Shown here: positions 1 through 64,000 of the stretch, one piece after another
Numbering within the stretch: position 1 is the stretch's first letter
Layout: each line of letters opens with the position of its first letter
Source: Deltaproteobacteria bacterium ADurb.Bin207
GTDB taxonomy: Bacteria > Myxococcota_A > Polyangia > Polyangiales > Polyangiaceae
Assembly: GCA_002070115.1 (NCBI GenBank)
Contig: MWCO01000009.1
Coordinates: 62,001-126,000, forward strand
Direction of reading: 5' to 3'
Length of the DNA: 64,000 nt
Program-made: the position numbers and the translations under genes
The notes under the pieces: generated by a model
Told to the model about the DNA's origin: nothing
Databases searched by the model: none
Seen by the model: the letters and a program-made list of their open reading frames with translations, nothing else

Positions 1-739
1 CCTTGTGCATGCCCGCTTCCATTTCCTTGTCGGATAAATCGCCTTGATCCAAGTACTTCTCCGTCAGCTCATCATCCGTGGACGCAATCTCATCCACCAA
101 ACGCATCCGAGCTTCCTCCACCACATCCTTGACCTCTTCCGGGATCGCATCGCTTGCTTTGGTTTTCGGCCCATCCGGTGTGCCCACATAAACCTTGCGG
201 CCCAGCAAATCGACCAACCCCTTGAGATCCGAACCTTCACCCACCGTCACTTGCATGTGCGCAAGCGAAAGCTTCAAACGCTTCTTCACGGATTCGATGA
301 CCGGCTCGAGATGGATATGCTCGAGATCGCACTTCGAAAAAACAAGGAACCGAGGCAACCCCATTTCGATCGCCCAATGATTCAGACGATCTGTCATCGG
401 CTGCACACCGTCTTTGCCCGAAACTACGAGAATCACCGCATCCGCCGCCGCCATGGCAAGACGCGTATCACCAAAAAACGATCCCTCTCCTGGCGTGTCG
501 ATGATGTTGATCTTCGTGTCGTTCCATACCACGTGGCCTACGCTGGTCGAAAGCGTCCCCTCGCGCGTAATCTCCTCGGGCTCATCATCCAAAACGCTCG
601 TCTTGGTCGCGATGCTCCCCATCGCAGGAGTCGAGCCCCCCACGTACAGCATGCCCTCGATGAGCGTCGTCTTCCCAACGCCCTTGTGACCTACCACGAC
701 AACGTTTCGGATCTTCTGGGGTTCGAACCCGTTGGCCAT
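1..739 (-). CDS. Elongation factor G-like translational GTPase, N-terminal part (runs off the window)
   Basis: The visible 246 residues are the GTPase domain of an EF-G-type protein. The P-loop is GHKGVGKTT near residues 17-25, G3 is DTPG in the sequence INIIDTPGEGSFFG, and an insert resembling the EF-G G' region follows (IPEEVKDVVEEAR). The start is the ATG at 739, with AAGGAG about 9 nt upstream. The stop lies left of position 1. Two motifs are atypical: the G3 run is DTPGEGSF rather than DTPGHVDF, and the G4 position normally NKxD reads SKCD. The protein is therefore probably one of the divergent EF-G paralogues common in Myxococcota rather than the main translocase, but domains II-V are not visible. 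A canonical fusA cannot be excluded from this part alone. Confidence 0.82.
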   Translation of the reverse strand, partial: MANGFEPQKIRNVVVVGHKGVGKTTLIEGMLYVGGSTPAMGSIATKTSVLDDEPEEITREGTLSTSVGHVVWNDTKINIIDTPGEGSFFGDTRLAMAAADAVILVVSGKDGVQPMTDRLNHWAIEMGLPRFLVFSKCDLEHIHLEPVIESVKKRLKLSLAHMQVTVGEGSDLKGLVDLLGRKVYVGTPDGPKTKASDAIPEEVKDVVEEARMRLVDEIASTDDELTEKYLDQGDLSDKEMEAGMHK

Positions 740-977
740 GTTCCTGCTCTCCTTACAATGAATCCTTCTCCGGGACCCCGGAGGACGGAAGGCGGTATCC
801 TAATCAAGCGAGGCGCGAAAGCTAGCGGACCATGGCACCCCAGTCCACGACACCGTACGAATTTTTGCCCCATGCCTCCCCCAAGCCGTTTTCATACCTG
901 CTACCACCGCTATTTGACGCAATGCGTAATATCTTGCGCATTCCCCCCTGACCCTTCGCCGGTGTAGTGCCACTGCC

Positions 978-2387
978 ATGACCGCCCGAATAACGTTTCT
1001 ACACGTATCGCTGCTTGTCCTGGCAAGGCTTGCGATGACGGCGGTCGTAGGGCTGTTCGGCTTCGATGCCGTGTCCGATGATGATTTCGCTCGGGTGGTG
1101 ATTTCACAAGGATTTGCATCGACACCCAAACTCGACCCCAGCGCAACCAGTTGGCTGCCCTTTCCGTTTTGGCTCACAGGGACCGCCATGATCCTGACCA
1201 AACCGACCGTGGTCGTGGCCAAAATACTCTCGGTTGTCTTGGCATGTGGTTCGGGGTTGCTTGTCTATGGTGCCGCCCGGCTTTGCAAAATCACCCCAGA
1301 ATCCGCACTGTTAGGAACATTGGGGTGGACGGTTGTGCCGACGGGCGTGCTTTTGGGTGCCGCGACAGTCCCCGAATTGCCCACGGCTGCCTTGTGCGCT
1401 TCGGCGCTACTGCTTCTTCGCCGTTCCGACATCGCCTCGGCTTTCATGGCCAGCGCTTTGGTTTTCCCCGCGACGCTGTCTCGCTACGAAGCCTGGCCGG
1501 TCGCGTTTTGCGTGGCCGCGGCCACCCTTCGCAACGCATGGAAATCGGATGCCACCCGTGGTGCGCTCGCAGCCTCTCTCGGCGTTGCTTGCCTTGCTTG
1601 CCTCGGCCCCCTGAGCTGGATGGGGTGGAATCACGTAGCCCACGGTGATGCTCTCCACTTTCACGCGCGTGTCTCCTCGTATTGGTTTGCCTGGGGTGGC
1701 GCATCCAACATCGTAGATTTTTGGCTCACCTTCGCCAAACCACTGGCCGTCGATGCGATCGTCCTTGCCGTGTTCGTAGCCGCAGTGGCGTACAACGCGC
1801 GCCATAGTCCAAAAATCATTACCTGGTGGGTACCGGCGATATCGAGCGTAGTCGTCGTAGCCGCTTTGATCGCGGCTCAATGCGCTGGAGCCGCTCCCAC
1901 GCACCATCCCGATCGTTCGTTGTTGTTCCTTTGGGCCGTGGGTTGGATGGCCGTGATGGATAGGGGGCTAACGGCGAAACCTCTGCGCTACACCCTGTTT
2001 GCGATTGTGCTCCTGGTATCCGTTGCGCGCACCATGATTCTTGCCTCGAACTACGGAGTGCATCGTGAGGATGAACGACGTGTTGGCGGTTGGTTGCGTG
2101 ATCACACCCAAGGACGCGTTTTGTTGGTTCCCAAAGACTATGGTTATTTTGCGACTCTTGCAGAGATGGGCCCTTCGGACCGGCTCGATCTGACTTGCTC
2201 GCTCGACCCGCGAGATCGCTCACAACCTTGCCGTACCGAAACCGACAATGAACTGCGCGACCGAATGCGAACGCGGCAAGCGCGATGGCTGGTCGTCAGC
2301 GGCGAAGCGAGAGCCGCGGCACGAACCCTTGGCGAAGCTCGGTTTGAAGTCGGTGATTGGATGGTGGTCGAATACAACGACCCTTAG
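978..2387 (+). CDS. Multi-pass membrane protein, GT39/ArnT-like glycosyltransferase
   Basis: The 469-residue protein has about nine to eleven hydrophobic segments over residues 5-345, followed by a soluble C-terminal domain of about 110 residues. An acidic cluster in the first external loop (DDD at 34-36, in SDDDFARV) sits where GT-C enzymes of the GT39/PMT type carry their catalytic aspartate. A later RYEAW motif is shared with GT39-like proteins. Known members move sugars from polyprenyl-phosphate donors to proteins or glycans outside the inner membrane. The substrate cannot be read here. It is divergently arranged with the EF-G-like gene, with 238 bp between them. The assignment to the GT-C fold is reasonable, but the exact family is inference. 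Confidence 0.7.
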   Translation: MTARITFLHVSLLVLARLAMTAVVGLFGFDAVSDDDFARVVISQGFASTPKLDPSATSWLPFPFWLTGTAMILTKPTVVVAKILSVVLACGSGLLVYGAARLCKITPESALLGTLGWTVVPTGVLLGAATVPELPTAALCASALLLLRRSDIASAFMASALVFPATLSRYEAWPVAFCVAAATLRNAWKSDATRGALAASLGVACLACLGPLSWMGWNHVAHGDALHFHARVSSYWFAWGGASNIVDFWLTFAKPLAVDAIVLAVFVAAVAYNARHSPKIITWWVPAISSVVVVAALIAAQCAGAAPTHHPDRSLLFLWAVGWMAVMDRGLTAKPLRYTLFAIVLLVSVARTMILASNYGVHREDERRVGGWLRDHTQGRVLLVPKDYGYFATLAEMGPSDRLDLTCSLDPRDRSQPCRTETDNELRDRMRTRQARWLVVSGEARAAARTLGEARFEVGDWMVVEYNDP

Positions 2388-2415
2388 CGCCCTCTCCAAC
2401 ACGCCCCCACCGATA

Positions 2416-4251
2416 TCAAGAGCCAGACGTCTCTCGGGAAATAGGCACTGAAGGAGCCCTGCGCAACACGTTGAAGATGGCGAGCGGAGCTTCTTTGCCT
2501 TTGACTTTCGCAGGCTCCAAGGGCTCGAATTCGAATCGTCCGCCAAGCCGATCGTGGGTGGCCTGGCTGACAACCACCTGTCCGGATTTGGCATGGGAGC
2601 ATAGCCGCGCCGACGTGTTTACCGTATCGCCGATGACGGTGTAGGACAGTGCGCGGGAACTTCCGATATATCCGGCGACGAGTGGTCCGGTGTGGATGCC
2701 GATGCCAATGCCGAGCCGAGGAAGACCCCGCTGTTCTCTTTCCCGATTGAACTGCCCGAGGATTTGCATCTGCGCGAGAGCGCATTCCACGGCGCGCACG
2801 GGGTCATCGGGATGAGCGATCGGTGCGCCCCACAGGGCCATCAGCCCGTCTCCCATGAACTTGTCGAGCGTTCCCTCGTACTTGAATAAAGTCTCGACCA
2901 TGAGTTCGAAGTATTCGTTGAGCATCTCGACAATGACTTCGGGTTTTTCCTTGGCGCTCATACGAGTGAACCCACGGATATCGGAATTGAAAACCGTACA
3001 TTCTTGAACGAGTTCGCCTCCCTTTTTTACCTCGAGTTCACCGCTGATGACACGTTCGGCTACATTGGGGGATAACAGACGGCTGAATCGTTCTCGTGTA
3101 ACGAGTTCCTGCTCGATCTTCTTCGCTAGAGCGTTGTTCTCGATGAACATGGCGGCTTGAGCCGCAACCCCCGTCACGATTTCGAGATCTTTGGGCTGGA
3201 ATTGAGCGAGGGACTCGGAGTCGAGCCAAAGCACACCAAGAAAGTTGTCGTTGTGGAGCAAAGGAACCACGATGGCCGAGCTGATCCGATTCAAAATCAT
3301 GCTCTTGCCTTTCGACGCGGCGAAGTCCATCGCCGCATCGTGGGTGAGCACGGCCGCCTTCTCTTTCTCCACGTGATTGAGAATGGTCGAGGACACCACG
3401 ATGGGTGCCGCCGAACCATCACGTCGTAAACTGGCTCCCGGCTCGAGCTTGCCATCGTCGGATTTCAAAAAAATAACACCCCGATCCGCCCGCACGAACT
3501 TGAAGATCGACTGAAGGATTTTTCCAAGAAGCTTGGTCGTATCGTGTTCCAAAGCGATCTCGCGAGACAACTCGTGGCTCAATCGAAGCCGTTCGTAATC
3601 GGCTCGAAGCTGCATCGGATCCGCCGCCACCAACTCGAAAGCTCGAAACCCCTTGTCCGTCGCCGCAATTTGGGTGCCAATGGCACGCTTTTCGTCCATG
3701 ACGTCAATGCGGCCCAACGATTCGAGTTGAAGTCCTTCGGCTCCAAATGCCGGAATCGCCATCGTCCCAATCGCTCGGGGTGATACTCCCAAGCCGACCC
3801 CTGACGCGGGAGCCGCGACAACCGGCGAAGAAGGACGCAAAGCAGGTGCAGGCTGTGGGGCAAACCCGTGATAAGGCACCGCCGCCATCGCTCCGCTCGG
3901 AAGCGGAGACAAGCTTTCCTCTCGAACCGATGCCAGAGGCGGCGCAAGCTCGTTAGAAGAAATCCCCCTACCATCGTCAAACCATAACCGTGTCGAACCC
4001 ATGACAATCTCATCACGATGCTTGAGCGCCTGCTCGCCGTTGACACGCTCCGCATTGATGTAGGTTCCGTTCAAGCTTCCGAGATCACGAAGCCAAAACC
4101 CATCGGTTCGTTGTTCAACGATGCAATGTTCTTTGGAAACGATCCGATCCAGAAGCTGGATGGTGTTGTTCGGGTGGCGCCCGATGGAGTTGGTGAGGCG
4201 AAGTTCGAACGTCCGCCTGCCCTCCGCAGTCATGAGGATGAGACACGCCAT
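2416..4251 (-). CDS. FHA-GAF-class III adenylate cyclase
   Basis: This 611-residue signalling protein makes a cyclic nucleotide, probably cAMP. An FHA domain (about 1-95) shows GRH at 24-26, S39-H42 and NGT at 61-63, the phosphothreonine-binding set. A low-complexity Pro/Ala linker is followed by a GAF domain (about 225-385). The class III cyclase domain (about 405-590) has metal aspartates in NSDIRGFT and KFMGDG, and the transition-state Asn/Arg in NTSARL. The Lys of DKFMGDG and the Asp of VIGDTVN are the pair that selects adenine over guanine in known enzymes. The TTG directly before the ATG at 4251 is a less likely start. The FHA domain suggests coupling to a Ser/Thr kinase, but none is encoded nearby. 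The gene is monocistronic and convergent with the GT39-like gene. Confidence 0.9.
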   Translation of the reverse strand: MACLILMTAEGRRTFELRLTNSIGRHPNNTIQLLDRIVSKEHCIVEQRTDGFWLRDLGSLNGTYINAERVNGEQALKHRDEIVMGSTRLWFDDGRGISSNELAPPLASVREESLSPLPSGAMAAVPYHGFAPQPAPALRPSSPVVAAPASGVGLGVSPRAIGTMAIPAFGAEGLQLESLGRIDVMDEKRAIGTQIAATDKGFRAFELVAADPMQLRADYERLRLSHELSREIALEHDTTKLLGKILQSIFKFVRADRGVIFLKSDDGKLEPGASLRRDGSAAPIVVSSTILNHVEKEKAAVLTHDAAMDFAASKGKSMILNRISSAIVVPLLHNDNFLGVLWLDSESLAQFQPKDLEIVTGVAAQAAMFIENNALAKKIEQELVTRERFSRLLSPNVAERVISGELEVKKGGELVQECTVFNSDIRGFTRMSAKEKPEVIVEMLNEYFELMVETLFKYEGTLDKFMGDGLMALWGAPIAHPDDPVRAVECALAQMQILGQFNREREQRGLPRLGIGIGIHTGPLVAGYIGSSRALSYTVIGDTVNTSARLCSHAKSGQVVVSQATHDRLGGRFEFEPLEPAKVKGKEAPLAIFNVLRRAPSVPISRETSGS

Positions 4252-4421
4252 CAACGCGGCAGCCTACCCCCTGCTTCCTTCTCAAACAACGACCATCAAC
4301 ACGTGGCACGCATCCCCGCGACACTCACCCAAGAATACACAGTTTTTCATCTGCCCTGCCCATGACTGCGGCTACCCTCCCCCAATTCTCCCGTGGTAGG
4401 ACAAGGCAGAAAGGACCCATC

Positions 4422-5909
4422 ATGCCGCATTTCATCCTCGCTATCGATCAAGGGACGACCGGATCCACCGCCCTCGTCATGGACACCGATGGGAAAACCC
4501 TCGGACGAGCCAATGTCGAATTTCCTCAGCATTATCCACAACCTGGATGGGTCGAACACGAACCCGACGACATCTGGAATAGCGTCGTATCCGCCATCGG
4601 CAAAGCCCTCGACCAGGCTTCCATCCTCGGCCACCAAATCGAGGCCATCGGTATTACCAACCAACGCGAAACCACCGTCGTCTGGAACCGATCGAACGGC
4701 ATGCCCATTCATCGCGCCATCGTCTGGCAGTGCCGTCGGACAGCCCAGCGTTGCGCCACACTCAAGCAGCAGGGAAATCAAGATCGTGTCCGACAACAAA
4801 CCGGTTTGGTGATCGATCCATACTTTTCGGGCACGAAAATCACCTGGCTTCTCGATGAGGTCGCCGGTGCTCGAAAACAAGCCGACCAAGGACAACTGGC
4901 GTTCGGAACCATCGATAGCTACTTGACGTATCGACTCACTGGCGGACGAGTCCACGTGACCGATGTGAGCAATGCCTCACGAACCTTGCTCATGAACTTG
5001 CACGATCTTCGGTGGGATGAGTCAATGTGCGAGTTGTTCGACGTGCCCCCCTCCGTGTTGCCCACGATCGTCGGATCCGCCGAGCGGGTGGGAGAAACTC
5101 ATGGCGTGCCCGGTTTGCCCGATGGAATTCCGATTACCGGGATGGCTGGGGATCAGCATGCTGCCCTGTTTGGACAGCAATGCCTCGACGTGGGGGATGT
5201 CAAATGTACCTATGGCACCGGCGCGTTCGTCCTTGTCAATACAGGAAATCGGCCCGTACCGAGCCGCTTCGGGCTTTTGACTACCGTCGGCTGGAAAATT
5301 GGTGCGGATATCGTTTACGCCCTGGAAGGTAGCGCTTTTATCGCTGGCGCTGCCGTGCAATGGTTGCGTGATGGGCTCGGATTGATCCGTTCCGCGTCCG
5401 AAATCGAATCGCTCGCCCGAAAAGTACCGAGTTCCGATGGTGTAGTCTTGGTTCCAGCCCTGGCCGGATTGGGCGCCCCCTATTGGAACGCGGATGCGCG
5501 CGGGCTTATTACCGGCATTACCCGCGGTACCACGGCCGCTCATCTGGCTTACGCCACCTTGGAAGGAATCGCTCACGAGGTCTCCGACCTTCTCGAAGCC
5601 ATGCGTGACGATATGGGCAAACCCATGGGGCGCATCCGGGTGGACGGGGCGGCCGCGGCCAATGACCTTCTCATGCAAATGCAGGCTGATTTGGCTGGGA
5701 TCATCGTGGAACGTCCCAAAGAACTGGAAACCACCGCCCGCGGCGCTGCCATGCTCGCGGCCATTGGGCTCGGCGTCATCGATTCCCCCAAAAAAGCCTC
5801 GGGAATGTTTATGGTCAATCGCGTGTTTCAGGTCGAACAAACCAAAGAACAACGGGACAAAAGGCGGAATGCTTGGAGCCAGGCCGTCCGACGAGCCCAA
5901 ACGACTTGA
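4422..5909 (+). CDS. glpK: Glycerol kinase
   Basis: Glycerol kinase phosphorylates glycerol with ATP to sn-glycerol 3-phosphate in the cytoplasm. The 495 residues match the usual length of about 500. The FGGY-fold phosphate-1 loop is AIDQGTTGSTALVMD near residue 6. ITNQRETTVVW and the TYGTGAFVLVNTG adenosine-side motif are intact, as are GLGAPYWNADARG and the DGAAAANDLLMQ segment. The ATG at 4422 is preferred over an upstream in-frame ATG because AAAGGA lies about 6 nt before it and the protein then begins at the conserved N-terminus. No glpF or glpD is adjacent, so the gene appears to stand alone in this window. Confidence 0.97.
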   Translation: MPHFILAIDQGTTGSTALVMDTDGKTLGRANVEFPQHYPQPGWVEHEPDDIWNSVVSAIGKALDQASILGHQIEAIGITNQRETTVVWNRSNGMPIHRAIVWQCRRTAQRCATLKQQGNQDRVRQQTGLVIDPYFSGTKITWLLDEVAGARKQADQGQLAFGTIDSYLTYRLTGGRVHVTDVSNASRTLLMNLHDLRWDESMCELFDVPPSVLPTIVGSAERVGETHGVPGLPDGIPITGMAGDQHAALFGQQCLDVGDVKCTYGTGAFVLVNTGNRPVPSRFGLLTTVGWKIGADIVYALEGSAFIAGAAVQWLRDGLGLIRSASEIESLARKVPSSDGVVLVPALAGLGAPYWNADARGLITGITRGTTAAHLAYATLEGIAHEVSDLLEAMRDDMGKPMGRIRVDGAAAANDLLMQMQADLAGIIVERPKELETTARGAAMLAAIGLGVIDSPKKASGMFMVNRVFQVEQTKEQRDKRRNAWSQAVRRAQTT

Positions 5910-6079
5910 TGACAGCTTCGTGGACAGACCACGGATGCATAATCCGTTGATTGTGGATTTCATTGAAAACCACGATCACCCGATGCGGCCTGACGATATG
6001 ACCCAACCTCCAATCCCGCCTGTTCCCCGGCCTCCCTTTCCAGTACAGTCCGCACCATACGATTCTTAGTGAGGTAGCG

Positions 6080-6886
6080 ATGGAAGAGTCCCCGAACGAC
6101 GCTCCCAGCACATCCATCCGGAAAGTCCCGGTTGATTGGGAAGCGCTCGAAAACGCTTTTGAAAACAATGCCCCGGAAGTGCATTCCTACTTGCAGGTGA
6201 TGACCGGTGACGTACTTCGCGTTGTCGATGGTGTCGCCGATCCTCAAATGCATGCAAGGATCGCTTCCGACCCCAAATACCTTCGTGTCGAAGCTGTTTC
6301 TTCCAGAGAGCAATACCGCTGGATGGAACGGTATATCCCCACCGTCGAAGATCCAAAACTACGCGCACGTCTCGAGGTGGCCATCGATGGAAAGGGCGCA
6401 TTTCGAAGATTCAAGGATGTGTTGATGGCTTTTGGTCCCGAACGGGAGCGCTGGTTCACCTATCGAAGCGAACGCCTGAAGACGTTCATGGAAGCGTGGT
6501 TGCAAGCCCACGACATCCAATCGGTACCAAGAGCCCCTTGGACCTCACCGGAAGAGGCTACGGAAGAAACGGCCACCGAAGACGCACGACGTGGACACAC
6601 CGAAACCGTCGACTTCCGTCGCATGCGTAGCGTGGAAGGATTGCGAAAACGAATGCGCGAACTGTCTGATATCCTCGGCCCCCGAGACCTCGACACCATC
6701 GTGTCTTTCGCCGAATTTTTGAAAGCTCGACGCAGTGCCCGATCCTTCGCGCACCATCACTCCTTCTTCCAATCTCGTCGCGAAGAAGTCGATGAACCCG
6801 CGGAAGCCGTACGCGCTGACCAGGAAAATTCCACGGCTCAAAGCTTTCCCACCGACGATGAGGTGATCGATAGCTCCTCACCGTGA
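6080..6886 (+). CDS. UPF0158 family protein with C-terminal extension
   Basis: The first 150 or so residues match UPF0158: VHSYLQVMTGDVLRVVDG, a YLRVEAVSSREQYRWMERYI segment, and the family hallmark GKGAFRRFKDVL followed by ERERWFTYRSERL. The biochemical function of the family is unknown. Beyond residue 165 there is an extra, charged segment of about 100 residues containing a predicted helical block (MRSVEGLRKRMRELSDILG) and a low-complexity acidic end. GAGG lies about 8 nt before the ATG. The stop codon overlaps the GTG start of the next gene (GTGA), which indicates translational coupling with the exported protein that follows. Confidence 0.82.
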   Translation: MEESPNDAPSTSIRKVPVDWEALENAFENNAPEVHSYLQVMTGDVLRVVDGVADPQMHARIASDPKYLRVEAVSSREQYRWMERYIPTVEDPKLRARLEVAIDGKGAFRRFKDVLMAFGPERERWFTYRSERLKTFMEAWLQAHDIQSVPRAPWTSPEEATEETATEDARRGHTETVDFRRMRSVEGLRKRMRELSDILGPRDLDTIVSFAEFLKARRSARSFAHHHSFFQSRREEVDEPAEAVRADQENSTAQSFPTDDEVIDSSSP

Positions 6887-7602
6887 GCCCGCCCGTGCAA
6901 CGTCGAAAGATTCTCCTGGGAATGACCTGGCTTTGCGGCATCTCACCGCTCACCGTGGCTCTCCCTTCGGCATTCGCACAAACCCCGCCACGAATCCTCG
7001 TCGATCGCGTCGTCGCACGCTTCGAAGCCGCTGAACTTGGTGGACCCGCCCATCCACGCTTCATCTTCGAACGAACCCTCGCCTTCGAAGCCAGACTCGA
7101 AGCTTTCGCCGAACAACAAAGAGGTGTGCCGCGACCCGCTCGTGGCTACAGCGACCGCGATCGTAGAGCCGCCATCGAAAGACACGTTACCGAAGAAATC
7201 CTAGTCCATCTGCCCGTCGAACCCCCCTTGCGACCCGATGAAGTGCGACGACGTGTCATTGCCGCGTATGTGTCCCTCGAACAACTCGTCGGCGGACGCC
7301 AAAGCTTGCTCGATGCCGCGTATGCGGAAGGTATGGAAATGGAAGACCTCAACGCTTTGGTGGAACGACGCGCCCGCGCCAGTCTCTACCTCGACCGAAT
7401 GGTGACACCCATGCTCAATCCGTCGGACGCGGAATTGCGCGAAGTCTTGCGTACCGAATCCACTCCATTTCGCCATCGACGCTTCGATGACATCGCAACG
7501 CCGCTTCGACAATGGTATGTCGCCGATAGGCTTCGGACGGCCCTTGCCGCTTTTTTCCGAAGTGCCCGTGCGCGTATCCGGATCATCATGCTCCACCCTT
7601 GA
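6883..7602 (+). CDS. Exported SurA N-terminal-domain-like protein
   Basis: The 239-residue protein starts at GTG 6883, overlapping the previous stop. A basic N-terminus and hydrophobic core (LLGMTWLCGISPLTVALPSAFAQ) form a type I signal peptide with likely cleavage after AFA-Q. The mature start PPRILVDRVVARFEA and the following helical region resemble the N-terminal chaperone domain of SurA/PpiD-type proteins ('ILVDRIVAVVN...'). No peptidyl-prolyl isomerase domain follows, so a periplasmic holdase-like role is only an inference. It lies 7 bp before the BMP-type gene, suggesting a three-gene operon. Confidence 0.6.
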   Translation: MSPPVQRRKILLGMTWLCGISPLTVALPSAFAQTPPRILVDRVVARFEAAELGGPAHPRFIFERTLAFEARLEAFAEQQRGVPRPARGYSDRDRRAAIERHVTEEILVHLPVEPPLRPDEVRRRVIAAYVSLEQLVGGRQSLLDAAYAEGMEMEDLNALVERRARASLYLDRMVTPMLNPSDAELREVLRTESTPFRHRRFDDIATPLRQWYVADRLRTALAAFFRSARARIRIIMLHP

Positions 7603-7609
7603 ACCAGGT

Positions 7610-8638
7610 ATGTCTCGCTATTCGATCGTTTGCGTGTTGCTCTGCTTGGCTGCCATAAGCACCCTCTGGCTGCCGTCTCCCTCATCTTCGCTCCCCTCCC
7701 CGGCGTCGCAGGAGCGCACCAATGTGCGCATCGGATTGGTGTTCGACGTGGGAGGCCGGGGCGACAAGAGCTTCAATGACTCCGCCTTCGCTGGCTTGGA
7801 ACGAGCCGAGCGAGAGTTGGGCGTCACCGTGGAAATGATCGAACCCAGTGGCGCCGAGGACCGGGAAGCCGCCATGCGACTGTTCGCGGCCCGAGGTTTC
7901 GATTTGGTCGTTGGTGTCGGATTCATCTTCTCTTCCGATATCCTCGTGGTCGCCAATGCCTTTGCCTCTACCCGTTTCGCTTGCGTGGACTTCGCACCCT
8001 CGGCGGACCAACCTTTGCCCTCCAACTTCGCAGGCTTGGTGTTCCGCGAAGAAGAAGGCGCTTTCCTCGTCGGCGCCGTAGCAGGCCTGATGTCCAAAAC
8101 CAAAGCCGTCGGATTCGTAGGCGGTATGAACGTCCCGCTGATCCGAAAGTTCGAGACCGGATATTCCTCCGGAGTCCGACACGTCTGCCCCGCATGTCGT
8201 GTTCTGTCCGCGTATGCTGGCACGACCCCCGAAGCATTCAAAGACCCCGCCAAGGGAGAGGCCATCGCCACCAGCCAAATCAGCGCCGGTGCCGATGTGG
8301 TATTTCATGCCGCCGGATCCACCGGCCTTGGTGTTTTCGAAGCTGCCAGAGACATGAATGCATGGGCCATCGGAGTCGATTCCGACCAGTACGACGAAAT
8401 GCCCGGAACCGTGATCACCAGCATGGTCAAACGAGTCGATGTCGCCGTCTACGAGGTGGCCAAAGAAATCGCAGAAGGCAGATTCCATAGCGGAATTCAC
8501 ACCTTGGGCCTTCGAGAGAGCGGAATCGGATACGTCAACGATGGCCCTCACGCTTCGCTACTCCCCCAAGACGTAAAAACTCGGGTCGATTCTATCCGAG
8601 ATCAGGTGATCGCCGGCACCCTTCGTATCGATCCTTGA
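7610..8638 (+). CDS. BMP-family (PnrA-like) substrate-binding protein
   Basis: This is a periplasmic binding protein of the basic membrane protein family, whose characterised members bind nucleosides for ABC import. The hallmark GGRGDKSFNDSAFAGLERA occurs near residue 45. Later conserved segments are VGFVGGMNVPLIRKFETGY, GADVVFHAAGSTGLGVFEAA and AIGVDSDQ. The start at ATG 7610 gives a 342-residue protein with an N-terminal hydrophobic stretch (YSIVCVLLCLAAISTLWL). Unlike typical BMP proteins there is no convincing lipobox: each cysteine follows V or L. No ABC permease or ATPase gene is adjacent. The gene lies 7 bp after the SurA-like gene. Confidence 0.88.
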   Translation: MSRYSIVCVLLCLAAISTLWLPSPSSSLPSPASQERTNVRIGLVFDVGGRGDKSFNDSAFAGLERAERELGVTVEMIEPSGAEDREAAMRLFAARGFDLVVGVGFIFSSDILVVANAFASTRFACVDFAPSADQPLPSNFAGLVFREEEGAFLVGAVAGLMSKTKAVGFVGGMNVPLIRKFETGYSSGVRHVCPACRVLSAYAGTTPEAFKDPAKGEAIATSQISAGADVVFHAAGSTGLGVFEAARDMNAWAIGVDSDQYDEMPGTVITSMVKRVDVAVYEVAKEIAEGRFHSGIHTLGLRESGIGYVNDGPHASLLPQDVKTRVDSIRDQVIAGTLRIDP

Positions 8639-8673
8639 AGGATGCCATGACCGATGATTCCAACCGCCAATAG

Positions 8674-8691
8674 CTATCCGTTTATGGATAG
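8674..8691 (+). terminator. CTATCC-GTTTAT-GGATAG hairpin, 36 bp after the BMP gene
   Basis: A perfect 6-bp stem (8674-8679 / 8686-8691) with a 6-nt loop is extended by a G-T and an A-T pair. No T-run follows, so intrinsic termination is not certain. The 18 bp at 8673-8690 recur exactly, on the opposite strand, at 59520-59537, also just beyond the end of an operon. Confidence 0.45.
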
Positions 8692-8720
8692 TTCGTAGAC
8701 GACAAGCCGCGGAATGATGC

Positions 8721-8757
8721 ACTTAACTAATTGAATTAATTGGTATTTTGTATTACC
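8721..8757 (+). promoter_or_regulatory. A+T-rich element ACTTAACTA..TTGAA..TATTTT
   Basis: A strongly A+T-rich island in G+C-rich surroundings. ACTTAACTA at 8721-8729 is followed by TTGAA at 8731 and TATTTT at 8744. A similar arrangement occurs at 50726-50760. It may be a promoter or regulator site for the hydrolase downstream. Function is inferred only from composition and position. Confidence 0.3.
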
Positions 8758-9082
8758 TAGGTTCGCGATGGAGCCAGTCATGCCGTGGGGCAGCAGCATC
8801 GGACCATCCCGTGACCGAGCCATCACTCCATTAGCTTTCCCATGACTTCGGTAGGAGCTTCGACTCGTGAATGCCAACGCTCGCTCACGGTTTTGGGGCG
8901 TCGCCTCCGCACGCGAAAAGACCGCGTTGTTACCTGTCCTTCTCAGCAAGTGCTACCGACTGTTCGCACCTATTGACGGTTTCTTGCCTAATTATGCGCA
9001 ATCGGGTTCTTTGTAAGGTCACGACTCGCGGACGGACACAGATGGAACGAGTCGTGCTTGTTCACCCTCCCGAGGTATTGGC

Positions 9083-9991
9083 GTGTCCCTTCATCAAGCC
9101 AGAAAAGTCTTCGTTACAGGCCCCGGTGGCAACCGCCTCGCGTGCCGCATCCTTGGTGCTCATCACCACCGCACCGTGGTGCTGACGTCCGGAATCGGTT
9201 GTGGTCCCGTGTTCATGACCGCCATCGCCGAGGAATTGGCTCGAGATCATCGCGTCGTGTATTGGGATTACCGAAGCCACGGCGAAAGCGATCTTGCCCC
9301 CCCCACCGGCGGATATTCCATCGCCGAGCATGCCGATGACCTCGACAAAATCGTGCGAGCCTTCGTTCCCTCCGACCAAAAGCCCATCATGATTGGTTTT
9401 TCCATGGGCGTGCAGGTGACCATCGAATGGTCGAGGATTTGCCCAGACCGCGCGGGAGCTTATGTGTTCATGCTCGGAGTACCCCGTAACCCCATGCATC
9501 GTACCGTGTTGCTCCGATCCCGTGCGGCTTGGCTCGCCGAAAGAATCGGCAAGTACGGAAGACCCGTGCTTCGCCGCGTTCAACCCTTGGTCAACGGCGC
9601 CCTTCGCACTCCGTTAACCTACGAAGCTGCCAAACGCTTTGGCTTCATCGCCCGCGATTGCCCCCGCGACGAATTCCTCGACTTCGTTCATTACGCAACC
9701 TCCGTTCCCCTCGATGCGTATCTAAGGTGCGCCGGCGGTATCCTCGATCATGATGCAACCGACACGTTTCTGCGTATCTCTCAACCCGTATTCATGCTCG
9801 CGGCAGAAGACGACGTGCTCATCCGTGCCGAAGATGCCCGGCGATTCGCTGACAAGTTGCCTCAGGCCAGATTCGAACAACTGTCCTTCGCAAGCCACGC
9901 GGGATCCATCGAGTATGGAACCTACTTCGCAGGAGCCACACGACGCTTTCTTCGTCGTCTCGCCCTCGACCAAAAACTCCGGGCCGCGTAA
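9083..9991 (+). CDS. Alpha/beta-hydrolase fold protein
   Basis: The 302-residue protein shows the complete hydrolase signature set. The oxyanion-hole region is LTSGIGCG, followed by YWDYRSHGESD. The nucleophile elbow is GFSMGV (Ser107). The acidic residue lies in LAAEDDVLIRAEDARRF and the histidine in FASHAGSIEY. No signal peptide is apparent, so it is probably cytoplasmic. The GTG at 9083 is used as start, with GAGG about 9 nt upstream. Substrate cannot be predicted. It is monocistronic and convergent with the PQQ-lipoprotein gene, 38 bp away. Confidence 0.85.
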   Translation: MSLHQARKVFVTGPGGNRLACRILGAHHHRTVVLTSGIGCGPVFMTAIAEELARDHRVVYWDYRSHGESDLAPPTGGYSIAEHADDLDKIVRAFVPSDQKPIMIGFSMGVQVTIEWSRICPDRAGAYVFMLGVPRNPMHRTVLLRSRAAWLAERIGKYGRPVLRRVQPLVNGALRTPLTYEAAKRFGFIARDCPRDEFLDFVHYATSVPLDAYLRCAGGILDHDATDTFLRISQPVFMLAAEDDVLIRAEDARRFADKLPQARFEQLSFASHAGSIEYGTYFAGATRRFLRRLALDQKLRAA

Positions 9992-10029
9992 ACCTCACCA
10001 TCCAACGACAGGGAAAGGCCCAGTCGCCC

Positions 10030-11784
10030 TTACGATCCCTCCGATACGAGACGACGTAAGGGTTGCTGTAACGGAGGAACCGTCATCGGATCATACGCGG
10101 CGGCACGAACAAGCTCCTTGCCTTCGTCTCCCGCGATGCGAATGAGGGTTCGAGCCACCGAAACCACCGCCTGCGTCATGTCGTCGTCGTAGGCCGTGGC
10201 GCGGTACAGGGCAAAAAATGTCTCGAGAGGCTCTCGCTCCGCTTCCGTCGCAAGTACCTCGAGGGCCAGCGCTGCCCGTTTCACATCGTCCGTTCGATTG
10301 GCCGGATCATTCAAATGCTCCGCCAATAGCGGCGCCGCACGGCCCTCTTTCATCGCCGCCAACGCATCCGCCAAGGGCCCCACCGGAGGCGTCATCAGCA
10401 CTCCCGCAAGATAGTCATAGCGACGCGACAACGCCGCGAGCATCGCTTCTTGCCCGTTTCGACGACCGGATATCCCGTCACGTACTTCGACCATCAATTC
10501 CGGCAACGTCTTCGAATCAAAAGCAAGATCGATCAATCGCTCCGTCGCAAGAGCGCTCGGCTGTTTGCCGAGTTCGCGCACCAGCATCCCTTGCATCTTC
10601 ACCCCCGATGCGTCCGCTCCATCGATCGCTTCCGAAAGCTGCTCCACGAGCGGTTTTGGACGAGGTGCAGCCGGTTTCGAAAACCGATCCACTTGGATAA
10701 CACAAGCCCGCAACGCGGTTCCCAACGAAACCTGCTCTGCCAAAGCCCCCGTTTTCCCCTCGAACGATTGCACATTCCCCGCGCGATCGCATAACACCAC
10801 GCCCCCTTCAAAGGCCGCACCAGCCAAAATATTGGCTTCGAGTCGACGCACCCAAACCAACTCCCCCGTGTCATCCCGAAGGCCCAATACGATACGTCGA
10901 TTCGAAGCGTAATATCGCTGACCGTCGTAGCCAGCGGTGGCGCCTTGGGGGGTGGGTTTTGCAAAAATCTTAGTATTTTCAATAGGTTCGCGTGTGATTG
11001 GGCCCGCGATGCCCGCCACGGGAAACCACGTTGGATCGTCCACGAGTTGCTGTTTCGGTATCTCCTTCGTGGTCGCTCGCCCGATGCCGGTCGTCGTGAT
11101 TCGATCATCGTAACGTGTGAATACGTCGCGCCCCACGTAAACCGCTTGGTCCATGACCCATGCAAGAGCCGTGGGATACCCTTGATCGAACCGCGCGATT
11201 TCCTTTGGCCCTTCAAAGTCCACCAAACTAACGAATCGATTCCGCCAAGGAACAAATCCCACGTTGCCCACCATCGCCGGAATTCCCACGTCTTCCGGCA
11301 CATCGATCGTCCGATGCACGTGCCCTCGTCGATCGATCGTCTGCAATATTCCCGGTGTCTTGGGCCCAGAGGTCAGCCACACCAAGGTCGACTGACCATC
11401 ATCGCTTGCGCCACGGATCTGCCCAAGCCCTTTCTGTTCCCATACTACGTTTCCGGTTGCCGCCTCCATGGCGGTGAACCGTTTGCCGTCGCCAGCCACA
11501 ACGATCTGCCCGGTAATCCACACCCCCCCATTCACCGGATGCGGATAGAACCACTTGTGATGGGAGTCGAGGCCAAGGCCAACGATTCCGCGGTCCATCA
11601 CCCCCACGACGACGTTGGCTCCGTTGGCGATGCCGTGCCGCGAAAGATGTTGTTGGACGACAGAGAGTGGATTGGCTTCGCTGCTATTTTCTATGTCCCC
11701 GAAAACGATGGAGTGGGTTCCACCGGCGCATCCGACCAGCCCCGGAAGCAGTGTGAACGCCACCAAGCGAAACGCTTGTTTCAT
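10030..11784 (-). CDS. Lipoprotein with PQQ-like beta-propeller and C-terminal helical (HEAT-like) region
   Basis: The 584-residue protein has a lipoprotein signal peptide ending in LVGC (Cys19). Residues of about 50-390 contain repeated propeller blades typical of PQQ/pyrrolo-quinoline-quinone-like domains (FTAMEAATGNVVWEQKGLG, VLGLRDDTGELVWVRR, QSFEGKTGALAEQ). The last 180 or so residues are helical and may be a HEAT-type solenoid. Similar propeller lipoproteins act as scaffolds, as BamB does, but no specific function is shown. Its ATG overlaps the stop of the HEAT-repeat gene by 4 bp (ATGA), so the two are coupled. Confidence 0.78.
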   Translation of the reverse strand: MKQAFRLVAFTLLPGLVGCAGGTHSIVFGDIENSSEANPLSVVQQHLSRHGIANGANVVVGVMDRGIVGLGLDSHHKWFYPHPVNGGVWITGQIVVAGDGKRFTAMEAATGNVVWEQKGLGQIRGASDDGQSTLVWLTSGPKTPGILQTIDRRGHVHRTIDVPEDVGIPAMVGNVGFVPWRNRFVSLVDFEGPKEIARFDQGYPTALAWVMDQAVYVGRDVFTRYDDRITTTGIGRATTKEIPKQQLVDDPTWFPVAGIAGPITREPIENTKIFAKPTPQGATAGYDGQRYYASNRRIVLGLRDDTGELVWVRRLEANILAGAAFEGGVVLCDRAGNVQSFEGKTGALAEQVSLGTALRACVIQVDRFSKPAAPRPKPLVEQLSEAIDGADASGVKMQGMLVRELGKQPSALATERLIDLAFDSKTLPELMVEVRDGISGRRNGQEAMLAALSRRYDYLAGVLMTPPVGPLADALAAMKEGRAAPLLAEHLNDPANRTDDVKRAALALEVLATEAEREPLETFFALYRATAYDDDMTQAVVSVARTLIRIAGDEGKELVRAAAYDPMTVPPLQQPLRRLVSEGS

Positions 11785-12608
11785 CGATTTTCCTCAGGGG
11801 CCGGTCGCGTGGCTCGCACGGCCAGATCAATGGCCTGGTTTACGCGTCTCGATCCTGTACGACCCCGACGACTTTGCACGTCTTTCAACAGGGGTTGGGC
11901 CTTCCGCGGGTTCCCTTGGGAGATTCGTTCGATGATGGAAAGCTGAATATTTTCAGTCACTTCCGTGGTGGGGCGAAGCAGGATTTCCCGAAGCCCCGGC
12001 GAAACGACCTCGAGCCCCATGCGGTCTGCGCGCGCGACAAGACCCTCACATTCGGCGGGTGAACATAGCATTCCAATCGACGCTGCTGCCTCTTGTACGC
12101 CTTGATCGAGAGCCGAAAAAAGCGCACCCACATGCTCTTTGGCTCCCACTTGCCCAAGGCCGGAGGCAGCGAATCCCCGGACAGAAGCATCCGCATCCGA
12201 CAACGCGCGTCGTAAACCCGCCCTCGCATCGGGGCCCCCTGTCTTTCCCAAAGCATTCACGGCCTCCCGTCGTACCTCCACATGCCGATGCATGAGGTAA
12301 GCACGGATCGACCGAGAAGACGTCACGTGCCCCACGTCACCCAAGGCTCGAATGGCCGTGATCGCCAACGGCACAGGAAGCCCCCGTGCAAGAACTCGAT
12401 TCGCCGTGGGTAGGCACGCCTCCGCCGCCGACGTATCCAACGCGGCTAGCGCCAGATACCCCTGCCGCACCTTTTGTTGTTCTTGGCTCGAAAGTTGGGC
12501 GATAACGGTGCGGACGTTTTCAGGGACTTGCGCAAAGACGTTGGCGGGAAGGACAATCACGACAACAACGATGATCCAAGAGATTCGGTGAGCCCAATGC
12601 ATCGACAT
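11781..12608 (-). CDS. Exported HEAT-repeat protein
   Basis: The 275-residue protein has a signal peptide (WIIVVVVIVLPANVFAQ, likely cleavage after VFA) and then a run of HEAT/PBS-lyase-type helical repeats. Repeat units read LAITAIRALGDVG, VRREAVNALGKTGG and VRGFAASGLGQVG at intervals of about 31 residues. AGGAAAC precedes the ATG. Such solenoids bind proteins; no enzyme motif is present. It sits between the DUF4105 gene (11-bp gap) and the PQQ lipoprotein (4-bp overlap), so all three are probably one envelope-directed operon. Confidence 0.82.
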   Translation of the reverse strand: MSMHWAHRISWIIVVVVIVLPANVFAQVPENVRTVIAQLSSQEQQKVRQGYLALAALDTSAAEACLPTANRVLARGLPVPLAITAIRALGDVGHVTSSRSIRAYLMHRHVEVRREAVNALGKTGGPDARAGLRRALSDADASVRGFAASGLGQVGAKEHVGALFSALDQGVQEAAASIGMLCSPAECEGLVARADRMGLEVVSPGLREILLRPTTEVTENIQLSIIERISQGNPRKAQPLLKDVQSRRGRTGSRRVNQAIDLAVRATRPAPEENR

Positions 12609-12619
12609 GTTTCCTGTCT

Positions 12620-13966
12620 CTAGGCCTTCGGGGAGTGTTGTGTGCCCACGTCCTGGGGTCCGCCAGAAGAGTCCGGCGCCGATGCGTCCTTGGGTCGAGC
12701 GATGCGTTTGTTGCGAATCTGATGCACGATCGGTCCTGCCGCCAACCCAAACCAGACCGGCAAGAATAGAGCGATACTATCCCCATTGACCTGCGTGAAC
12801 CAAGGCAGAGCCTTCGCCATCAATCCAAATAGGGATAGCGATGCCACCACGTACGCCAAGGTTTTAAAAGCACGCAGGGCCCATGGCTTGCCGAGCATCA
12901 AACCCACGGAAATGACTGGAAACGCGGCGGTTAGCGGATTGGCCTGCAGCAGATTCTCATTGTGATAGGCCACTTCATGATCGGTCATCGTCCAAAAAAA
13001 CACGAATATCAGCCCCAAAAACCCCGTTACGGTGGACCATGCCCCCAGGGGGATCGCCAGCGCTAGCCTTCGACCCACAGACGGTTTTGCTGATTCCTCT
13101 GCGGGATACGATACCAATCGATAGCCCAAGGCGGCGAAAAGCAGCCCGCCCAACAGCCCGACGATCAACCATGACCATGTACGATTCGGCGGCATGTCCG
13201 GAGGCGGCTTTCGGTGGGGTGCTTCCACCAGGGTTCGCTCGACCCGCACCAAAGGAACCGTCTGACCCGTTGCATCGACCGTCTCCACCTTACGCACCAT
13301 CTGTTGAACTTTTTCCGGGACGAACAACTCCTCCCATTCGGTAATGGGCTGATCGATGTAGTTGCCCATCGCCAAGTTCAACAAAAAGCGTCCCCATTCC
13401 AGATCGGCCACGAGCCGCGAGGTTTGGCCCCGGTAGGTCAAGGTGGCGGGCTGGTGGGATATTGCCTTGAGCTTCCCATCAAGCACCGAATCGAGCACAT
13501 CGCGCACGCGCGTGGAACAGTTGTCCCGATAGTAGTGATAACGATACTCACGGTTTTCCTTCCGCGCGTTTTCCTCAATCTTTCTAACAAGTTGCAGCTT
13601 TTGCTCCGGCGTGAGGTTGAGTTCTTGCTCCACCAGCCAACGATGTTCCGAATCGTAATGTGCCAACGTCGGACCCAAGGGCTGCACGGACAACCAATAG
13701 GTCAGACGGCCTTGAAGGAACTTGGTGATGAGTCCTTCTTCTTGAAAAGAAAAGGTGCCCCAGTTGTAGACTTGGTGGGTTCGGCGCAAGGAGTCGCGAA
13801 CGAGAATGGCGTTGTGCCCGAACCGAAAAAAAATCGGGTCTCCAGGGCTCATCGTAATCAGGGAGATGGTGTAGCGATCCCCCGGGTGTGCATGGCCATC
13901 ACGAGCCACGAGCAGCGCGATGGCGACAAGCCAGACCGACAAGATGGTGCGTGCGAGACGATGCAT
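12620..13966 (-). CDS. DUF4105 (Lnb N-terminal periplasmic domain) membrane protein
   Basis: After a signal peptide (LSVWLVAIALLVARDGHA) the first 200 residues match DUF4105. The conserved histidine lies in RFGHNAILVRD, followed by VYNWGTFSF and the cysteine motif YYRDNCSTRVRD. These are the family's presumed catalytic or binding residues. Five or so transmembrane helices fill the C-terminal half (residues about 270-425), an arrangement seen in many Myxococcota homologues. The ATG at 13966 gives the more usual signal peptide. A GTG four codons earlier (13978) is a possible alternative. Enzymatic activity is unknown. Confidence 0.85.
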   Translation of the reverse strand: MHRLARTILSVWLVAIALLVARDGHAHPGDRYTISLITMSPGDPIFFRFGHNAILVRDSLRRTHQVYNWGTFSFQEEGLITKFLQGRLTYWLSVQPLGPTLAHYDSEHRWLVEQELNLTPEQKLQLVRKIEENARKENREYRYHYYRDNCSTRVRDVLDSVLDGKLKAISHQPATLTYRGQTSRLVADLEWGRFLLNLAMGNYIDQPITEWEELFVPEKVQQMVRKVETVDATGQTVPLVRVERTLVEAPHRKPPPDMPPNRTWSWLIVGLLGGLLFAALGYRLVSYPAEESAKPSVGRRLALAIPLGAWSTVTGFLGLIFVFFWTMTDHEVAYHNENLLQANPLTAAFPVISVGLMLGKPWALRAFKTLAYVVASLSLFGLMAKALPWFTQVNGDSIALFLPVWFGLAAGPIVHQIRNKRIARPKDASAPDSSGGPQDVGTQHSPKA

Positions 13967-14056
13967 CGTGAGAAACACTTACCCCGACGAGCGGCGGGTC
14001 GCCAACCTTCGAAATCGCGCAACTGGGGGGACAGGTGGATGTGACGATACGAAAGG

Positions 14057-15640
14057 TTAGCTGCCGGGCGTGAACAGGATGGGATAAATGACTGTAACGA
14101 TACCGCCATCGGGTTGGGGAAACGAAAGCCCGTAAAATGCTGAGGTTACGCATTGCACGACCTCGGGGCTCGGCAAGTCGGAGCCGGCATTTCCGACCTG
14201 GGATACGGCACCATCCCTTCCAATCACGAAGCGAACCGATACGCGACCCGTAAGAGATGGGTTCGAGCGAAGACCGCCTTCGTAACACATTCGAAATCTC
14301 CCGAAATTCTGCCGCACCGTACGCTGGATGACTTCCGGCGGGATCCTGCCGTTGACCGTCGTACTGCCCGCAAAAGACACTTTGGGAGCTTTGGGAGGGC
14401 GACCTCGACCGGACAAGCCAGAACCGTTGCCGAAGCCCCAATGCTCACCCATTCCAGCTCCTCGCCCAATGGTCCCAATGCTCCCGAGACCAATGCCTTC
14501 GCCCGAGCCATTGCCGCCTTCGCCGATTCCGCTAAGACCGAGACCGTTCGCGCCGGACGCATCCATGATGGAATCGCCCCACATATTTCCTCGAGCGCTG
14601 AGCGAGTCACTGCCAATCGCTTCTGATTGACCCCAAGGCGCGGTGGGCGTGTTGGGATCCCCCGCCACACCACTGTTGAGTACACCAATCAATCCCCAGG
14701 TTTTTGCCATTTCCATGGCTTCCGCTCGCGCGATTTGACGATCCTTGCTGTCGCCTTGAATGCCGTAGGCACCGTGCGCATTGCGCGAAGCCGGATTGCC
14801 CATGCTTCCCTCTGCTCCCACCGCACGGGTTCCCGTGCCACCTCCGTTTTGATCAGCTTGGTCCGCCGCAGCGACATCGGATTCCAGCTCCTTACGCTCC
14901 GGTTCTGCCCTTGCATTCAAGTATTGCTGCATCACATAAAGCTGATCCCGGCTCATCGTCTCGCTATCCGCCAATCCAAGATCGGGCATGAAAAGAGCCA
15001 TCGCCGCCATCATGCTCGCATGAACCGCCAACGACAGACCGACATACAACGAAGAGGTCCAATCCCGGCTCGCCACCGTGCTGACTTTTCTTCCGGCCGG
15101 GACTACCCCAACGTGAAAGGTAAAGTCCCCCATCGATACCCGAGCGCGGTTGCCCAACGAAAGCTCGACTTGACTCGCCCCCGGCCACTCCGGACAAGGT
15201 TCGATGGCACCGAGAGCAACAAGGTTTTCGAGTTGCCGTCGCCCATGACCCGCCTTGTCTACCCAGCCCCGCGCGCCACGAGGAATGACCAGATGAATAC
15301 CGGAACCATCGACAATCACCAAGGGCGCTCTCGGTGTTCCAAGCTTCGTTTCGGGGATGAGAAAGTCGCAATGCACATGGTTTGCTTCTTCTTCCCCCAC
15401 GTAAAAGCTGCGAGGCGGCGATAGATGCTCGATATGAAGAACGTTTTCCCCCCATTGAATCATGATCTCGATGGCGACAACGTCGGGTCGTTCGAATTCC
15501 TTGGCATCGATATCGGGCCCGGACTTGGTTAGAACATAGGTCGTTGCATTGTTCGAATCGTCGGTTTCGAAAGGGTTGCTCGACACGAAAGGGGAGACAA
15601 CCGGTTCGGATGTAGCTGCATGATGGGTGTGCGTATTCAT
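14057..15640 (-). CDS. AgmX/PglI C-terminal domain protein (TonB-like), single membrane segment
   Basis: The 527-residue protein has four parts. An N-terminal soluble domain (about 45-185) contains FYVGEE and MGDFTFHVGVVPAGRK segments seen in Myxococcota signalling/FHA-like proteins. One transmembrane helix lies near 195-220. A long Gly/Asn/Ser-rich linker covers about 270-410. The C-terminal AgmX/PglI domain is IPPEVIQRTVRQNFGRFRMC... followed by GRVSVRFVIGRDGAVS. AgmX and PglI are linked to gliding motility in Myxococcus. The fold resembles TonB C-terminal domains, suggesting energy transfer across the periplasm. The ATG at 15640 has GGAGG 5 nt upstream and is preferred over a GTG at 15661. 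Confidence 0.83.
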   Translation of the reverse strand: MNTHTHHAATSEPVVSPFVSSNPFETDDSNNATTYVLTKSGPDIDAKEFERPDVVAIEIMIQWGENVLHIEHLSPPRSFYVGEEEANHVHCDFLIPETKLGTPRAPLVIVDGSGIHLVIPRGARGWVDKAGHGRRQLENLVALGAIEPCPEWPGASQVELSLGNRARVSMGDFTFHVGVVPAGRKVSTVASRDWTSSLYVGLSLAVHASMMAAMALFMPDLGLADSETMSRDQLYVMQQYLNARAEPERKELESDVAAADQADQNGGGTGTRAVGAEGSMGNPASRNAHGAYGIQGDSKDRQIARAEAMEMAKTWGLIGVLNSGVAGDPNTPTAPWGQSEAIGSDSLSARGNMWGDSIMDASGANGLGLSGIGEGGNGSGEGIGLGSIGTIGRGAGMGEHWGFGNGSGLSGRGRPPKAPKVSFAGSTTVNGRIPPEVIQRTVRQNFGRFRMCYEGGLRSNPSLTGRVSVRFVIGRDGAVSQVGNAGSDLPSPEVVQCVTSAFYGLSFPQPDGGIVTVIYPILFTPGS

Positions 15641-15997
15641 GGTGCCTCCTCGACTCGTCACGTAAAAGTGGGTCGGTGTCTTTGCTCGGAGGACTCGCGC
15701 GTCTTGCCGGTGTGTAGTTCTTCCAAACTCACGTCACCGTATCGATGGGTGACTGCGCGGGGTGCCCTCTTGAGCGAACTGATGCGAACGACATCGATTC
15801 GGAGGCAAGAGTTCCCAGGCGCAAAAAAAATATGCGCAATCCGATGGAATGCATCGACGTTGTGAAGATACAGGGAGGGCAGATATCGAAGGCGATTCGT
15901 GGGGAAGCGAGATTCGATATTTGCGTGCGGTGATCGTCGACGCACCGTCATGAGATGATTGGGATGCGCGTTTTCGACGATCGATACGTGGAAGCAA
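15641..15997. other. Intergenic region, 357 bp, no gene recognised
   Basis: This lies between the TPR gene and the AgmX/PglI gene, both on the minus strand, and presumably carries the latter's promoter. A run of eight A residues flanked by GCGC (GGCGC-A8-TATGCGC, about 15818-15840) is the only notable structure. Open frames here do not resemble proteins. Confidence 0.5.
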
Positions 15998-16726
15998 TCA
16001 GATGTCGGGCGGTTGAGACGTTCGGGGGATGTTTTCTGCCATCCGTAGATACATGGTCGCGCTTTTATTTCCCGGATCATGTTCGAGAACGGCGCGCCAC
16101 TCGGCTTTTGCGGCTTCCACTTCGTTGAGCGCGAGCAGGGTCACACCGAGCATCAAACGAGCTAGAGGATAGCGAGGATTCGCGTTGCGCGCGGCTTCAT
16201 AATGAAACCTGGCTTGCTCCAGGTCCCCAGAATCACGATGCAGTGTACCCAATCGTGTTTGCAAATCAGCAAAGGTTGGGCACATCGATACCGCCCGCTC
16301 CAACTCCCGAATGGCGTCGCTGCGCAGTCCCGCATCCTCATAAGCTTGCGCAAGCTCCGCATGCATATTCGCTATCTTGCCGCGTACGAATGGATCCAAG
16401 TTGTCCGCACTGCGTTCTCGCGTCGCGCGAATCCTCTTGTACACGGACCGACCCGCTTCATACTTCGACTGATCGTTATACGTCACCGCAAGATTCAATA
16501 ACGCTTCCGTGTAATGCGGATTGAGTTCCGTCGCCCGCTCCAAATGCTTCTCCGCTTGCGCGAAGTCCCCTCGCTCATGCGCGATCACACCCAGCATGTT
16601 ATGAACGTCGGCGAACCTCTCGTACTGCTCCAACACTTCCCGAAGGATCGGTTCCGCCTTGTCGAACTCGCGTTTTTGATAATACTCGCGACCGATGGCC
16701 AACTGCTGCTTCAGGCGCTCGTCCAT
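15998..16726 (-). CDS. Tetratricopeptide-repeat protein
   Basis: The 242-residue protein is made almost entirely of TPR units of about 34 residues: YYQKREFDKAEPILREVLEQ, LGVIAHERGDFAQAEKHLER, LAVTYNDQSKYEAGRS, LGTLHRDSGDLEQARFHYE and LGVTLLALNEVEAAKAEW. There is no signal peptide or membrane segment, so it is a cytoplasmic protein-interaction scaffold. It is divergent from the M23 peptidase gene. The partner is unknown. Confidence 0.85.
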   Translation of the reverse strand: MDERLKQQLAIGREYYQKREFDKAEPILREVLEQYERFADVHNMLGVIAHERGDFAQAEKHLERATELNPHYTEALLNLAVTYNDQSKYEAGRSVYKRIRATRERSADNLDPFVRGKIANMHAELAQAYEDAGLRSDAIRELERAVSMCPTFADLQTRLGTLHRDSGDLEQARFHYEAARNANPRYPLARLMLGVTLLALNEVEAAKAEWRAVLEHDPGNKSATMYLRMAENIPRTSQPPDI

Positions 16727-16887
16727 GCCTCATGATTCGCCTATTCCGGGCCCCGTGTCACCCCTTCCAGCTTAGAAAACCCCAAGTAAAGCATAATTGT
16801 GGCATTTTGATGACACTGGAACGCGACCGCACCCGATGAATCTTGCCAACAACCTTGGTTGCTCCCTTTCCCGTCGCCTGGTAACCC

Positions 16888-18918
16888 GTGGGCGTGGCAG
16901 CTCCCTCCGACCCCTCTTCCCGCTCTCCGCGAATGGCAAGCCAAGACGTTCCGCGCAGGGACCGCGATCAGAACACTCATGGTTTGCAGGAAATCGATGC
17001 CGAACAGCTTCGTGCCTCCGTCATCGACGGCGAGAAGCGTGATCATGGAACCCTCGATTCGGATCTCGAATCGGCAGCAACTATCGAATCCGTCCCCAAT
17101 TCGAAATCCTCGGCCGACACGTCTTCGACACCCTTGGACTCACCGGAAATCGGCGATAGCCACGACCAGCCGAATCCTGGATCTCCGCAAAAACCCGTTG
17201 TTCACATGGGTTTGGTGGTCGATCCGGACGTGGCGGATACCGACGATGTGCCTTTAGATCAGCTTAGTTCCGAGCCTCCCCCGATTGTGCGACAGCGCCG
17301 ACGTCGGTCTATCCCGGAGCAGCCGTCTCTCCGGCCTCATACGGCCCAAGCGCTCCCTTCGACGTCGGAGTTGTTGGATCCCGTGGCGGTACCGCCACCG
17401 ATTCCTCGACAATCGCCACGGGTTGCGGCGCCGACGGTTTTATCACCGCGAATGACCGCGGTATTTGGTGTTTTGTTCGGGTTGGCGGGAATTGTGGCGG
17501 TTTTTGCAGCGCTCAACCGTGTGAGTCCGCAGTCGGCCAATGCCAGTCCGAGGGCGAAGCCTGAAGAGGTCGCCTCCGCGACTCCAAGGTTGACGGCCAC
17601 GCGGGCGCTGGATCAGTTGCCGGACTTCGAAGAAGACGGTCCGCCTATTCCCGGCCCTTGGCGCGTCGCTTCGCTCGCGGACGATGCCAATCTGCGAACG
17701 ATCAAGGGTGTGGTGGGATTGGAGCCATTCGTGACGACACTGCAAGCCAAAGGGGTGAGCAAAGCGGAAACCTATCGAATTCTTGCGGCATTCAAAAAGC
17801 ATGATGCGTTCAAGCGTCTGAGAAAAGCCGACCAGTTTACGGTCGTATTGGATCGTTCGACGGGCAAGGTCGTGGGATTCGAACTCGAGATCAGCGCCTT
17901 GGAAGTGTATCAGGCCAAGCCCAACGAGGAGGGTTTGCTGGTAGGCACGCGGCTCGATATGAAAGTGGGGTCACGACCACGAGTGGCCGCGCTACGGATT
18001 TCGGAAGGGGATCTCGCTTCGAACCTGAAACGGGGACGGCTGCGTGAATCGGTGACGGCCATCATCGACCGGGCTTTCGATGGTCGTGCGAGCGTGGCGA
18101 GCATGCCGACCGGATCCACGTTGCGTGTGATTTTGCAAGAGAAGACGGCTCTCGGTCGATTTGCGGAATACGAATATGTCGAGGCCCTCGAGTATGTCTC
18201 CTCGAAACCAGATACAAAACCCTTACGTTTATACCGTTTCAAAGATGGTGGGCGTTATGGGTACTTCAACCAGGATGGCAAGGAGCCTTATCGCGGTGGG
18301 TGGCGAATGCCGTGTCCTGGCGCACCCATTACATCGCCTTTCAATCCGAAACGACTGCATCCCGTACTCAAAACGATTCGTCCGCATCAAGGCACGGACT
18401 TTGGTGCTCCGACCGGGACTCCGATTCATGCGACATCGTTTGGAACGGTGGATTGGGTTGGTCCCCGGGGGCCCGCCGGCAACCTCGTGATCCTGAAACA
18501 CCCCGGAAATATCGACTCTTATTATATGCACATGAGCCGCTTCGCACCGGGCTTGAAGAAAGGTGACAAAGTAGAAACCTTTCAAGTCATCGGTTTCGTA
18601 GGGTCGACGGGACGATCCACCGGTCCCCATCTTCATTTCGGAATCAAGAAAAATGACGTTTGGATCGACCCCATGTCGTTGCAACTCGACGGTGACCGTC
18701 TGGTGAGTGCTTCGTTGCGAAGCGATTTCGAGAAAGTGAAAGCGGAGTTGGACAAGCGGCTTGATGCCATCGAGCTTCCTGCGGAGTTGGCGCCGACGTC
18801 GGCACCGGAACCCAAAGTGGATCCCTCCGAGGATCCTGCTTTGCCCCGTGAGAACTATGACGACGATGAACTCGAGCCTGGGACCGTTCACGACGAGCCG
18901 TATGACGATCCGCAATGA
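16888..18918 (+). CDS. M23-family (LytM) metallopeptidase, membrane-anchored
   Basis: The protein is about 676 residues. A long, low-complexity, Pro/Ser/Asp-rich cytoplasmic N-terminus (1-185) leads to one transmembrane helix (MTAVFGVLFGLAGIVAVFAAL). A periplasmic region with an OapA/LysM-like segment follows, then the M23 domain (about 480-590). Zinc ligands are in IRPHQGTDFGAPTG (His and Asp) and PHLHFG (second His of HxH), with YYMHMS providing the active-site histidine, so the site looks complete. Members cut peptidoglycan cross-bridges. An acidic tail follows. The start is uncertain: GTG 16888, GTG 16894 or ATG 16933. Confidence 0.88.
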   Translation: MGVAAPSDPSSRSPRMASQDVPRRDRDQNTHGLQEIDAEQLRASVIDGEKRDHGTLDSDLESAATIESVPNSKSSADTSSTPLDSPEIGDSHDQPNPGSPQKPVVHMGLVVDPDVADTDDVPLDQLSSEPPPIVRQRRRRSIPEQPSLRPHTAQALPSTSELLDPVAVPPPIPRQSPRVAAPTVLSPRMTAVFGVLFGLAGIVAVFAALNRVSPQSANASPRAKPEEVASATPRLTATRALDQLPDFEEDGPPIPGPWRVASLADDANLRTIKGVVGLEPFVTTLQAKGVSKAETYRILAAFKKHDAFKRLRKADQFTVVLDRSTGKVVGFELEISALEVYQAKPNEEGLLVGTRLDMKVGSRPRVAALRISEGDLASNLKRGRLRESVTAIIDRAFDGRASVASMPTGSTLRVILQEKTALGRFAEYEYVEALEYVSSKPDTKPLRLYRFKDGGRYGYFNQDGKEPYRGGWRMPCPGAPITSPFNPKRLHPVLKTIRPHQGTDFGAPTGTPIHATSFGTVDWVGPRGPAGNLVILKHPGNIDSYYMHMSRFAPGLKKGDKVETFQVIGFVGSTGRSTGPHLHFGIKKNDVWIDPMSLQLDGDRLVSASLRSDFEKVKAELDKRLDAIELPAELAPTSAPEPKVDPSEDPALPRENYDDDELEPGTVHDEPYDDPQ

Positions 18919-18951
18919 GCGTGGGGGGTCGTGGTATGACCTGAGTCACCG

Positions 18952-19956
18952 ATGATCGAAGTCAAACACTTGACCAAGAGTTATGGCAGCGTGCAAGCCG
19001 TCCACGATGTCTCTTTTACGGTCGGGGACAAGGAGGTGGTGGGATTTCTTGGCCCAAACGGAGCGGGAAAAACCACCACGTTGCGCATCATTGCCGGTTT
19101 TTTGGGAGCTACCCGCGGCAGGGTGACGGTGGATGGCATCGATACGGTTCGGGACCCGGTGCGCGCGCGTTATCGCATCGGGTACATGCCCGAAAATGTC
19201 CCCTTGTATCCTGAAATGCGCGTGGGGGAGTACTTGCAATTTCGCGCGGAACTCAAAGGAGTGCCTCGAGCGCGACGCAAGCAAGCGGTCGAACGCGCCA
19301 TGGATGACGTTCGCATCCATGATCACGCTCAGGTGCTCATCGGTAACCTTTCCAAAGGGTATCGGCAACGGGTTGGCTTGGCGGATGCCTTGGTAGCTCG
19401 TCCTTCCGTGTTGGTTCTCGATGAACCGACGGCAGGGCTCGATCCCAATCAGATTCGCGAAGTGCGCGAACTCATTCGAACGGTAGCCGAGCAGCATGCG
19501 GTTTTGCTTTCGACGCATATCATGTCGGAGGTGGAAGCGACTTGCGACCGCGCGTTGGTCATCGACCGTGGGCGTCTCGTGGCGCAAGGGACACTGGATG
19601 CACTTCGAACCCTTCGCCGTTCGGGGGCCACGCGATTCGTCGTTCGTGGGGATGGTGCCCGCGCAGTGGAAGTACTCAAAAATACAGGTGAAATTCACGA
19701 TGTGCGCGACGTGAGGCGTATCGCGGACGCTGTCGTTCTCGAAGCGCGATGGGCGGCAATGGCAGACCCAACTCGTGAAACCGAGCAAGCCGTGCATCGC
19801 CTTGTCGCGGCCGACTTGAAGTTGCAAGAAGTATCCCCCGTGAAAACCTCGCTCGAAGACGTATTTGCCTTGCTTACGGAGGAAGAACCTCGAGAGTCAG
19901 ACCCATCCGTCGAGGTCGAGGATTCCGCCGCATCCCGCGAAGAGGTGGAACCGTGA
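18952..19956 (+). CDS. ABC transporter ATP-binding protein (GldA-like)
   Basis: This cytoplasmic ATPase powers the permease encoded next to it. Walker A is GPNGAGKTTT (near residue 36), the signature is LSKGYRQRVGLADAL, and Walker B is VLVLDEPTAGLD. The H-loop is LLSTHIMSE. The C-terminal 100 residues extend past the nucleotide-binding domain and end in an acidic tail. With the following permease, GldG-like and DUF4340 genes it forms the ABC-2 module related to the Bacteroidetes gliding transporter GldAFG. The real substrate in Myxococcota is not established. Its stop overlaps the permease start (GTGA). Confidence 0.9.
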   Translation: MIEVKHLTKSYGSVQAVHDVSFTVGDKEVVGFLGPNGAGKTTTLRIIAGFLGATRGRVTVDGIDTVRDPVRARYRIGYMPENVPLYPEMRVGEYLQFRAELKGVPRARRKQAVERAMDDVRIHDHAQVLIGNLSKGYRQRVGLADALVARPSVLVLDEPTAGLDPNQIREVRELIRTVAEQHAVLLSTHIMSEVEATCDRALVIDRGRLVAQGTLDALRTLRRSGATRFVVRGDGARAVEVLKNTGEIHDVRDVRRIADAVVLEARWAAMADPTRETEQAVHRLVAADLKLQEVSPVKTSLEDVFALLTEEEPRESDPSVEVEDSAASREEVEP

Positions 19957-20699
19957 CCGGCTTTTGGCCCATCTTCAAACGCGACTTGTTCGCACTTTTC
20001 GTCACGCCCATGGCCTGGGCATTGATGGTCATCTTCCTGTTGCTCGAAGGACTCAACTTCTATTGGTTGACCGTCCACTTCGCCAACCAGGTCGACCTTG
20101 CCGTCGACCATGGCCCCCTACAATGGTTTTTCGGTGAAACCGTCCTGTTTTATCTTCCGTTGCTCATGCTTCCGCCCGCTCTCACCATGCGCTCTTTCGC
20201 CGAGGAGCGACGCGCCGGAACCATCGAATCCTTGCTCACAGCCCCGGTCTCTACACCAGGTATCGTCCTTGCCAAGTGGTGTGCCTCGTTCGTGACTTAC
20301 TTGGTAGCCTGGGCTCCTACTGTTCTTTATATCGTCATTCTGCGACGCGCCGGGGAAGTCGATTGGCGCGTCGTTGCCTCTTCGTACCTGGGGGTCATCC
20401 TCATTGGAGCTTCTTTTCTAGCCATCGGCGTGCTCATGAGCGCGATGAGCAAAAGCCAATTCGTGGCGGTCCTTCTGTCTCTCGCCGTCACCGTGGGGCT
20501 TTTCATCCTTGGCATTGGTGAGTTCGTTTTCGATCGCGGCCTCGCCCATGACATCTGCTCGCACGTTTCGATTTGGTCGCAAATGGCGGACTTTTCCAAA
20601 GGTCAGATCGATTCCCGTTACGTCGTATTTCACCTCTCGCTCATTGTCCTACCCCTGTTCATTTGTGTCCGGGTGGTGGATTCTTGGAGGTGGGGATGA
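19953..20699 (+). CDS. ABC-2 type permease (GldF-like)
   Basis: The 248-residue integral membrane protein has six hydrophobic segments. Near residue 65 it has the ABC-2 motif FLPLLMLPPALTMRSFAEERR, followed by GTIESLLTAPVS, which is characteristic of GldF/NosY-type permeases. It starts at GTG 19953, overlapping the ATPase stop by 4 bp, and ends by overlapping the next ATG. It forms the membrane channel with the ATPase at 18952. The substrate is unknown. Confidence 0.9.
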   Translation: MTGFWPIFKRDLFALFVTPMAWALMVIFLLLEGLNFYWLTVHFANQVDLAVDHGPLQWFFGETVLFYLPLLMLPPALTMRSFAEERRAGTIESLLTAPVSTPGIVLAKWCASFVTYLVAWAPTVLYIVILRRAGEVDWRVVASSYLGVILIGASFLAIGVLMSAMSKSQFVAVLLSLAVTVGLFILGIGEFVFDRGLAHDICSHVSIWSQMADFSKGQIDSRYVVFHLSLIVLPLFICVRVVDSWRWG

Positions 20700-22321
20700 G
20701 CGACACTTCGCGCAATCACCGTTCTGACGACGGCGTGGTGACTCGATCGACGAAAGCCGTATCGGCTTTGGGTGTGCTTGCGGCCATGGCGATCGCTCTG
20801 TTGGTCAACATCGTTTCCGCAAGGCATTATGCGCGATGGGACTTCACCACCGCGAAGCTGTACACGCTTAGTCACGCAACCCTTTCGACGGTTCGTGGTC
20901 TCGAGCAAAACGTCGATGTTCAGGTTCTGCTGTCCGCTTCCGACCCGCTGTATGGGTCGGTGAAGAACTTGTTGGAGGTCATTCGCTCGAACACGACACG
21001 CCTGTCGGTCACCTTCGTGGATCCTGATCGCTATCCTGCTGAATTTGTTGCGATTCAGCAAAAGTACGACATCGTGGCCGGACGTTCGGAGGATGGTCGT
21101 GTCGTTACCGATGCGGCCATCATCGTAGCCTCTCGGGATCGTCATTGGTTCATTACGGCCGAGGATCTGGTGGATTTTTCCGAAGTGGATGACGGGCGGA
21201 CCAAGTCGAAACTCGAGCAATCCATCACGGGGGGAATCCGTGCCGTGTTGGGTGGCAAGCGAAGTCGCATTTGCTTCACCTCGGGCCATGGGGAGTATTC
21301 ACTCGATGACAGCAGTGGTCAGGGTCTTGGGGAGTTTCGAGACCGGCTTCAGAAAAATAATTATGATGCAGAAACCATTGATACCACGCGAAGCGATCCG
21401 GCCAAGGCGTTGGAAGCGTGTGATGCCGTGGTGGTAGCAGGACCGAGCACGGCATTTTCGCAAACGGAGAGCGATGCCCTGATGGCGCGAATGCGGGCCG
21501 GAATGAGCGGGTTTTTCCTCCTCAATCCCATTTTCGACACGGAAAGAAAAACGCAGTTGCCGACAGGGTTGGAGTCGGTAACGCGGCTATTTGGTATCGG
21601 GCTCGCCAACGATTTCGTATTCGAGTTGGATGATGATTCTCGCGTGCCTCGGGGCACGGGAGAAATCTTTTTCCCATCGCTCGAAGCCCATGCCACGACA
21701 GAAGGACTCGTTGGATTGTCCATGGCCGTGACGGGTTTGCGGGTGGTAGCCATCCGATCGCGTTCTTTGGATGTGGTTGGCGATGGGGTGCGGCCGGTGA
21801 CGATCCTGAAAACGAGCGAACGCGCGTTTGGCATGAAAAACTTTCACGCGTGGGCCGAAAAAGGCGGGGAACCCACGCCGACCGTGGATGATCGACGGGG
21901 GCCGTTGGCGATCGGTCTTGCCGCGGAACTAGCCAACGCTCCGGATTCTTCTCAGACCCATGGCGCGCGTTTGGTGGTGCTGGGAACGGCCAATCTCGTG
22001 CTCGGTCAGAATTGGCGTGATATGGCGCTGCGAGGAAACGCTTTGCTTGCGGGAAATATCATGTCCTGGGTAGCTGCGCGCCCGCCGATCGTCGACATTC
22101 CCGCAAAAATCACTCCGGCGGCAACCCTGCGGATCACGGAAGCCTCTCTGCAGGAAATCGTTCGCTATGTGCTGCTTTTCATGCCCGGCGCGGCCTTGTT
22201 GATCGGCGTTGCCGTGTACTTGCGACGACGTTCTCGCGATGATCGATCGGACCATGGTGAAAAGAAGAAAGGCTCTTTGTCTCACGACGATTCTTCCAGC
22301 GAGAACGAGGAAAATCGATGA
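20696..22321 (+). CDS. GldG-like ABC auxiliary protein
   Basis: The 541-residue protein has an N-terminal transmembrane helix (VSALGVLAAMAIALLVNIVSA), a large extracytoplasmic domain and a C-terminal helix (YVLLFMPGAALLIGVAVYL) followed by a charged tail. Conserved GldG-type segments include RWDFTTAKLYTLSHATLSTV, CFTSGHGEYSL and DAVVVAGPSTAFSQTESDAL. The start is the ATG at 20696, with GGAGG 7 nt upstream and a 4-bp overlap with the permease stop. GldG proteins accompany ABC-2 transporters and probably bind substrate outside the membrane. Confidence 0.88.
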   Translation: MSDTSRNHRSDDGVVTRSTKAVSALGVLAAMAIALLVNIVSARHYARWDFTTAKLYTLSHATLSTVRGLEQNVDVQVLLSASDPLYGSVKNLLEVIRSNTTRLSVTFVDPDRYPAEFVAIQQKYDIVAGRSEDGRVVTDAAIIVASRDRHWFITAEDLVDFSEVDDGRTKSKLEQSITGGIRAVLGGKRSRICFTSGHGEYSLDDSSGQGLGEFRDRLQKNNYDAETIDTTRSDPAKALEACDAVVVAGPSTAFSQTESDALMARMRAGMSGFFLLNPIFDTERKTQLPTGLESVTRLFGIGLANDFVFELDDDSRVPRGTGEIFFPSLEAHATTEGLVGLSMAVTGLRVVAIRSRSLDVVGDGVRPVTILKTSERAFGMKNFHAWAEKGGEPTPTVDDRRGPLAIGLAAELANAPDSSQTHGARLVVLGTANLVLGQNWRDMALRGNALLAGNIMSWVAARPPIVDIPAKITPAATLRITEASLQEIVRYVLLFMPGAALLIGVAVYLRRRSRDDRSDHGEKKKGSLSHDDSSSENEENR

Positions 22322-24588
22322 GAGAACCTGCGCCTTCGTTTTTCGCCAAGATGCGTTCCCATGCCACCTCTCTTCTTCTGGTGGTCATCGCCACGGCGCT
22401 CGGCCTGTATGTATGGATCGATCGAGACCAGCCCTCCACCACGCAAATCGAAGCGAGAAAGGGCAATCTTTTACCCATCTTTCGCCAAGACGATCTGCGG
22501 GAGATCGTGATCGAACAAGGGCCTCACAAAATCACCCTCGCGCGTCGTGAGACGGCCGATGCGGGCGAGGCGACCTACGATCTCATCGAGCAGGATGGCA
22601 AGCCGCAAGACGCGGTGACTGCGGATCAATTCGCGGTAGACAAGCTGGTTCATGCCCTGCAAGACGCATCACCGCTTCGACACGTGGAGGGACAGGACTT
22701 GAAGTCCTTGGGACTCGATCCGCCCCTTCACATGTTGACCGTGAACCTGGGAAGCGTCGTCTACCGGATCGGGATAGGGGATGAAGCCAAGTCACCGAAA
22801 AATGCGCGGTTCGTTAGTCTTGAAGGGCAGGGCGCTTATGTATTATCCCCCGCGTCGGCCCAGGACTTCATGCGTCCGATCGACAGCTATCGAACGCGGC
22901 GCATCGTGCCGGTTGGGGTGACGGAATTGGCAGCGATCGAAGTAGCCGGCAGCCAAGGCACCCTGCGTCTGGCCCGTGGGTCTTGGGGTGGTTTTCGGGT
23001 GGAAAGCGAGCCTGCCAAACCTCGCGCTTCATCCCTCCGTCTCGACAGAATCTATCGTGCTTTCGCGGACTTGAACGCCGAGCATTTCGTCGATCCCAAG
23101 CTCGCCTCTCGGATCGTCGACGGGGCGGAGCGAAAAATTCGCCTGTCGTTGACTCCGAAATCGGGTCCTCGCGTCGAATTGGTGCTGGCTGGTGCGTGCC
23201 CCATCCACAACGATACGTCCGTCGACGCTTCCACCGACAATCCTCCATCCGCCGCAAAACTCGTAGTGGCAATCCGCACTGCCCCTACACCCGTTCATGC
23301 CTGTGTGCCATCGTCCGTGTTCGACGATCTGGACTTGGCACCTGCATCGGTCGTCGATCGACGCGTGTTTCGCGGTACGGCCGATGAGGTAGAAGAGCTA
23401 CGAATCGTGCAGGGAGATCGCGAACTGGAGCTTGCGCGCGCGGGAACCGGCTGGCATGAACGCAAGCCGCAAGATAGCGAGCTTGCCGATGAGGATGTCG
23501 CTGGATACCTGGCGGCCCTGCTCACCGTGGAGGGAACTATCGCCATCGAAGCCGACGAGAAAAAACTTGGCTTGTCCCCTCCCCACGCAACCATCCGCTT
23601 GCAGCATCCGTCGCTGGATTCACTCGATATTCCGCCTCAACAGGTCGAGATCGGCGGACGAGTCACGACGCAAGAAGGTGCATCGATCGCGGTTCGTCGA
23701 CGCGAAGACGGTGCGATCCTGTTGGTTCCCGCTTCCACCGCGCCGCTGTTTGAGCCGTCCACGGCACACATGCGATCCACGGCATTGTTACAGGTGGGAG
23801 CACAGCAGATGCAGCGGGTCGAAGTGCGGTTCGGCCAAGGACAACGTCAGATTCTGCGTCGACGGGGACCTGGATTCGAGATGCTCGAACCCAAAGGCTA
23901 TGCGGTGGACGCCGCCCTTGCCGCGGATTTGTTCGATACGGTGAGCCACCTGCGAGCGGAACGTTGGGTGGCCGAGCGCGATGATGGCTCGTTTGGGCTT
24001 GGGACCCCTTCGCTCATCGCACGAATGACCTTCGACGAGCAAGGGAAGGAACAAACACGTTCGTTGCGGCTGGGCACGGAGACACAACAGGGGCGCTATG
24101 GGCGTTGGGATCCCGACACGGGAGTATTCGTGCTTTCCCGAGCCACGGAAAAAGCGTTGCAAACGTATGCCATCGACCGATTGGTGTTCATGGTCGATCC
24201 TTCTGAAGTGCATTTGCTGCGCCTCGAGGCAGGAACGAAAGACGTTTGGATAGGCGTGACGGGCGATTCTTGGCGATCTCAACGAGGAAGCATGCATCCG
24301 ATGGACGAGGCGACGATCGCGAAAATTCGTCAATTATTATCAGAGCTTAGAGCTGAAGGGGTCGTGACTCTCGGCGCGGCGAAACCGGAACAAGGGTTTG
24401 CGAAACCCCAATTGCGTGTCGAGGTGCAGTCCGTCCTCCGAAAAGAAAAGATAGCGTTTTCCATAGGATACGGCGACGTCTGGCGTTCGATGAACGTGGT
24501 ATACGTGCGTCGTGATGGGGTGGAGGCCACGTATGCGATCGCGCAATCGAAAGTCCTGCCGCTCATCGAGGCCATGGGAGGGCCTTGA
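22318..24588 (+). CDS. DUF4340 domain-containing protein
   Basis: The 756-residue protein has one N-terminal transmembrane helix (SLLLVVIATALGLYVWI). The rest is extracytoplasmic and contains two to three repeats of the DUF4340 type: YDLIEQDGKPQDAVTADQFAVDKLVHALQD, the segment with LGLSPPHATIRL, and AVDAALAADLFDTVSHLRAERWV. DUF4340 genes regularly follow gldG-like genes and encode the fourth part of the transporter. It overlaps the GldG-like gene by 4 bp (ATGA). The function of the domain is unknown. Confidence 0.87.
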   Translation: MREPAPSFFAKMRSHATSLLLVVIATALGLYVWIDRDQPSTTQIEARKGNLLPIFRQDDLREIVIEQGPHKITLARRETADAGEATYDLIEQDGKPQDAVTADQFAVDKLVHALQDASPLRHVEGQDLKSLGLDPPLHMLTVNLGSVVYRIGIGDEAKSPKNARFVSLEGQGAYVLSPASAQDFMRPIDSYRTRRIVPVGVTELAAIEVAGSQGTLRLARGSWGGFRVESEPAKPRASSLRLDRIYRAFADLNAEHFVDPKLASRIVDGAERKIRLSLTPKSGPRVELVLAGACPIHNDTSVDASTDNPPSAAKLVVAIRTAPTPVHACVPSSVFDDLDLAPASVVDRRVFRGTADEVEELRIVQGDRELELARAGTGWHERKPQDSELADEDVAGYLAALLTVEGTIAIEADEKKLGLSPPHATIRLQHPSLDSLDIPPQQVEIGGRVTTQEGASIAVRRREDGAILLVPASTAPLFEPSTAHMRSTALLQVGAQQMQRVEVRFGQGQRQILRRRGPGFEMLEPKGYAVDAALAADLFDTVSHLRAERWVAERDDGSFGLGTPSLIARMTFDEQGKEQTRSLRLGTETQQGRYGRWDPDTGVFVLSRATEKALQTYAIDRLVFMVDPSEVHLLRLEAGTKDVWIGVTGDSWRSQRGSMHPMDEATIAKIRQLLSELRAEGVVTLGAAKPEQGFAKPQLRVEVQSVLRKEKIAFSIGYGDVWRSMNVVYVRRDGVEATYAIAQSKVLPLIEAMGGP

Positions 24589-24613
24589 GGGTCGCGCCGG
24601 AGTGGTTCGAAAA

Positions 24614-26869
24614 ATGCTTATCCAAGGGAGCATGCGAACTTCTCATGACTTTCCCCGACAATTTTCGCTCCTTGGGCGCAGCCTTAGGATCCGCAACATC
24701 CGCCCTGGGAAACGGCTCATCACACCGAAGACTTCCCTTGCCATCCTCGTGGCGTTGTCGATCGTGGCGAGCGCATCGACTGCCGCGGCCATTACACGTT
24801 GCGAAGTATTACGCCGGGCACAGGCCTGGGTCGATGACCCCAACGCATGGTATTCATGGGATCCCGTCTACACGGACCCTACCACTGGGGTTTGCTGCTA
24901 CCGGCCGGATTGTTCCGGGTTGGTATCGGCGGCCTGGGGCTTGCCGCCTCCAGGACATACCACCTACAGTTTCGCGCCAGGGCCGTGGAACGATGGCGTT
25001 TCTTTCGTCATTAGCCCGGCCGAGCTAAAACCCGGCGACGCTCTCAACTATCCCGGCAATCCCAACGCCGGCACCGGACACATCATGCTCTACGTGTCGG
25101 GCAACTTCAGCAGTGGATATGTCGAGGTGATGGAAGAGTATGATTACGGGCATACCGCCGAGCGTCGCTGGAGAAATATCGACACCTCGGCCTATTACCC
25201 AATCCGTTATGTCGGGATTGTCGATGGTGAACCGGAAGTATGTAACGGGATCGACGATGATTGTGACGGGTTGATCGACGAGGGGGTGTGCGGGCAGGAC
25301 TACCTATTGCGGGGGCAGGCCTGGATTGCCCCGGCGCGCACGACGGATATCGATGGCGATGGTCGTGCGGATGTGTGTGGGCGCGGAATGTCCGGTGTTT
25401 GGTGCCACCTATCGAAAGGGGCTTCGTGGAGTGAGAAAGGACCTGTCTTGTCCATGTCCGACGCGGATGGTTGGAACGACCCGATGAATTGGGGCACGAT
25501 GCGCTATGGGGACATCGATGGGGATGGCCGTGCGGACCTTTGCGTTCGAGCAGATATCGGTGTGCAGTGTTGGAAATCGGATGGGGTGGGCTTGCGTATC
25601 GAGGTGTCAGGGCCTCCGTGGTCGGACGACAATGGTTGGGGGCACGCGCCATTTTTGACCACGATGCGTCTCATGGACTTCGATGGGGATGGCAAAGACG
25701 ATCTGTGTGCGAGAGCGTCCAAGGGCATCGAGTGTTATTCATCGACGGGAAACGGTTTTGGTCCGAAGGTGGAGGGACCGGCGTGGTCCGATGCGGCGGG
25801 GTTGAATGAACCGAAGTATTACGGGACGTTACGTGAGGGGGACGTGGATGGGGACGGACGCGTGGATGTATGCATGCGCACGCAACAGGGCATGGAGTGT
25901 TGGCTTTCGGATGGCAAGGGATTTCCCACGCGCGTGCAAGGACCCTCCTGGGCGGATGAGGATGGGTGGGGAGAACTTCGATATTGGAGCACGATTCGGC
26001 TTGCGGATATCAATGGGGATGGAAAAGCGGATTTATGCGCGCGCGATTCCCAAGCGCTTCGTTGTTACTTTTCCCAGGGCAATGGGTTTGCGAGCGGCGT
26101 GGAGGTAGCGCCGTTGTCGGATGCGATGGGGTGGGACGACGAAACCAATTTTCTAACCATTCGAACTGGGGATTTCGATGGAGATGGCAGGCAAGACCTA
26201 TGCGCTCGATCGAATTCCGTGATCGAATGTTATCGATGGGACGGTGCGACGTTCGTGCGTGTGGATGGACCTGCTTGGTCGGATGGGGATGGGTGGAATC
26301 AATCGCAATACTTCGACACGATTCAGATGGGCGATATGGACGGCGATGGTCGCGCGGATATTTGTGGCCGTCATGTAGACGGTTGGCGATGTCATCTGTC
26401 CGAGGGAACGGGGTTTGGGCCGGCGATTGTGGTCGATGAATTTACCGACCAGGGAGGTTGGGGTCAGCCAAAGTACTATTCGACCCTATTTTTTGGCGGC
26501 CCGGGTTGCCATCCTTCGGAGGAGATCTGCAACGGCAAAGACGATGATTGTGATGGTTTGGTGGATGAGGAGGGTGTGTGTGAGCAAGGGGGAGGGGTCG
26601 ATAGTGGGTTGGGCGGAGGGGGAAGTGGCGGTTTGATGGGAAGTGGCGGTTCGGGTGGGTCGAAAGCTCCCGATGGTGGCCATGGTGGGGTGGGCTCGCA
26701 GGCGATCAAGGGAGAGGAATCCACGGGAGGTTCCTTGTATCAGCCTCCCGCTTCGGGGTGTGCGTGCCGGACGGGCGCATGGGCGGCCCGGGGTCGATTC
26801 GTTGTGGGCCTGATGATGGGGATGGTAGGTGTCCTGCTAGCAAGAAGGAGAAAGCACGAAACCCCCTGA
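24614..26869 (+). CDS. Secreted NlpC/P60-like, FG-GAP-repeat protein with MYXO-CTERM anchor
   Basis: The protein is about 751 residues. A signal peptide (SLAILVALSIVASASTAAA) is followed by a NlpC/P60-type domain with nucleophile motif YRPDCSGLVSAAWG (Cys100) and GTGHIMLYV (His156), consistent with a cell-wall hydrolase. Next is a MopE-type motif, EVCNGIDDDCDGLIDEG. About seven FG-GAP/VCBS repeats follow, each with DxDGDGRxDxC calcium-binding loops. A second MopE-type motif (EICNGKDDDCDGLVDE) precedes a Gly/Ser linker. The end is a MYXO-CTERM tail: GCAC, a hydrophobic helix, then RRRK. The protein is therefore probably cell-surface anchored or processed. The start is uncertain between ATG 24614 and 24632. 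Confidence 0.86.
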   Translation: MLIQGSMRTSHDFPRQFSLLGRSLRIRNIRPGKRLITPKTSLAILVALSIVASASTAAAITRCEVLRRAQAWVDDPNAWYSWDPVYTDPTTGVCCYRPDCSGLVSAAWGLPPPGHTTYSFAPGPWNDGVSFVISPAELKPGDALNYPGNPNAGTGHIMLYVSGNFSSGYVEVMEEYDYGHTAERRWRNIDTSAYYPIRYVGIVDGEPEVCNGIDDDCDGLIDEGVCGQDYLLRGQAWIAPARTTDIDGDGRADVCGRGMSGVWCHLSKGASWSEKGPVLSMSDADGWNDPMNWGTMRYGDIDGDGRADLCVRADIGVQCWKSDGVGLRIEVSGPPWSDDNGWGHAPFLTTMRLMDFDGDGKDDLCARASKGIECYSSTGNGFGPKVEGPAWSDAAGLNEPKYYGTLREGDVDGDGRVDVCMRTQQGMECWLSDGKGFPTRVQGPSWADEDGWGELRYWSTIRLADINGDGKADLCARDSQALRCYFSQGNGFASGVEVAPLSDAMGWDDETNFLTIRTGDFDGDGRQDLCARSNSVIECYRWDGATFVRVDGPAWSDGDGWNQSQYFDTIQMGDMDGDGRADICGRHVDGWRCHLSEGTGFGPAIVVDEFTDQGGWGQPKYYSTLFFGGPGCHPSEEICNGKDDDCDGLVDEEGVCEQGGGVDSGLGGGGSGGLMGSGGSGGSKAPDGGHGGVGSQAIKGEESTGGSLYQPPASGCACRTGAWAARGRFVVGLMMGMVGVLLARRRKHETP

Positions 26870-27152
26870 CGCGGGTGGGCTGTCCGGTCGTGCCGCGAAC
26901 GTGGTCCGCCTGGTTTTGAGCGGGTCTTTGGTGCTTGCGGCCGGTCGTGGGGTCGATGTTCGGCGCATTTCCGTGGTTCGACGAATTGAAATAGTGTGTA
27001 ATTTCGATAGGTTGGTGCTTATCCCCCAAGACGGATCCTTCGCAGCGGCAACGAACACTAGCGGCTGATCATCGGCGCCATGAGGTGTTGGATCGGTTGC
27101 GAAAGATGGGCAGCAGCTTGTCGGCATAGGCAACGTTTGGTGCTAACCTCGG

Positions 27153-27944
27153 ATGGACCAGATTCAATTCGCCATTGCGGGGACGACAACGTTGAACACG
27201 AATCCTCTTCATACCTGCCATGTGGATGGTCGAACTTGTGAGATTGCGGACGCCATAGCTTCGCCTTCGCTGCTTCGGGGGTCGCGGTCGGCGGCACGAC
27301 TGCATTCGGCGTTTGAATTCGTGACGGATGTATTGCCCTGTGCGTTTTGCCGAGAGGCGGAAGCCTCGGTGGATCGTCTTCGTGGCGTTCGATTTGGGAA
27401 GCACGAGCGCAATATCCTTCAATATTCGCCAGGTCCGACTTCTCCTTCGGGCGCCATCCTTGACCCGGACTTATCGACCCATTCGGATCGAGAAACGTAT
27501 TTGCGTGCGGTTCGCAAGTTATCCCGGCTAGGGCTGCTCGAAGTGGGTCATCGTTTGGTGCGTGTGCAAACGGGCAGCCGGCGCAAGGATGGGACGGCCG
27601 TGACTCGGGCGTATATGCATCGGACGCTTCAGCAGACGGCGTTGGGCGCGCTGGTGGTGGAGGCCTATCGGTCCGAGATGGAAGCGGGAAAAGCCATTCG
27701 TTGGGAGAAACAACTCGATGGGTTGCGTCAACGCGCTCGCTCGTCGTTGAACGAGTTGTTGGTCGAATTTGGGGTATCGTTGGAAACTCGTGTTGAAACG
27801 CTTGCCCTGGAGTCGCAAGCGGGCGGTGTGGATGCCAAGCGAGCGCGGGAAACTCGCTATCTCGTGCAGCCGCTGCTCGATGCGTTGAAGTCCACGGTTC
27901 GTTGGAATGACGATGAGGTCAAGAACCAAAGATCGCGAGGCTGA
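27153..27944 (+). CDS. Uncharacterised protein, possible winged-helix fold
   Basis: I do not recognise this 263-residue protein. It has no signal peptide or membrane segment. A CAFC pair occurs at about residue 63. The segment from about 108 to 150 (RETYLRAVRKLSRLGLLEVGHRLVRVQ, then RRKDGTAVTRAYMHRT) has the helix, helix, beta-wing look of a winged helix. A long helical C-terminal region follows (ALVVEAYRSEMEAGKAIRW to the end). A DNA-binding role is only a guess. Its 3' end overlaps the convergent DUF4190 gene by 26 bp. No ribosome-binding site is obvious before the ATG. Confidence 0.6.
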   Translation: MDQIQFAIAGTTTLNTNPLHTCHVDGRTCEIADAIASPSLLRGSRSAARLHSAFEFVTDVLPCAFCREAEASVDRLRGVRFGKHERNILQYSPGPTSPSGAILDPDLSTHSDRETYLRAVRKLSRLGLLEVGHRLVRVQTGSRRKDGTAVTRAYMHRTLQQTALGALVVEAYRSEMEAGKAIRWEKQLDGLRQRARSSLNELLVEFGVSLETRVETLALESQAGGVDAKRARETRYLVQPLLDALKSTVRWNDDEVKNQRSRG

Positions 27945-28395
27945 ATGCGCCCACGAACATCAACAGGTACAAGATTCCAACCAAGAGATAACCGATAACG
28001 TTGAGTCCGCCAACGATCATGCCGGCGAGGGCGAGGGAATCGCCATCCCACTTGGTTTTATCTTTAGCGATATCTTTTCGTGCCATGAAGCCGCAGATGA
28101 GCGCGACAATCCCGCCGATGAAAGGGCACATGAACCAGCTTACGATGCCGGCGACCAGCGAAACGATCGCCATGGTATGGGTTTGACGAGGTAGCGGGGG
28201 TGGAGCAGGGAATTGACCGGGTCCGAATCCGCCTGCGGGTGGGCCGCCGTAGGGACTGGGAGAGGCTCCAAAACCTGCAGGGGGAGGATTGCCAAAACCT
28301 GCCGGAGGAGGACCAAAACCACCTGGTTGTTGTTGCATCGGAAGATGGTCGTTCGTTGGGGTGAGGGTGTCAACCCACTTATCCGCGGGGCTCAT
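27919..28395 (-). CDS. DUF4190 membrane protein with Gly/Pro/Phe-rich N-terminus
   Basis: The C-terminal 90 residues match DUF4190: two transmembrane helices around the conserved FIGGIVALICGFMARKDI, then LALAGMIVGGLNVIGYLL. The N-terminal part is built of imperfect GFGxPPPAGFG repeats, probably disordered. The start is uncertain: ATG 28395 has GAGGGA about 12 nt upstream, while ATG 28338 begins directly with the repeat region (MQQQPGG), as many homologues do. The function of the family is unknown. It is convergent with the gene at 27153. Confidence 0.75.
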   Translation of the reverse strand: MSPADKWVDTLTPTNDHLPMQQQPGGFGPPPAGFGNPPPAGFGASPSPYGGPPAGGFGPGQFPAPPPLPRQTHTMAIVSLVAGIVSWFMCPFIGGIVALICGFMARKDIAKDKTKWDGDSLALAGMIVGGLNVIGYLLVGILYLLMFVGAFSLAIFGS

Positions 28396-28583
28396 GGCCG
28401 GCTTGCTTCCCTCGCGTGTGCCGGTGCTTCTATGAAGCTTCCACGGCTTTTCGCGCCTGACCTTTGCCCTCCTCCCACGAGTTTTCAGATAGGCAGATGG
28501 AGTCTCCAGCCCATATTCTCTTGAAAGATACTCTTTATATTGGTAGAGAAGTCTATCACTTTTAGCTAGACCCCAAGTACGAC

Positions 28584-29417
28584 ATGCGTCTCTTCTCTCG
28601 CCCCGTTCGGATGAGCCGAAAGCCCACGAAAACAACGCGAACAGGACATTATGCCTTGCTCTTTGCCCGCGCTCTCGTGGTCGGTATTTTTCTATCGTGG
28701 GGCAGTCGAGTCCAAGCGGCGGATACCAGCGAGACGTTCGCTGTGGGTGTCACGGATGTCGAGTGGTATAGCGGTGTGGATAGGGTGGAGGGCGGCGCGA
28801 AGGATCGTACGGTATTCGCCGACATGATGCTCGGCATCGGCCTATTGCACCGACTTTCCGCGTACACCGGGGTTGTCATGCAAGGAACCGGCGCCTTCAC
28901 CGAAGGCCAATCGTCGCAATACATGGGCCTTTTGGGCACCCCCTTGGATACCGACCATTGCGATTTGGATCTCCAGCTCGACGTATCCTCAGGGGGACCT
29001 TCGCAACAATTCGAATTGCGTCCCGCTTTCGAACTCAATGTCGACGGGGATCCACAAATGCGTTCTTGGGGGGTGTATGTACGTGCTCCATTTCCTGTCT
29101 ACGGGCGCAAAATGGGAAATGGTCGAACGCATGCCACCTTTCATCTCGAATTGACGGTCGGTGCGTATGCTCATTTGATCGATGGGCATCAAGTGTTGAT
29201 CGAAGGGGATGCCGCTTGTCATCCTGAACCGGAACAGGGGGAGCAGCGATACGAAATGGGCGGGGTGGCGTTGGGGTATAACGTCGAGGTATCCGATGCC
29301 CTCGAACTCATCTCTCAACTGTACTTCGATGTTCCCCAGGCGCACGAGAGTGTGTCAACGGGTGTGATGCTGGGTTTGATTGGGACGCTTCCCTCGCCAT
29401 TGGCGACAAATCCGTAA
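28584..29417 (+). CDS. Exported protein, probably outer-membrane beta-barrel-like
   Basis: The 277-residue protein has a signal peptide ending in SRVQAADT. The mature chain alternates hydrophobic and polar residues (FAVGVTDVEWYSG, ATFHLELTVGAYAHLI, VALGYNVEVSDALELISQLYF) in the way of short beta strands. Two cysteines in the mature part (CDLDL and ACHPE) could form a disulfide. ATG 28584 and ATG 28611 are both possible starts. An A+T-rich stretch (28520-28565) lies just upstream and may hold the promoter. There are no family motifs that I recognise. Confidence 0.55.
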   Translation: MRLFSRPVRMSRKPTKTTRTGHYALLFARALVVGIFLSWGSRVQAADTSETFAVGVTDVEWYSGVDRVEGGAKDRTVFADMMLGIGLLHRLSAYTGVVMQGTGAFTEGQSSQYMGLLGTPLDTDHCDLDLQLDVSSGGPSQQFELRPAFELNVDGDPQMRSWGVYVRAPFPVYGRKMGNGRTHATFHLELTVGAYAHLIDGHQVLIEGDAACHPEPEQGEQRYEMGGVALGYNVEVSDALELISQLYFDVPQAHESVSTGVMLGLIGTLPSPLATNP

Positions 29418-29523
29418 GAATCCTGGATCGTCGGCCTTAGTTCTAGCGACCAGGCATTCACTGTTTCCGTGGACCCAAAGAAGTTACGCCGTGTACGTGC
29501 CGAGCCGTGTACGATGACGCGTC

Positions 29524-32500
29524 GTGCGTGTCTCTTTTCGTCGAATCCTCGCGGTATCGATGGCTGCTGTCGTCGCTGGTGTCTTGGCCGCCTGTGGTAG
29601 TGCATCCTCGAAACCTTCGATCGTGACAAGTCCTGTCCCGGCCGTGTCGGCCTTGCCCGCCTGGTCCTATCATCCCGCCTCTCCGCAACGGCTTCTTTCA
29701 CGTTTGGATCTCGAAGACGCCCATCGCTTGTTTGTCGGGGCTGGCGGAGAACGGTGGTTGGTCGATTTGCGTGCGGCGGTAGCCACGGCAGCACCGATAC
29801 TCGCGGATCAAGATCTCATTGCCGTAAGCCGTCTTGAGAATGGCTCGTTCATGTTCGTGGGAAAGGAAGGCTCTATCTTCACTTCGCCTTCCCCCTTGGG
29901 GTCGCTGACCCTGGCGCATCGTCTCGAACCTATCCCGATGCGGATTGTTGCGGCAGGCCAGCGTATCATCGCATTGCACTGGGATGGCAGTGCCGTGCAA
30001 TCGTTCGACGGTGGGAAAACGTTTGGCAAGATCGAGTTGGGTAAAGGTCATCCCTACGACGTTGCCCTTGGTCCCGAGGGGCACGCCATGATCCTCGGGT
30101 TCCCCGAGAAGTTATGGTTGTCGAAAGGGCAAGGGGATTGGACGGTCGCTCCTACACCTCCGGTGGGTGCTGGTTTCGTCGGATTGGATGCACGCGGTGC
30201 CCTGGTGGCACAAGGGATTCGCACCTCCGTGGTGTGGGACGGCCTCTCCGAGGTGCCTGTCCAACAGGCTCGTCGATTCGACCCGCCCGCCCTGGATCTG
30301 CTCGTAGACCTCGAAGTGGGGCCGAGTGCGACGGCTCTACTCCGAGGCAGCGCCACGATCACCGATGGGCAGTACGTGGAGGTGGCGAGGCGAGAAGAAA
30401 AAGGGCTGTGGCATCTCGGACGCGGAAAACTCACCGAACGCCTCACGTGGGTGCCCATTCCCGATACCGACGTATGTCGGCATCTGTTTGTCGACGCCAA
30501 AGGCCACAAACTCGTGTTGGCGTGCCTGATGGGTGCGCGCAAAGGTGTCCGATTCCCCTACTTGCGGCTTTTCCGCAGCGATGATGGCGGTAACACGTTT
30601 TCTTGGCAGCCCACGACCCTCGTAGGTGATGAAGAAGGCGTATCGTTGACCCCGATCGGGGATGCTTTGATCCTTGCCGGAGTATGCAAACCGGATTCGG
30701 ACGGAGTCTGTGTTCCGGGCCCCCCCGTGCGGCTCACCGGGGACGAAACCTCAAAAAAATATGTAAATTCAATAAGTTCCATCATTCCGCCGCTGCTCGG
30801 TCGCGTCACGAGGGTCGTGGCGATCGCGGACCGACTCTTCGCCGTCGGGCTGGCGAAAACCGGAGAGCCCGTCGTTCTCGTATCCGAGGATCAAGGAAAA
30901 ACCTTTCGTTCGCGGTCGATCGATCTTTCGACATGGGTCGACGGTCAGGCATCGTTGTCCGCGATGCACCAGGGCAAGCTTGTCGTGGGGGAACGGCAAG
31001 AGATGTCGTGGGTATTTGGAAGGAAAAAGGGAGATGTCTGGGTGGTGTTCGATGCCACTGGTCGTGTCATGTCAGCGCGATTGGTGCCTGCGGATCATAA
31101 GTTGATTGCCGCGGGCTCACGGGCTCTTGCGATTCATGTCGATGACGGGACCGTGTTGGAGAGTTTGAACGGTGGTGAAACGTATGAGCACCTGACGCGA
31201 TTTCCCTCGTCGATGACGAAAGAAAGCCTGGATGCCTGGTGTGAGAAAGACGGTTGTGTCATTGGCGAAACGTTTTCTCGCGCTGGTTGGAGAGGGAAAG
31301 AGGGTGGGGTGGTTGAGTCGCAAGAGCGCGCGACGCCTTCGAAAGAGCCATCTTATCGAACCACGATTTCCTGTCGCGTTGTCGACGATGTGACGGGAGT
31401 CGTGCCGAATGCCATTCACCTTCCTAACGCGACGAGCGTCCACCGGGGAGCAACCGCATGGTCGGTGGTTTTCAGTGATTCGAAAACGGCGTCGGCGGGT
31501 GTCGCTCATGCGACAAGCGATCGGGGTCAACGCGTGACGCCTGTCCTGTTGTTGCCTCCGAAACCCAATGCTGCAGGGGTGGCGGTGCATGCGCGAACGC
31601 AAGTCGAAGGAGCTGCTGCTTTACGTTATACGTTCGCGACCGATGCCGACGGATCCGCGCGAATTGGAAGTCCCATGCGCGTGGAGGTGGCATGGGACAA
31701 CCAGTTGGAAGGATCCGTGTACCGAACCACCTTGCCAACCCCGGAGCCATTGCGTGCAGGAGACGTCACGATCGCCAATGATGTAGCCACTGCAAATGCT
31801 GCCATCCTGTCGATTACTTCCGACGGTATTCATGTCTGTCCCCACGCTCAATGCGATCCAAACTCGGAACCATCGTTTTTCGTCCATCGCCGAGGAGCGG
31901 TGGAGGTAGTGCCTCCCATTCCTTGGCCGTCCGAAGGGCTGGGTGGTGCTTTGGCTTTGAATCACGAACTGATTCGCCTTGGCGGGAAGAACGTATCGGT
32001 TGCCTTGCTTCAGCACCGCCCCGTGGTGCTTCGTTCCAGGGAGCGAAGGGATGGCTCGTATCAGTTCGATGCGTTGGCGTTGGCGCCTTTGAAAGCCAAA
32101 ATGGAGGGAATCGATGATTTTATGATTTGGTCGTACTTGTCCACCTCGACCATGGGATTGTCGTACCTGCTGTATAAGCCCGAAGCGGGATTGGTCCGTG
32201 CCTACGTGTTGCGTTTCGACACGAGCGAAGGCGTGGCAGAGGTTCTGGAAGCTCCCACGCCAAAGAATCTTTCGGACCCCCCTGTGTCTTGCACGGAAGC
32301 TCAACGACGTGACTCGTTTCGTATCGTTAGCCCGCGGATCTCGGGTACGGAACACCGCGTTGTCGTGCAGCACGGTTCGCACCGGTATGTCATGACGACG
32401 GATCTATCCGTGCTTTATGGAAGTCCATCCTCGGCTTGTGTGGATGCGTTGGATGCGAGAAGCGACCGACGGCCCGAATTCCGTGCTTTGATCTCGATGC

Positions 32501-32799
32501 GCGACATGCAGCATTCCTGGTTGTTGGCCAAGCAGGGAACCACGTTGCGTTGGTGGGGGCTTGCCTGCCTATTCGATCCGGATGCGGTGTTAAAAGAATC
32601 GGAAGAGACGCCAATTCCTGTTCCGATCACTGACGAAAAGGATTGCGCCGAGGTTTTTGAAAAGCTGTCCCGGCTAATAGGTCACGACAATTTCCCGCGC
32701 GAGATCCTTCTTCAGTTATGCCAACAACAAAAAATCGACATTCCCTGCGTTCGTTCCATCACCGATGCTTCCCAAATGGCGAGGTGTATTCGGCCATAG
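29524..32799 (+). CDS. Large lipoprotein with BNR/sialidase-type beta-propeller repeats
   Basis: The 1091-residue protein begins at GTG 29524 with a lipoprotein signal (VLAACG, Cys24). Asp-box (BNR) motifs of the form SxDxGxTF recur: SFDGGKTFGKIE, SDDGGNTFSWQ, SEDQGKTFRSRS and SLNGGETYEHL. These mark one or two beta-propellers of the sialidase/WD40-like type covering most of residues 120-560. The second half has weaker repeats and several cysteines. Sialidase catalytic arginines cannot be assigned, so enzymatic activity should not be assumed. It is monocistronic, 29 bp from the convergent moeA. Confidence 0.78.
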   Translation: MRVSFRRILAVSMAAVVAGVLAACGSASSKPSIVTSPVPAVSALPAWSYHPASPQRLLSRLDLEDAHRLFVGAGGERWLVDLRAAVATAAPILADQDLIAVSRLENGSFMFVGKEGSIFTSPSPLGSLTLAHRLEPIPMRIVAAGQRIIALHWDGSAVQSFDGGKTFGKIELGKGHPYDVALGPEGHAMILGFPEKLWLSKGQGDWTVAPTPPVGAGFVGLDARGALVAQGIRTSVVWDGLSEVPVQQARRFDPPALDLLVDLEVGPSATALLRGSATITDGQYVEVARREEKGLWHLGRGKLTERLTWVPIPDTDVCRHLFVDAKGHKLVLACLMGARKGVRFPYLRLFRSDDGGNTFSWQPTTLVGDEEGVSLTPIGDALILAGVCKPDSDGVCVPGPPVRLTGDETSKKYVNSISSIIPPLLGRVTRVVAIADRLFAVGLAKTGEPVVLVSEDQGKTFRSRSIDLSTWVDGQASLSAMHQGKLVVGERQEMSWVFGRKKGDVWVVFDATGRVMSARLVPADHKLIAAGSRALAIHVDDGTVLESLNGGETYEHLTRFPSSMTKESLDAWCEKDGCVIGETFSRAGWRGKEGGVVESQERATPSKEPSYRTTISCRVVDDVTGVVPNAIHLPNATSVHRGATAWSVVFSDSKTASAGVAHATSDRGQRVTPVLLLPPKPNAAGVAVHARTQVEGAAALRYTFATDADGSARIGSPMRVEVAWDNQLEGSVYRTTLPTPEPLRAGDVTIANDVATANAAILSITSDGIHVCPHAQCDPNSEPSFFVHRRGAVEVVPPIPWPSEGLGGALALNHELIRLGGKNVSVALLQHRPVVLRSRERRDGSYQFDALALAPLKAKMEGIDDFMIWSYLSTSTMGLSYLLYKPEAGLVRAYVLRFDTSEGVAEVLEAPTPKNLSDPPVSCTEAQRRDSFRIVSPRISGTEHRVVVQHGSHRYVMTTDLSVLYGSPSSACVDALDARSDRRPEFRALISMRDMQHSWLLAKQGTTLRWWGLACLFDPDAVLKESEETPIPVPITDEKDCAEVFEKLSRLIGHDNFPREILLQLCQQQKIDIPCVRSITDASQMARCIRP

Positions 32800-32828
32800 A
32801 ACACCAAGACATTCTTTCGGTGATTGGA

Positions 32829-34034
32829 TCACTCTGGCATTCGGCTTACCCACAAGAAGGGCATGGGTTCGCCTTTTCGTAACCGATGGACGTGCGGTTC
32901 GACGCGCACGTAGGCGTTGGCTTGTGACGAGCCGAAAAACCCGCGGATTTGTGCTTTATCGAAGGGATAGAGAGCCACAAAGTGTTGGGGGTGAAACTGC
33001 GCCTGCATTGGGATGAAACGTGTACCGTTGCCTTCGCAAGGGCTATCGGCAGCAAGAATTCCGACACCTTCCCACACGGGCAAAGGGTCGCCAGCGAAGG
33101 CTCGTAGGGCAGGAGCGACATAGCGTGAAAAACAAAAGTGTGTGCTTTGCGGTTTTCCTGGAAGGCCGAAGAACAATTTTTCGCCCGCAACTGCAAATAA
33201 CATAGGTTTTCCAGGTGTTTGCTGCACTTTGCGGAATACGATGGTGGCGCCAAGGTGTTCGAGGACTTCGGCAACGAGATCGAATAGGCCCATCGACACG
33301 CCGCCGGAAAGCACGACGATATCGGCATGCTCAGCCGAGTTCATCGCCGAAAGCAGGGACTTGTGCGAATCGCTGGCGTGCAAGAGCGTGGTATCATCCA
33401 CGCCTTGCTCCTGCGCGAGACTGCGCAACATGATTCCGTTGGAGTCTCGAATCTGACCCGGCCGCAAGGCCTCACCAGCCGTCGCGAGTTCATCCCCCGT
33501 GGAAATAAGGGCCATTCGAGGTAAGCGAAATACGTGGATCGCACCGCGATCGAAAGCAGCCAGCACGCCGATGAGCCAAGGCGTAATCCGTGCCGGAGGC
33601 TGTACGAGGATGTTTCCTTGTTGGCACAGCTCCCCCACGGCCTCCATGTGTTGGTGAAGGATAATGTTTTCGGGCAACCGAATACGATCCTCGACACGCA
33701 CGATGTCTTCGATCATGACGATCGCCTCGGTGCCCGTCGGGCAGGGGGCGCCCGTCATGATTTGTATCCCATGGCCTGATTCCACGATTCGTGCGGTGGT
33801 GTGCCCGGCTCCCACAACGTCTCGAACGTGGATTTCTTTTCCTGCATCGTGGACACGAACGGCAAAGCCATCCATTTTCGCGCGGCAAAACGAGGGAACG
33901 TCGTGAGTTGCCACGATGGTTTCCGCGAGATAACGACCGAGCGCTCGCTCCGAGGAGCAAAGCTCGGATCGCGGTTGTGGCACGTGTTGAAGAACGAGCT
34001 TAAGGGCTCGATCGGCACCGATCATGCCTTCCAT
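32829..34034 (-). CDS. moeA: Molybdopterin molybdenumtransferase MoeA
   Basis: MoeA inserts molybdate into adenylated molybdopterin in the last step of molybdenum cofactor synthesis. The 401-residue protein has the family motifs KMDGFAVR (near residue 54), IMTGAPCPTGTEAIVMIE, STGDEL, RDSNGIMLRS and VVLSGGVSMGLFD. The C-terminal GLPGNP motif reads GLPGKP. GGAGG lies about 10 nt before the ATG. No other moa/moe/mog genes are in the window. It probably shares a transcript with the MXAN_5187-type gene 28 bp upstream. A divergent MoeA paralogue is possible. Confidence 0.9.
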   Translation of the reverse strand: MEGMIGADRALKLVLQHVPQPRSELCSSERALGRYLAETIVATHDVPSFCRAKMDGFAVRVHDAGKEIHVRDVVGAGHTTARIVESGHGIQIMTGAPCPTGTEAIVMIEDIVRVEDRIRLPENIILHQHMEAVGELCQQGNILVQPPARITPWLIGVLAAFDRGAIHVFRLPRMALISTGDELATAGEALRPGQIRDSNGIMLRSLAQEQGVDDTTLLHASDSHKSLLSAMNSAEHADIVVLSGGVSMGLFDLVAEVLEHLGATIVFRKVQQTPGKPMLFAVAGEKLFFGLPGKPQSTHFCFSRYVAPALRAFAGDPLPVWEGVGILAADSPCEGNGTRFIPMQAQFHPQHFVALYPFDKAQIRGFFGSSQANAYVRVEPHVHRLRKGEPMPFLWVSRMPE

Positions 34035-34062
34035 GGATTCGATTCCTCCATGAACACTGCAC

Positions 34063-35316
34063 CTAGCTTTTCACAACGGGTTTGAGTACCGCCCGGCCAT
34101 CCTTGATGACGACTTCGTAGTCGATCCGACGTCCTTTGTGCTTTTCGCTCAATTTCGTTTCCGAACTTCGAAGGCTTGCTGCCAGAGACGCTTCGGTGAC
34201 GTTGGACGTCGATTCGTTGCACTGCCGTTTTGCGTTGACGTATTCGCGATAGATCTCGCGAACGCGTTCATCGGTCAGATTTGACGTGGAAGTTGGCGTG
34301 CTTGGCTGCTGCGAAGCGCGCGTCGGAGGAGCAGCTCGTACGGCAGGTCGTGAAGGCGCGGAAGGTGGTGCTGGAGGTGGTCGAACCGGAGCGGCTGCCG
34401 GTATGGGAGGCGCAGGTGAATGGGGGGGCGCGGCGGGTCGAGTTCGAACAGGAGCCGCAGATGCGGAAGGAATTGTCGGGCGCGCAGGAGGCGCGGGAGG
34501 GCCCAACGGTCGAGGTACTGCTCCTGCTACGGGCTTTGACCCCATTGGCACCGAAGCAACCCTATCGGTGGGTTCCGGAGCCGGATTTGACGGCCACGGC
34601 AATCGAACATGAGGCGCGGTTTGTTCGTCGTCGTCTTCTGAGAAGATGCCGCCAATATCTCCGAATTCGTCCTGTTTTTGGGTGGTGTGAAACGACGATG
34701 GAGATTGGCGTTGGGAGGCTGGGCGAGGGGGTGGCGGTGGACGCGGCGGCTCATGATAGGACGGAGCCGTGCTCAATCCCATCAGCGAGTCGAGATCATC
34801 GAGTTCATTCAACGGATGAGCATCTGCGGTATTCGGTGCCGTCGTTTCGAGCATGTCTTGGAAGTCCATGTCGACGTCGAAAGAATCCAGGTCGGGGACT
34901 TGTTCGATGGCTTTTTGGGCGCGAGTATCTCGTTCGGTTTTGTCGGCGTCTGCTGCGTCGGCTCCAGCTTTTCCAAGACGTTTTCGGGCGGCGATGGTTA
35001 GGGCCTCTTGTCCAAATCGTTTTTCGGCGCGCACGAGATGTCTTCGATACGTGCCGGCTTCGATCTCGCGCATACTTCTCTGCCAGTATTGCTGATAGGT
35101 GTTGTAGCGCTGACTGATCGTATTGAGCTTGAAGCGCATCGCCGTATTTCGGATTTGTGTTCGGCGCAAAATCCAGAAGCGTCTTTCGACGTCCTTGCGC
35201 AATACGGACGGCTCGATTTTTTCGATGCCCATGAAGTATTGCTCGAACAAGGCACGGAGACGCTCGACGCGTTGTTCGAGTTCTTCGAGCGCGACTTCTA
35301 TCTCGCTCGCGTCCAC
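34063..35316 (-). CDS. MXAN_5187 C-terminal-domain protein with coiled coil and Pro-rich linker
   Basis: The 417-residue protein has three parts. An N-terminal helical coiled-coil region (about 1-140) is rich in charged residues. A long Pro/Ala-rich disordered linker covers about 185-345. The conserved C-terminal domain of about 70 residues starts at LTDERVREIYREYVNAKRQC and includes VTEASLAASLR and IDYEVVIKDGRAVLKPVV. This end matches a domain named after M. xanthus MXAN_5187 that is restricted mainly to Myxococcota. Function is unknown. GTG 35316 has GAAGGA about 9 nt upstream and is preferred to a TTG at 35352. Confidence 0.75.
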   Translation of the reverse strand: MDASEIEVALEELEQRVERLRALFEQYFMGIEKIEPSVLRKDVERRFWILRRTQIRNTAMRFKLNTISQRYNTYQQYWQRSMREIEAGTYRRHLVRAEKRFGQEALTIAARKRLGKAGADAADADKTERDTRAQKAIEQVPDLDSFDVDMDFQDMLETTAPNTADAHPLNELDDLDSLMGLSTAPSYHEPPRPPPPPRPASQRQSPSSFHTTQKQDEFGDIGGIFSEDDDEQTAPHVRLPWPSNPAPEPTDRVASVPMGSKPVAGAVPRPLGPPAPPARPTIPSASAAPVRTRPAAPPHSPAPPIPAAAPVRPPPAPPSAPSRPAVRAAPPTRASQQPSTPTSTSNLTDERVREIYREYVNAKRQCNESTSNVTEASLAASLRSSETKLSEKHKGRRIDYEVVIKDGRAVLKPVVKS

Positions 35317-35356
35317 GGTTATGAATCCTTCCCTCGTTGCAGCATGACGCAATGCC

Positions 35357-36157
35357 TCACAGGGGGGTAATCATGAGGTTGTCGAAACAGATTGGGACTT
35401 CCCAGTTGTTGAATCCGAAGTGATCATGCCCACGGCCAACGAGTGGTTCGGGATCTTCGAGGCGGTGAATCAGATGCCCGTCTACCCACCAAGATATCGT
35501 TTTCCCATCCGTGCGTTCGACCCGAAATGTGTAGGAACGTCCAGGGGTTACAGGTTTCTCGCGCTCTTGGGGGGAGGTCAGATTGGTCCGGACTTCGAGA
35601 CGGTTAGGAGCGTGTTCATCGATTCGGGCGAGGACGTGAAACGAATTTTTCCATCCACCGAAAATGGTCAGGTAGCTTGTGGCATTCGTATACGAAACCG
35701 AAGTCGCTCCGCTTAAACCGTCGCCCCAGTACTCCGCTTTGATATCTCCGTCTGGGCTTTCCGAAACAGCCTCGAATTCGATTCGAGCGTTGATGGGAAG
35801 ACGGCGTCGCAACCAGATTCCTTGGTTTCGCGCCTGGCGAACACATAGTTTTCCGTTTTTGATGCTCCAAGAATTGCCCAAGGAACGCCAATCCGAACCG
35901 ATATCCGTGCGGTCGAAGCGGTCCTCGAAGGGTGCGGTAAGAAGTGGGTCGGGCGGCTGCTCGTTAGGTGGGGTCGAGCGCCGGCCCGCGGAATGGGTAG
36001 GGGCTGTTCGCGGCTTGGATTCGGCCTTTTTTGTTGTTTTGGGGGCCGCATCCGGCTTGGAATCCGAGGGTTGGCTGGGAACACAAGCCGTGATTCCCAC
36101 GGCTATCGTGAGCAAAACCCGGGCAAATCGAGGGGTAATCCTAGGCACGCCAAGCAT
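35357..36157 (-). CDS. Lipoprotein with concanavalin A-like lectin/glucanase fold
   Basis: The 266-residue protein has a lipobox ITAC (Cys25) and a Lys/Pro-rich linker, then a domain starting FEDRFDRTDIGSDWRSLGNSW. This start and the later YTFRVERTDGKTISWWVDG and FGFNNWEVPICFDN are typical of laminin-G/glucanase-like jelly-roll domains (DUF1080/LamG type). These usually bind carbohydrate. Catalytic residues are not evident. It is the first of three minus-strand genes; a 40-bp gap separates it from the MXAN_5187-type gene. Confidence 0.75.
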   Translation of the reverse strand: MLGVPRITPRFARVLLTIAVGITACVPSQPSDSKPDAAPKTTKKAESKPRTAPTHSAGRRSTPPNEQPPDPLLTAPFEDRFDRTDIGSDWRSLGNSWSIKNGKLCVRQARNQGIWLRRRLPINARIEFEAVSESPDGDIKAEYWGDGLSGATSVSYTNATSYLTIFGGWKNSFHVLARIDEHAPNRLEVRTNLTSPQEREKPVTPGRSYTFRVERTDGKTISWWVDGHLIHRLEDPEPLVGRGHDHFGFNNWEVPICFDNLMITPL

Positions 36158-36253
36158 CCTAGCACACCCTTTTCGTAGGGAAGGAACGTCCTGTTGTCAT
36201 GACACGTCATTGAGGGTTGCGTTTGCAGGTCGAGCTGGCCATTGTGTTGGTTC

Positions 36254-36589
36254 ATGAGTGACGAGCGCAAACCATCCGAAGATTTCAAAGACGGTCTAGA
36301 GTTAATTTTTCGCGCCGCGCGTTCGGCGGTGAAACAAGTGGATGTATCGAAGATCGACAAGAGCCTCGACAAGGCGATCTCCCAAGCTACCAGGGTAGCA
36401 ACCACGGTTGGGCGTGTCGTGGCCGATGAACTGAACCGGATGTCGAACAAGCCTCCCCCTTGGCAAAAACAATCCGGTGACACGTCAGAAAACGCGCCAG
36501 CCGCGGGGGATGAAGGACGTGTATGGGCAAGCGAAGAACAGCAGGTCGACCCGGAAAAAGCCGAAAACGAAGCTGACGAAGAATCATAA
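36254..36589 (+). CDS. Small charged helical protein, uncharacterised
   Basis: This is a 111-residue protein without signal peptide or membrane segment. The first 65 residues form amphipathic helices (LELIFRAARSAVKQVDV, LDKAISQATRVATTVGRVVADEL). The rest is acidic and disordered (Glu/Asp-rich). The ATG at 36254 is chosen as start although no clear ribosome-binding site precedes it. A TTG/GTG slightly upstream would add four residues. It is convergent with the TerB-like gene and separated from it by a strong hairpin. Confidence 0.55.
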   Translation: MSDERKPSEDFKDGLELIFRAARSAVKQVDVSKIDKSLDKAISQATRVATTVGRVVADELNRMSNKPPPWQKQSGDTSENAPAAGDEGRVWASEEQQVDPEKAENEADEES

Positions 36590-36625
36590 GTCCCTTGATC
36601 CGAACAAGGGGATGAACGATGAGCG

Positions 36626-36646
36626 GCTGGCTATCATCTAGCCAGC
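36626..36646. terminator. Bidirectional terminator-like hairpin
   Basis: GCTGGCTA (36626-36633) pairs perfectly with TAGCCAGC (36639-36646) around a 5-nt loop. It lies between the convergent stop codons at 36589 and 36650. No long T-run follows on either side. Confidence 0.6.
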
Positions 36647-36649
36647 GCA

Positions 36650-37153
36650 TCACGTTTCGTCTGCACTTGTCCCCGATTTGGATTCTTCTTTCAAGCGTTT
36701 GGCTTCGGCCAATCGTTCTCGGATGAGTTCCTTGACTTTGGGTAGATTGTAAAACGCTGGGCGAAGACCGTCGGACGACTGAGCTACCTCCCAAGCGATA
36801 TGCTCGGCATGAAGCTGTGGTTTTTCGGGAATTTTTAGGGTTTCCCCAAGCTTTTTCAAAGCTGCTCGTTCGTTTTCGGTGACCTCACCATCGATCCGTG
36901 CGAGCCAATTGGCTACCGCGAAGATGAACAATCGATCCTCTTTGGTGAGTTTGCTCAAGTCGATATCACCGAGATCGATCGGGTTTTGGGTCGCTTCTTC
37001 GATATCCGCAATTTCTTCCAGTTCGATACCCTCATCGAGCGCCGTTCGAACGATGGCATCCGCTTCTTCCGAATCGAGCTTACCGTCGGCCCATCCCACC
37101 GCAGCCAAAGCCATCCATACGTCTCGTCCGTATCTCACCGTAGATTCTGTCAT
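36650..37153 (-). CDS. TerB-like (tellurite-resistance/DjlA N-terminal fold) protein
   Basis: The 167-residue cytoplasmic protein contains two acidic helix-hairpin signatures of TerB-like proteins, ALAAVGWADGKLDSEEADAI at about 15-34 and LARIDGEVTENERAALKKLG at about 85-104. Their Asp/Glu residues are thought to bind metal in the family. GGGAGG precedes the ATG. The specific role is unknown, and no ter-operon partner is nearby. Confidence 0.82.
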   Translation of the reverse strand: MTESTVRYGRDVWMALAAVGWADGKLDSEEADAIVRTALDEGIELEEIADIEEATQNPIDLGDIDLSKLTKEDRLFIFAVANWLARIDGEVTENERAALKKLGETLKIPEKPQLHAEHIAWEVAQSSDGLRPAFYNLPKVKELIRERLAEAKRLKEESKSGTSADET

Positions 37154-37296
37154 TGCACCCTCCCAAGTTGGAAGATGCTAACCATAGAACACCTGCGCAC
37201 TCATCGCCAGGGGTGAGGAGCAGCCAGCTCGATTCCACCAGCTTTGCTGTGGTGATTAGGATTTTTATGCGGTTGACAGAAAGATGGGCAGAAGTC

Positions 37297-38139
37297 TCAC
37301 GATAGACCGCGCCAAATATCACGCAACACGCGAATGAATTCCATTCCTGATAACGAAGCCATTTTCCCGGAGCCTCGGCTATCGAGGGATCCTGCTTGGG
37401 TAATCTCCCTGCCCATCGATGCTCGAAGCGCTTCCGAACGAGCACTCCTCGCGGTTTCGCGCAGCTCTTCCGCTTCACGCTGGCGAGCCCGTTCCAATCC
37501 TCCTCGCGACACGAACAACAATACCTCCGCCAATTCCCCAGCGTCGAACCATACTCCATGGTCGCGACAGACATCGACGATGATGCCGGAAAAACGGCCG
37601 AAAACCTGTCGGTTCATCATTCGTTCGCAAACGGGGCAGCGCACGTAGGATACGGAGATTTCCTTTTGGAATTCACGCTTTGGCAAGGCAAGGCGCAGTC
37701 CGGTGGACGCATCCCGGGCCTGAACGATGCGATCGAGCATGCTTGGCTCGATATGCAAGCCACCACATTGATCGCATTCGTTGACTTCGAGGTCGGCGTA
37801 GCGACGATTGACGAGATGGCTTTGGCACCGCGGGCACGCGAGTGTGGAGGTGGTTTGGGTGGTGGAAGACGCCGAATCGAGTCCTTTGCCGCACGTATGA
37901 CAATGATGGGCGGATGTCAGGTTCCACGCGGAGCAAGAGGGACAACGGAGGGTGGCCACGGTCGCCCGACAATACGGGCAGGCTCTTGCTCCCTCCCGCA
38001 GATGGCCGCCGCACGACGGGCATTGAAGTTGGGCGGCCTGAAGGGATGGCGGGGGGCATACGCATGCTTGTTCGTCATCGACGGCTCCGACGATTCCCCC
38101 GCATTGCAGACATACAACCACGTCAGTCATGTCGTACAT
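37297..38139 (-). CDS. Zinc-ribbon protein with TFIIB-like zinc fingers
   Basis: The 280-residue protein carries a series of paired-cysteine ribbons: CLQCGG, CPSCGG-CPYC, CPSC-CHTC, CPRC-CDQCGGLHIEPSML (zf-TFIIB type) and CPVCERMMNR...CRDHGVWFDAGEL. The last two are the domain found in many bacterial proteins of unknown function, with the GG/WFDxGEL turn. The C-terminal 70 residues are helical and basic. The start could be the ATG at 38139 or 38130; neither has a clear ribosome-binding site. Nucleic-acid or protein binding is likely. Confidence 0.8.
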   Translation of the reverse strand: MYDMTDVVVCLQCGGIVGAVDDEQACVCPPPSLQAAQLQCPSCGGHLREGARACPYCRATVATLRCPSCSAWNLTSAHHCHTCGKGLDSASSTTQTTSTLACPRCQSHLVNRRYADLEVNECDQCGGLHIEPSMLDRIVQARDASTGLRLALPKREFQKEISVSYVRCPVCERMMNRQVFGRFSGIIVDVCRDHGVWFDAGELAEVLLFVSRGGLERARQREAEELRETARSARSEALRASMGREITQAGSLDSRGSGKMASLSGMEFIRVLRDIWRGLS

Positions 38140-38268
38140 ATTGCGAGCAATCGAGGGAAGGTTCAATGTCAGTCCTTGGAGGGGCGGTAAGCAGGCTGTT
38201 CGAAACCGATCGACAGACCGGGGGTTGGTCGCGTACACAGGGGCGTTGCCCGGGGGGCAGTCCTGGGT

Positions 38269-38291
38269 CCGATGGCCCTTGCCCCCATCGG
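38269..38291 (+). promoter_or_regulatory. infC: Hairpin in the infC leader
   Basis: CCGATGG (38269-38275) pairs with CCATCGG (38285-38291) around a 9-nt loop, 65 nt before the infC start. It could be a leader structure or an attenuator. Only base-pairing potential supports it. Confidence 0.35.
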
Positions 38292-38355
38292 CGTTTACAA
38301 CTCCTTTTTCCTTGCCAGATCATCCGCTTTCGGGGAGGCTCCGAGGGCCAATAAT

Positions 38356-39198
38356 ATGCCGAGACCCCATTTCGATCGACGTCAACGAGAACCGCAGACC
38401 CGTATCAACCACCGGATCCGTGCCGACCCCGTGCGTGTCATCGGCTCGGATGGAAACATGCTTGGCGTGTTGTCCAACCGGGAAGCCATTCGCGCGGCGC
38501 AAGAGCAAGGATTGGACCTGGTCGAGGTCAATCCCAAAGCCGAACCCCCCGTGTGCAAAATCATGGACTTCGGCAAATTCAAATATGAAGAAAAAAAGCG
38601 CGCGAGTGAAGCCAAACGAAAACAAACGACCGTCGAACTCAAAGAAGTGAAACTCCGTCCCAAAACGGATGATCACGACCTAAATTTCAAACTCCGTGCC
38701 GCACGGCGCTTCGTGGAAGCTGGCAATAAGGTGAAGTTCGTCGTGCGTTTCCGTGGACGTGAAATCGCTCACCCGGAACAAGCACAAGTCCAACTTACGT
38801 GGTTGCTCGAACAACTCGAGGATATCGCGAATGCGGACTCTCGCCCCGCCATGGAAGGCCGCACCATGACGGTTCTCGTTTCACCCAAGCTTCAGGTTCT
38901 GCAGGCCGTGTCTGCGCAAAAAGCCGCCGAAGCGGAAAAAAAGCGTATCGCCGCTCGAAAAGCCAAGAGTGAAGAGGACCCTGAGGGCGCGACACAAGAG
39001 CAACAGACCGACGCAGACCAAGACGATCTCGACCATGAGTCGGAGAACCGCAGCGACGAGCCCAAGGTACCCGAATGTGACTCTGATACGTTCGACATCT
39101 TCGATGACGATGATGTCGTCGATCGCAGTGACGATGACGAAGACCTCATCGGTGAGTTCAACCTCATGTTTGATGGTTCGAAGGAATCCGACGACTAG
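38356..39198 (+). CDS. infC: Translation initiation factor IF-3 with acidic C-terminal tail
   Basis: IF-3 binds the 30S subunit and checks start-codon pairing. Residues 1-200 hold both domains: RINHRIRADPVRVIGSDG, LDLVEVNPKAEPPVCKIMDFGKFKYE, then KTDDHDLNFKLRAARRF and VKFVVRFRGREIAHPE. After about residue 205 there is a 75-residue tail very rich in Asp and Glu (for example DIFDDDDVVDRSDDDEDL), absent from typical IF-3 of about 180 residues. M. xanthus IF-3 (Dsg) also has a C-terminal tail and an AUC start. Here the start is a normal ATG at 38356 with GAGGG about 9 nt upstream. No thrS, rpmI or rplT is adjacent, which is unusual. Confidence 0.95.
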   Translation: MPRPHFDRRQREPQTRINHRIRADPVRVIGSDGNMLGVLSNREAIRAAQEQGLDLVEVNPKAEPPVCKIMDFGKFKYEEKKRASEAKRKQTTVELKEVKLRPKTDDHDLNFKLRAARRFVEAGNKVKFVVRFRGREIAHPEQAQVQLTWLLEQLEDIANADSRPAMEGRTMTVLVSPKLQVLQAVSAQKAAEAEKKRIAARKAKSEEDPEGATQEQQTDADQDDLDHESENRSDEPKVPECDSDTFDIFDDDDVVDRSDDDEDLIGEFNLMFDGSKESDD

Positions 39199-39261
39199 AA
39201 TGAAGGAGAGCAGCTCCTACGACACGTTTTCTCATTTCGTATTGCATCTTCTCGATATTCC

Positions 39262-39669
39262 GTGACCACGCCACTTGCTCCAGGCCCACGACGTTTTCGC
39301 TGGGCACCGTTGCCGACCATATCTCTGTTGGTCGGAAGCGTCTTGTGTGCGTTCGCCCTGACTTGTTCCGTATTCCCAAAACTCGTGGCTGACCTTGCCC
39401 ACGATCCCCTCTTCGTCCGTGCGCTCGGTGTCACGGTGGGTATGGCCGGATTCATGCTCGGACGCGTTTCTTGGCAAGCAGCCGCCGGACCTCGTCGCAT
39501 GACCGGGTTGCTCATCGCTATCCCCTTGCTCGTGCTGGCTCTATTTCTGGTAGTCAATCCCACCTATGCCGTCGGGTGGCATACCACCGGAAGAACCGTA
39601 TTCATTCCGTGGATATTTGGCGTTCCCGGTGTGTCGGCATTGTTGCTGAGCCGTTGGCGCGTGAGCTGA
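39262..39669 (+). CDS. Small four-helix membrane protein, uncharacterised
   Basis: The 135-residue protein begins at GTG 39262 and has four hydrophobic segments: ISLLVGSVLCAFALTC, ALGVTVGMAGFMLG, GLLIAIPLLVLALFLVV and FIPWIFGVPGVSALLL. No family motif is recognised. It lies 63 bp after infC and 68 bp before the PDZ-like gene on the same strand. Confidence 0.6.
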   Translation: MTTPLAPGPRRFRWAPLPTISLLVGSVLCAFALTCSVFPKLVADLAHDPLFVRALGVTVGMAGFMLGRVSWQAAAGPRRMTGLLIAIPLLVLALFLVVNPTYAVGWHTTGRTVFIPWIFGVPGVSALLLSRWRVS

Positions 39670-39737
39670 GCCAACAACCATCATCACTCACGTGCTATCC
39701 TGTCGATATCATTAGTGCCTGTCATGCCGAGCCTTTG

Positions 39738-40469
39738 ATGACCGTGAGAAAACGAGCGTTCATCCTTCTTTTTTTCGCTATTTCATGCGGGATTGCCGCT
39801 GCGGTGCTTCCTAGGCTCCTGCTCAATCCATTGGCCACTCTCCTTGCTTCGTCCTTGGGATGGCTCGCCGTCGCCCCCCCGGCTTTCGAACCTGCTCTGA
39901 CCAGCACGCCACCGTCGATCGAATCCGCTTCCCACCATTGCCCGTCACAACCGGCCCCTCCCGCTGGACAGAAACCTCCGAAAAACTCGCCCGCTCGACC
40001 ATCCGGCGGAATCCTCGTGCGTCAAGATGTCGTTCGCTCCGCCGTGCAACGAGGAATCCGACCTACCGCTTCTCCTGTCGCCGCTACCCATGATCATCCC
40101 GCGGGGCTCATCGTCTATGGCTGGGGTGCCGCCGGTGCCGGACTCGCGGATGGCGACATCATTACCATCGTAGGCGGACGACAACCCCGCTCCGTCGATG
40201 ATGTCGTTATTGCCGTCGCAGGTGCCTATAAAAGCCCCGTAAAAGCCGTAAGCGGACAGATCTGGCGTAAGGGAAAAACCCTGAGCGTCACCGTCGAGTT
40301 GCCAACCGATAACCCTAGGTCAACGACGCGCCCCAGCGCATCGACTTCATCTCAGCCTCTCACGGCGTCGCCTTCGATCCGTAAGCGCGAAGTTCGAACG
40401 TTTTCCATGCCCCGTCTTGTTCGACCTTCATGCGCGCAATGCCAACGCCCGGACAATACACCACCGTGA
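39738..40469 (+). CDS. Membrane-anchored PDZ-like protein
   Basis: The 243-residue protein has an N-terminal membrane segment (FILLFFAISCGIAAAVLPRLL), a Pro-rich linker and a PDZ-like domain at about residues 125-195 (GWGAAGAGLADGDIITIVGG, then AGAYKSPVKAVSGQIWRKGKTLSVTVELP). The arrangement recalls GspC of type II secretion, but the GspC homology region is not evident and no gsp genes are near. The last 50 or so residues are low complexity and overlap the convergent lipoprotein gene by 110 bp. This tail may be functionally irrelevant read-on coding. Confidence 0.6.
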   Translation: MTVRKRAFILLFFAISCGIAAAVLPRLLLNPLATLLASSLGWLAVAPPAFEPALTSTPPSIESASHHCPSQPAPPAGQKPPKNSPARPSGGILVRQDVVRSAVQRGIRPTASPVAATHDHPAGLIVYGWGAAGAGLADGDIITIVGGRQPRSVDDVVIAVAGAYKSPVKAVSGQIWRKGKTLSVTVELPTDNPRSTTRPSASTSSQPLTASPSIRKREVRTFSMPRLVRPSCAQCQRPDNTPP

Positions 40470-40926
40470 CCCTGGCCCGTTGCTCCGGGACTTCTTCTTC
40501 TGTGTGAACGCAACCTTTGAACGTGCCTGCCGGAACGGTCATCGTCATGTTCGTGGAACGAACGACTGTCGTACCACCGTTCTCCCCGTCCCACGAGGCA
40601 CCCGTTTGCAAAGGCATACGTAGGAAATATCCGCCACCTTCTTTTCGAATGCTGTCCCGCGTTACTTCTAGTCTTTGCACGCCAGAGCCCGTTCGCATCT
40701 GCGCAAGACCGCTGTGTACGCGATGCACCTGCACCATCGACATATCTTTGACGCCGTCGTGTGTTTCCGTTTGATACGTGAGAGTCAACCCCTCCGATAG
40801 GGGGAAAAACTCTTCAATTCCGGTAACATGCGACGTTTCGGGGGAGGAAGGGGGCGCGGTGGGACCCGCACAACCAAGCGCACAAACCCATGGCAGCGCG
40901 ATCGTATGACCCTTTATCAAACGCAT
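40360..40926 (-). CDS. Lipoprotein, uncharacterised
   Basis: The 188-residue protein has a lipoprotein-type signal (ALPWVCALGCAG, Cys19) and a mature beta-rich domain beginning IEEFFPLSEGLTLTYQTET, with TMTVPAGTFKGCVHTEEE and VTVVYCPGVGIARMKVEQDG. These resemble domains found in other Myxococcota lipoproteins in which the PAGTFxxC turn recurs. The ATG at 40926 has GAGG 8 nt upstream and is preferred to an upstream in-frame codon at 40965. It lies 11 bp after the small membrane protein gene, probably in one operon. Confidence 0.72.
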   Translation of the reverse strand: MRLIKGHTIALPWVCALGCAGPTAPPSSPETSHVTGIEEFFPLSEGLTLTYQTETHDGVKDMSMVQVHRVHSGLAQMRTGSGVQRLEVTRDSIRKEGGGYFLRMPLQTGASWDGENGGTTVVRSTNMTMTVPAGTFKGCVHTEEEVPEQRARVTVVYCPGVGIARMKVEQDGAWKTFELRAYGSKATP

Positions 40927-40937
40927 GCCCACCACCC

Positions 40938-41252
40938 TCAATGCGGATGGGCGAAGTAAGCCCATGAGGTCAAGACGACGAGTAGAAGGAGAGTAGCGAG
41001 TAACAACCGGACGGATAGGGGATCGGCATCGAGGCGTCGTCGCAGTTCGCGGGCCGCTTTCGCCACTTCTGGATTGTCCGTGGTTTGTGCGAGTTTCGGA
41101 GCCCGCGCCCGTACGATGTCATATCGTCCTTGCTCGAAGGCTGCCACGAGGAGCTGAAGATCCGGATCGTCGGGAAAATCCTGAGTGAATGGTGAGCGAT
41201 CCGTATCCCCCTTTGTTTCCTTCTCGGAGCTGGTGTCGGTCTCATCCGCCAT
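40938..41252 (-). CDS. Small tail-anchored membrane protein
   Basis: The 104-residue protein has an acidic, disordered N-terminus (1-30), a helical segment LVAAFEQGRYDIVRARAPKL resembling half a TPR, and a C-terminal transmembrane helix (VRLLLATLLLLVVLTSWAYF). AAGG lies about 8 nt before the ATG. It is the first gene of a two-gene unit with the lipoprotein at 40360. Function is unknown. Confidence 0.65.
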   Translation of the reverse strand: MADETDTSSEKETKGDTDRSPFTQDFPDDPDLQLLVAAFEQGRYDIVRARAPKLAQTTDNPEVAKAARELRRRLDADPLSVRLLLATLLLLVVLTSWAYFAHPH

Positions 41253-41293
41253 AGCTTCGCCTTAGCACCTGGCCCCCTAGACCGCGAGGGCGA

Positions 41294-41581
41294 TCAGGGC
41301 TCGGAAACCCTTGATTCGGGCATCAAGCCCATGGATGGTGGCGTCTTTGTTTCTTCACCCTGCTTGGATACAGAACATCGAACCCCTTCGCATATGGCTT
41401 GATACCGTCCGCTTTTGCCGCATCCGACGGCCGAATACGAACCATCGACCCTTTTGTGGACATCGACCGTGGATTCGGCACAAACGAAATCTCGAGCCGC
41501 TTGCATTCGAACCATGGCCGTCCCATCCGCGCCAGAACACCCCAAAACCGTTAGAACGATGACATACCGTGCGATTCGCAT
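41294..41581 (-). CDS. Small Cys-containing lipoprotein
   Basis: The 95-residue protein has a clear lipobox VLGC (Cys15) and a mature part with four further cysteines in the pattern FVCAESTVDVHKRVDGSYSAVGCG ... YQAICEGVRCSVS (split here to mark the two pairs). The GSYxAxGCG...Y.C pattern recurs in small Myxococcota exported proteins. GAGGG lies about 7 nt before the ATG. Function is unknown. Confidence 0.65.
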   Translation of the reverse strand: MRIARYVIVLTVLGCSGADGTAMVRMQAARDFVCAESTVDVHKRVDGSYSAVGCGKSGRYQAICEGVRCSVSKQGEETKTPPSMGLMPESRVSEP

Positions 41582-41668
41582 GCTCGGCCCTCATGGGTAA
41601 CAACGCCAAGAGCCACTGTACACCAACGGAGCATTGACGGCAGGGGTCTGTGGAGTCACCCTCGCAGC

Positions 41669-42175
41669 ATGCTTCGACTGCTGTGGAGTATCGCGCTTGC
41701 GGGAATCGTGGGAGGGGCTCTTGCCGCCCTGATCCAGGGATTGGGAATGGTCTCTCTTAGTGGTTTCGTGGCTTATCCCGTCGCTGCCGTGATGGGTATC
41801 GTGATCGGATTGGTTGCCGGAAAACCCATCTGGGCGGAGGGAGCGCGCATCGAGGCTTTGCTCAAGTCGATATTTGGAGCGATCCTTGCCACGGGACTGA
41901 TGTTTGCTCTTCGCACCTGGGTTGATTTCGACGTTTCTTCCCTCGGGTTCAGCGAGACAAATTTCGGTCTTCTTCCCGCAACGGCTTTTCCTTCCATCGC
42001 CCTCATCCTGTCGCTGCTGTTCGAGGTCGATAATATGTTCGGCAAGGGCGAGGAGAATAAGGACAAGAAAAGAATTGCTACTTCGTCGGCTACGAACCAG
42101 CGGATCGAAACGGCAGACCAGGTCGAACAAGAAGAAGCGTCCACCCAGGCCAACGGCGCACGACGAAAGCGATGA
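41669..42175 (+). CDS. Small integral membrane protein, uncharacterised
   Basis: The 168-residue protein has four hydrophobic segments in the first 130 residues (LLWSIALAGIVGGALAALIQ; FVAYPVAAVMGIVIGLVAG; SIFGAILATGLMFAL; FPSIALILSLLFEV). A polar Lys/Glu/Gln-rich cytoplasmic tail follows. It is 9 bp upstream of the deacetylase-like gene, so the two are probably co-transcribed. No family assignment. Confidence 0.65.
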   Translation: MLRLLWSIALAGIVGGALAALIQGLGMVSLSGFVAYPVAAVMGIVIGLVAGKPIWAEGARIEALLKSIFGAILATGLMFALRTWVDFDVSSLGFSETNFGLLPATAFPSIALILSLLFEVDNMFGKGEENKDKKRIATSSATNQRIETADQVEQEEASTQANGARRKR

Positions 42176-42184
42176 GCGCACACG

Positions 42185-42994
42185 ATGTCGTTGGGTCGTG
42201 GGTTACTCATCCTTGCTAGCGTCGGAGCCCTCGCCCTGCTTGCTCGATCCGTGTTGATTGCTCCTATCCCGTTATGGATAGCAATGGCCGCATTCGGCAG
42301 TTACGTCGTGATTGCTGCGGCGGGGTATTTCCAGCCAAGGCTCGAAATGTATGCCGACGTGGTCTGGCGTGGCCCTTCCCGCGTGGCGCAAGTGGCTCTT
42401 ACGTTCGAAGGAGGCCCCCATCCGCGGCATACGCGCGAGGTGCTGAAACTCCTCGAATCCTTCGAAGCCAAAGCAACGTTTTTTGTCTATGGCCACAAGG
42501 TCGAAGCGCATCCAGAGGTGGCCAACGAAATCGTGGCTCGAGGCTATGGCCTTGGCATTCGAGGTTACGCTCCTGACCGATGGCTGAATTTTCGAAGCCC
42601 AAACCAGATCATGCAAGATCTCGATAAGGCGCTCACCGCGATCGACAACGCCACAGCAACCCGGCCTATCCTTTTTCGTCCACCCCACGGTCACATTGGC
42701 CCTCGCCTGGATACGGCCGCAACACGTTTAGGCCTGACGCTCGTGCTAGGGTCCGTTCGCGCTTCCGACGCATTCTCTAAGGTTTCATCAAAAAATATTA
42801 TCGCTCGCGTGCAACGAGGGTTGCGTCCGGGTTCCATCATTGTCTTGCACGACGCGGTCGAGGGCGATGATTGCCGACCGGCCAGTCTCGACGCGCTCGC
42901 GGGGGTCCTTGGAGCTATCCATGCACAAGGGTTGAGATGCGTGGATATCGTGCAATTGTTGGAAGTTGATGAGGAGCCATCCCACCGTCGGTAG
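42185..42994 (+). CDS. Polysaccharide-deacetylase (NodB) homologue lacking the metal site
   Basis: The 269-residue protein has two N-terminal transmembrane helices (6-48) and a NodB-type barrel. Motif 1, normally TFDDGP, reads TFEGGP (73-78). Motif 2, normally HxxxH, has R126 and P130 at those places (GIRGYAPDRW). Motif 3 (FRPPHG, Arg165) and motif 5 (IIVLHD, His222) are kept. The catalytic base and all three metal ligands of the family are therefore replaced, while the fold and substrate-side residues are preserved. It is either a non-catalytic binding protein or an enzyme with a different mechanism. The reading frame is intact, so it is not an obvious pseudogene. Confidence 0.82.
   Translation: MSLGRGLLILASVGALALLARSVLIAPIPLWIAMAAFGSYVVIAAAGYFQPRLEMYADVVWRGPSRVAQVALTFEGGPHPRHTREVLKLLESFEAKATFFVYGHKVEAHPEVANEIVARGYGLGIRGYAPDRWLNFRSPNQIMQDLDKALTAIDNATATRPILFRPPHGHIGPRLDTAATRLGLTLVLGSVRASDAFSKVSSKNIIARVQRGLRPGSIIVLHDAVEGDDCRPASLDALAGVLGAIHAQGLRCVDIVQLLEVDEEPSHRR
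42264..42281 (+). repeat. CTATCC-CGTTAT-GGATAG hairpin inside a CDS
   Basis: A perfect 6-bp stem (42264-42269 / 42276-42281) with a 6-nt loop uses the same arms as the hairpin at 8674. Here it lies within the second transmembrane segment of the deacetylase-like gene. Confidence 0.4.
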
Positions 42995-43017
42995 TGCTTC
43001 GACCGGGGTGGCCCTCC

Positions 43018-43029
43018 GTGACGCGTCAC
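43018..43029. promoter_or_regulatory. 12-bp palindrome GTGACGCGTCAC upstream of the glycosidase gene
   Basis: A perfect 12-bp palindrome 118 bp before the ATG at 43147. It could be a binding site for a dimeric regulator or part of a transcript end. Only symmetry and position support it. Confidence 0.3.
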
Positions 43030-43146
43030 TCTATCCTTGTTGCACGTCCCTCGGCCATCGCCGTGACTGGGCGTTCGTCATAGGTTGTCTTGGCGCTTTG
43101 CGCCCCGATATGTCACAAGAGCCATCGGATGTGCGGTGGAGTCCCC

Positions 43147-45852
43147 ATGAAAATCACGAATATTTCCAAGCGCTTTCTTTCGTACCTGCTGGTGCCTGGC
43201 GCGGTACTTTCCTGTTCCTCGGATCCTGAGACCGAAGGACCCGTCGTGCTGGATGCCGCGACCGATTCCAGTCACGATGGCGGTATGGATGGTTCGGAGG
43301 AAATCGATGGCAGTGTGCCGGACGTTGCAACGGACACCCCGTCGGAACCGACCGAGGACTCGGATGCGCCGGACAGCGCTTTGCCAGTCACGTGCGTGAG
43401 TCCCTCCCACGCGGATCCCGCGGGAACGGACGTGTGGAATGACACCTTGGGCAAAGCTACCGTTTCGATCAAAGACCGCGGCGCCTGCCACCGCACCTAC
43501 ACGCTTTCCACGACCGCGGCGTTGCGTCATCCGGCCGAGCATCCCAATCCAAGAGAGATTGTGGAAATGACGGGCTGGCCCACGCTTCGCACCGGTCAGG
43601 ATATGTTCGATGCGCTGTACGCACTGACATTACAAGAAGTGCGAGACAATAGCGTCGACGTCATCCATGACTATGGGTTCAACCACGGTGCGAGTGTTCC
43701 CTGTGGAAGCGGTGGTTGTTTCGAAACGGGACGTTTGTGGAATTACGTATGGACACGCGATACCGCGTACGCCGTCGATCTCGGACTTGCCGCCGTCGAC
43801 CCAGCACGAAGCCTCAACTCACTCGTATTCAAGCTCAGCGAACGTCGAGCGGGTGGTGATGCGCAGATCGTACAAGACACCGGAACGGGAGGCTCGTATC
43901 CCACAAGCACGGATCGCGTCGTGTGGGCGCTCGGGGCATCGGAACTTTTGCGGCAACTCGACGGCCCATCACGGCAAGCATTTCGAGATCGTGCGCTCGA
44001 GGCGTTGCGCAATACGATTGAGCATGATCGCCAAGTCGTTTTCGATTCGTCGGATGGTCTATATCGTGGCGAGCAATCGTTCCTCGACTGGCGTGAACAG
44101 ACCTATCCGGGATGGACCGCAACCGATGTGGTTCATATCGGGATGAGCAAGGCGCTTGGTACGAATGTTCTTCATTACGTTGCGCTCGATCTTGCGTCCA
44201 CGCTCGCGCACGAAGTTGGGGATTCGGCGGCTCGCGATCGGTATCGGGGCTTTGCGGATGATCTGCGCGACGCGATTCGCAATCGATTGTGGCTCGAGGA
44301 GGAAGGGCTTTTTTCGACGTATGTGACGACGTGGCTCGACCCCGCTCCCGTTCGTCGTTTCGATTTGCTTGGTTCTGCTCTCGCCGTACTTACGGGTATT
44401 GCCACGCCATCTCAGGCGACGCGAATTCTCGCTCGGTATCCGCATTATGGCCCTGGCGCCCCGGTCGTTTGGCCTCAACAACAGCTTACGCCCATCTACC
44501 ACAACCGTGGCGAGTGGCCTTTCGTGACGGCCTATTGGCTTCGCGCGGCCAAGGTAGCGCGCAACGACACGGTGGCCGATCGGATGATCCACGCGCTCCT
44601 GCGAGGGGCTGCCGTCAATCTATCCAACATGGAAAACTTCGAAGCCGCGACGGGCGCGGCCTGGCAAGAAGATGGAAGCTATAGTGGGCCTGTCGTCAAC
44701 TCCGAGCGACAACTCTGGTCTGTCGCTGGATTCCTGTCGATGGTCCATCACACCCTATTCGGGCTGGAAGCGGCTGACCATGGCCTGCGTGTTCATCCCT
44801 TTATCCCCGCTACCATCCGCTCCGGATTGCTGGGGGGAACCGATGAACTGGTTCTCAATGACTATCCGTATCGGGATAAACAGGTTACGGTCGTCATGCA
44901 CTTGCCGACGAGCGGGGGTAGTGGTGCGCTGCAGGTGCAATCCCTTCAGCTCAATGGTCAAGATGTAACGGGTGATTTGTTGCCCGATACAGCCCTTGCC
45001 GCGCAAAACCGCGTGGATGTATTTCTTTCCCCCGGTTCAGAGCCCAACGCCGATTGCACGATGATATCCAACACCGATTGGCGAAACGTATTTGGTCCTC
45101 GCACCCCCACGATCAAGGGTATCGATCTCGTCAGTAACGGGCTTCGTTTGTCAGTGGATACGAGCGAGCCACAAGACGTCAGCCTCAGGATTTATCGGGA
45201 TGGAGTCGTTGTGGCCGATGCACTTCCCGGAAGCACGACGAGCTGGACGGACACGCCTGTCCCGTCGGGAACGCCTTGCTATGTCGTGGAGGCGACGTTT
45301 GTGGCTAGCAAAAATCATTCACAACACTCCGCTCCCGTGTGTTGGTGGGGATCGACCGGTGAACGAATAACCGATATCGGAGCGTCTTCCTTCGTGAATG
45401 TGGGCGGAGTCGCTTCGACCAACCACGGCCGATTTCATTATGAGACATGGGGCGACGAGGGACATACGCTCACGGTGCCGTCGTTCGTTCCCTCCCATTC
45501 GGGCTCCCATCTGATTCAGCTTGCTTATGGCAATGGGGCTGGCCCGATCAACACGGGTATTACCTGCGCCGTCAAACAGGTTGTGGTGGAAGAAGCGGCC
45601 ACGGGAAGTGTCGTGGGCTCGGGAATCGTGCTGATGCCTCACTTGGAGTCATGGGATCATTGGGCAGGATCGAGCTTTGTTCCGGTACAACTCCAATCGG
45701 CAAAGACCTATCGAATCATCATCCGTGGCGGCGAGCGGGCCATCAATATGTCTTCGTTTGCTCACTTCGAAGCGTATACCGGCGGCCTGGGAGGAGAATC
45801 CGGTGAGTTCAACCGGGTGAATATCTCGCATGTGCGAATTCTCGAAAAATGA
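43147..45852 (+). CDS. Lipoprotein six-hairpin ((alpha/alpha)6) glycosidase with C-terminal beta domains
   Basis: The 901-residue protein starts at ATG 43147 with GGAG 6 nt upstream. It has a lipobox VLSC (Cys23) and an Asp/Ser-rich linker. The catalytic-type domain (about 120-600) carries RLWNYVWTRDTAYAVDLGLA, SYPTSTDRVVWALGA, NRGEWPFVTAYWLRAA and VNSERQLWSVAGFLSMV. These features fit the GH15/GH37/GH63/GH78 six-hairpin superfamily. Candidate acids (the Asp of WTRD and the Glu of RGEWP) are plausible but not assigned. A fibronectin-like segment and a CBM6-like beta domain follow to the end. It is a probable surface hydrolase; family and substrate are open. Confidence 0.8.
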   Translation: MKITNISKRFLSYLLVPGAVLSCSSDPETEGPVVLDAATDSSHDGGMDGSEEIDGSVPDVATDTPSEPTEDSDAPDSALPVTCVSPSHADPAGTDVWNDTLGKATVSIKDRGACHRTYTLSTTAALRHPAEHPNPREIVEMTGWPTLRTGQDMFDALYALTLQEVRDNSVDVIHDYGFNHGASVPCGSGGCFETGRLWNYVWTRDTAYAVDLGLAAVDPARSLNSLVFKLSERRAGGDAQIVQDTGTGGSYPTSTDRVVWALGASELLRQLDGPSRQAFRDRALEALRNTIEHDRQVVFDSSDGLYRGEQSFLDWREQTYPGWTATDVVHIGMSKALGTNVLHYVALDLASTLAHEVGDSAARDRYRGFADDLRDAIRNRLWLEEEGLFSTYVTTWLDPAPVRRFDLLGSALAVLTGIATPSQATRILARYPHYGPGAPVVWPQQQLTPIYHNRGEWPFVTAYWLRAAKVARNDTVADRMIHALLRGAAVNLSNMENFEAATGAAWQEDGSYSGPVVNSERQLWSVAGFLSMVHHTLFGLEAADHGLRVHPFIPATIRSGLLGGTDELVLNDYPYRDKQVTVVMHLPTSGGSGALQVQSLQLNGQDVTGDLLPDTALAAQNRVDVFLSPGSEPNADCTMISNTDWRNVFGPRTPTIKGIDLVSNGLRLSVDTSEPQDVSLRIYRDGVVVADALPGSTTSWTDTPVPSGTPCYVVEATFVASKNHSQHSAPVCWWGSTGERITDIGASSFVNVGGVASTNHGRFHYETWGDEGHTLTVPSFVPSHSGSHLIQLAYGNGAGPINTGITCAVKQVVVEEAATGSVVGSGIVLMPHLESWDHWAGSSFVPVQLQSAKTYRIIIRGGERAINMSSFAHFEAYTGGLGGESGEFNRVNISHVRILEK

Positions 45853-45880
45853 ACGCACACCCCATCCTTACGGAAAACCG

Positions 45881-45908
45881 CGGATAGACGATTTCAGGTA
45901 GCTATCCG
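45881..45908. terminator. CGGATAG...CTATCCG hairpin between convergent genes
   Basis: A perfect 7-bp stem (45881-45887 / 45902-45908) with a 14-nt loop lies 28 bp after the glycosidase stop and 39 bp before the end of the convergent lipoprotein gene. It uses the same CTATCC/GGATAG arms as other hairpins in the window. Confidence 0.5.
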
Positions 45909-45947
45909 TATCCGGTCTGTTATCGCATAGGTCGGTTTCTCGAAAGA

Positions 45948-47066
45948 TCAGGGGTCGTCGATGTAAACGGTCCATAGCGGGTTCTTGTCCAAGCTCAACC
46001 CCACACAATTCGGCATTCCCCAGTAGCTTCCGCTTTCCGTAAAAAGAAACGTCTCTTGAATGATCCAGCGCCCCGGCGCCAGATACAGTTCCGATGCATA
46101 TGAGTGGTAACCGGCGTGGTGCTCATACAAACCCGAATACGCCCAAGCGTCGTCCGTGGGACAGACAATATCCTCTTGGTGGGGTTGCCACGTGCCGTGA
46201 TAGAAAACGACTCGCAGAACATCGTCATAGGTTTTTCCAAGGTTCTTCCCCCAGTCCCCCTGGGGTGATCGTCCATGAGCAGGGCGGAATGTCGGCAGTC
46301 GCTCGACAACGACCGTGCGGTTCCAGGCTCGTGCCGGAGTGTCGAGATATGGGGCGCCTGGTTGGTTCTGCGCGCGGATACGCAATCCTTCTTTGACGGC
46401 CGGTTGCCCATTACCCCCGGGTAAGGGCAATCCCCCGGCTGCTGCCCAGGCTAGACCGTCGTTGGCCGACGTCTGTGCGGCACCGTACCCAAATGCCACC
46501 GAAGGATGACATTGGTCGGTCGCTAGATAATCTCCGACCTCCGTGAAGCTCCCATCATCCCCCAAAAACAAATGGGCATAGGTTGCCGTACAACCTTCGG
46601 TGCCATAGCCCTTGCCCCACACGAATAAGTCACCAGAAATCCCCAAAGAAAAGAAATGGTCATACAGAAAGACGAAGTCCGCGGAAGCCGGGAAGTAAGT
46701 ATACGTACCGTACAACACGCCGTCGTGATGCCGAGTCCGCACAACTGTCGTGGTGGAGGGGAAGTACTGCCGCAAATCGATCGGCTCGATCGCGCCACCC
46801 GCGTGTCCGCCCCCACCCTCGACCGCGCCATCGGAGCCGACGTCTTCGAAGCCACCCTCGATATTCGCACCGCCGTCGCCTCCCAACTCAGCGTCGCCCC
46901 CCGTTTCTTGAAGGCCGCCACCGGACCCTCCCCGCGAAGGTGGCGCCTCGGCCATGGCTCCATCCGGTGGTATGAAACCATTCGAGGATTCTCCCGTGCG
47001 CTGGCACCCCAGATCACCAATAAGCACGATGAGGACAGCCAGCGACACCAGACAACGGTCAACCAT
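45948..47066 (-). CDS. Lipoprotein, uncharacterised, with Gly-rich linker
   Basis: The 372-residue protein starts at ATG 47066 with GGGGGAG about 7 nt upstream. The hydrophobic signal ends in GDLGC (Cys21), a lipobox with an atypical -3 residue. A Gly/Ala/Asp-rich linker (about 25-95) precedes a domain of about 270 residues rich in aromatic residues and cysteines: VLYGTYTYFPASADFVFLYD, LFVWGKGYGTEGC, DDVLRVVFYHGTWQPHQEDIVC. I recognise no family. The promoter may include a TATAAT on the minus strand at 47240-47245. Confidence 0.65.
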   Translation of the reverse strand: MVDRCLVSLAVLIVLIGDLGCQRTGESSNGFIPPDGAMAEAPPSRGGSGGGLQETGGDAELGGDGGANIEGGFEDVGSDGAVEGGGGHAGGAIEPIDLRQYFPSTTTVVRTRHHDGVLYGTYTYFPASADFVFLYDHFFSLGISGDLFVWGKGYGTEGCTATYAHLFLGDDGSFTEVGDYLATDQCHPSVAFGYGAAQTSANDGLAWAAAGGLPLPGGNGQPAVKEGLRIRAQNQPGAPYLDTPARAWNRTVVVERLPTFRPAHGRSPQGDWGKNLGKTYDDVLRVVFYHGTWQPHQEDIVCPTDDAWAYSGLYEHHAGYHSYASELYLAPGRWIIQETFLFTESGSYWGMPNCVGLSLDKNPLWTVYIDDP

Positions 47067-47405
47067 TCGTACTCCCCCAAGAGCCAACGAGCACCCCTGA
47101 TATTGTAGGCGTTGCCATTTCCACTTCAAGTCACGGTTGGCCGCTCGAACCCATACGGTCGAAAGCCAAAACACAAAGGTGTCGGCGCCGGGGTGTCGCA
47201 AGCCACCCACGGTGTCGAGAATTCGTATAACCTACTGATATTATATGTATTATTTGCACGCCTCGAACGTACGACCTCATCCGGCGTTAGCCGTCGTTTT
47301 CACCAACGTTCGATCGAGACGCGACCCAAGACCGACCTTGAAAATTCTTTGCAGCCACGGGTCCTTGCGACGGCGTTCCACAAACCCTTCGATGTCTCCA
47401 CCGCA
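47067..47405. other. Intergenic region, 339 bp, no gene recognised
   Basis: It separates the lipoprotein gene from the histidine kinase gene, both on the minus strand. A strongly A+T-rich patch at 47225-47256 stands out. Open frames here do not look coding. Confidence 0.5.
47240..47245 (-). promoter_or_regulatory. Possible -10 box TATAAT for the lipoprotein gene
   Basis: A perfect TATAAT on the minus strand inside the A+T-rich patch, about 174 nt upstream of the lipoprotein ATG. No matching -35 hexamer is seen at 16-18 bp, so this is weak. Confidence 0.25.
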
Positions 47406-48911
47406 TCACCGGGACGATTCCCCGATGCTATCCGTATCGGGATTAGCCCAGGGTAATTTGACGACGAATCGAGCGCCTCCATATTCGCCATCTTCCGCGT
47501 GTATCGTCCCCCCCGCACTTTCTATCAACCCTCTGCATACGGCCAGACCGAGTCCTGTACCCGCTCCTACTTCCTTGGTGGTTACGAACGGCTCGAACAA
47601 CGCATCCCGGATCTCATCCGAAATGCCAGGGCCATCATCCTCCACCTCGAGACAAGCGCCTGCCAATTCCTTTTTCAATCGAACCCAGACGCGCCCTTTG
47701 CCCGCCACCGCATCGGCCGCATTGAGCAACAAGTTGATAAGCACTTGCGTGAGGTGTCCTCGCGCCAGAGAAACGAGTTCCGTGGCGTGTATTTCTCGCA
47801 CGAGTTCGATGTTTCGGTAGGCACGCTGCGGTTCGATGAGCGCACACGCGTCTTCTATCGCCTGATGGGGGAAACATGGTTCCTCACCCGTCCGATCGTG
47901 GGACGCCGTCGCCGGTCGTGCAAAGTCCAGCAGTTGCCTCAAGGTTTCATGAATTCTTTCCGTTTCCTTTCGCATGCGGAGCAGAAAATCTTTCTGTTCC
48001 TGTTCGGAAAGGTCCTCGGACAACATCAGGTCCAGAAGTCCGAGGATGGCTGCGATCGGGTTGCCTATTTCATGCGCCAGTCCCGCGGACAGCTTGCCCA
48101 CGGAAGCCAATCGCTCCGAACGAACGAGCGTACGTTGCGCGCTTCGAAGATCGTCGGTGGTTTTTTCCAGCTCATGAACCTTCTGCCGGAGGGTCTCTTC
48201 TTCCGAGCGGAGTTGCTGCGTCATCTCAGAAAAACTCGCGCCAAGGGCAGCGATTTCACGGGCGCCCGCGCGAGGAACCTCGAGTTTGCGTGCGCCCGCC
48301 GACACTCGACTCGCCGCCACCACCAACCGGTCGAGAGGACGTACGATCACATACGTCAAGGCCATGTACGTGAACACGAGAAACGCCAGCGCAAAAAAAG
48401 CGGTGTAGTAGCCAACCAATCGGACGAGGGGCTGTGCACGAACGGTCTCGTCATCCGTACGGACGATCGCCAGCACTGATCCATCGCTCGAGGGAACGAG
48501 CACCTCCAACGCGCGTCCTTCCGCCGTTTCGATGGTGCGCGTACGTTCGGTGTTCCCGGGCACGGTTCGTGGTAGCGACGCGGCGGCCGGAGTATCGCCA
48601 GCATGCTGAAGCTGATTGCCTTGCGCATCGTAAATGGCGATGGCCGTCACGCCACCGTACCCAATCTCGGCCTGCAAGAGCGGGCCGAGTTCATGGGCCA
48701 ATCGCGTGGTCCGTGCGTCCAATACATGCGCGGCAACGGCGCGGCCCATCGATCGTGCCGCCAAGTCCCAGGAAGACTGAAGCGTAGAGTGAGTAAGCCC
48801 AACCACGGCAAAATAAAGCGGAACGAATGCGAGCAACATCATGCCCGCCAGAGCAAGCAGAAGCTGCAACCGAATTCCCGGTCTCAAGGTCGAGCCTTTC
48901 GCAACTCGCAT
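47406..48911 (-). CDS. NtrB-type membrane sensor histidine kinase
   Basis: The 501-residue kinase has two transmembrane helices (about 15-38 and 164-190) enclosing a periplasmic sensor domain of about 125 residues. A HAMP segment (190-235, IVRPLDRLVVAASRVSAG), a short coiled coil and the dimerisation/phosphoacceptor box ERLASVGKLSAGLAHEIGNP (His280) follow. The ATPase domain shows the N box (LINLLLNAADAV), G1 (EDDGPGIS) and G2 (GAGTGLGLAVC). The GLAHEIGNP H-box is of the NtrB/AtoS type. The nearest regulator gene is the H1-tailed response regulator 202 bp upstream on the same strand, the likely partner. The signal sensed is unknown. Confidence 0.92.
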   Translation of the reverse strand: MRVAKGSTLRPGIRLQLLLALAGMMLLAFVPLYFAVVGLTHSTLQSSWDLAARSMGRAVAAHVLDARTTRLAHELGPLLQAEIGYGGVTAIAIYDAQGNQLQHAGDTPAAASLPRTVPGNTERTRTIETAEGRALEVLVPSSDGSVLAIVRTDDETVRAQPLVRLVGYYTAFFALAFLVFTYMALTYVIVRPLDRLVVAASRVSAGARKLEVPRAGAREIAALGASFSEMTQQLRSEEETLRQKVHELEKTTDDLRSAQRTLVRSERLASVGKLSAGLAHEIGNPIAAILGLLDLMLSEDLSEQEQKDFLLRMRKETERIHETLRQLLDFARPATASHDRTGEEPCFPHQAIEDACALIEPQRAYRNIELVREIHATELVSLARGHLTQVLINLLLNAADAVAGKGRVWVRLKKELAGACLEVEDDGPGISDEIRDALFEPFVTTKEVGAGTGLGLAVCRGLIESAGGTIHAEDGEYGGARFVVKLPWANPDTDSIGESSR

Positions 48912-49027
48912 CGCTCAACATAATATCCTGCATTTTTCGTTGGTTGAGACAACACGACTCCATGAGGGAAACCATCTTCGCCATTGGCTTCGTCGAGGAT
49001 ATCCAAGACGATGCGAAGCCTTTTCAT
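48884..49027 (-). CDS. Possible small protein between regulator and kinase genes
   Basis: A 47-codon frame begins with ATG 49027 (MKRLRIVLDILDEANGEDGF...) and ends 28 bp inside the kinase gene. CAGGTG lies directly before the ATG. The first 20 residues look like a plausible acidic helix. It could equally be chance coding in the 202-bp gap. No homologue is recognised. Confidence 0.25.
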   Translation of the reverse strand: MKRLRIVLDILDEANGEDGFPHGVVLSQPTKNAGYYVERCELRKARP

Positions 49028-49113
49028 CACCTGTAGAAAGTGAGTGTCGAACGAAGGGCAGATAGGCAGGGTCGTTTCGACAAGAAGCGGTAGGGACTGC
49101 GAGCCACAACCAA

Positions 49114-50427
49114 TCATCGACTGGATGATTTTTTGGTCGAGGCTTTCTTCGTCGATTTCTTGGGAGCGGTCTTCTTTGCCACAGTTTTTGATGCGGCCTT
49201 GGTTGTCGTCTTTGGGTTCGCCACCTTCTTGGCTGGTGCCTTCTTGGCTGGCGCTTTCTTGGCTGGCGCTTTCTTGGTCGTCGCTTTCTTGGTCGTCGCT
49301 TTCTTGGTCGTCGCTTTCTTGGCTGGCGCTTCTTTGGTCGTCGCCCTTTTGCATGCGGCTCTCTTCGACGATTTTTTTGTCGCGTCTTTCCCCGGAGCCA
49401 TATCGCTAGCTTTTTTAGTCGCTGGTTTACTTTCGGCTACTTTCTTCGTTTTGCCAATTTTCGCAGCCTTATTTGCGGATTTTTTCGGTATGGCGTTGTT
49501 GGGTTTTTCCTCGCGCGACGCCTTTTGCATCTCGGTTGCCGTCGATGGCTCCGATGAGGAAGGACGCGGTCCCGGTCGCTGTGTGATCGGTTCTTCTTCC
49601 TCATCTTCTTCCAACGTTTCGATGGCAGCAGGTGGATCCACCCCCCACGCCCCGTGGTTTGACGATGATGCCGGTGGTGGAGGACGTAGCGTGACCGCCA
49701 TGGAAAACTCGTCTTCCTCGTTGTCGTCGATGACATCTACGGAAAGCGGTTGGTGTGAAGCATAAAGCGTTTTATCGAAGTGCGTTTCCGCGGCCACCGG
49801 CTCACCATGGTCGAACTTCTGAGCAGATGCGTGATGCTGTCCGCCCCAACTGTGGGCCGACTCATTCATCGACGGATCGTACGCGCGTGTTTCCGATGCG
49901 CCATGCTCCTCGATTGGCGCCCGATCGGATTCCTCGCCATCTGTGTCGTCCTCGAAGTCATCCGAGTTGGAGTGGTCCTCTTGCTCCGAGGTGTGGGAAC
50001 CGAAAAGCGACGGTTGTTCTACGACGGGCGGTTCATGACCTCTTTCCGTCAGAACCTGAGAAATTTTGCGGTCGAGATCTCGAAACTCGAAAGGTTTGTC
50101 GATGTAGGCATCAGCGCCATAGAGCGGAGATGTAAGCTCGTTGAGACTTTGTCCGATGCCCGTGAGCATGATGACACCGGTATGATGCAAGCTAATGCTC
50201 TCACGAATGCGTCGGCAGACTTCCCAACCGCTCATGCCGGGCATCATGACATCGAGCACAACCAAGTCGGGAAGGCTGCTTTCCGCTTCTCTCCAAGCCG
50301 CTTCTCCATCGGACGCCTCGAGGACTGAATAGCCGAGGGTACGCACATGTCGAGCCACCAATGCCAGCATGCTGGGTTCATCATCGGCGACCAAGACAAC
50401 GGGAGTCGTCCGCGTGCTCTTGTTCAC
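49114..50427 (-). CDS. Response regulator with histone H1-like Lys/Ala-rich C-terminal tail
   Basis: The 437-residue protein starts at GTG 50427, with AAGGAG 8 nt upstream. The receiver domain (about 8-128) is complete: acidic pair D15-D16, phosphoacceptor D59 (LVVLDVMMPG), T89 and K111 (IDKPF). An acidic, Ser/His-rich linker (about 135-310) follows. The last 130 or so residues are a Lys/Ala/Thr tail with tandem KKATT and KKAPA pentads, like histone H1 and bacterial H1-like proteins that bind DNA without sequence preference. No standard output domain is present. A role in phosphorylation-controlled nucleoid binding is inferred. The kinase gene lies downstream. Confidence 0.88.
   Translation of the reverse strand: MNKSTRTTPVVLVADDEPSMLALVARHVRTLGYSVLEASDGEAAWREAESSLPDLVVLDVMMPGMSGWEVCRRIRESISLHHTGVIMLTGIGQSLNELTSPLYGADAYIDKPFEFRDLDRKISQVLTERGHEPPVVEQPSLFGSHTSEQEDHSNSDDFEDDTDGEESDRAPIEEHGASETRAYDPSMNESAHSWGGQHHASAQKFDHGEPVAAETHFDKTLYASHQPLSVDVIDDNEEDEFSMAVTLRPPPPASSSNHGAWGVDPPAAIETLEEDEEEEPITQRPGPRPSSSEPSTATEMQKASREEKPNNAIPKKSANKAAKIGKTKKVAESKPATKKASDMAPGKDATKKSSKRAACKRATTKEAPAKKATTKKATTKKATTKKAPAKKAPAKKAPAKKVANPKTTTKAASKTVAKKTAPKKSTKKASTKKSSSR
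49228..49332 (-). repeat. Seven tandem 15-bp units encoding KKAPA/KKATT
   Basis: In plus-strand order there are three units of the TTCTTGGCTGGCGCT type (the first slightly diverged), three of TTCTTGGTCGTCGCT, and one more of the first type. They encode the pentad repeats of the H1-like tail. The block arrangement indicates expansion by slippage or unequal exchange. Confidence 0.9.
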
Positions 50428-50872
50428 TTCGCCATCTCCTTGCTTGTCGACACCCACGGTAACCAATGCGGGCACTGCTCTCGCCTGGGCGTGCGTGTGC
50501 AAAACGTCATGGGGTGAATTGGAGTACGGCAACTCGGGTTAGGTCAAGCATGCGCTTCCGTGAGAGGCGAAATAACGTACGGATTTCGGAGCGCCCACCT
50601 CGAAACCTCAAAAATCCACCCAAATACGGATGAATTGGGCCATAACGCCCAAGAAACGGGAACAATCCAAGCGTTTGGGGCGTCATGATAAAACAGCCCA
50701 CGCCGGATCTGCCTCGGGATAAAGGACTTAACTATTGAAATATAAACGATATTTTATTTTTCGCCGTTTTTCTGAGACCCGGGCGAAGGCCGAAAACGTC
50801 GCTCCCCTTCTGCCCCAAGGCTCGAAGTTCTGGCGCGTCTGACCAATCAATGATGCTGTATTCGAACCCGAT
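50428..50872. other. Intergenic region, 445 bp, divergent promoters expected
   Basis: It lies between the response regulator (-) and the MoxR-operon (+). It contains the A+T-rich element at 50726-50762 and no recognised gene. If translation of the regulator began further upstream, up to 105 bp more could be coding. Confidence 0.5.
50726..50762 (+). promoter_or_regulatory. A+T-rich element ACTTAACTA.TTGAA..TATTTT
   Basis: The 9-mer ACTTAACTA (50726-50734) is followed at once by TTGAAA and, 10 nt later, by TATTTTA. It resembles the element at 8721. It lies about 110 bp before the first possible start of the MoxR operon and may contain its promoter. No confident -35/-10 pair was assigned. Confidence 0.3.
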
Positions 50873-52804
50873 GTGAGTTCTGTCGTGAATCAGAATCAGC
50901 CCCACGCCCTTCGCACGATTCGATCCAAAGCTCGCTGGACGGGGATGCGTTTGCGTTTCTCCGAGACTCTGCGATGGGTCACCCTCACTATCCCCGTTCC
51001 CTTGTTGGTCGCGATAGGCTGCCTGGCTCTGATCAAGATCCAACGACTGGATTGGATCGCTTCTCGTCCTTATCTCATCGCGATAGCGGCCTCTTGGGTG
51101 ATTAGCGTTGGGGCGGCCATGTATCCATGGTTGCGGCGTCGTCCGGCGTACGAAGGAGCGATTGCTCTGGACCGCTATCACGGGCTCCATGATCGCTTGA
51201 CGAATGCGCTGTACTTTTCTTCGTCGGCGTTTTCGGAACCCACGGCCTTGATGCAACTTGCCGTTCGAGACGGCTGTGCGCACGCGAAAGATCTTCGTCC
51301 GGCGAAGGCGGCGCCGATTGTCTGGCCGCCCGGAGTATGGCTTGCCGCGGCGCTAGCTGCCGTGGTCGTTGTGGTAGCGGCGCTCGAGGTTCGAACGACA
51401 CGGACCGTTGCTGAGGCGAAAACGATCGATGCGGTCGCGTTGAATGCCGACGATATCGATTATTTCCGCGAGACGCTCAAGGAGTTGGAAAACCGCAACC
51501 AAGAACCGGAAGTGCAACAAGCCATCGATAAATTCAATCAACTCGTCGAGGATATCGCGAACCAACGGCTTGAGAGAACGGAAGCATTTCGACGGATGGA
51601 GGCGCTGGACCGGGAGCTTCGAGCTGGGACGGCAGCGGATAAAAAAGCTTTGGAAGAAGGTCTCCAACGGATAGCTGAGGAACTACGTCGAAGCGATTTG
51701 ACCAAGCAAGCCGCTGAAGCTCTTGCCAATCAAAAGCTCGAGGAAGCGGAAAAACACCTGAAGGATCTCGCCAAACGCTTACGAGAAAACCCGAAATCCG
51801 TGTCCAAACCGCAGCTCGAACAACTTCGAAAAGCTCTCGAGGAAGCGTCGAAACGAAACGAGGAGCGTCTGCGGGATCTTCAAAACCGGCGTGACGAACT
51901 GCAACGCGAAATGGATCGTTTGTTGAAAAACAAAGACAAAAAGGACGCAGGAACGGACGAACAAGAGGAGCGTTTGCTGCGCAACAAGCGAAGGGAACTC
52001 GAGCAACTCAATCGACAGATCGAACAGCAAGAGCGGGCAAGTCGTCAGTTGAATCGATTGGATCGGGAACTTGCGCAAGCGGCAGCGGATCTGGCTCGTG
52101 ATTTGGGGTTGAGTGCGCAGGACTTGGAAAACGGCGCCGAAGACTTGAATCGAATGGCTCGCGAACAGATGACGGATCAAGAAAAAGAGGAGCTTCGTCG
52201 GCGTATCCAACAAATGCGAGAACTGTTGCGTCAGCAAGGGCAAGGGGGGCAGCCGCGGATGGTTCGAATGACACGGTTTTCACAGCGAGCACGGGGGGGA
52301 GGCCAGCGAGGGCAACGACAATCCGGACAGGGACAATCCGGCCAGGGGCAACAACCGGGTCAAGGGCAATCATCCGGTCAAGGGCAAGGCGAGGAAGTAT
52401 GGGTAATTGGCCCTGATGGACAGAAAGTTCTGATTATGAAATCCGCGGGGGGGGCCAGCCAATCCGGAAGTGGACAGTCCGGGGAACAACCTGGTGGTCA
52501 AGGTGAACAGCCCGGCGGCAAGTCATGGGGCACGGGGCACGATCCGAATCTTACGGGCAAAGCCACGAATCCCCAGATGGGTACGCAAGACGTAACCGCG
52601 GAAGGACTCGACACCGGTCAAGGACCCTCCCGTGCGGAGGTGATTCAGGGAGCTGCAGAACGAGGCTTTGTGGGGCGAGGGTACAAGAAAGTATTTGCGG
52701 AATACGAAACCGTAGCGGAAAAAGCGATCGAAAAAGAAAACGTTCCCCCCGGCTACCGTTTCTACGTCCAGCGGTACTTTCAGCTCATTCGACCACGTGA
52801 ATAG
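50873..52804 (+). CDS. DUF4175-like membrane protein with long coiled coil and Gly/Gln-rich segment
   Basis: The protein is up to 643 residues, with the start at GTG 50873 or ATG 50945. Two N-terminal transmembrane helices and a third near 145-170 (VWLAAALAAVVVVVAALEV) precede a coiled coil of about 250 residues rich in Glu/Gln/Arg/Leu. A low-complexity Gly/Gln/Ser region (about 450-550) follows, then a conserved C-terminal segment (AERGFVGRGYKKVFAEYETVAE and VPPGYRFYVQRYFQLIRP). The latter end is seen in proteins encoded beside MoxR/VWA genes. It heads an operon with MoxR 59 bp downstream. It probably anchors or organises the complex at the membrane. Confidence 0.75.
   Translation: MSSVVNQNQPHALRTIRSKARWTGMRLRFSETLRWVTLTIPVPLLVAIGCLALIKIQRLDWIASRPYLIAIAASWVISVGAAMYPWLRRRPAYEGAIALDRYHGLHDRLTNALYFSSSAFSEPTALMQLAVRDGCAHAKDLRPAKAAPIVWPPGVWLAAALAAVVVVVAALEVRTTRTVAEAKTIDAVALNADDIDYFRETLKELENRNQEPEVQQAIDKFNQLVEDIANQRLERTEAFRRMEALDRELRAGTAADKKALEEGLQRIAEELRRSDLTKQAAEALANQKLEEAEKHLKDLAKRLRENPKSVSKPQLEQLRKALEEASKRNEERLRDLQNRRDELQREMDRLLKNKDKKDAGTDEQEERLLRNKRRELEQLNRQIEQQERASRQLNRLDRELAQAAADLARDLGLSAQDLENGAEDLNRMAREQMTDQEKEELRRRIQQMRELLRQQGQGGQPRMVRMTRFSQRARGGGQRGQRQSGQGQSGQGQQPGQGQSSGQGQGEEVWVIGPDGQKVLIMKSAGGASQSGSGQSGEQPGGQGEQPGGKSWGTGHDPNLTGKATNPQMGTQDVTAEGLDTGQGPSRAEVIQGAAERGFVGRGYKKVFAEYETVAEKAIEKENVPPGYRFYVQRYFQLIRPRE
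52318..52390 (+). repeat. Degenerate tandem repeat coding for GQ-rich segment
   Basis: Imperfect units of the form CAATCCGGNCAGGGNCAA recur four to five times and code for SGQGQ-type repeats in the DUF4175-like protein. Confidence 0.6.
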
Positions 52805-52863
52805 GGTGTGGCACGACGAGTCCGGCTTGCCCATCTTGCTTTCGACTCAACCGAGGTAACCGT

Positions 52864-53874
52864 ATGACGGATTCGAACGATAGGGATCAAACAGAACAAC
52901 GTGTCGAGGATTTCCGAACCAAAATCGGCCGTCTTCGCGAAGAGGTTGGCAAAGTCATCGTGGGTCATCGTGATGTGATCGACGGGGTGATGACGTGCAT
53001 GCTCGCGGGGTCCCACGCGTTGTTGGAAGGAGTTCCGGGCCTGGGAAAAACGATTTTGGTGCGGACGCTTGCAGAATCGCTTTCGCTGCATTTTTCCCGT
53101 ATTCAATTCACGCCGGATCTGATGCCCGCGGACATCATTGGCACCACCGTCATCGATGAGTCCTCTTCCGGTGCCAAGGTCTTTGAGTTTCGACGGGGAC
53201 CTGTTTTCGCCAATATCGTGTTGGCCGACGAGATCAATCGGGCCACGCCCAAAACACAAAGCGCACTGCTCGAAGCCATGCAGGAGCAGCGTGTGACGGT
53301 GGCGAAAACGACCCACAAGCTCGATCTGCCGTTTTTCGTTCTTGCCACACAAAACCCGCTCGAGATGGAGGGAACGTACCCGTTGCCCGAAGCGCAGCTC
53401 GACCGGTTTTTTCTCAAGCTGCAGGTCTCCTTTCCAGACCGCGAACAACTGCATGCCATCGTGGACCGCACCACCGGCAGCCACATGCCCACCGTCGAAC
53501 CCGTGTTGGATGGACAGGCCATCTTGCAATTGCAACAGCTCGTGCGGGAGGTGCCTGTCGCACGGCATGTGCAGGACTACGCCATTCGATTGCTTCAAGC
53601 CTGTCACCCCGATGGCGATGAAGCGCCCGATATGGTACGTCGGTTCGTTCGCTTCGGACCATCGCCCCGTGGCGCGCAAGCCACCTTGCTGGCCGCAAAA
53701 ATACGCGCGCTGTTCGAAGGGCGTTTCGCCGCCTCCACCGACGACGTGAAGGCGGTTGCTTTGCCGGCGTTGCGGCATCGTGTCCTGCTCAACTTCGAAG
53801 GGGAAGCAGAAGGAGTGAGACCCGACCAGGTCCTCGAACACATCATCAAAAAACTTCCGGAAAGCAAGGCCTGA
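52864..53874 (+). CDS. MoxR-family AAA+ ATPase
   Basis: The 336-residue cytoplasmic ATPase has Walker A GVPGLGKT (about 57-64), the MoxR-specific FTPDLMPADIIGTT, Walker B VLADEINRATPKTQSALLEAMQE and sensor 1 VLATQNPLEMEGTYPLPEAQLDRF. MoxR proteins act as chaperones with partner VWA proteins. Here the partners are the DUF58 and VWA genes that follow at 16 bp and beyond. GAGG lies before the ATG. The motif set is complete, so the ATPase should be active. Confidence 0.95.
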   Translation: MTDSNDRDQTEQRVEDFRTKIGRLREEVGKVIVGHRDVIDGVMTCMLAGSHALLEGVPGLGKTILVRTLAESLSLHFSRIQFTPDLMPADIIGTTVIDESSSGAKVFEFRRGPVFANIVLADEINRATPKTQSALLEAMQEQRVTVAKTTHKLDLPFFVLATQNPLEMEGTYPLPEAQLDRFFLKLQVSFPDREQLHAIVDRTTGSHMPTVEPVLDGQAILQLQQLVREVPVARHVQDYAIRLLQACHPDGDEAPDMVRRFVRFGPSPRGAQATLLAAKIRALFEGRFAASTDDVKAVALPALRHRVLLNFEGEAEGVRPDQVLEHIIKKLPESKA

Positions 53875-53890
53875 GCCTGGAGACACCGCC

Positions 53891-54826
53891 GTGGGCTTTC
53901 GCGCTTTCATTCGTCGCGTCTCTCTTCCTCCACCGTCCATTCGCGGTGAGGACGACCTATTTGACGACGAGTTTCAACGAAAGATCGAATACCTTGCGAT
54001 CGTAAGTCGTCGTGTGTTCGCGGGACGGATGCGCGCCGAACGAAGAACGCGCAAGACTGGTTCTGGAATCGAGTTCGCGGATCATCGAGACTACGTGCCG
54101 GGGGATGATTTCCGGTATCTCGATTGGAACGTGTATCAACGTTTCGGAAGGCTATTGCTTCGTTTGTTCGAAGAAGAAGAGGACTTGAGTATTTATTTGA
54201 TCCTCGACGCTTCGAGTTCGATGGGGTTTGGACGAAATAAAAAAATTGTGTACGGCAAGCGACTGATTGCGGCATTGGCGTATATCGGTCTGGGCAATCT
54301 GGACCGCGTCGCTCTCGTCACCACCACGGATCGAGTGCTGGGAAGAATGCCTTCCACTCGTGGAAAACAACGTATTTTCAGGGTGTTTCAGTTCTTACGG
54401 GAGACGCATGCGGACGGAACGACGGATCTCGCGCAAGCGTTGAAGGTATTTGTCAGCCAGCACAAGCGTCGTGGGCTCGCGGTATTGGTCAGCGACTTGT
54501 ATGACCCCGCTGGATTCGAAAATGGGATCAACACGCTCAGGTTCAACAAGTTCGAACCCTTTGTATTGCATTTGGTGGATCCTTCGGATGCAAGTCCACC
54601 GTTGCGGGGTGACGTGCGGATTTATGACTGTGAAACAGGAGAAGAACGAGAAGTGACGGTAACACCGCGTGTGTTACAGAAGTACCGCCAAGCCTACGAT
54701 GATTACTTGAACGAGGTGCAAGCGTTCTGCACGAAAAAACAGGTGCCTTACGTACAGGCGAACATTCATGTGCCGTTCGAGGAAATGGTGCTGCGCTTTC
54801 TTCGTCGCGGGGGGATTGTGGGGTAA
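53891..54826 (+). CDS. DUF58 domain protein
   Basis: The 311-residue protein starts at GTG 53891 with TGGAG 9 nt upstream. The DUF58 hallmark GIEFADHRDYVPGDDFRYLDW lies at about 58-78 (the Asp/Arg core is D-RDY-PGDD-R-DW), followed by a VWA-like fold with LILDASSSMGF as the metal-ion site. No membrane segment is present, unlike many DUF58 proteins. It is encoded between MoxR and the BatA-like gene, with only 3 bp to the latter. Confidence 0.93.
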   Translation: MGFRAFIRRVSLPPPSIRGEDDLFDDEFQRKIEYLAIVSRRVFAGRMRAERRTRKTGSGIEFADHRDYVPGDDFRYLDWNVYQRFGRLLLRLFEEEEDLSIYLILDASSSMGFGRNKKIVYGKRLIAALAYIGLGNLDRVALVTTTDRVLGRMPSTRGKQRIFRVFQFLRETHADGTTDLAQALKVFVSQHKRRGLAVLVSDLYDPAGFENGINTLRFNKFEPFVLHLVDPSDASPPLRGDVRIYDCETGEEREVTVTPRVLQKYRQAYDDYLNEVQAFCTKKQVPYVQANIHVPFEEMVLRFLRRGGIVG

Positions 54827-54829
54827 GGC

Positions 54830-56719
54830 ATGGAGTTTCTTGGCCTTCCGCTCACTACGCTTTTGTCGATCGGCGCCGGCGCGGGTGCTTTGGTGGTGGT
54901 GGCCTATATTTTACGGCTGAAACGCCGCCCCGTACCGGTTCATTTCGTCAAACTATGGGAACGGATTCTGCGAGAAAAAGAGGCCACGAGCCTGTTTTCT
55001 CAGCTCAAGCGGATTCTGTCGCTGCTTCTTCAGCTTCTGCTACTCACCCTGCTGATTTTCGCGCTCGGCGACCCACGCAGCGCCGCTGCCATCATCGAAG
55101 GTCGGAACCTGGTGGTGCTCATCGATGCAAGCGCATCGATGCAAGCGACAGATGGCACGCCGACTCGCTTCGAATCCGCACGGCAACAAGCGCGCGATCT
55201 GGTTCGCGGCATGGGCGGATCCGACCGTGCCTTGATCGTTCAAATGGATGCCACGGTTACGCCGCTGTCGACCATGACCGACGAAATCCCTGTACTGGAA
55301 AGCGCCATCTCTTCTACCCGCGTTACGGAGTCCCGGGCGGACTTTCCACGCGCTCTTCGATTCGCTCTGGACTCTCTCGTGGGATTGTCAAACCCAGAAG
55401 TCGTCGTCATTTCCGACGGGCGACTGGGTGTATCTCAAGACGCCATCAGCCTTCCGCTCGGTGAGGTCAAGCTGTCTTATGTCAAAGTTGGGCAACGGGA
55501 TATCAATGCCGCGATTACCCAATTTTCAGTGCGACGTTACCCGCTCGATAAGTCCCGTTATGAGGTCATGATCGAGGTGTCGAATACCTCGAAAGAACCT
55601 TTGGAACTCGAGCTATCCCTCTATGGTGATGACACGCTCGTCGATCTGACCAAGTTCCGCGTGGGTCCAGGAGAAAATCTACCTCGATTCTATCCGAATT
55701 TGTCCGGTGCAAGCCGTTCGCTCGAAGCGCGTCTTACCCTTGCCAACGGCGAACGGGACACGTTGCCCGTGGATGATCATGCGTACGCGCTGTTGCCGGA
55801 GAGGCGTCGGGCACGGATACAGTGTGTCACCAAAGGAAATACGTATCTGGAAGCGGCCCTGTTGCTGGATGAGTATCTGGATGTGACGTTGGTGGATCCA
55901 GCCTCGTATCCCGTTTTGGGTCAGCAATATGACGTGACCATTTTCGATAATGTGACACCCGATGTTGCGCCTGGATCGGGGGCCCTGTTTTATGTCAATC
56001 CGGATGGGGATAGAAGCCCCGTGAAAGTGGGAAAGGGCTCGCTCGAAGGCGTGGGGTTCGATACGTGGGACAAGAAGAGTCCGTTGCTTCGATGGACGAC
56101 GATTCAAAATGTCAATATCGCTACCGCCCGCAAACTCGAACCCAAGCAGGAAGACAAGGTCATCGGAGCGTCTTTCGATGGACCGTTGCTCGTGATGGGA
56201 CGTCGCGCGGGAAAACCGTTCGTAGCGATGGGATTCGACGTCAGGGATAGCGATCTGCCCCTTCGCATTTCATGGCCTTTGTTGTTGCTCAACACCATCA
56301 ACGAATTCGTCAACGAGGATACTTCGTATATCTCGTCGTATCGAACCGGTACGCTTTGGCGTATTCCGGTGGCCGTAGATGTCAGCGAAGCCAATCTGGA
56401 AACGCCGTGGGGTGCGAAACAAACCATACCCGTCCTACAAGGACATGCGGTTTACCTCGGTCAATCCGCGGGCGTATATCGGATGACCGCGGGCCCGCCG
56501 GATGCTTCGGTGCAAGTGGCCTTCGCAGCGAACCTTTCGGATGTGCAAGAGTCCACCATCGCTCCTTTGGATAGTTTGGAAGTGGCAGGGAAGGTAGCGG
56601 GGCCCGTCGAAGGTTTTCGAGTCGGAGTACGAAGAGAATTCTGGATTTATTTGCTGCTTGGGGTGGTGGCTCTTACGACGATTGAGTGGATTACCTATCA
56701 CCGGAGGATCACGGTATGA
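54830..56719 (+). CDS. BatA/VWA-type membrane protein
   Basis: The 629-residue protein has an N-terminal BatA-type region with two transmembrane helices and the conserved RLKRRPVPVHFVKLWERILRE spacer (residues about 27-47). A von Willebrand A domain follows (about 92-250) with MIDAS motif DASAS. A long extracytoplasmic beta-rich part and a C-terminal transmembrane helix (FWIYLLLGVVALTTIEWI) complete it. It is likely a MoxR client or partner in the inner membrane. Its stop overlaps the next start by 4 bp. Confidence 0.9.
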   Translation: MEFLGLPLTTLLSIGAGAGALVVVAYILRLKRRPVPVHFVKLWERILREKEATSLFSQLKRILSLLLQLLLLTLLIFALGDPRSAAAIIEGRNLVVLIDASASMQATDGTPTRFESARQQARDLVRGMGGSDRALIVQMDATVTPLSTMTDEIPVLESAISSTRVTESRADFPRALRFALDSLVGLSNPEVVVISDGRLGVSQDAISLPLGEVKLSYVKVGQRDINAAITQFSVRRYPLDKSRYEVMIEVSNTSKEPLELELSLYGDDTLVDLTKFRVGPGENLPRFYPNLSGASRSLEARLTLANGERDTLPVDDHAYALLPERRRARIQCVTKGNTYLEAALLLDEYLDVTLVDPASYPVLGQQYDVTIFDNVTPDVAPGSGALFYVNPDGDRSPVKVGKGSLEGVGFDTWDKKSPLLRWTTIQNVNIATARKLEPKQEDKVIGASFDGPLLVMGRRAGKPFVAMGFDVRDSDLPLRISWPLLLLNTINEFVNEDTSYISSYRTGTLWRIPVAVDVSEANLETPWGAKQTIPVLQGHAVYLGQSAGVYRMTAGPPDASVQVAFAANLSDVQESTIAPLDSLEVAGKVAGPVEGFRVGVRREFWIYLLLGVVALTTIEWITYHRRITV

Positions 56720-59502
56720 GAGGTCGACTCAGGCGGATCCTGTGGGGATTGTTGATCGTGACGATCGGAGGGGGGCTGTTTTCCGCGTATCGCCAGGTTG
56801 TGTTGTTGGCTCCGGAACCCACGTTGCGTTGGATTCGGGAGGGAATCACGTACGAGCTTCTCGCGCCCCGCATGCTTGGGTTCGTGCTGTTGGCGCCGCT
56901 ATTTTTGTTCGCTTTGGGACGTAGTCTTGCCGATCTTCCCTGGCAACAACGTCTCCTGTCGGTTGTGCTTCGTCTCGCGTTCGTAGCGTTGCTCGCGGTG
57001 GGTCTGTCTCGTCCCGCGCGAACCGCCAGCAGCAACAAGATCTGTACGGTATACCTTGTCGACGTTTCGGATTCGGTGCCGGACGAGGCTCTCGAGGACG
57101 CGCAAAAAGTGGTTCAAGCGGGGATCGATGGCCGGCGAGGCGACGACATCGTTCGGGTGGTTACGTTTGCCCGTCGGCCGGTGGTTGTTTCGTACGAACC
57201 CGGAGAGGTGCCGGCGATCACGCGGCATGATCCCCCTGGTTCGCCTGCCCGTTTGGGGGCTGGCTCCGACCTTCAGTCGGCTCTTCAACATGCCTATGGA
57301 TTGTATCCCGCGGGGTATTTGAAACGTGCGGTCCTGTTGTCCGATGGCGTTCAAACCGATGGCAATTTGCTGGCGGAATCCAATCGCGCCAAAGAATTCG
57401 GGGTCAAGCTTTATACCATCGCCTATCGAAGACCGGTTCCTGGTGAAGTCGCCGTGCGTGAGTTGACGCTTCCCGATCGAGTCAAAGTCGGCGAACCCTT
57501 CGAAGTCCGCGCTTCGCTGTACGCCACGAGAAAAACAAAAGCCAAGGCGAAACTGTATCAGGGAGAAGCCCTCAACGGACTCGACGGCGTAAAAAATCTC
57601 GAACTCGAAGCCGGTCCCAACGATATCTCCTTCAAGTCGGTCGTGCGAATGGCGGGAAGCGTCACCTATGCGCTCAAACTCGAAGACATCGAGCATGACC
57701 GTTTCGAAGAAAACAATCGCTACGCAACTACCGTGGACGTGCCTGGTCGCCCCACGGTCTTGTACGTGGAAGGGGAACCGTCGCGCGCCAACTACCTGTC
57801 GAGCGCGTTGAGCGCACAGCAATTCGATGTGGATGTGCGTGGGCCGTCGGCCTTCCCCGGCTCCTTGAAAGAATTGGAGCGATACGATTTCGTGGTGCTG
57901 TCGGACACCCCGGCGGAAAAAGTCTCCCTTGCCTCGCAGGATCTCATCGAACAGTACGTAACGGTTCTTGGCGGTGGATTCTTGTTCGCTGGAGGAAGCG
58001 CGGGCTTCGGATTGGGTGGATGGAATCACACGATCATCGAACGCATTCTTCCCGTTCGCATGGACACCGAACACCGTCGAGAAACACCATCGCTCGCCAT
58101 GGCATTGGTCATCGATCGATCTGGCTCCATGATGGGGTTGCCCATGGAGATGGCCAAGGCGGCGGCAAAGGCAACAGTCGATATCCTTGCGAGCAACGAT
58201 CTGGTGTCGGTCATTGCCTTTGATACGCAGCCTTCGCGATATGTGAAAATGCAAGCGGCGCGCAATCGAACGCGTATAGCCAACGACATTGCCCGCATAC
58301 AAGCAGGAGGTGGGACGGAGATTTTCTCGGCATTGGATGCGGCTTTTCAAGACATGACCGTGACGCGAGCACGGAAAAAGCATGTGATTTTGTTGACCGA
58401 TGGTCAGGCTCCGACCACCGGTATCCGCGATCTGGTGCAAGCGATGATTGCCGAGTCCATCACGGTCACCACCGTGGGGCTTGGGGAAGAAGCGGACGAG
58501 CAATTGTTGCGAATGATCGCGGATGTAGGGGGAGGTCGATTCCACAAGGTGACGGATCCGAACGCGCTACCCCGCATCTTTACGCGGGAAACGGAGATGG
58601 TGGCTCGCCAGGCCGCCGTCGAAGAATGGTTTCCGGTCACGCAAGTCGCCCCCGCGGATTTTCTGCGCGGTCTGGATATCAGCACGGCGCCTTTGCTGCA
58701 CGGATACGTGGCAACACGCATGAAACCCGCGCCCGCACAACTCATCCTGCAAAGTGACAACGCCGAGCCGATCTTGGCGCGATGGCGTCTCGGCACCGGC
58801 TGGTCCCTTGCGTGGACCAGCGACGTCAAAAACCTTTGGGCCGTCGAATGGCTACGATGGCAAGGCTATGGTCAATTCTGGGGACAACTCGTGCGGGAAC
58901 ACATGAGAACCAAACATCGCCGCGAGCTAGACATGCAAGCTTCCGTCGTCGATGGCCAGGTTCACGCCGTGGTCGATGCGTTCAGCGCCGATGATCGATT
59001 CGAAAATGGGTTGGAATCGACGTTGACCCTCGTTGGACCGGAACCGGATGGACAAAAACGTTCGGTTGCCATGACCCAGACAGCGCCAGGGAGATACGAA
59101 GCCTGGGTGGAACTGTCCAAGTATGGCTCCTATTTGCTGCGAGCGGACCATTCCCGTTTGAACGATAAAGGAACGCCTACCCAAGTTGCCGTTTCCTACG
59201 GCCATATTTCCAATCCGTATCCGAGGGAATACGCAAGTTTCGAACCCGATCGATTGACCTTGGAGCGGGCGGCAAGCTCGACGGGAGGAGGAAGCGATCC
59301 GGCTCCCTCTTTGGTTTTCGATCCTGGAGACGAAAAAGTCGAGTTTCATGAAGACCTGTGGTCGCGTTTCGTTCTTTCCTCCGTGGCCGTGTTCTTGGTC
59401 GATCTATTCTTACGGCGAGTACGGGTTTTCGATCGGAAATTCTTGCCGAGACGAAAAGACAAGTCGCAACGTACTTCGTTGCTTCCCGGGTCGGTCCGAT
59501 GA
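56716..59502 (+). CDS. VWA / GATase1-like membrane protein
   Basis: The 928-residue protein starts at ATG 56716 with GGAGG 8 nt upstream (ATGA overlap). It has two to three N-terminal transmembrane helices (to about residue 97), a first VWA-like domain from 111 (LVDVSDS), a glutamine-amidotransferase-like fold at about 345-450 (VLGGGFLFAGGSAGFGLGGW), a second VWA domain from about 458 (MIDAS DRSGS and LLTDGQAPTT) and a C-terminal transmembrane helix. No catalytic Cys of amidotransferases is visible. This is the usual last gene of MoxR-DUF58-VWA operons. Confidence 0.9.
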   Translation: MRGRLRRILWGLLIVTIGGGLFSAYRQVVLLAPEPTLRWIREGITYELLAPRMLGFVLLAPLFLFALGRSLADLPWQQRLLSVVLRLAFVALLAVGLSRPARTASSNKICTVYLVDVSDSVPDEALEDAQKVVQAGIDGRRGDDIVRVVTFARRPVVVSYEPGEVPAITRHDPPGSPARLGAGSDLQSALQHAYGLYPAGYLKRAVLLSDGVQTDGNLLAESNRAKEFGVKLYTIAYRRPVPGEVAVRELTLPDRVKVGEPFEVRASLYATRKTKAKAKLYQGEALNGLDGVKNLELEAGPNDISFKSVVRMAGSVTYALKLEDIEHDRFEENNRYATTVDVPGRPTVLYVEGEPSRANYLSSALSAQQFDVDVRGPSAFPGSLKELERYDFVVLSDTPAEKVSLASQDLIEQYVTVLGGGFLFAGGSAGFGLGGWNHTIIERILPVRMDTEHRRETPSLAMALVIDRSGSMMGLPMEMAKAAAKATVDILASNDLVSVIAFDTQPSRYVKMQAARNRTRIANDIARIQAGGGTEIFSALDAAFQDMTVTRARKKHVILLTDGQAPTTGIRDLVQAMIAESITVTTVGLGEEADEQLLRMIADVGGGRFHKVTDPNALPRIFTRETEMVARQAAVEEWFPVTQVAPADFLRGLDISTAPLLHGYVATRMKPAPAQLILQSDNAEPILARWRLGTGWSLAWTSDVKNLWAVEWLRWQGYGQFWGQLVREHMRTKHRRELDMQASVVDGQVHAVVDAFSADDRFENGLESTLTLVGPEPDGQKRSVAMTQTAPGRYEAWVELSKYGSYLLRADHSRLNDKGTPTQVAVSYGHISNPYPREYASFEPDRLTLERAASSTGGGSDPAPSLVFDPGDEKVEFHEDLWSRFVLSSVAVFLVDLFLRRVRVFDRKFLPRRKDKSQRTSLLPGSVR

Positions 59503-59518
59503 GCTTGTGCTTGGTTGA

Positions 59519-59536
59519 TTATCCATAAACGGATAG
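59519..59536 (-). terminator. TTATCC-ATAAAC-GGATAG hairpin after the VWA operon
   Basis: A 5-bp perfect stem plus one T-G pair with a 6-nt loop, 17 bp after the operon stop. The minus-strand sequence of 59520-59537 is identical over 18 bp to 8673-8690. Confidence 0.45.
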
Positions 59537-59627
59537 CAACGCATCGATGGCGAAGGGATGCTTCAGGCGTGATGGGAATACGGGTTGGATTTCGGGGGCG
59601 CCGCGATGGGTTGCTGCCCGAACGATC

Positions 59628-62144
59628 TCAAAACGGGGTGCCGTCTCGTCGCTTGCCGGGAGAAAAAGGTGGTTCGCCGGGATGATGCTCGAACGCCGTG
59701 GCGCCGTCGGCATCGATCGCCCTGGTCATCGATGAACCCCGGGCCAAGGCCGCTCGATATTCCATGGAATCGACGCGCTCCGAGGAGGCGTTGGACAACG
59801 TGACCGCATCGCCGTCATCGTTGAGTTTGAGGCCCGATGAGGCAACGAATACGGCGCTGCCGCCCATGTCGGCGAATTGTTCGATATCACCGCCGCCAAA
59901 TACGACGAGTGCCTTGCCTCCGGGAAGGATCGTTCCTTGCGGGAAGGTGAAACGCACGCCGATTTTATCGGAGATGGTCCAACCGGAAATATCCGTGTCT
60001 CCCTGCCCCGTGTTGACGAGTTCGATGAACTCGTCAGACTTGAAATCAAAGATACCATCGCCGTTGGTATCACTGGGAGGATGCGCCATGACCTCGTTGA
60101 TGATGACGGCACCTGGGGGCGGCGGAAGGGGTGGAACCTCGAAAGGTTCTCCGATTCTCAAGGAAGGATCTCCCAGCCACGTATACATTCGCATATTGGC
60201 GGCCGCGCATCGATCATCTCCATATTGATTGAAGAGCTTGGCGTTGGCACGGTGCAACAGCGCGCCGATCTCACTCACCCCTTCATTGAGCAGCGCCTGG
60301 AACAGATAGCGATTGAAGTCGTGATTGACGATCGTATAGGACGGTTGGGTGGCGCCGAGTACAGCGACCGCTCCTCCCGAGGGGTGCAGCACCCAATGCT
60401 CGGCCATCGAAGTCTGCTGATTCTGATACGAGGAGTTCAAGCAGGCGATGCTGAATACGACCGGCAGCTTGTTTTCGTTGGTGAAGGGAGCCTCATCGAC
60501 GCGGAAGTCCTGGTGATTCCATTCATGCCAAGCCGTTTCGGAGCCGTGACCGCGATAATTGACGATGCTGACGCCCTGGTTGATTAGCTCGATGACTTGC
60601 TCATTGGTGGCTTGCTCCGCGCCATAGAGTTTCGAAAACTCCACCTTGCTCGTGCGATACTCCGCCGAACGAATGGACTCGAGGCATTCGGTATACTTTT
60701 TCGGATAGTCTTGTTCATGGGCTACGAGCAAAACGTGATTACGCCATGCTTCGGACGGCTGTTCCATCTGCCCATAATGGGCCAACGTTTTGTGGACGTG
60801 AATGGTCAGCTCTTCCGGGGTCTTGCCCATCATTCGGCCAATGGCAACCTCAGGCAATAAGTCGTCGCCCGCCAAACAACCGTACCAAGAATCACTCTGG
60901 TTGCCGTTCCAGTTGTACAAGGGAATTGCTTCCGGCTCGCCCACCAAAAGCACATACTCGATAGCATCTTGTTCATATCGCGCCTGAATAGCAGTCTTGA
61001 TGCGCTCCGCAAGCGTTCCCTCGCCTTCCGCCACGCTGCTCGTCAACAGCACGTCCGTCTTCACCCCATCAATTTCTTTCTGGTCAATGAGCGGCTGAAT
61101 GGCGCCAAGCAAAGGATCATCTACGACAAACAGGTATCGTACGCGCTCATCCGTGGGAGCAGGCGGAGGCGTCTGCCCATCATCCGTCGCTTCGTAATAG
61201 TTGACGAGCGTTTCGTCATACGCTGCGGCAAATGACTCGCGACCATAATCGACGGTATCGATTGGCTCCGGATGTTGGTCCGCGAACCGAACGGTGATAC
61301 GAAAGCGGGTCGCGACTTCGAGTTCGCGATGCACGGGGTTGTATTGAAGCGGAAAGGTGTCCACGCGCACGACACGGAAGTTGCGCCACGTGGCGATTTC
61401 TCCCACCACGTGCTGGTAGCCAGGATAAGGGGCATCGAGCGCGTAAGAAGCAGCATCGAAAGCAAACTCCGGCGGCGGAGCATCTTCCAAAACCACCTGC
61501 TGCAACGGCGCCAAATGAAGATCCTGCAAGAAGGCAGTCTCCTTTATCTCGTAACTTTCAACCCACGCGGTATCCGTTCCTCCGGGCACGCCTATCATGA
61601 GGCCAATCGATGGGATGGCCGGCTTGCCAATGTCCGGTGTGCGTCCCGATGCATCCAGGGTCAATTCATGAAAAGCTTGTCCCTGAAACAATGTGCTCGT
61701 GTATCCCAGATCGTGGATCGATACGTCGAGGATGATCTGCCCGGGCTCAAAAGACTCGACCTGAACGCTGTAACCAGTCGCATTTCGATCGATTTGTTCA
61801 CACCACGGAAAATACGGAGGGCATTGCCCATCCGCTTTCCCATCGAGAACAAGACCCGCTTCTTTGAGCAAGTCCTCACAACTCGCCTGCATCAAATGAT
61901 CGACAGCCCTCGCATTCATGCTTGCACAGGGATCCGTCGAGGCACCGCGCAACGAACCAGACCCGGCGTTGCGAAGCGATGTGCAGGTTTTCGAAGTGCT
62001 GTCGACACAATAATTGTCGATGCACTCCTGAAGACGAGCCAATCCATCCTGACACGTTGCGGAAGACGGCGTGTGCGAAGCCTCACTACCGCAACCCAAG
62101 CCCAACAATAACGTTGCCCCACAGGCTAGAAGGTAGGTGCGCAT
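59628..62144 (-). CDS. Lipoprotein gingipain-like (C25) cysteine peptidase with lamin-tail domain
   Basis: The 838-residue protein has a lipobox LGLGC (Cys18) and a short Cys-rich region to about 115. A pro/beta region to about 330 has the VESFEPGQIILDVSIHDLG look of gingipain propeptides. The C25 catalytic domain covers about 335-680, with His533 (VNYRGHGSETAWH) and Cys568 (FSIACLNSSY) in the expected order. A lamin-tail domain lies at about 690-800 (VIINEVMAHPP, DEFIELVNTGQGDTDISGWT). It is likely a surface-attached peptidase. Substrate specificity (Arg or Lys) cannot be judged. It is convergent with the VWA operon. Confidence 0.87.
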   Translation of the reverse strand: MRTYLLACGATLLLGLGCGSEASHTPSSATCQDGLARLQECIDNYCVDSTSKTCTSLRNAGSGSLRGASTDPCASMNARAVDHLMQASCEDLLKEAGLVLDGKADGQCPPYFPWCEQIDRNATGYSVQVESFEPGQIILDVSIHDLGYTSTLFQGQAFHELTLDASGRTPDIGKPAIPSIGLMIGVPGGTDTAWVESYEIKETAFLQDLHLAPLQQVVLEDAPPPEFAFDAASYALDAPYPGYQHVVGEIATWRNFRVVRVDTFPLQYNPVHRELEVATRFRITVRFADQHPEPIDTVDYGRESFAAAYDETLVNYYEATDDGQTPPPAPTDERVRYLFVVDDPLLGAIQPLIDQKEIDGVKTDVLLTSSVAEGEGTLAERIKTAIQARYEQDAIEYVLLVGEPEAIPLYNWNGNQSDSWYGCLAGDDLLPEVAIGRMMGKTPEELTIHVHKTLAHYGQMEQPSEAWRNHVLLVAHEQDYPKKYTECLESIRSAEYRTSKVEFSKLYGAEQATNEQVIELINQGVSIVNYRGHGSETAWHEWNHQDFRVDEAPFTNENKLPVVFSIACLNSSYQNQQTSMAEHWVLHPSGGAVAVLGATQPSYTIVNHDFNRYLFQALLNEGVSEIGALLHRANAKLFNQYGDDRCAAANMRMYTWLGDPSLRIGEPFEVPPLPPPPGAVIINEVMAHPPSDTNGDGIFDFKSDEFIELVNTGQGDTDISGWTISDKIGVRFTFPQGTILPGGKALVVFGGGDIEQFADMGGSAVFVASSGLKLNDDGDAVTLSNASSERVDSMEYRAALARGSSMTRAIDADGATAFEHHPGEPPFSPGKRRDGTPF

Positions 62145-62205
62145 TGCGGCAGCATGAATCAGAAAACTGACGTTTCCAAGCCGTGATTTGTAAATTTTTT
62201 CGATA

Positions 62206-64000
62206 TTACTTCACGGGAGTCGGACGAGCGCAGTACCCATTGATACATTCATAGCCGTCGTCGGCATCGCAGCAATCCTCCGTAGTTACGCATTTTTCGT
62301 ATTCTTCCACGCATTCGTTGGTGGGAGGAGGAACGCAGACATACGCCGTGCCGCCGTCTTGCTCGACCGCACGACAGAAGCCTTCACAGCATTCGCTACC
62401 TGATTCGCAGCTTTGGTCGATTTGTTTGCAAGGTTCCAGGGCCCAAAACCCCCGCATATTGCCCGACACGAGGTCCTGCCCTTCCAGGTAAAACGCTGGA
62501 TGGCTGGGGTCCGGTCCGAGGGCCGAACCGATACTGATGGCCGCAACCCAGAGTTTTTTCGGCGAAGGTCTTTGATCCGTGGGAGCATCGGGGCCCTCGC
62601 CAGACTCCTCGATCATGTTGCCGTAGGGGCGACGACTCGTGAAGACCACCCAATAGTATCCGCCGACCGCGACCGGCAACAACGTGGGCTCGAAGCTCAT
62701 CCGAGCCTCTTGTGGAGTGCCCACGTACGAGCCGGAACTATTCATTCCGTTGAGCCATGCGAGGGGCTGCTCGTTGCCCGAAGCGACATCTACGATGAAT
62801 AGCTGCCCCTCGCCGCCACGCCAGGTGGAATAGTCCCGTCGATCGCCCACTTGAAATACGATGGATTTGCCGTCCGGAGTGAACGCGGGCCACCCCGCGT
62901 ATAGATCGTCGAACCCGTATTTTTTCGCGTCATAAACGACACGAAGGTTGGTGAAGGTATGTGTGGCTGGGTCGAAGTCCATCACGCTCAACGTATTGCC
63001 GAGGCCTGCTTCATAATGGACGAAAGCGACCTTCCGGCCATTGGGGGAGAAAGAGGGCATGAGGGCTTTTCGTACAACGCCATCGAATCCCGGCGCAGCC
63101 ACGATCTGTCCGGAATCAACGCGAACCAGTTTCGAATCACGAGGCCCCGTATCATCGTCGACACTCGCGATATTGGGGAAAAAGTCATAAGGCTGTTCGC
63201 GTTTCATCGATGCGGAGGTGAGCATCAACGAACCATCTGGAGTCAGTCCGCCGAAAGAAAAGGTGTCATCGTGACGTCCTTCGTTTGCGCAGCTATCGGA
63301 ATACGCTTCGGTGGCGTCTCCCGTCGAAGACAAGACGAAGGATTTGTTGCAGACGTGTCCGGCAGACAGCACCATGCGTTCACCGTTTGCGCTGACAGAG
63401 TGGCAGACGGTGCAGGTTCCGTCGCCGCCGAGCAGCACTTCGGCGTGCTGGCCGGGTCGAATTTGCATGACCGCGCCGCGACGTTCTTCATCGAGTTGAC
63501 CGTTTTGGGTCGCGAGCGGGTCGTCATACGTGTTGTAGTAGACGATTCCTTTGAGGCTTCCCTGCGCAATATCCCAGGTTTCCGTAACCGGTCCGGTGAC
63601 ATGGCCTTGATGGATTTTCGTCATCTGCACGCTCACCGGATCGGGAGCCCCAGCGCTCCAGGTCAATCCTTCCCACACCGAAGAGGGAACCGCGAGCCGC
63701 TCTGGCGAAGAACCGGAATAAAACCCTTGGTATTCATACCATTCGGATTGCACGTGCAGGTAATAGCCGTCGGCCCCTACTCCAGCGAACTGCAAGGTGG
63801 GGGAAGGCAAGCCCCGCGGAAAAACGGTTTGGTCATAGGGATAGAGCCAACGGAACGTCGTGTCCGGGGTATTCGTAGCTCCTGCGCCCGCTTGACCGGC
63901 CTCGAGGGCAGCTTGGGTCGCCGCATCCAATCCCCCCGGATTGTCCCGAATACGAACTCGTAACGTCAGGGAAGTCGTCGCCTGATGCTTGGCCGTCTGT
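62206..64000 (-). CDS. PD40/TolB-like propeller protein with CxxCH and Cys-rich tail (5' end outside window)
   Basis: The frame stays open to the right edge: the residues before the TTG at 63930 (LTLRVRIRDNPGGLD) read as protein, so the true start lies beyond 64000. The visible part is about 597 residues. A beta-rich N-terminal part is followed by GTCTVCHSVSANGERMVLS, containing CxxCH, the covalent haem-c motif. TolB-like blades come next (MPSFSPNGRKVAFVHYE, WPAFTPDGKSIVFQVGD). The last 75 residues carry about 14 cysteines in knottin-like pairs (CCEGFC, CVTTEDCC, CINGYC). It is probably exported. Confidence 0.78.
   Translation of the reverse strand, partial: QTAKHQATTSLTLRVRIRDNPGGLDAATQAALEAGQAGAGATNTPDTTFRWLYPYDQTVFPRGLPSPTLQFAGVGADGYYLHVQSEWYEYQGFYSGSSPERLAVPSSVWEGLTWSAGAPDPVSVQMTKIHQGHVTGPVTETWDIAQGSLKGIVYYNTYDDPLATQNGQLDEERRGAVMQIRPGQHAEVLLGGDGTCTVCHSVSANGERMVLSAGHVCNKSFVLSSTGDATEAYSDSCANEGRHDDTFSFGGLTPDGSLMLTSASMKREQPYDFFPNIASVDDDTGPRDSKLVRVDSGQIVAAPGFDGVVRKALMPSFSPNGRKVAFVHYEAGLGNTLSVMDFDPATHTFTNLRVVYDAKKYGFDDLYAGWPAFTPDGKSIVFQVGDRRDYSTWRGGEGQLFIVDVASGNEQPLAWLNGMNSSGSYVGTPQEARMSFEPTLLPVAVGGYYWVVFTSRRPYGNMIEESGEGPDAPTDQRPSPKKLWVAAISIGSALGPDPSHPAFYLEGQDLVSGNMRGFWALEPCKQIDQSCESGSECCEGFCRAVEQDGGTAYVCVPPPTNECVEEYEKCVTTEDCCDADDGYECINGYCARPTPVK

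Follow-up and report, generated by a model that had tools for sequence, protein, structure and literature searches.

The window analyzed here, a 64,000-nucleotide stretch of the Deltaproteobacteria bacterium ADurb.Bin207 genome, contains a reverse-strand gene whose product joins a response regulator receiver domain to a long, strongly basic C-terminal tail (Table 1). A Pfam search of the 437-residue protein revealed a Response_reg match at residues 11-122 (E = 4e-23) and only one other match, to the histone H1-like HC2 family (PF07382; residues 313-435, 19.3 bits). No folded output domain beyond the receiver was found in this search or in the AlphaFold2 model. The model, built from 38 orthologues, contained a confident receiver (most blocks with pLDDT 95-98), and beyond residue 128 it showed no secondary structure (pLDDT mostly <55). 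An acidic linker of 178 residues separates the receiver from the tail, which comprises 130 residues including 42 Lys, 29 Ala and 18 Thr. The tail scored below the curated HC2 cut-off of 40 both in the protein search and in a genome scan (36.3 bits), and its resemblance to HC2 is compositional; the tandem repeat within it is a local repeat expansion. This architecture agrees with that described in an earlier note on this DNA, which had reported a complete receiver, an acidic linker, about 130 residues of Lys/Ala/Thr repeats and no ordinary DNA-binding or enzymatic output domain; its coordinates were correct and D15/D16, D59, T89 and K111 all lie where it had placed them.

Table 1. Features of the receiver-tail gene and its neighbourhood in the window
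Feature	Position	Strand	Remarks
HAMP-HisKA-HATPase histidine kinase	47406..48911	(-)	directly downstream of the receiver-tail gene; Pfam
Receiver + basic-tail gene	49114..50427	(-)	GTG start at 50427, 437 codons, TGA stop
H1-like Lys/Ala/Thr tail, residues 308-437	49117..49506	(-)	net charge +41, disordered
15-bp tandem repeat, about 7 copies, encoding K-K-A-x-x units	49226..49344	(-)	inside the tail
Acidic disordered linker, residues 130-307	49507..50040	(-)	net charge -34; not a family-wide feature
Receiver domain, residues 9-128 (D15/D16, D59, T89, K111)	50044..50403	(-)	Pfam PF00072, orthologue conservation, AlphaFold2
Signature LTGIGQSLNELTSPLYGADAYIDKPF, residues 88-113, receiver beta4-alpha4-beta5	50089..50166	(-)	also in tail-less orthologues (per-site conservation)
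Shine-Dalgarno-like AAGGAG	50436..50441	(-)	eight bases before GTG; read directly from the sequence
Divergent operon	50873..59502	(+)	643-aa protein, MoxR ATPase, DUF58, BatA-type VWA protein, second VWA protein

The acidic pair, phospho-acceptor Asp, Thr/Ser, Lys and modelled beta-alpha fold place the N-terminal part in the receiver family. With no folded output the protein falls among the single-domain response regulators, although its long tail is atypical of that class; the tail itself, Lys/Ala-rich, disordered and of high positive charge, is of the K/A/P type.

The distribution of the regulator was determined by genome searches with the receiver alone, a query with no bias toward tailed proteins. 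These searches revealed a single strong orthologue in 33 of the 39 nearest relatives, in 147 of the 184 genomes searched within the order, and in 62 of 141 genomes sampled across the phylum; one genome gave two matches. About 80 further loci came from a separate search that included one tail peptide among its patterns, and the distribution counts were not built on them. Several named loci and genome handles refer to the same genomes, so that locus counts do not equal genome counts. Within the window's own family, each of the 42 orthologues read has a basic tail; 41 of these tails were Lys/Ala-rich and one was Arg-rich and apparently frameshifted (G023, L185). Its presence in all 42 takes the observation beyond chance. 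Among 37 orthologues read from the order's other families and from elsewhere in the phylum, none has a basic tail of this kind, and most end at about residue 130. These relatives are single-domain receivers of about 130 residues, so there was no output domain to be replaced, and the earlier description of the tail as a replacement is not supported.

A tree built from the receiver alone placed the tailed proteins in one clade (support 99/97), with rows from families f8 and f6 as its sister group. The alignment comprised only 115 columns, and the inner forks of the tree are therefore weak. Tail state changed twice on this tree, and the second change was due to L071, the sole row scored as tail-less inside the tailed clade. 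The L071 sequence runs off its contig where the basic segment begins; with that change explained as a contig-end cut, the tree fits a single gain of the tail followed by retention across the family. The tailed clade contains named Sorangium, Minicystis, Byssovorax and Labilithrix loci, which identifies the family as Polyangiaceae-like; some metagenome-bin names disagree with the clade, for example one 'Nannocystis' bin that lies inside it. Two of the orthologues read from family f8 extend about 25 residues further, and this extension is rich in basic residues. Such ends, seen at loci L107, L111 and L160, are possibly intermediate between the tail-less and tailed forms. In Sorangium So ceGT47 (L052) the basic segment lies inside the protein, with a long region of acidic repeats after it.

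Receivers normally pass their signal through the alpha4-beta5 side. Per-site conservation, computed over 72 tailed and 51 tail-less orthologues, revealed that D16, D59 and K111 were invariant and that T89 varied once. N96 and T99 likewise never varied, and S100, P101 and L102 were almost invariant. The two groups were essentially alike in the stretches LDVMMPGMSGWEVC and LTGIGE.LNE.TSPLYGAD..IDKPF, and the conserved signature within the second stretch (TGIGE..NE.TSPLYGAD..DKPF) probably represents the signalling face of the receiver. Equal conservation of this face with and without a tail is our main reason for regarding the tail as an addition to an existing single-domain regulator, which probably kept an older protein partner.

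The tails of the orthologues align poorly yet keep their composition. The region after the receiver had a median length of 139 residues (range 56 to about 495), and the last 80 residues of the tailed orthologues carried a median net charge of +0.35 per residue. The K/(K+R) ratio was 0.84 in the tails compared with 0.36 in the receiver, at a median G+C content of 67%. Lys has thus been kept over Arg against the mutational pull of G+C-rich genomes, which argues for selection on the tail. Of 65 tailed orthologues, only 13 had a clearly acidic linker (net -10 or more), which makes it a subclade feature. The shielding of the basic tail by an acidic linker, which the earlier note had put forward, thus cannot be how these proteins work in general. 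The correlation between the acidity of the linker and the charge of the tail was weak (rho 0.36, with no correction for ancestry). Short linker motifs are conserved within clades, namely DEFSMAVTLRPPP in the window's own clade (49507-50040 in the window; L009 and L010) and REGVVRPxINGTxGAAKP in the Labilithrix-type clade (L014-L034); they are possible docking peptides.

Lys/Ala tails recur in this lineage. An HC2 profile scan of 13 genomes detected them on MetK, Obg and other proteins, with long Lys/Ala-rich C-terminal examples on S-adenosylmethionine synthetase (MetK; L212) and the Obg GTPase (L242, L258). In the same relatives a tail of at least 40 Lys-rich residues was present on MetK in 4 of 23 members of the window's family and on Obg in 4 of 21; the tails are thus sporadic on these two proteins, whereas they are universal among the regulator orthologues read from that family. 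The tailed MetK and Obg proteins rule out the idea that H1-like tails are exclusive to chromosomal proteins, and a tail of this kind need not mean a chromosomal role. A sequence search for relatives of this regulator's tail yielded next to nothing, as is to be expected of a low-complexity sequence; within its own genome the closest match outside the gene was the C-terminal tail of a DNA topoisomerase I (identity assigned from sequence). HC2 matches can also be false, since a ferredoxin-like protein whose long tail is made of KPKDD/KGDEP repeats (L119, 1490-2260, reverse strand) scored above the cut-off though nearly neutral. A candidate second H1-receiver fusion in the genome (C20) proved to be a ferredoxin with KPKDD repeats beside a separate NtrC-type regulator. 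A protein with a KSTASKSTAGK repeat tail (L123, 1480-2607, reverse strand) adjoins an apparent SNF2-type helicase fragment, whose SWIM-type zinc motif was read by eye.

Tails of this composition are known DNA binders in other bacteria. In Mycobacterium, a K/A/P-rich C-terminal tail is responsible for DNA binding by HbhA and HupB (PMC10665949), and the disordered C-terminal Lys/Pro/Ala repeats of Pseudomonas AlgP and PhaF resemble an H1 tail and bind DNA (PMC9239181). HbhA and HupB differ from the protein in the window in having a coiled-coil or HU body and no receiver; AlgP and PhaF have an N-terminal helical domain in place of the receiver and are tied to polyphosphate or PHA granules. A parallel in layout is CarD of Myxococcus xanthus, a member of the same phylum in which a folded protein-interaction domain is followed by an acidic stretch and a disordered, basic, DNA-binding C-terminal region (PMC4374960, PMC9304148). 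CarD orthologues of Anaeromyxobacter and Vulgatibacter carry an H1-like C-terminal region, and the tail-less relative CdnL coexists with CarD (PMC4374960, PMC9304148). The differences are that the N-terminal module of CarD binds RNA polymerase and CarG, that M. xanthus CarD has AT-hooks, and that CarD has been reported only from Cystobacterineae, which is not the suborder of the window's family (PMC9304148). Pfam identified Response_reg alone at the N-terminus of the window's protein and no CarD_CdnL_TRCF domain. Among signalling proteins the nearest likeness is to CheY/DivK-type regulators, which consist of a receiver alone and deliver their output through contacts with other proteins. This is precisely the form of the tail-less orthologues; classical members have no polycationic tail.

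The DNA binding of the HbhA, HupB and AlgP tails, together with the parallel layout of CarD, leads us to favour a tethering role, which we hold at about even strength: the tail would fix a CheY/DivK-like phospho-switch to the nucleoid, with output through a partner protein. According to this model, a conserved single-domain regulator of the CheY/DivK type would have gained a disordered, H1-like polycationic tail in the Polyangiaceae-type family. The receiver would be phosphorylated at D59 and would signal as its tail-less relatives are expected to, by binding a partner through the alpha4-beta5-alpha5 face. The tail would bind DNA with little sequence preference and hold the switch on the nucleoid, where the partner would then be captured, released or activated. 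An acidic linker, where present, may compete with DNA for binding to the tail and thereby adjust its affinity, and would be dispensable to the design. More tentatively, and with rather less confidence, the arrangement may represent a family-wide phospho-switch built into an H1-like tail, through which a phosphorelay would change how the protein binds the nucleoid, or would recruit a partner to chromatin across the genome, with no sequence-specific DNA-binding domain involved.

An explanation that we consider unlikely is that the tail is itself the output, with phosphorylation of D59 toggling broad nucleoid binding, probably through receiver dimerisation. It would account for the lack of any other domain by Pfam or AlphaFold2, for a composition matching that of known H1-like DNA binders and for retention of the tail across the family. 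However, orthologues with no tail at all exist in many other families, and the receiver face is conserved to the same degree with and without a tail, which a change to a purely tail-based output would not predict. A still less probable explanation is that the tail binds another polyanion, such as RNA, ribosomes or polyphosphate granules, and so localises the receiver to that target instead of to DNA. AlgP, which has a KPAA tail, associates with granules of polyphosphate, whose even spacing depends on it (PMC9239181), and in the window's family a tail of this kind is sometimes present on Obg, a GTPase associated with the ribosome; against this, no granule-related gene was seen among the annotated neighbours, and AlgP-type tails bind DNA as well (PMC9239181). 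Finally, it is improbable that the tail is a tolerated low-complexity expansion of little function in a G+C-rich lineage that readily adds C-terminal Lys/Ala repeats, as its 15-bp repeats, its variable length and the sporadic tails of MetK and Obg might suggest, because every family orthologue read has an open-frame, positive tail (one of them altered), in contrast to the few tailed MetK and Obg proteins, and the tail retains Lys in preference to Arg although base composition pulls the other way.

The earlier note knew of no characterised system of this design, and we likewise found no description of a receiver with an H1-like tail in the literature searched; as this was mostly open-access, the absence is only a weak sign of novelty. 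Should the tail act as the tethering model proposes, it would join two-component signalling to bulk, sequence-independent chromosome binding, a signal-to-nucleoid route that has no description in that literature. The related tailed and tail-less orthologues provide a natural before-and-after pair for asking what a signalling protein gains from an H1-like tail, and they also bear on how such tails arise in bacteria.

The histidine kinase directly downstream is a candidate partner of the regulator. It adjoins the regulator gene only in the window's three-genus clade (the window, L009 and L010); elsewhere the same kinase is a separate single-copy gene (33 of 39 relatives), and it is also present in genomes in which no regulator orthologue was found. 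We therefore rejected it as a conserved cognate partner. In some genomes the HAMP histidine kinase lies next to a polysaccharide deacetylase, and most genomes inspected had no regulator nearby. On the other side of the gene, the 643-residue protein of the divergent operon had no Pfam match. Many tailed orthologues adjoin a MoxR - DUF58 - BatA/VWA operon, and tail-less orthologues often lie within an operon of the order BatA/BatB - BatD - TPR protein - regulator - PPIase - SurA-like; at the one tail-less locus with its upstream region extended (L189), MoxR and DUF58 precede the Bat operon. With only 40% identity between the MoxR proteins of one arrangement and those of the other, the operons may be paralogous, and the link between the regulator and MoxR/Bat operons is suggestive only. 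Gene fission, in which a separate H1-like gene would lie beside tail-less orthologues, was also rejected; the protein with a Lys-rich N-terminus at L069 is a glutamine cyclotransferase homologue. Beyond the divergent operon, the window encodes a gingipain-type C25 peptidase with a propeptide and a lamin-tail domain (59628-62144, reverse strand).
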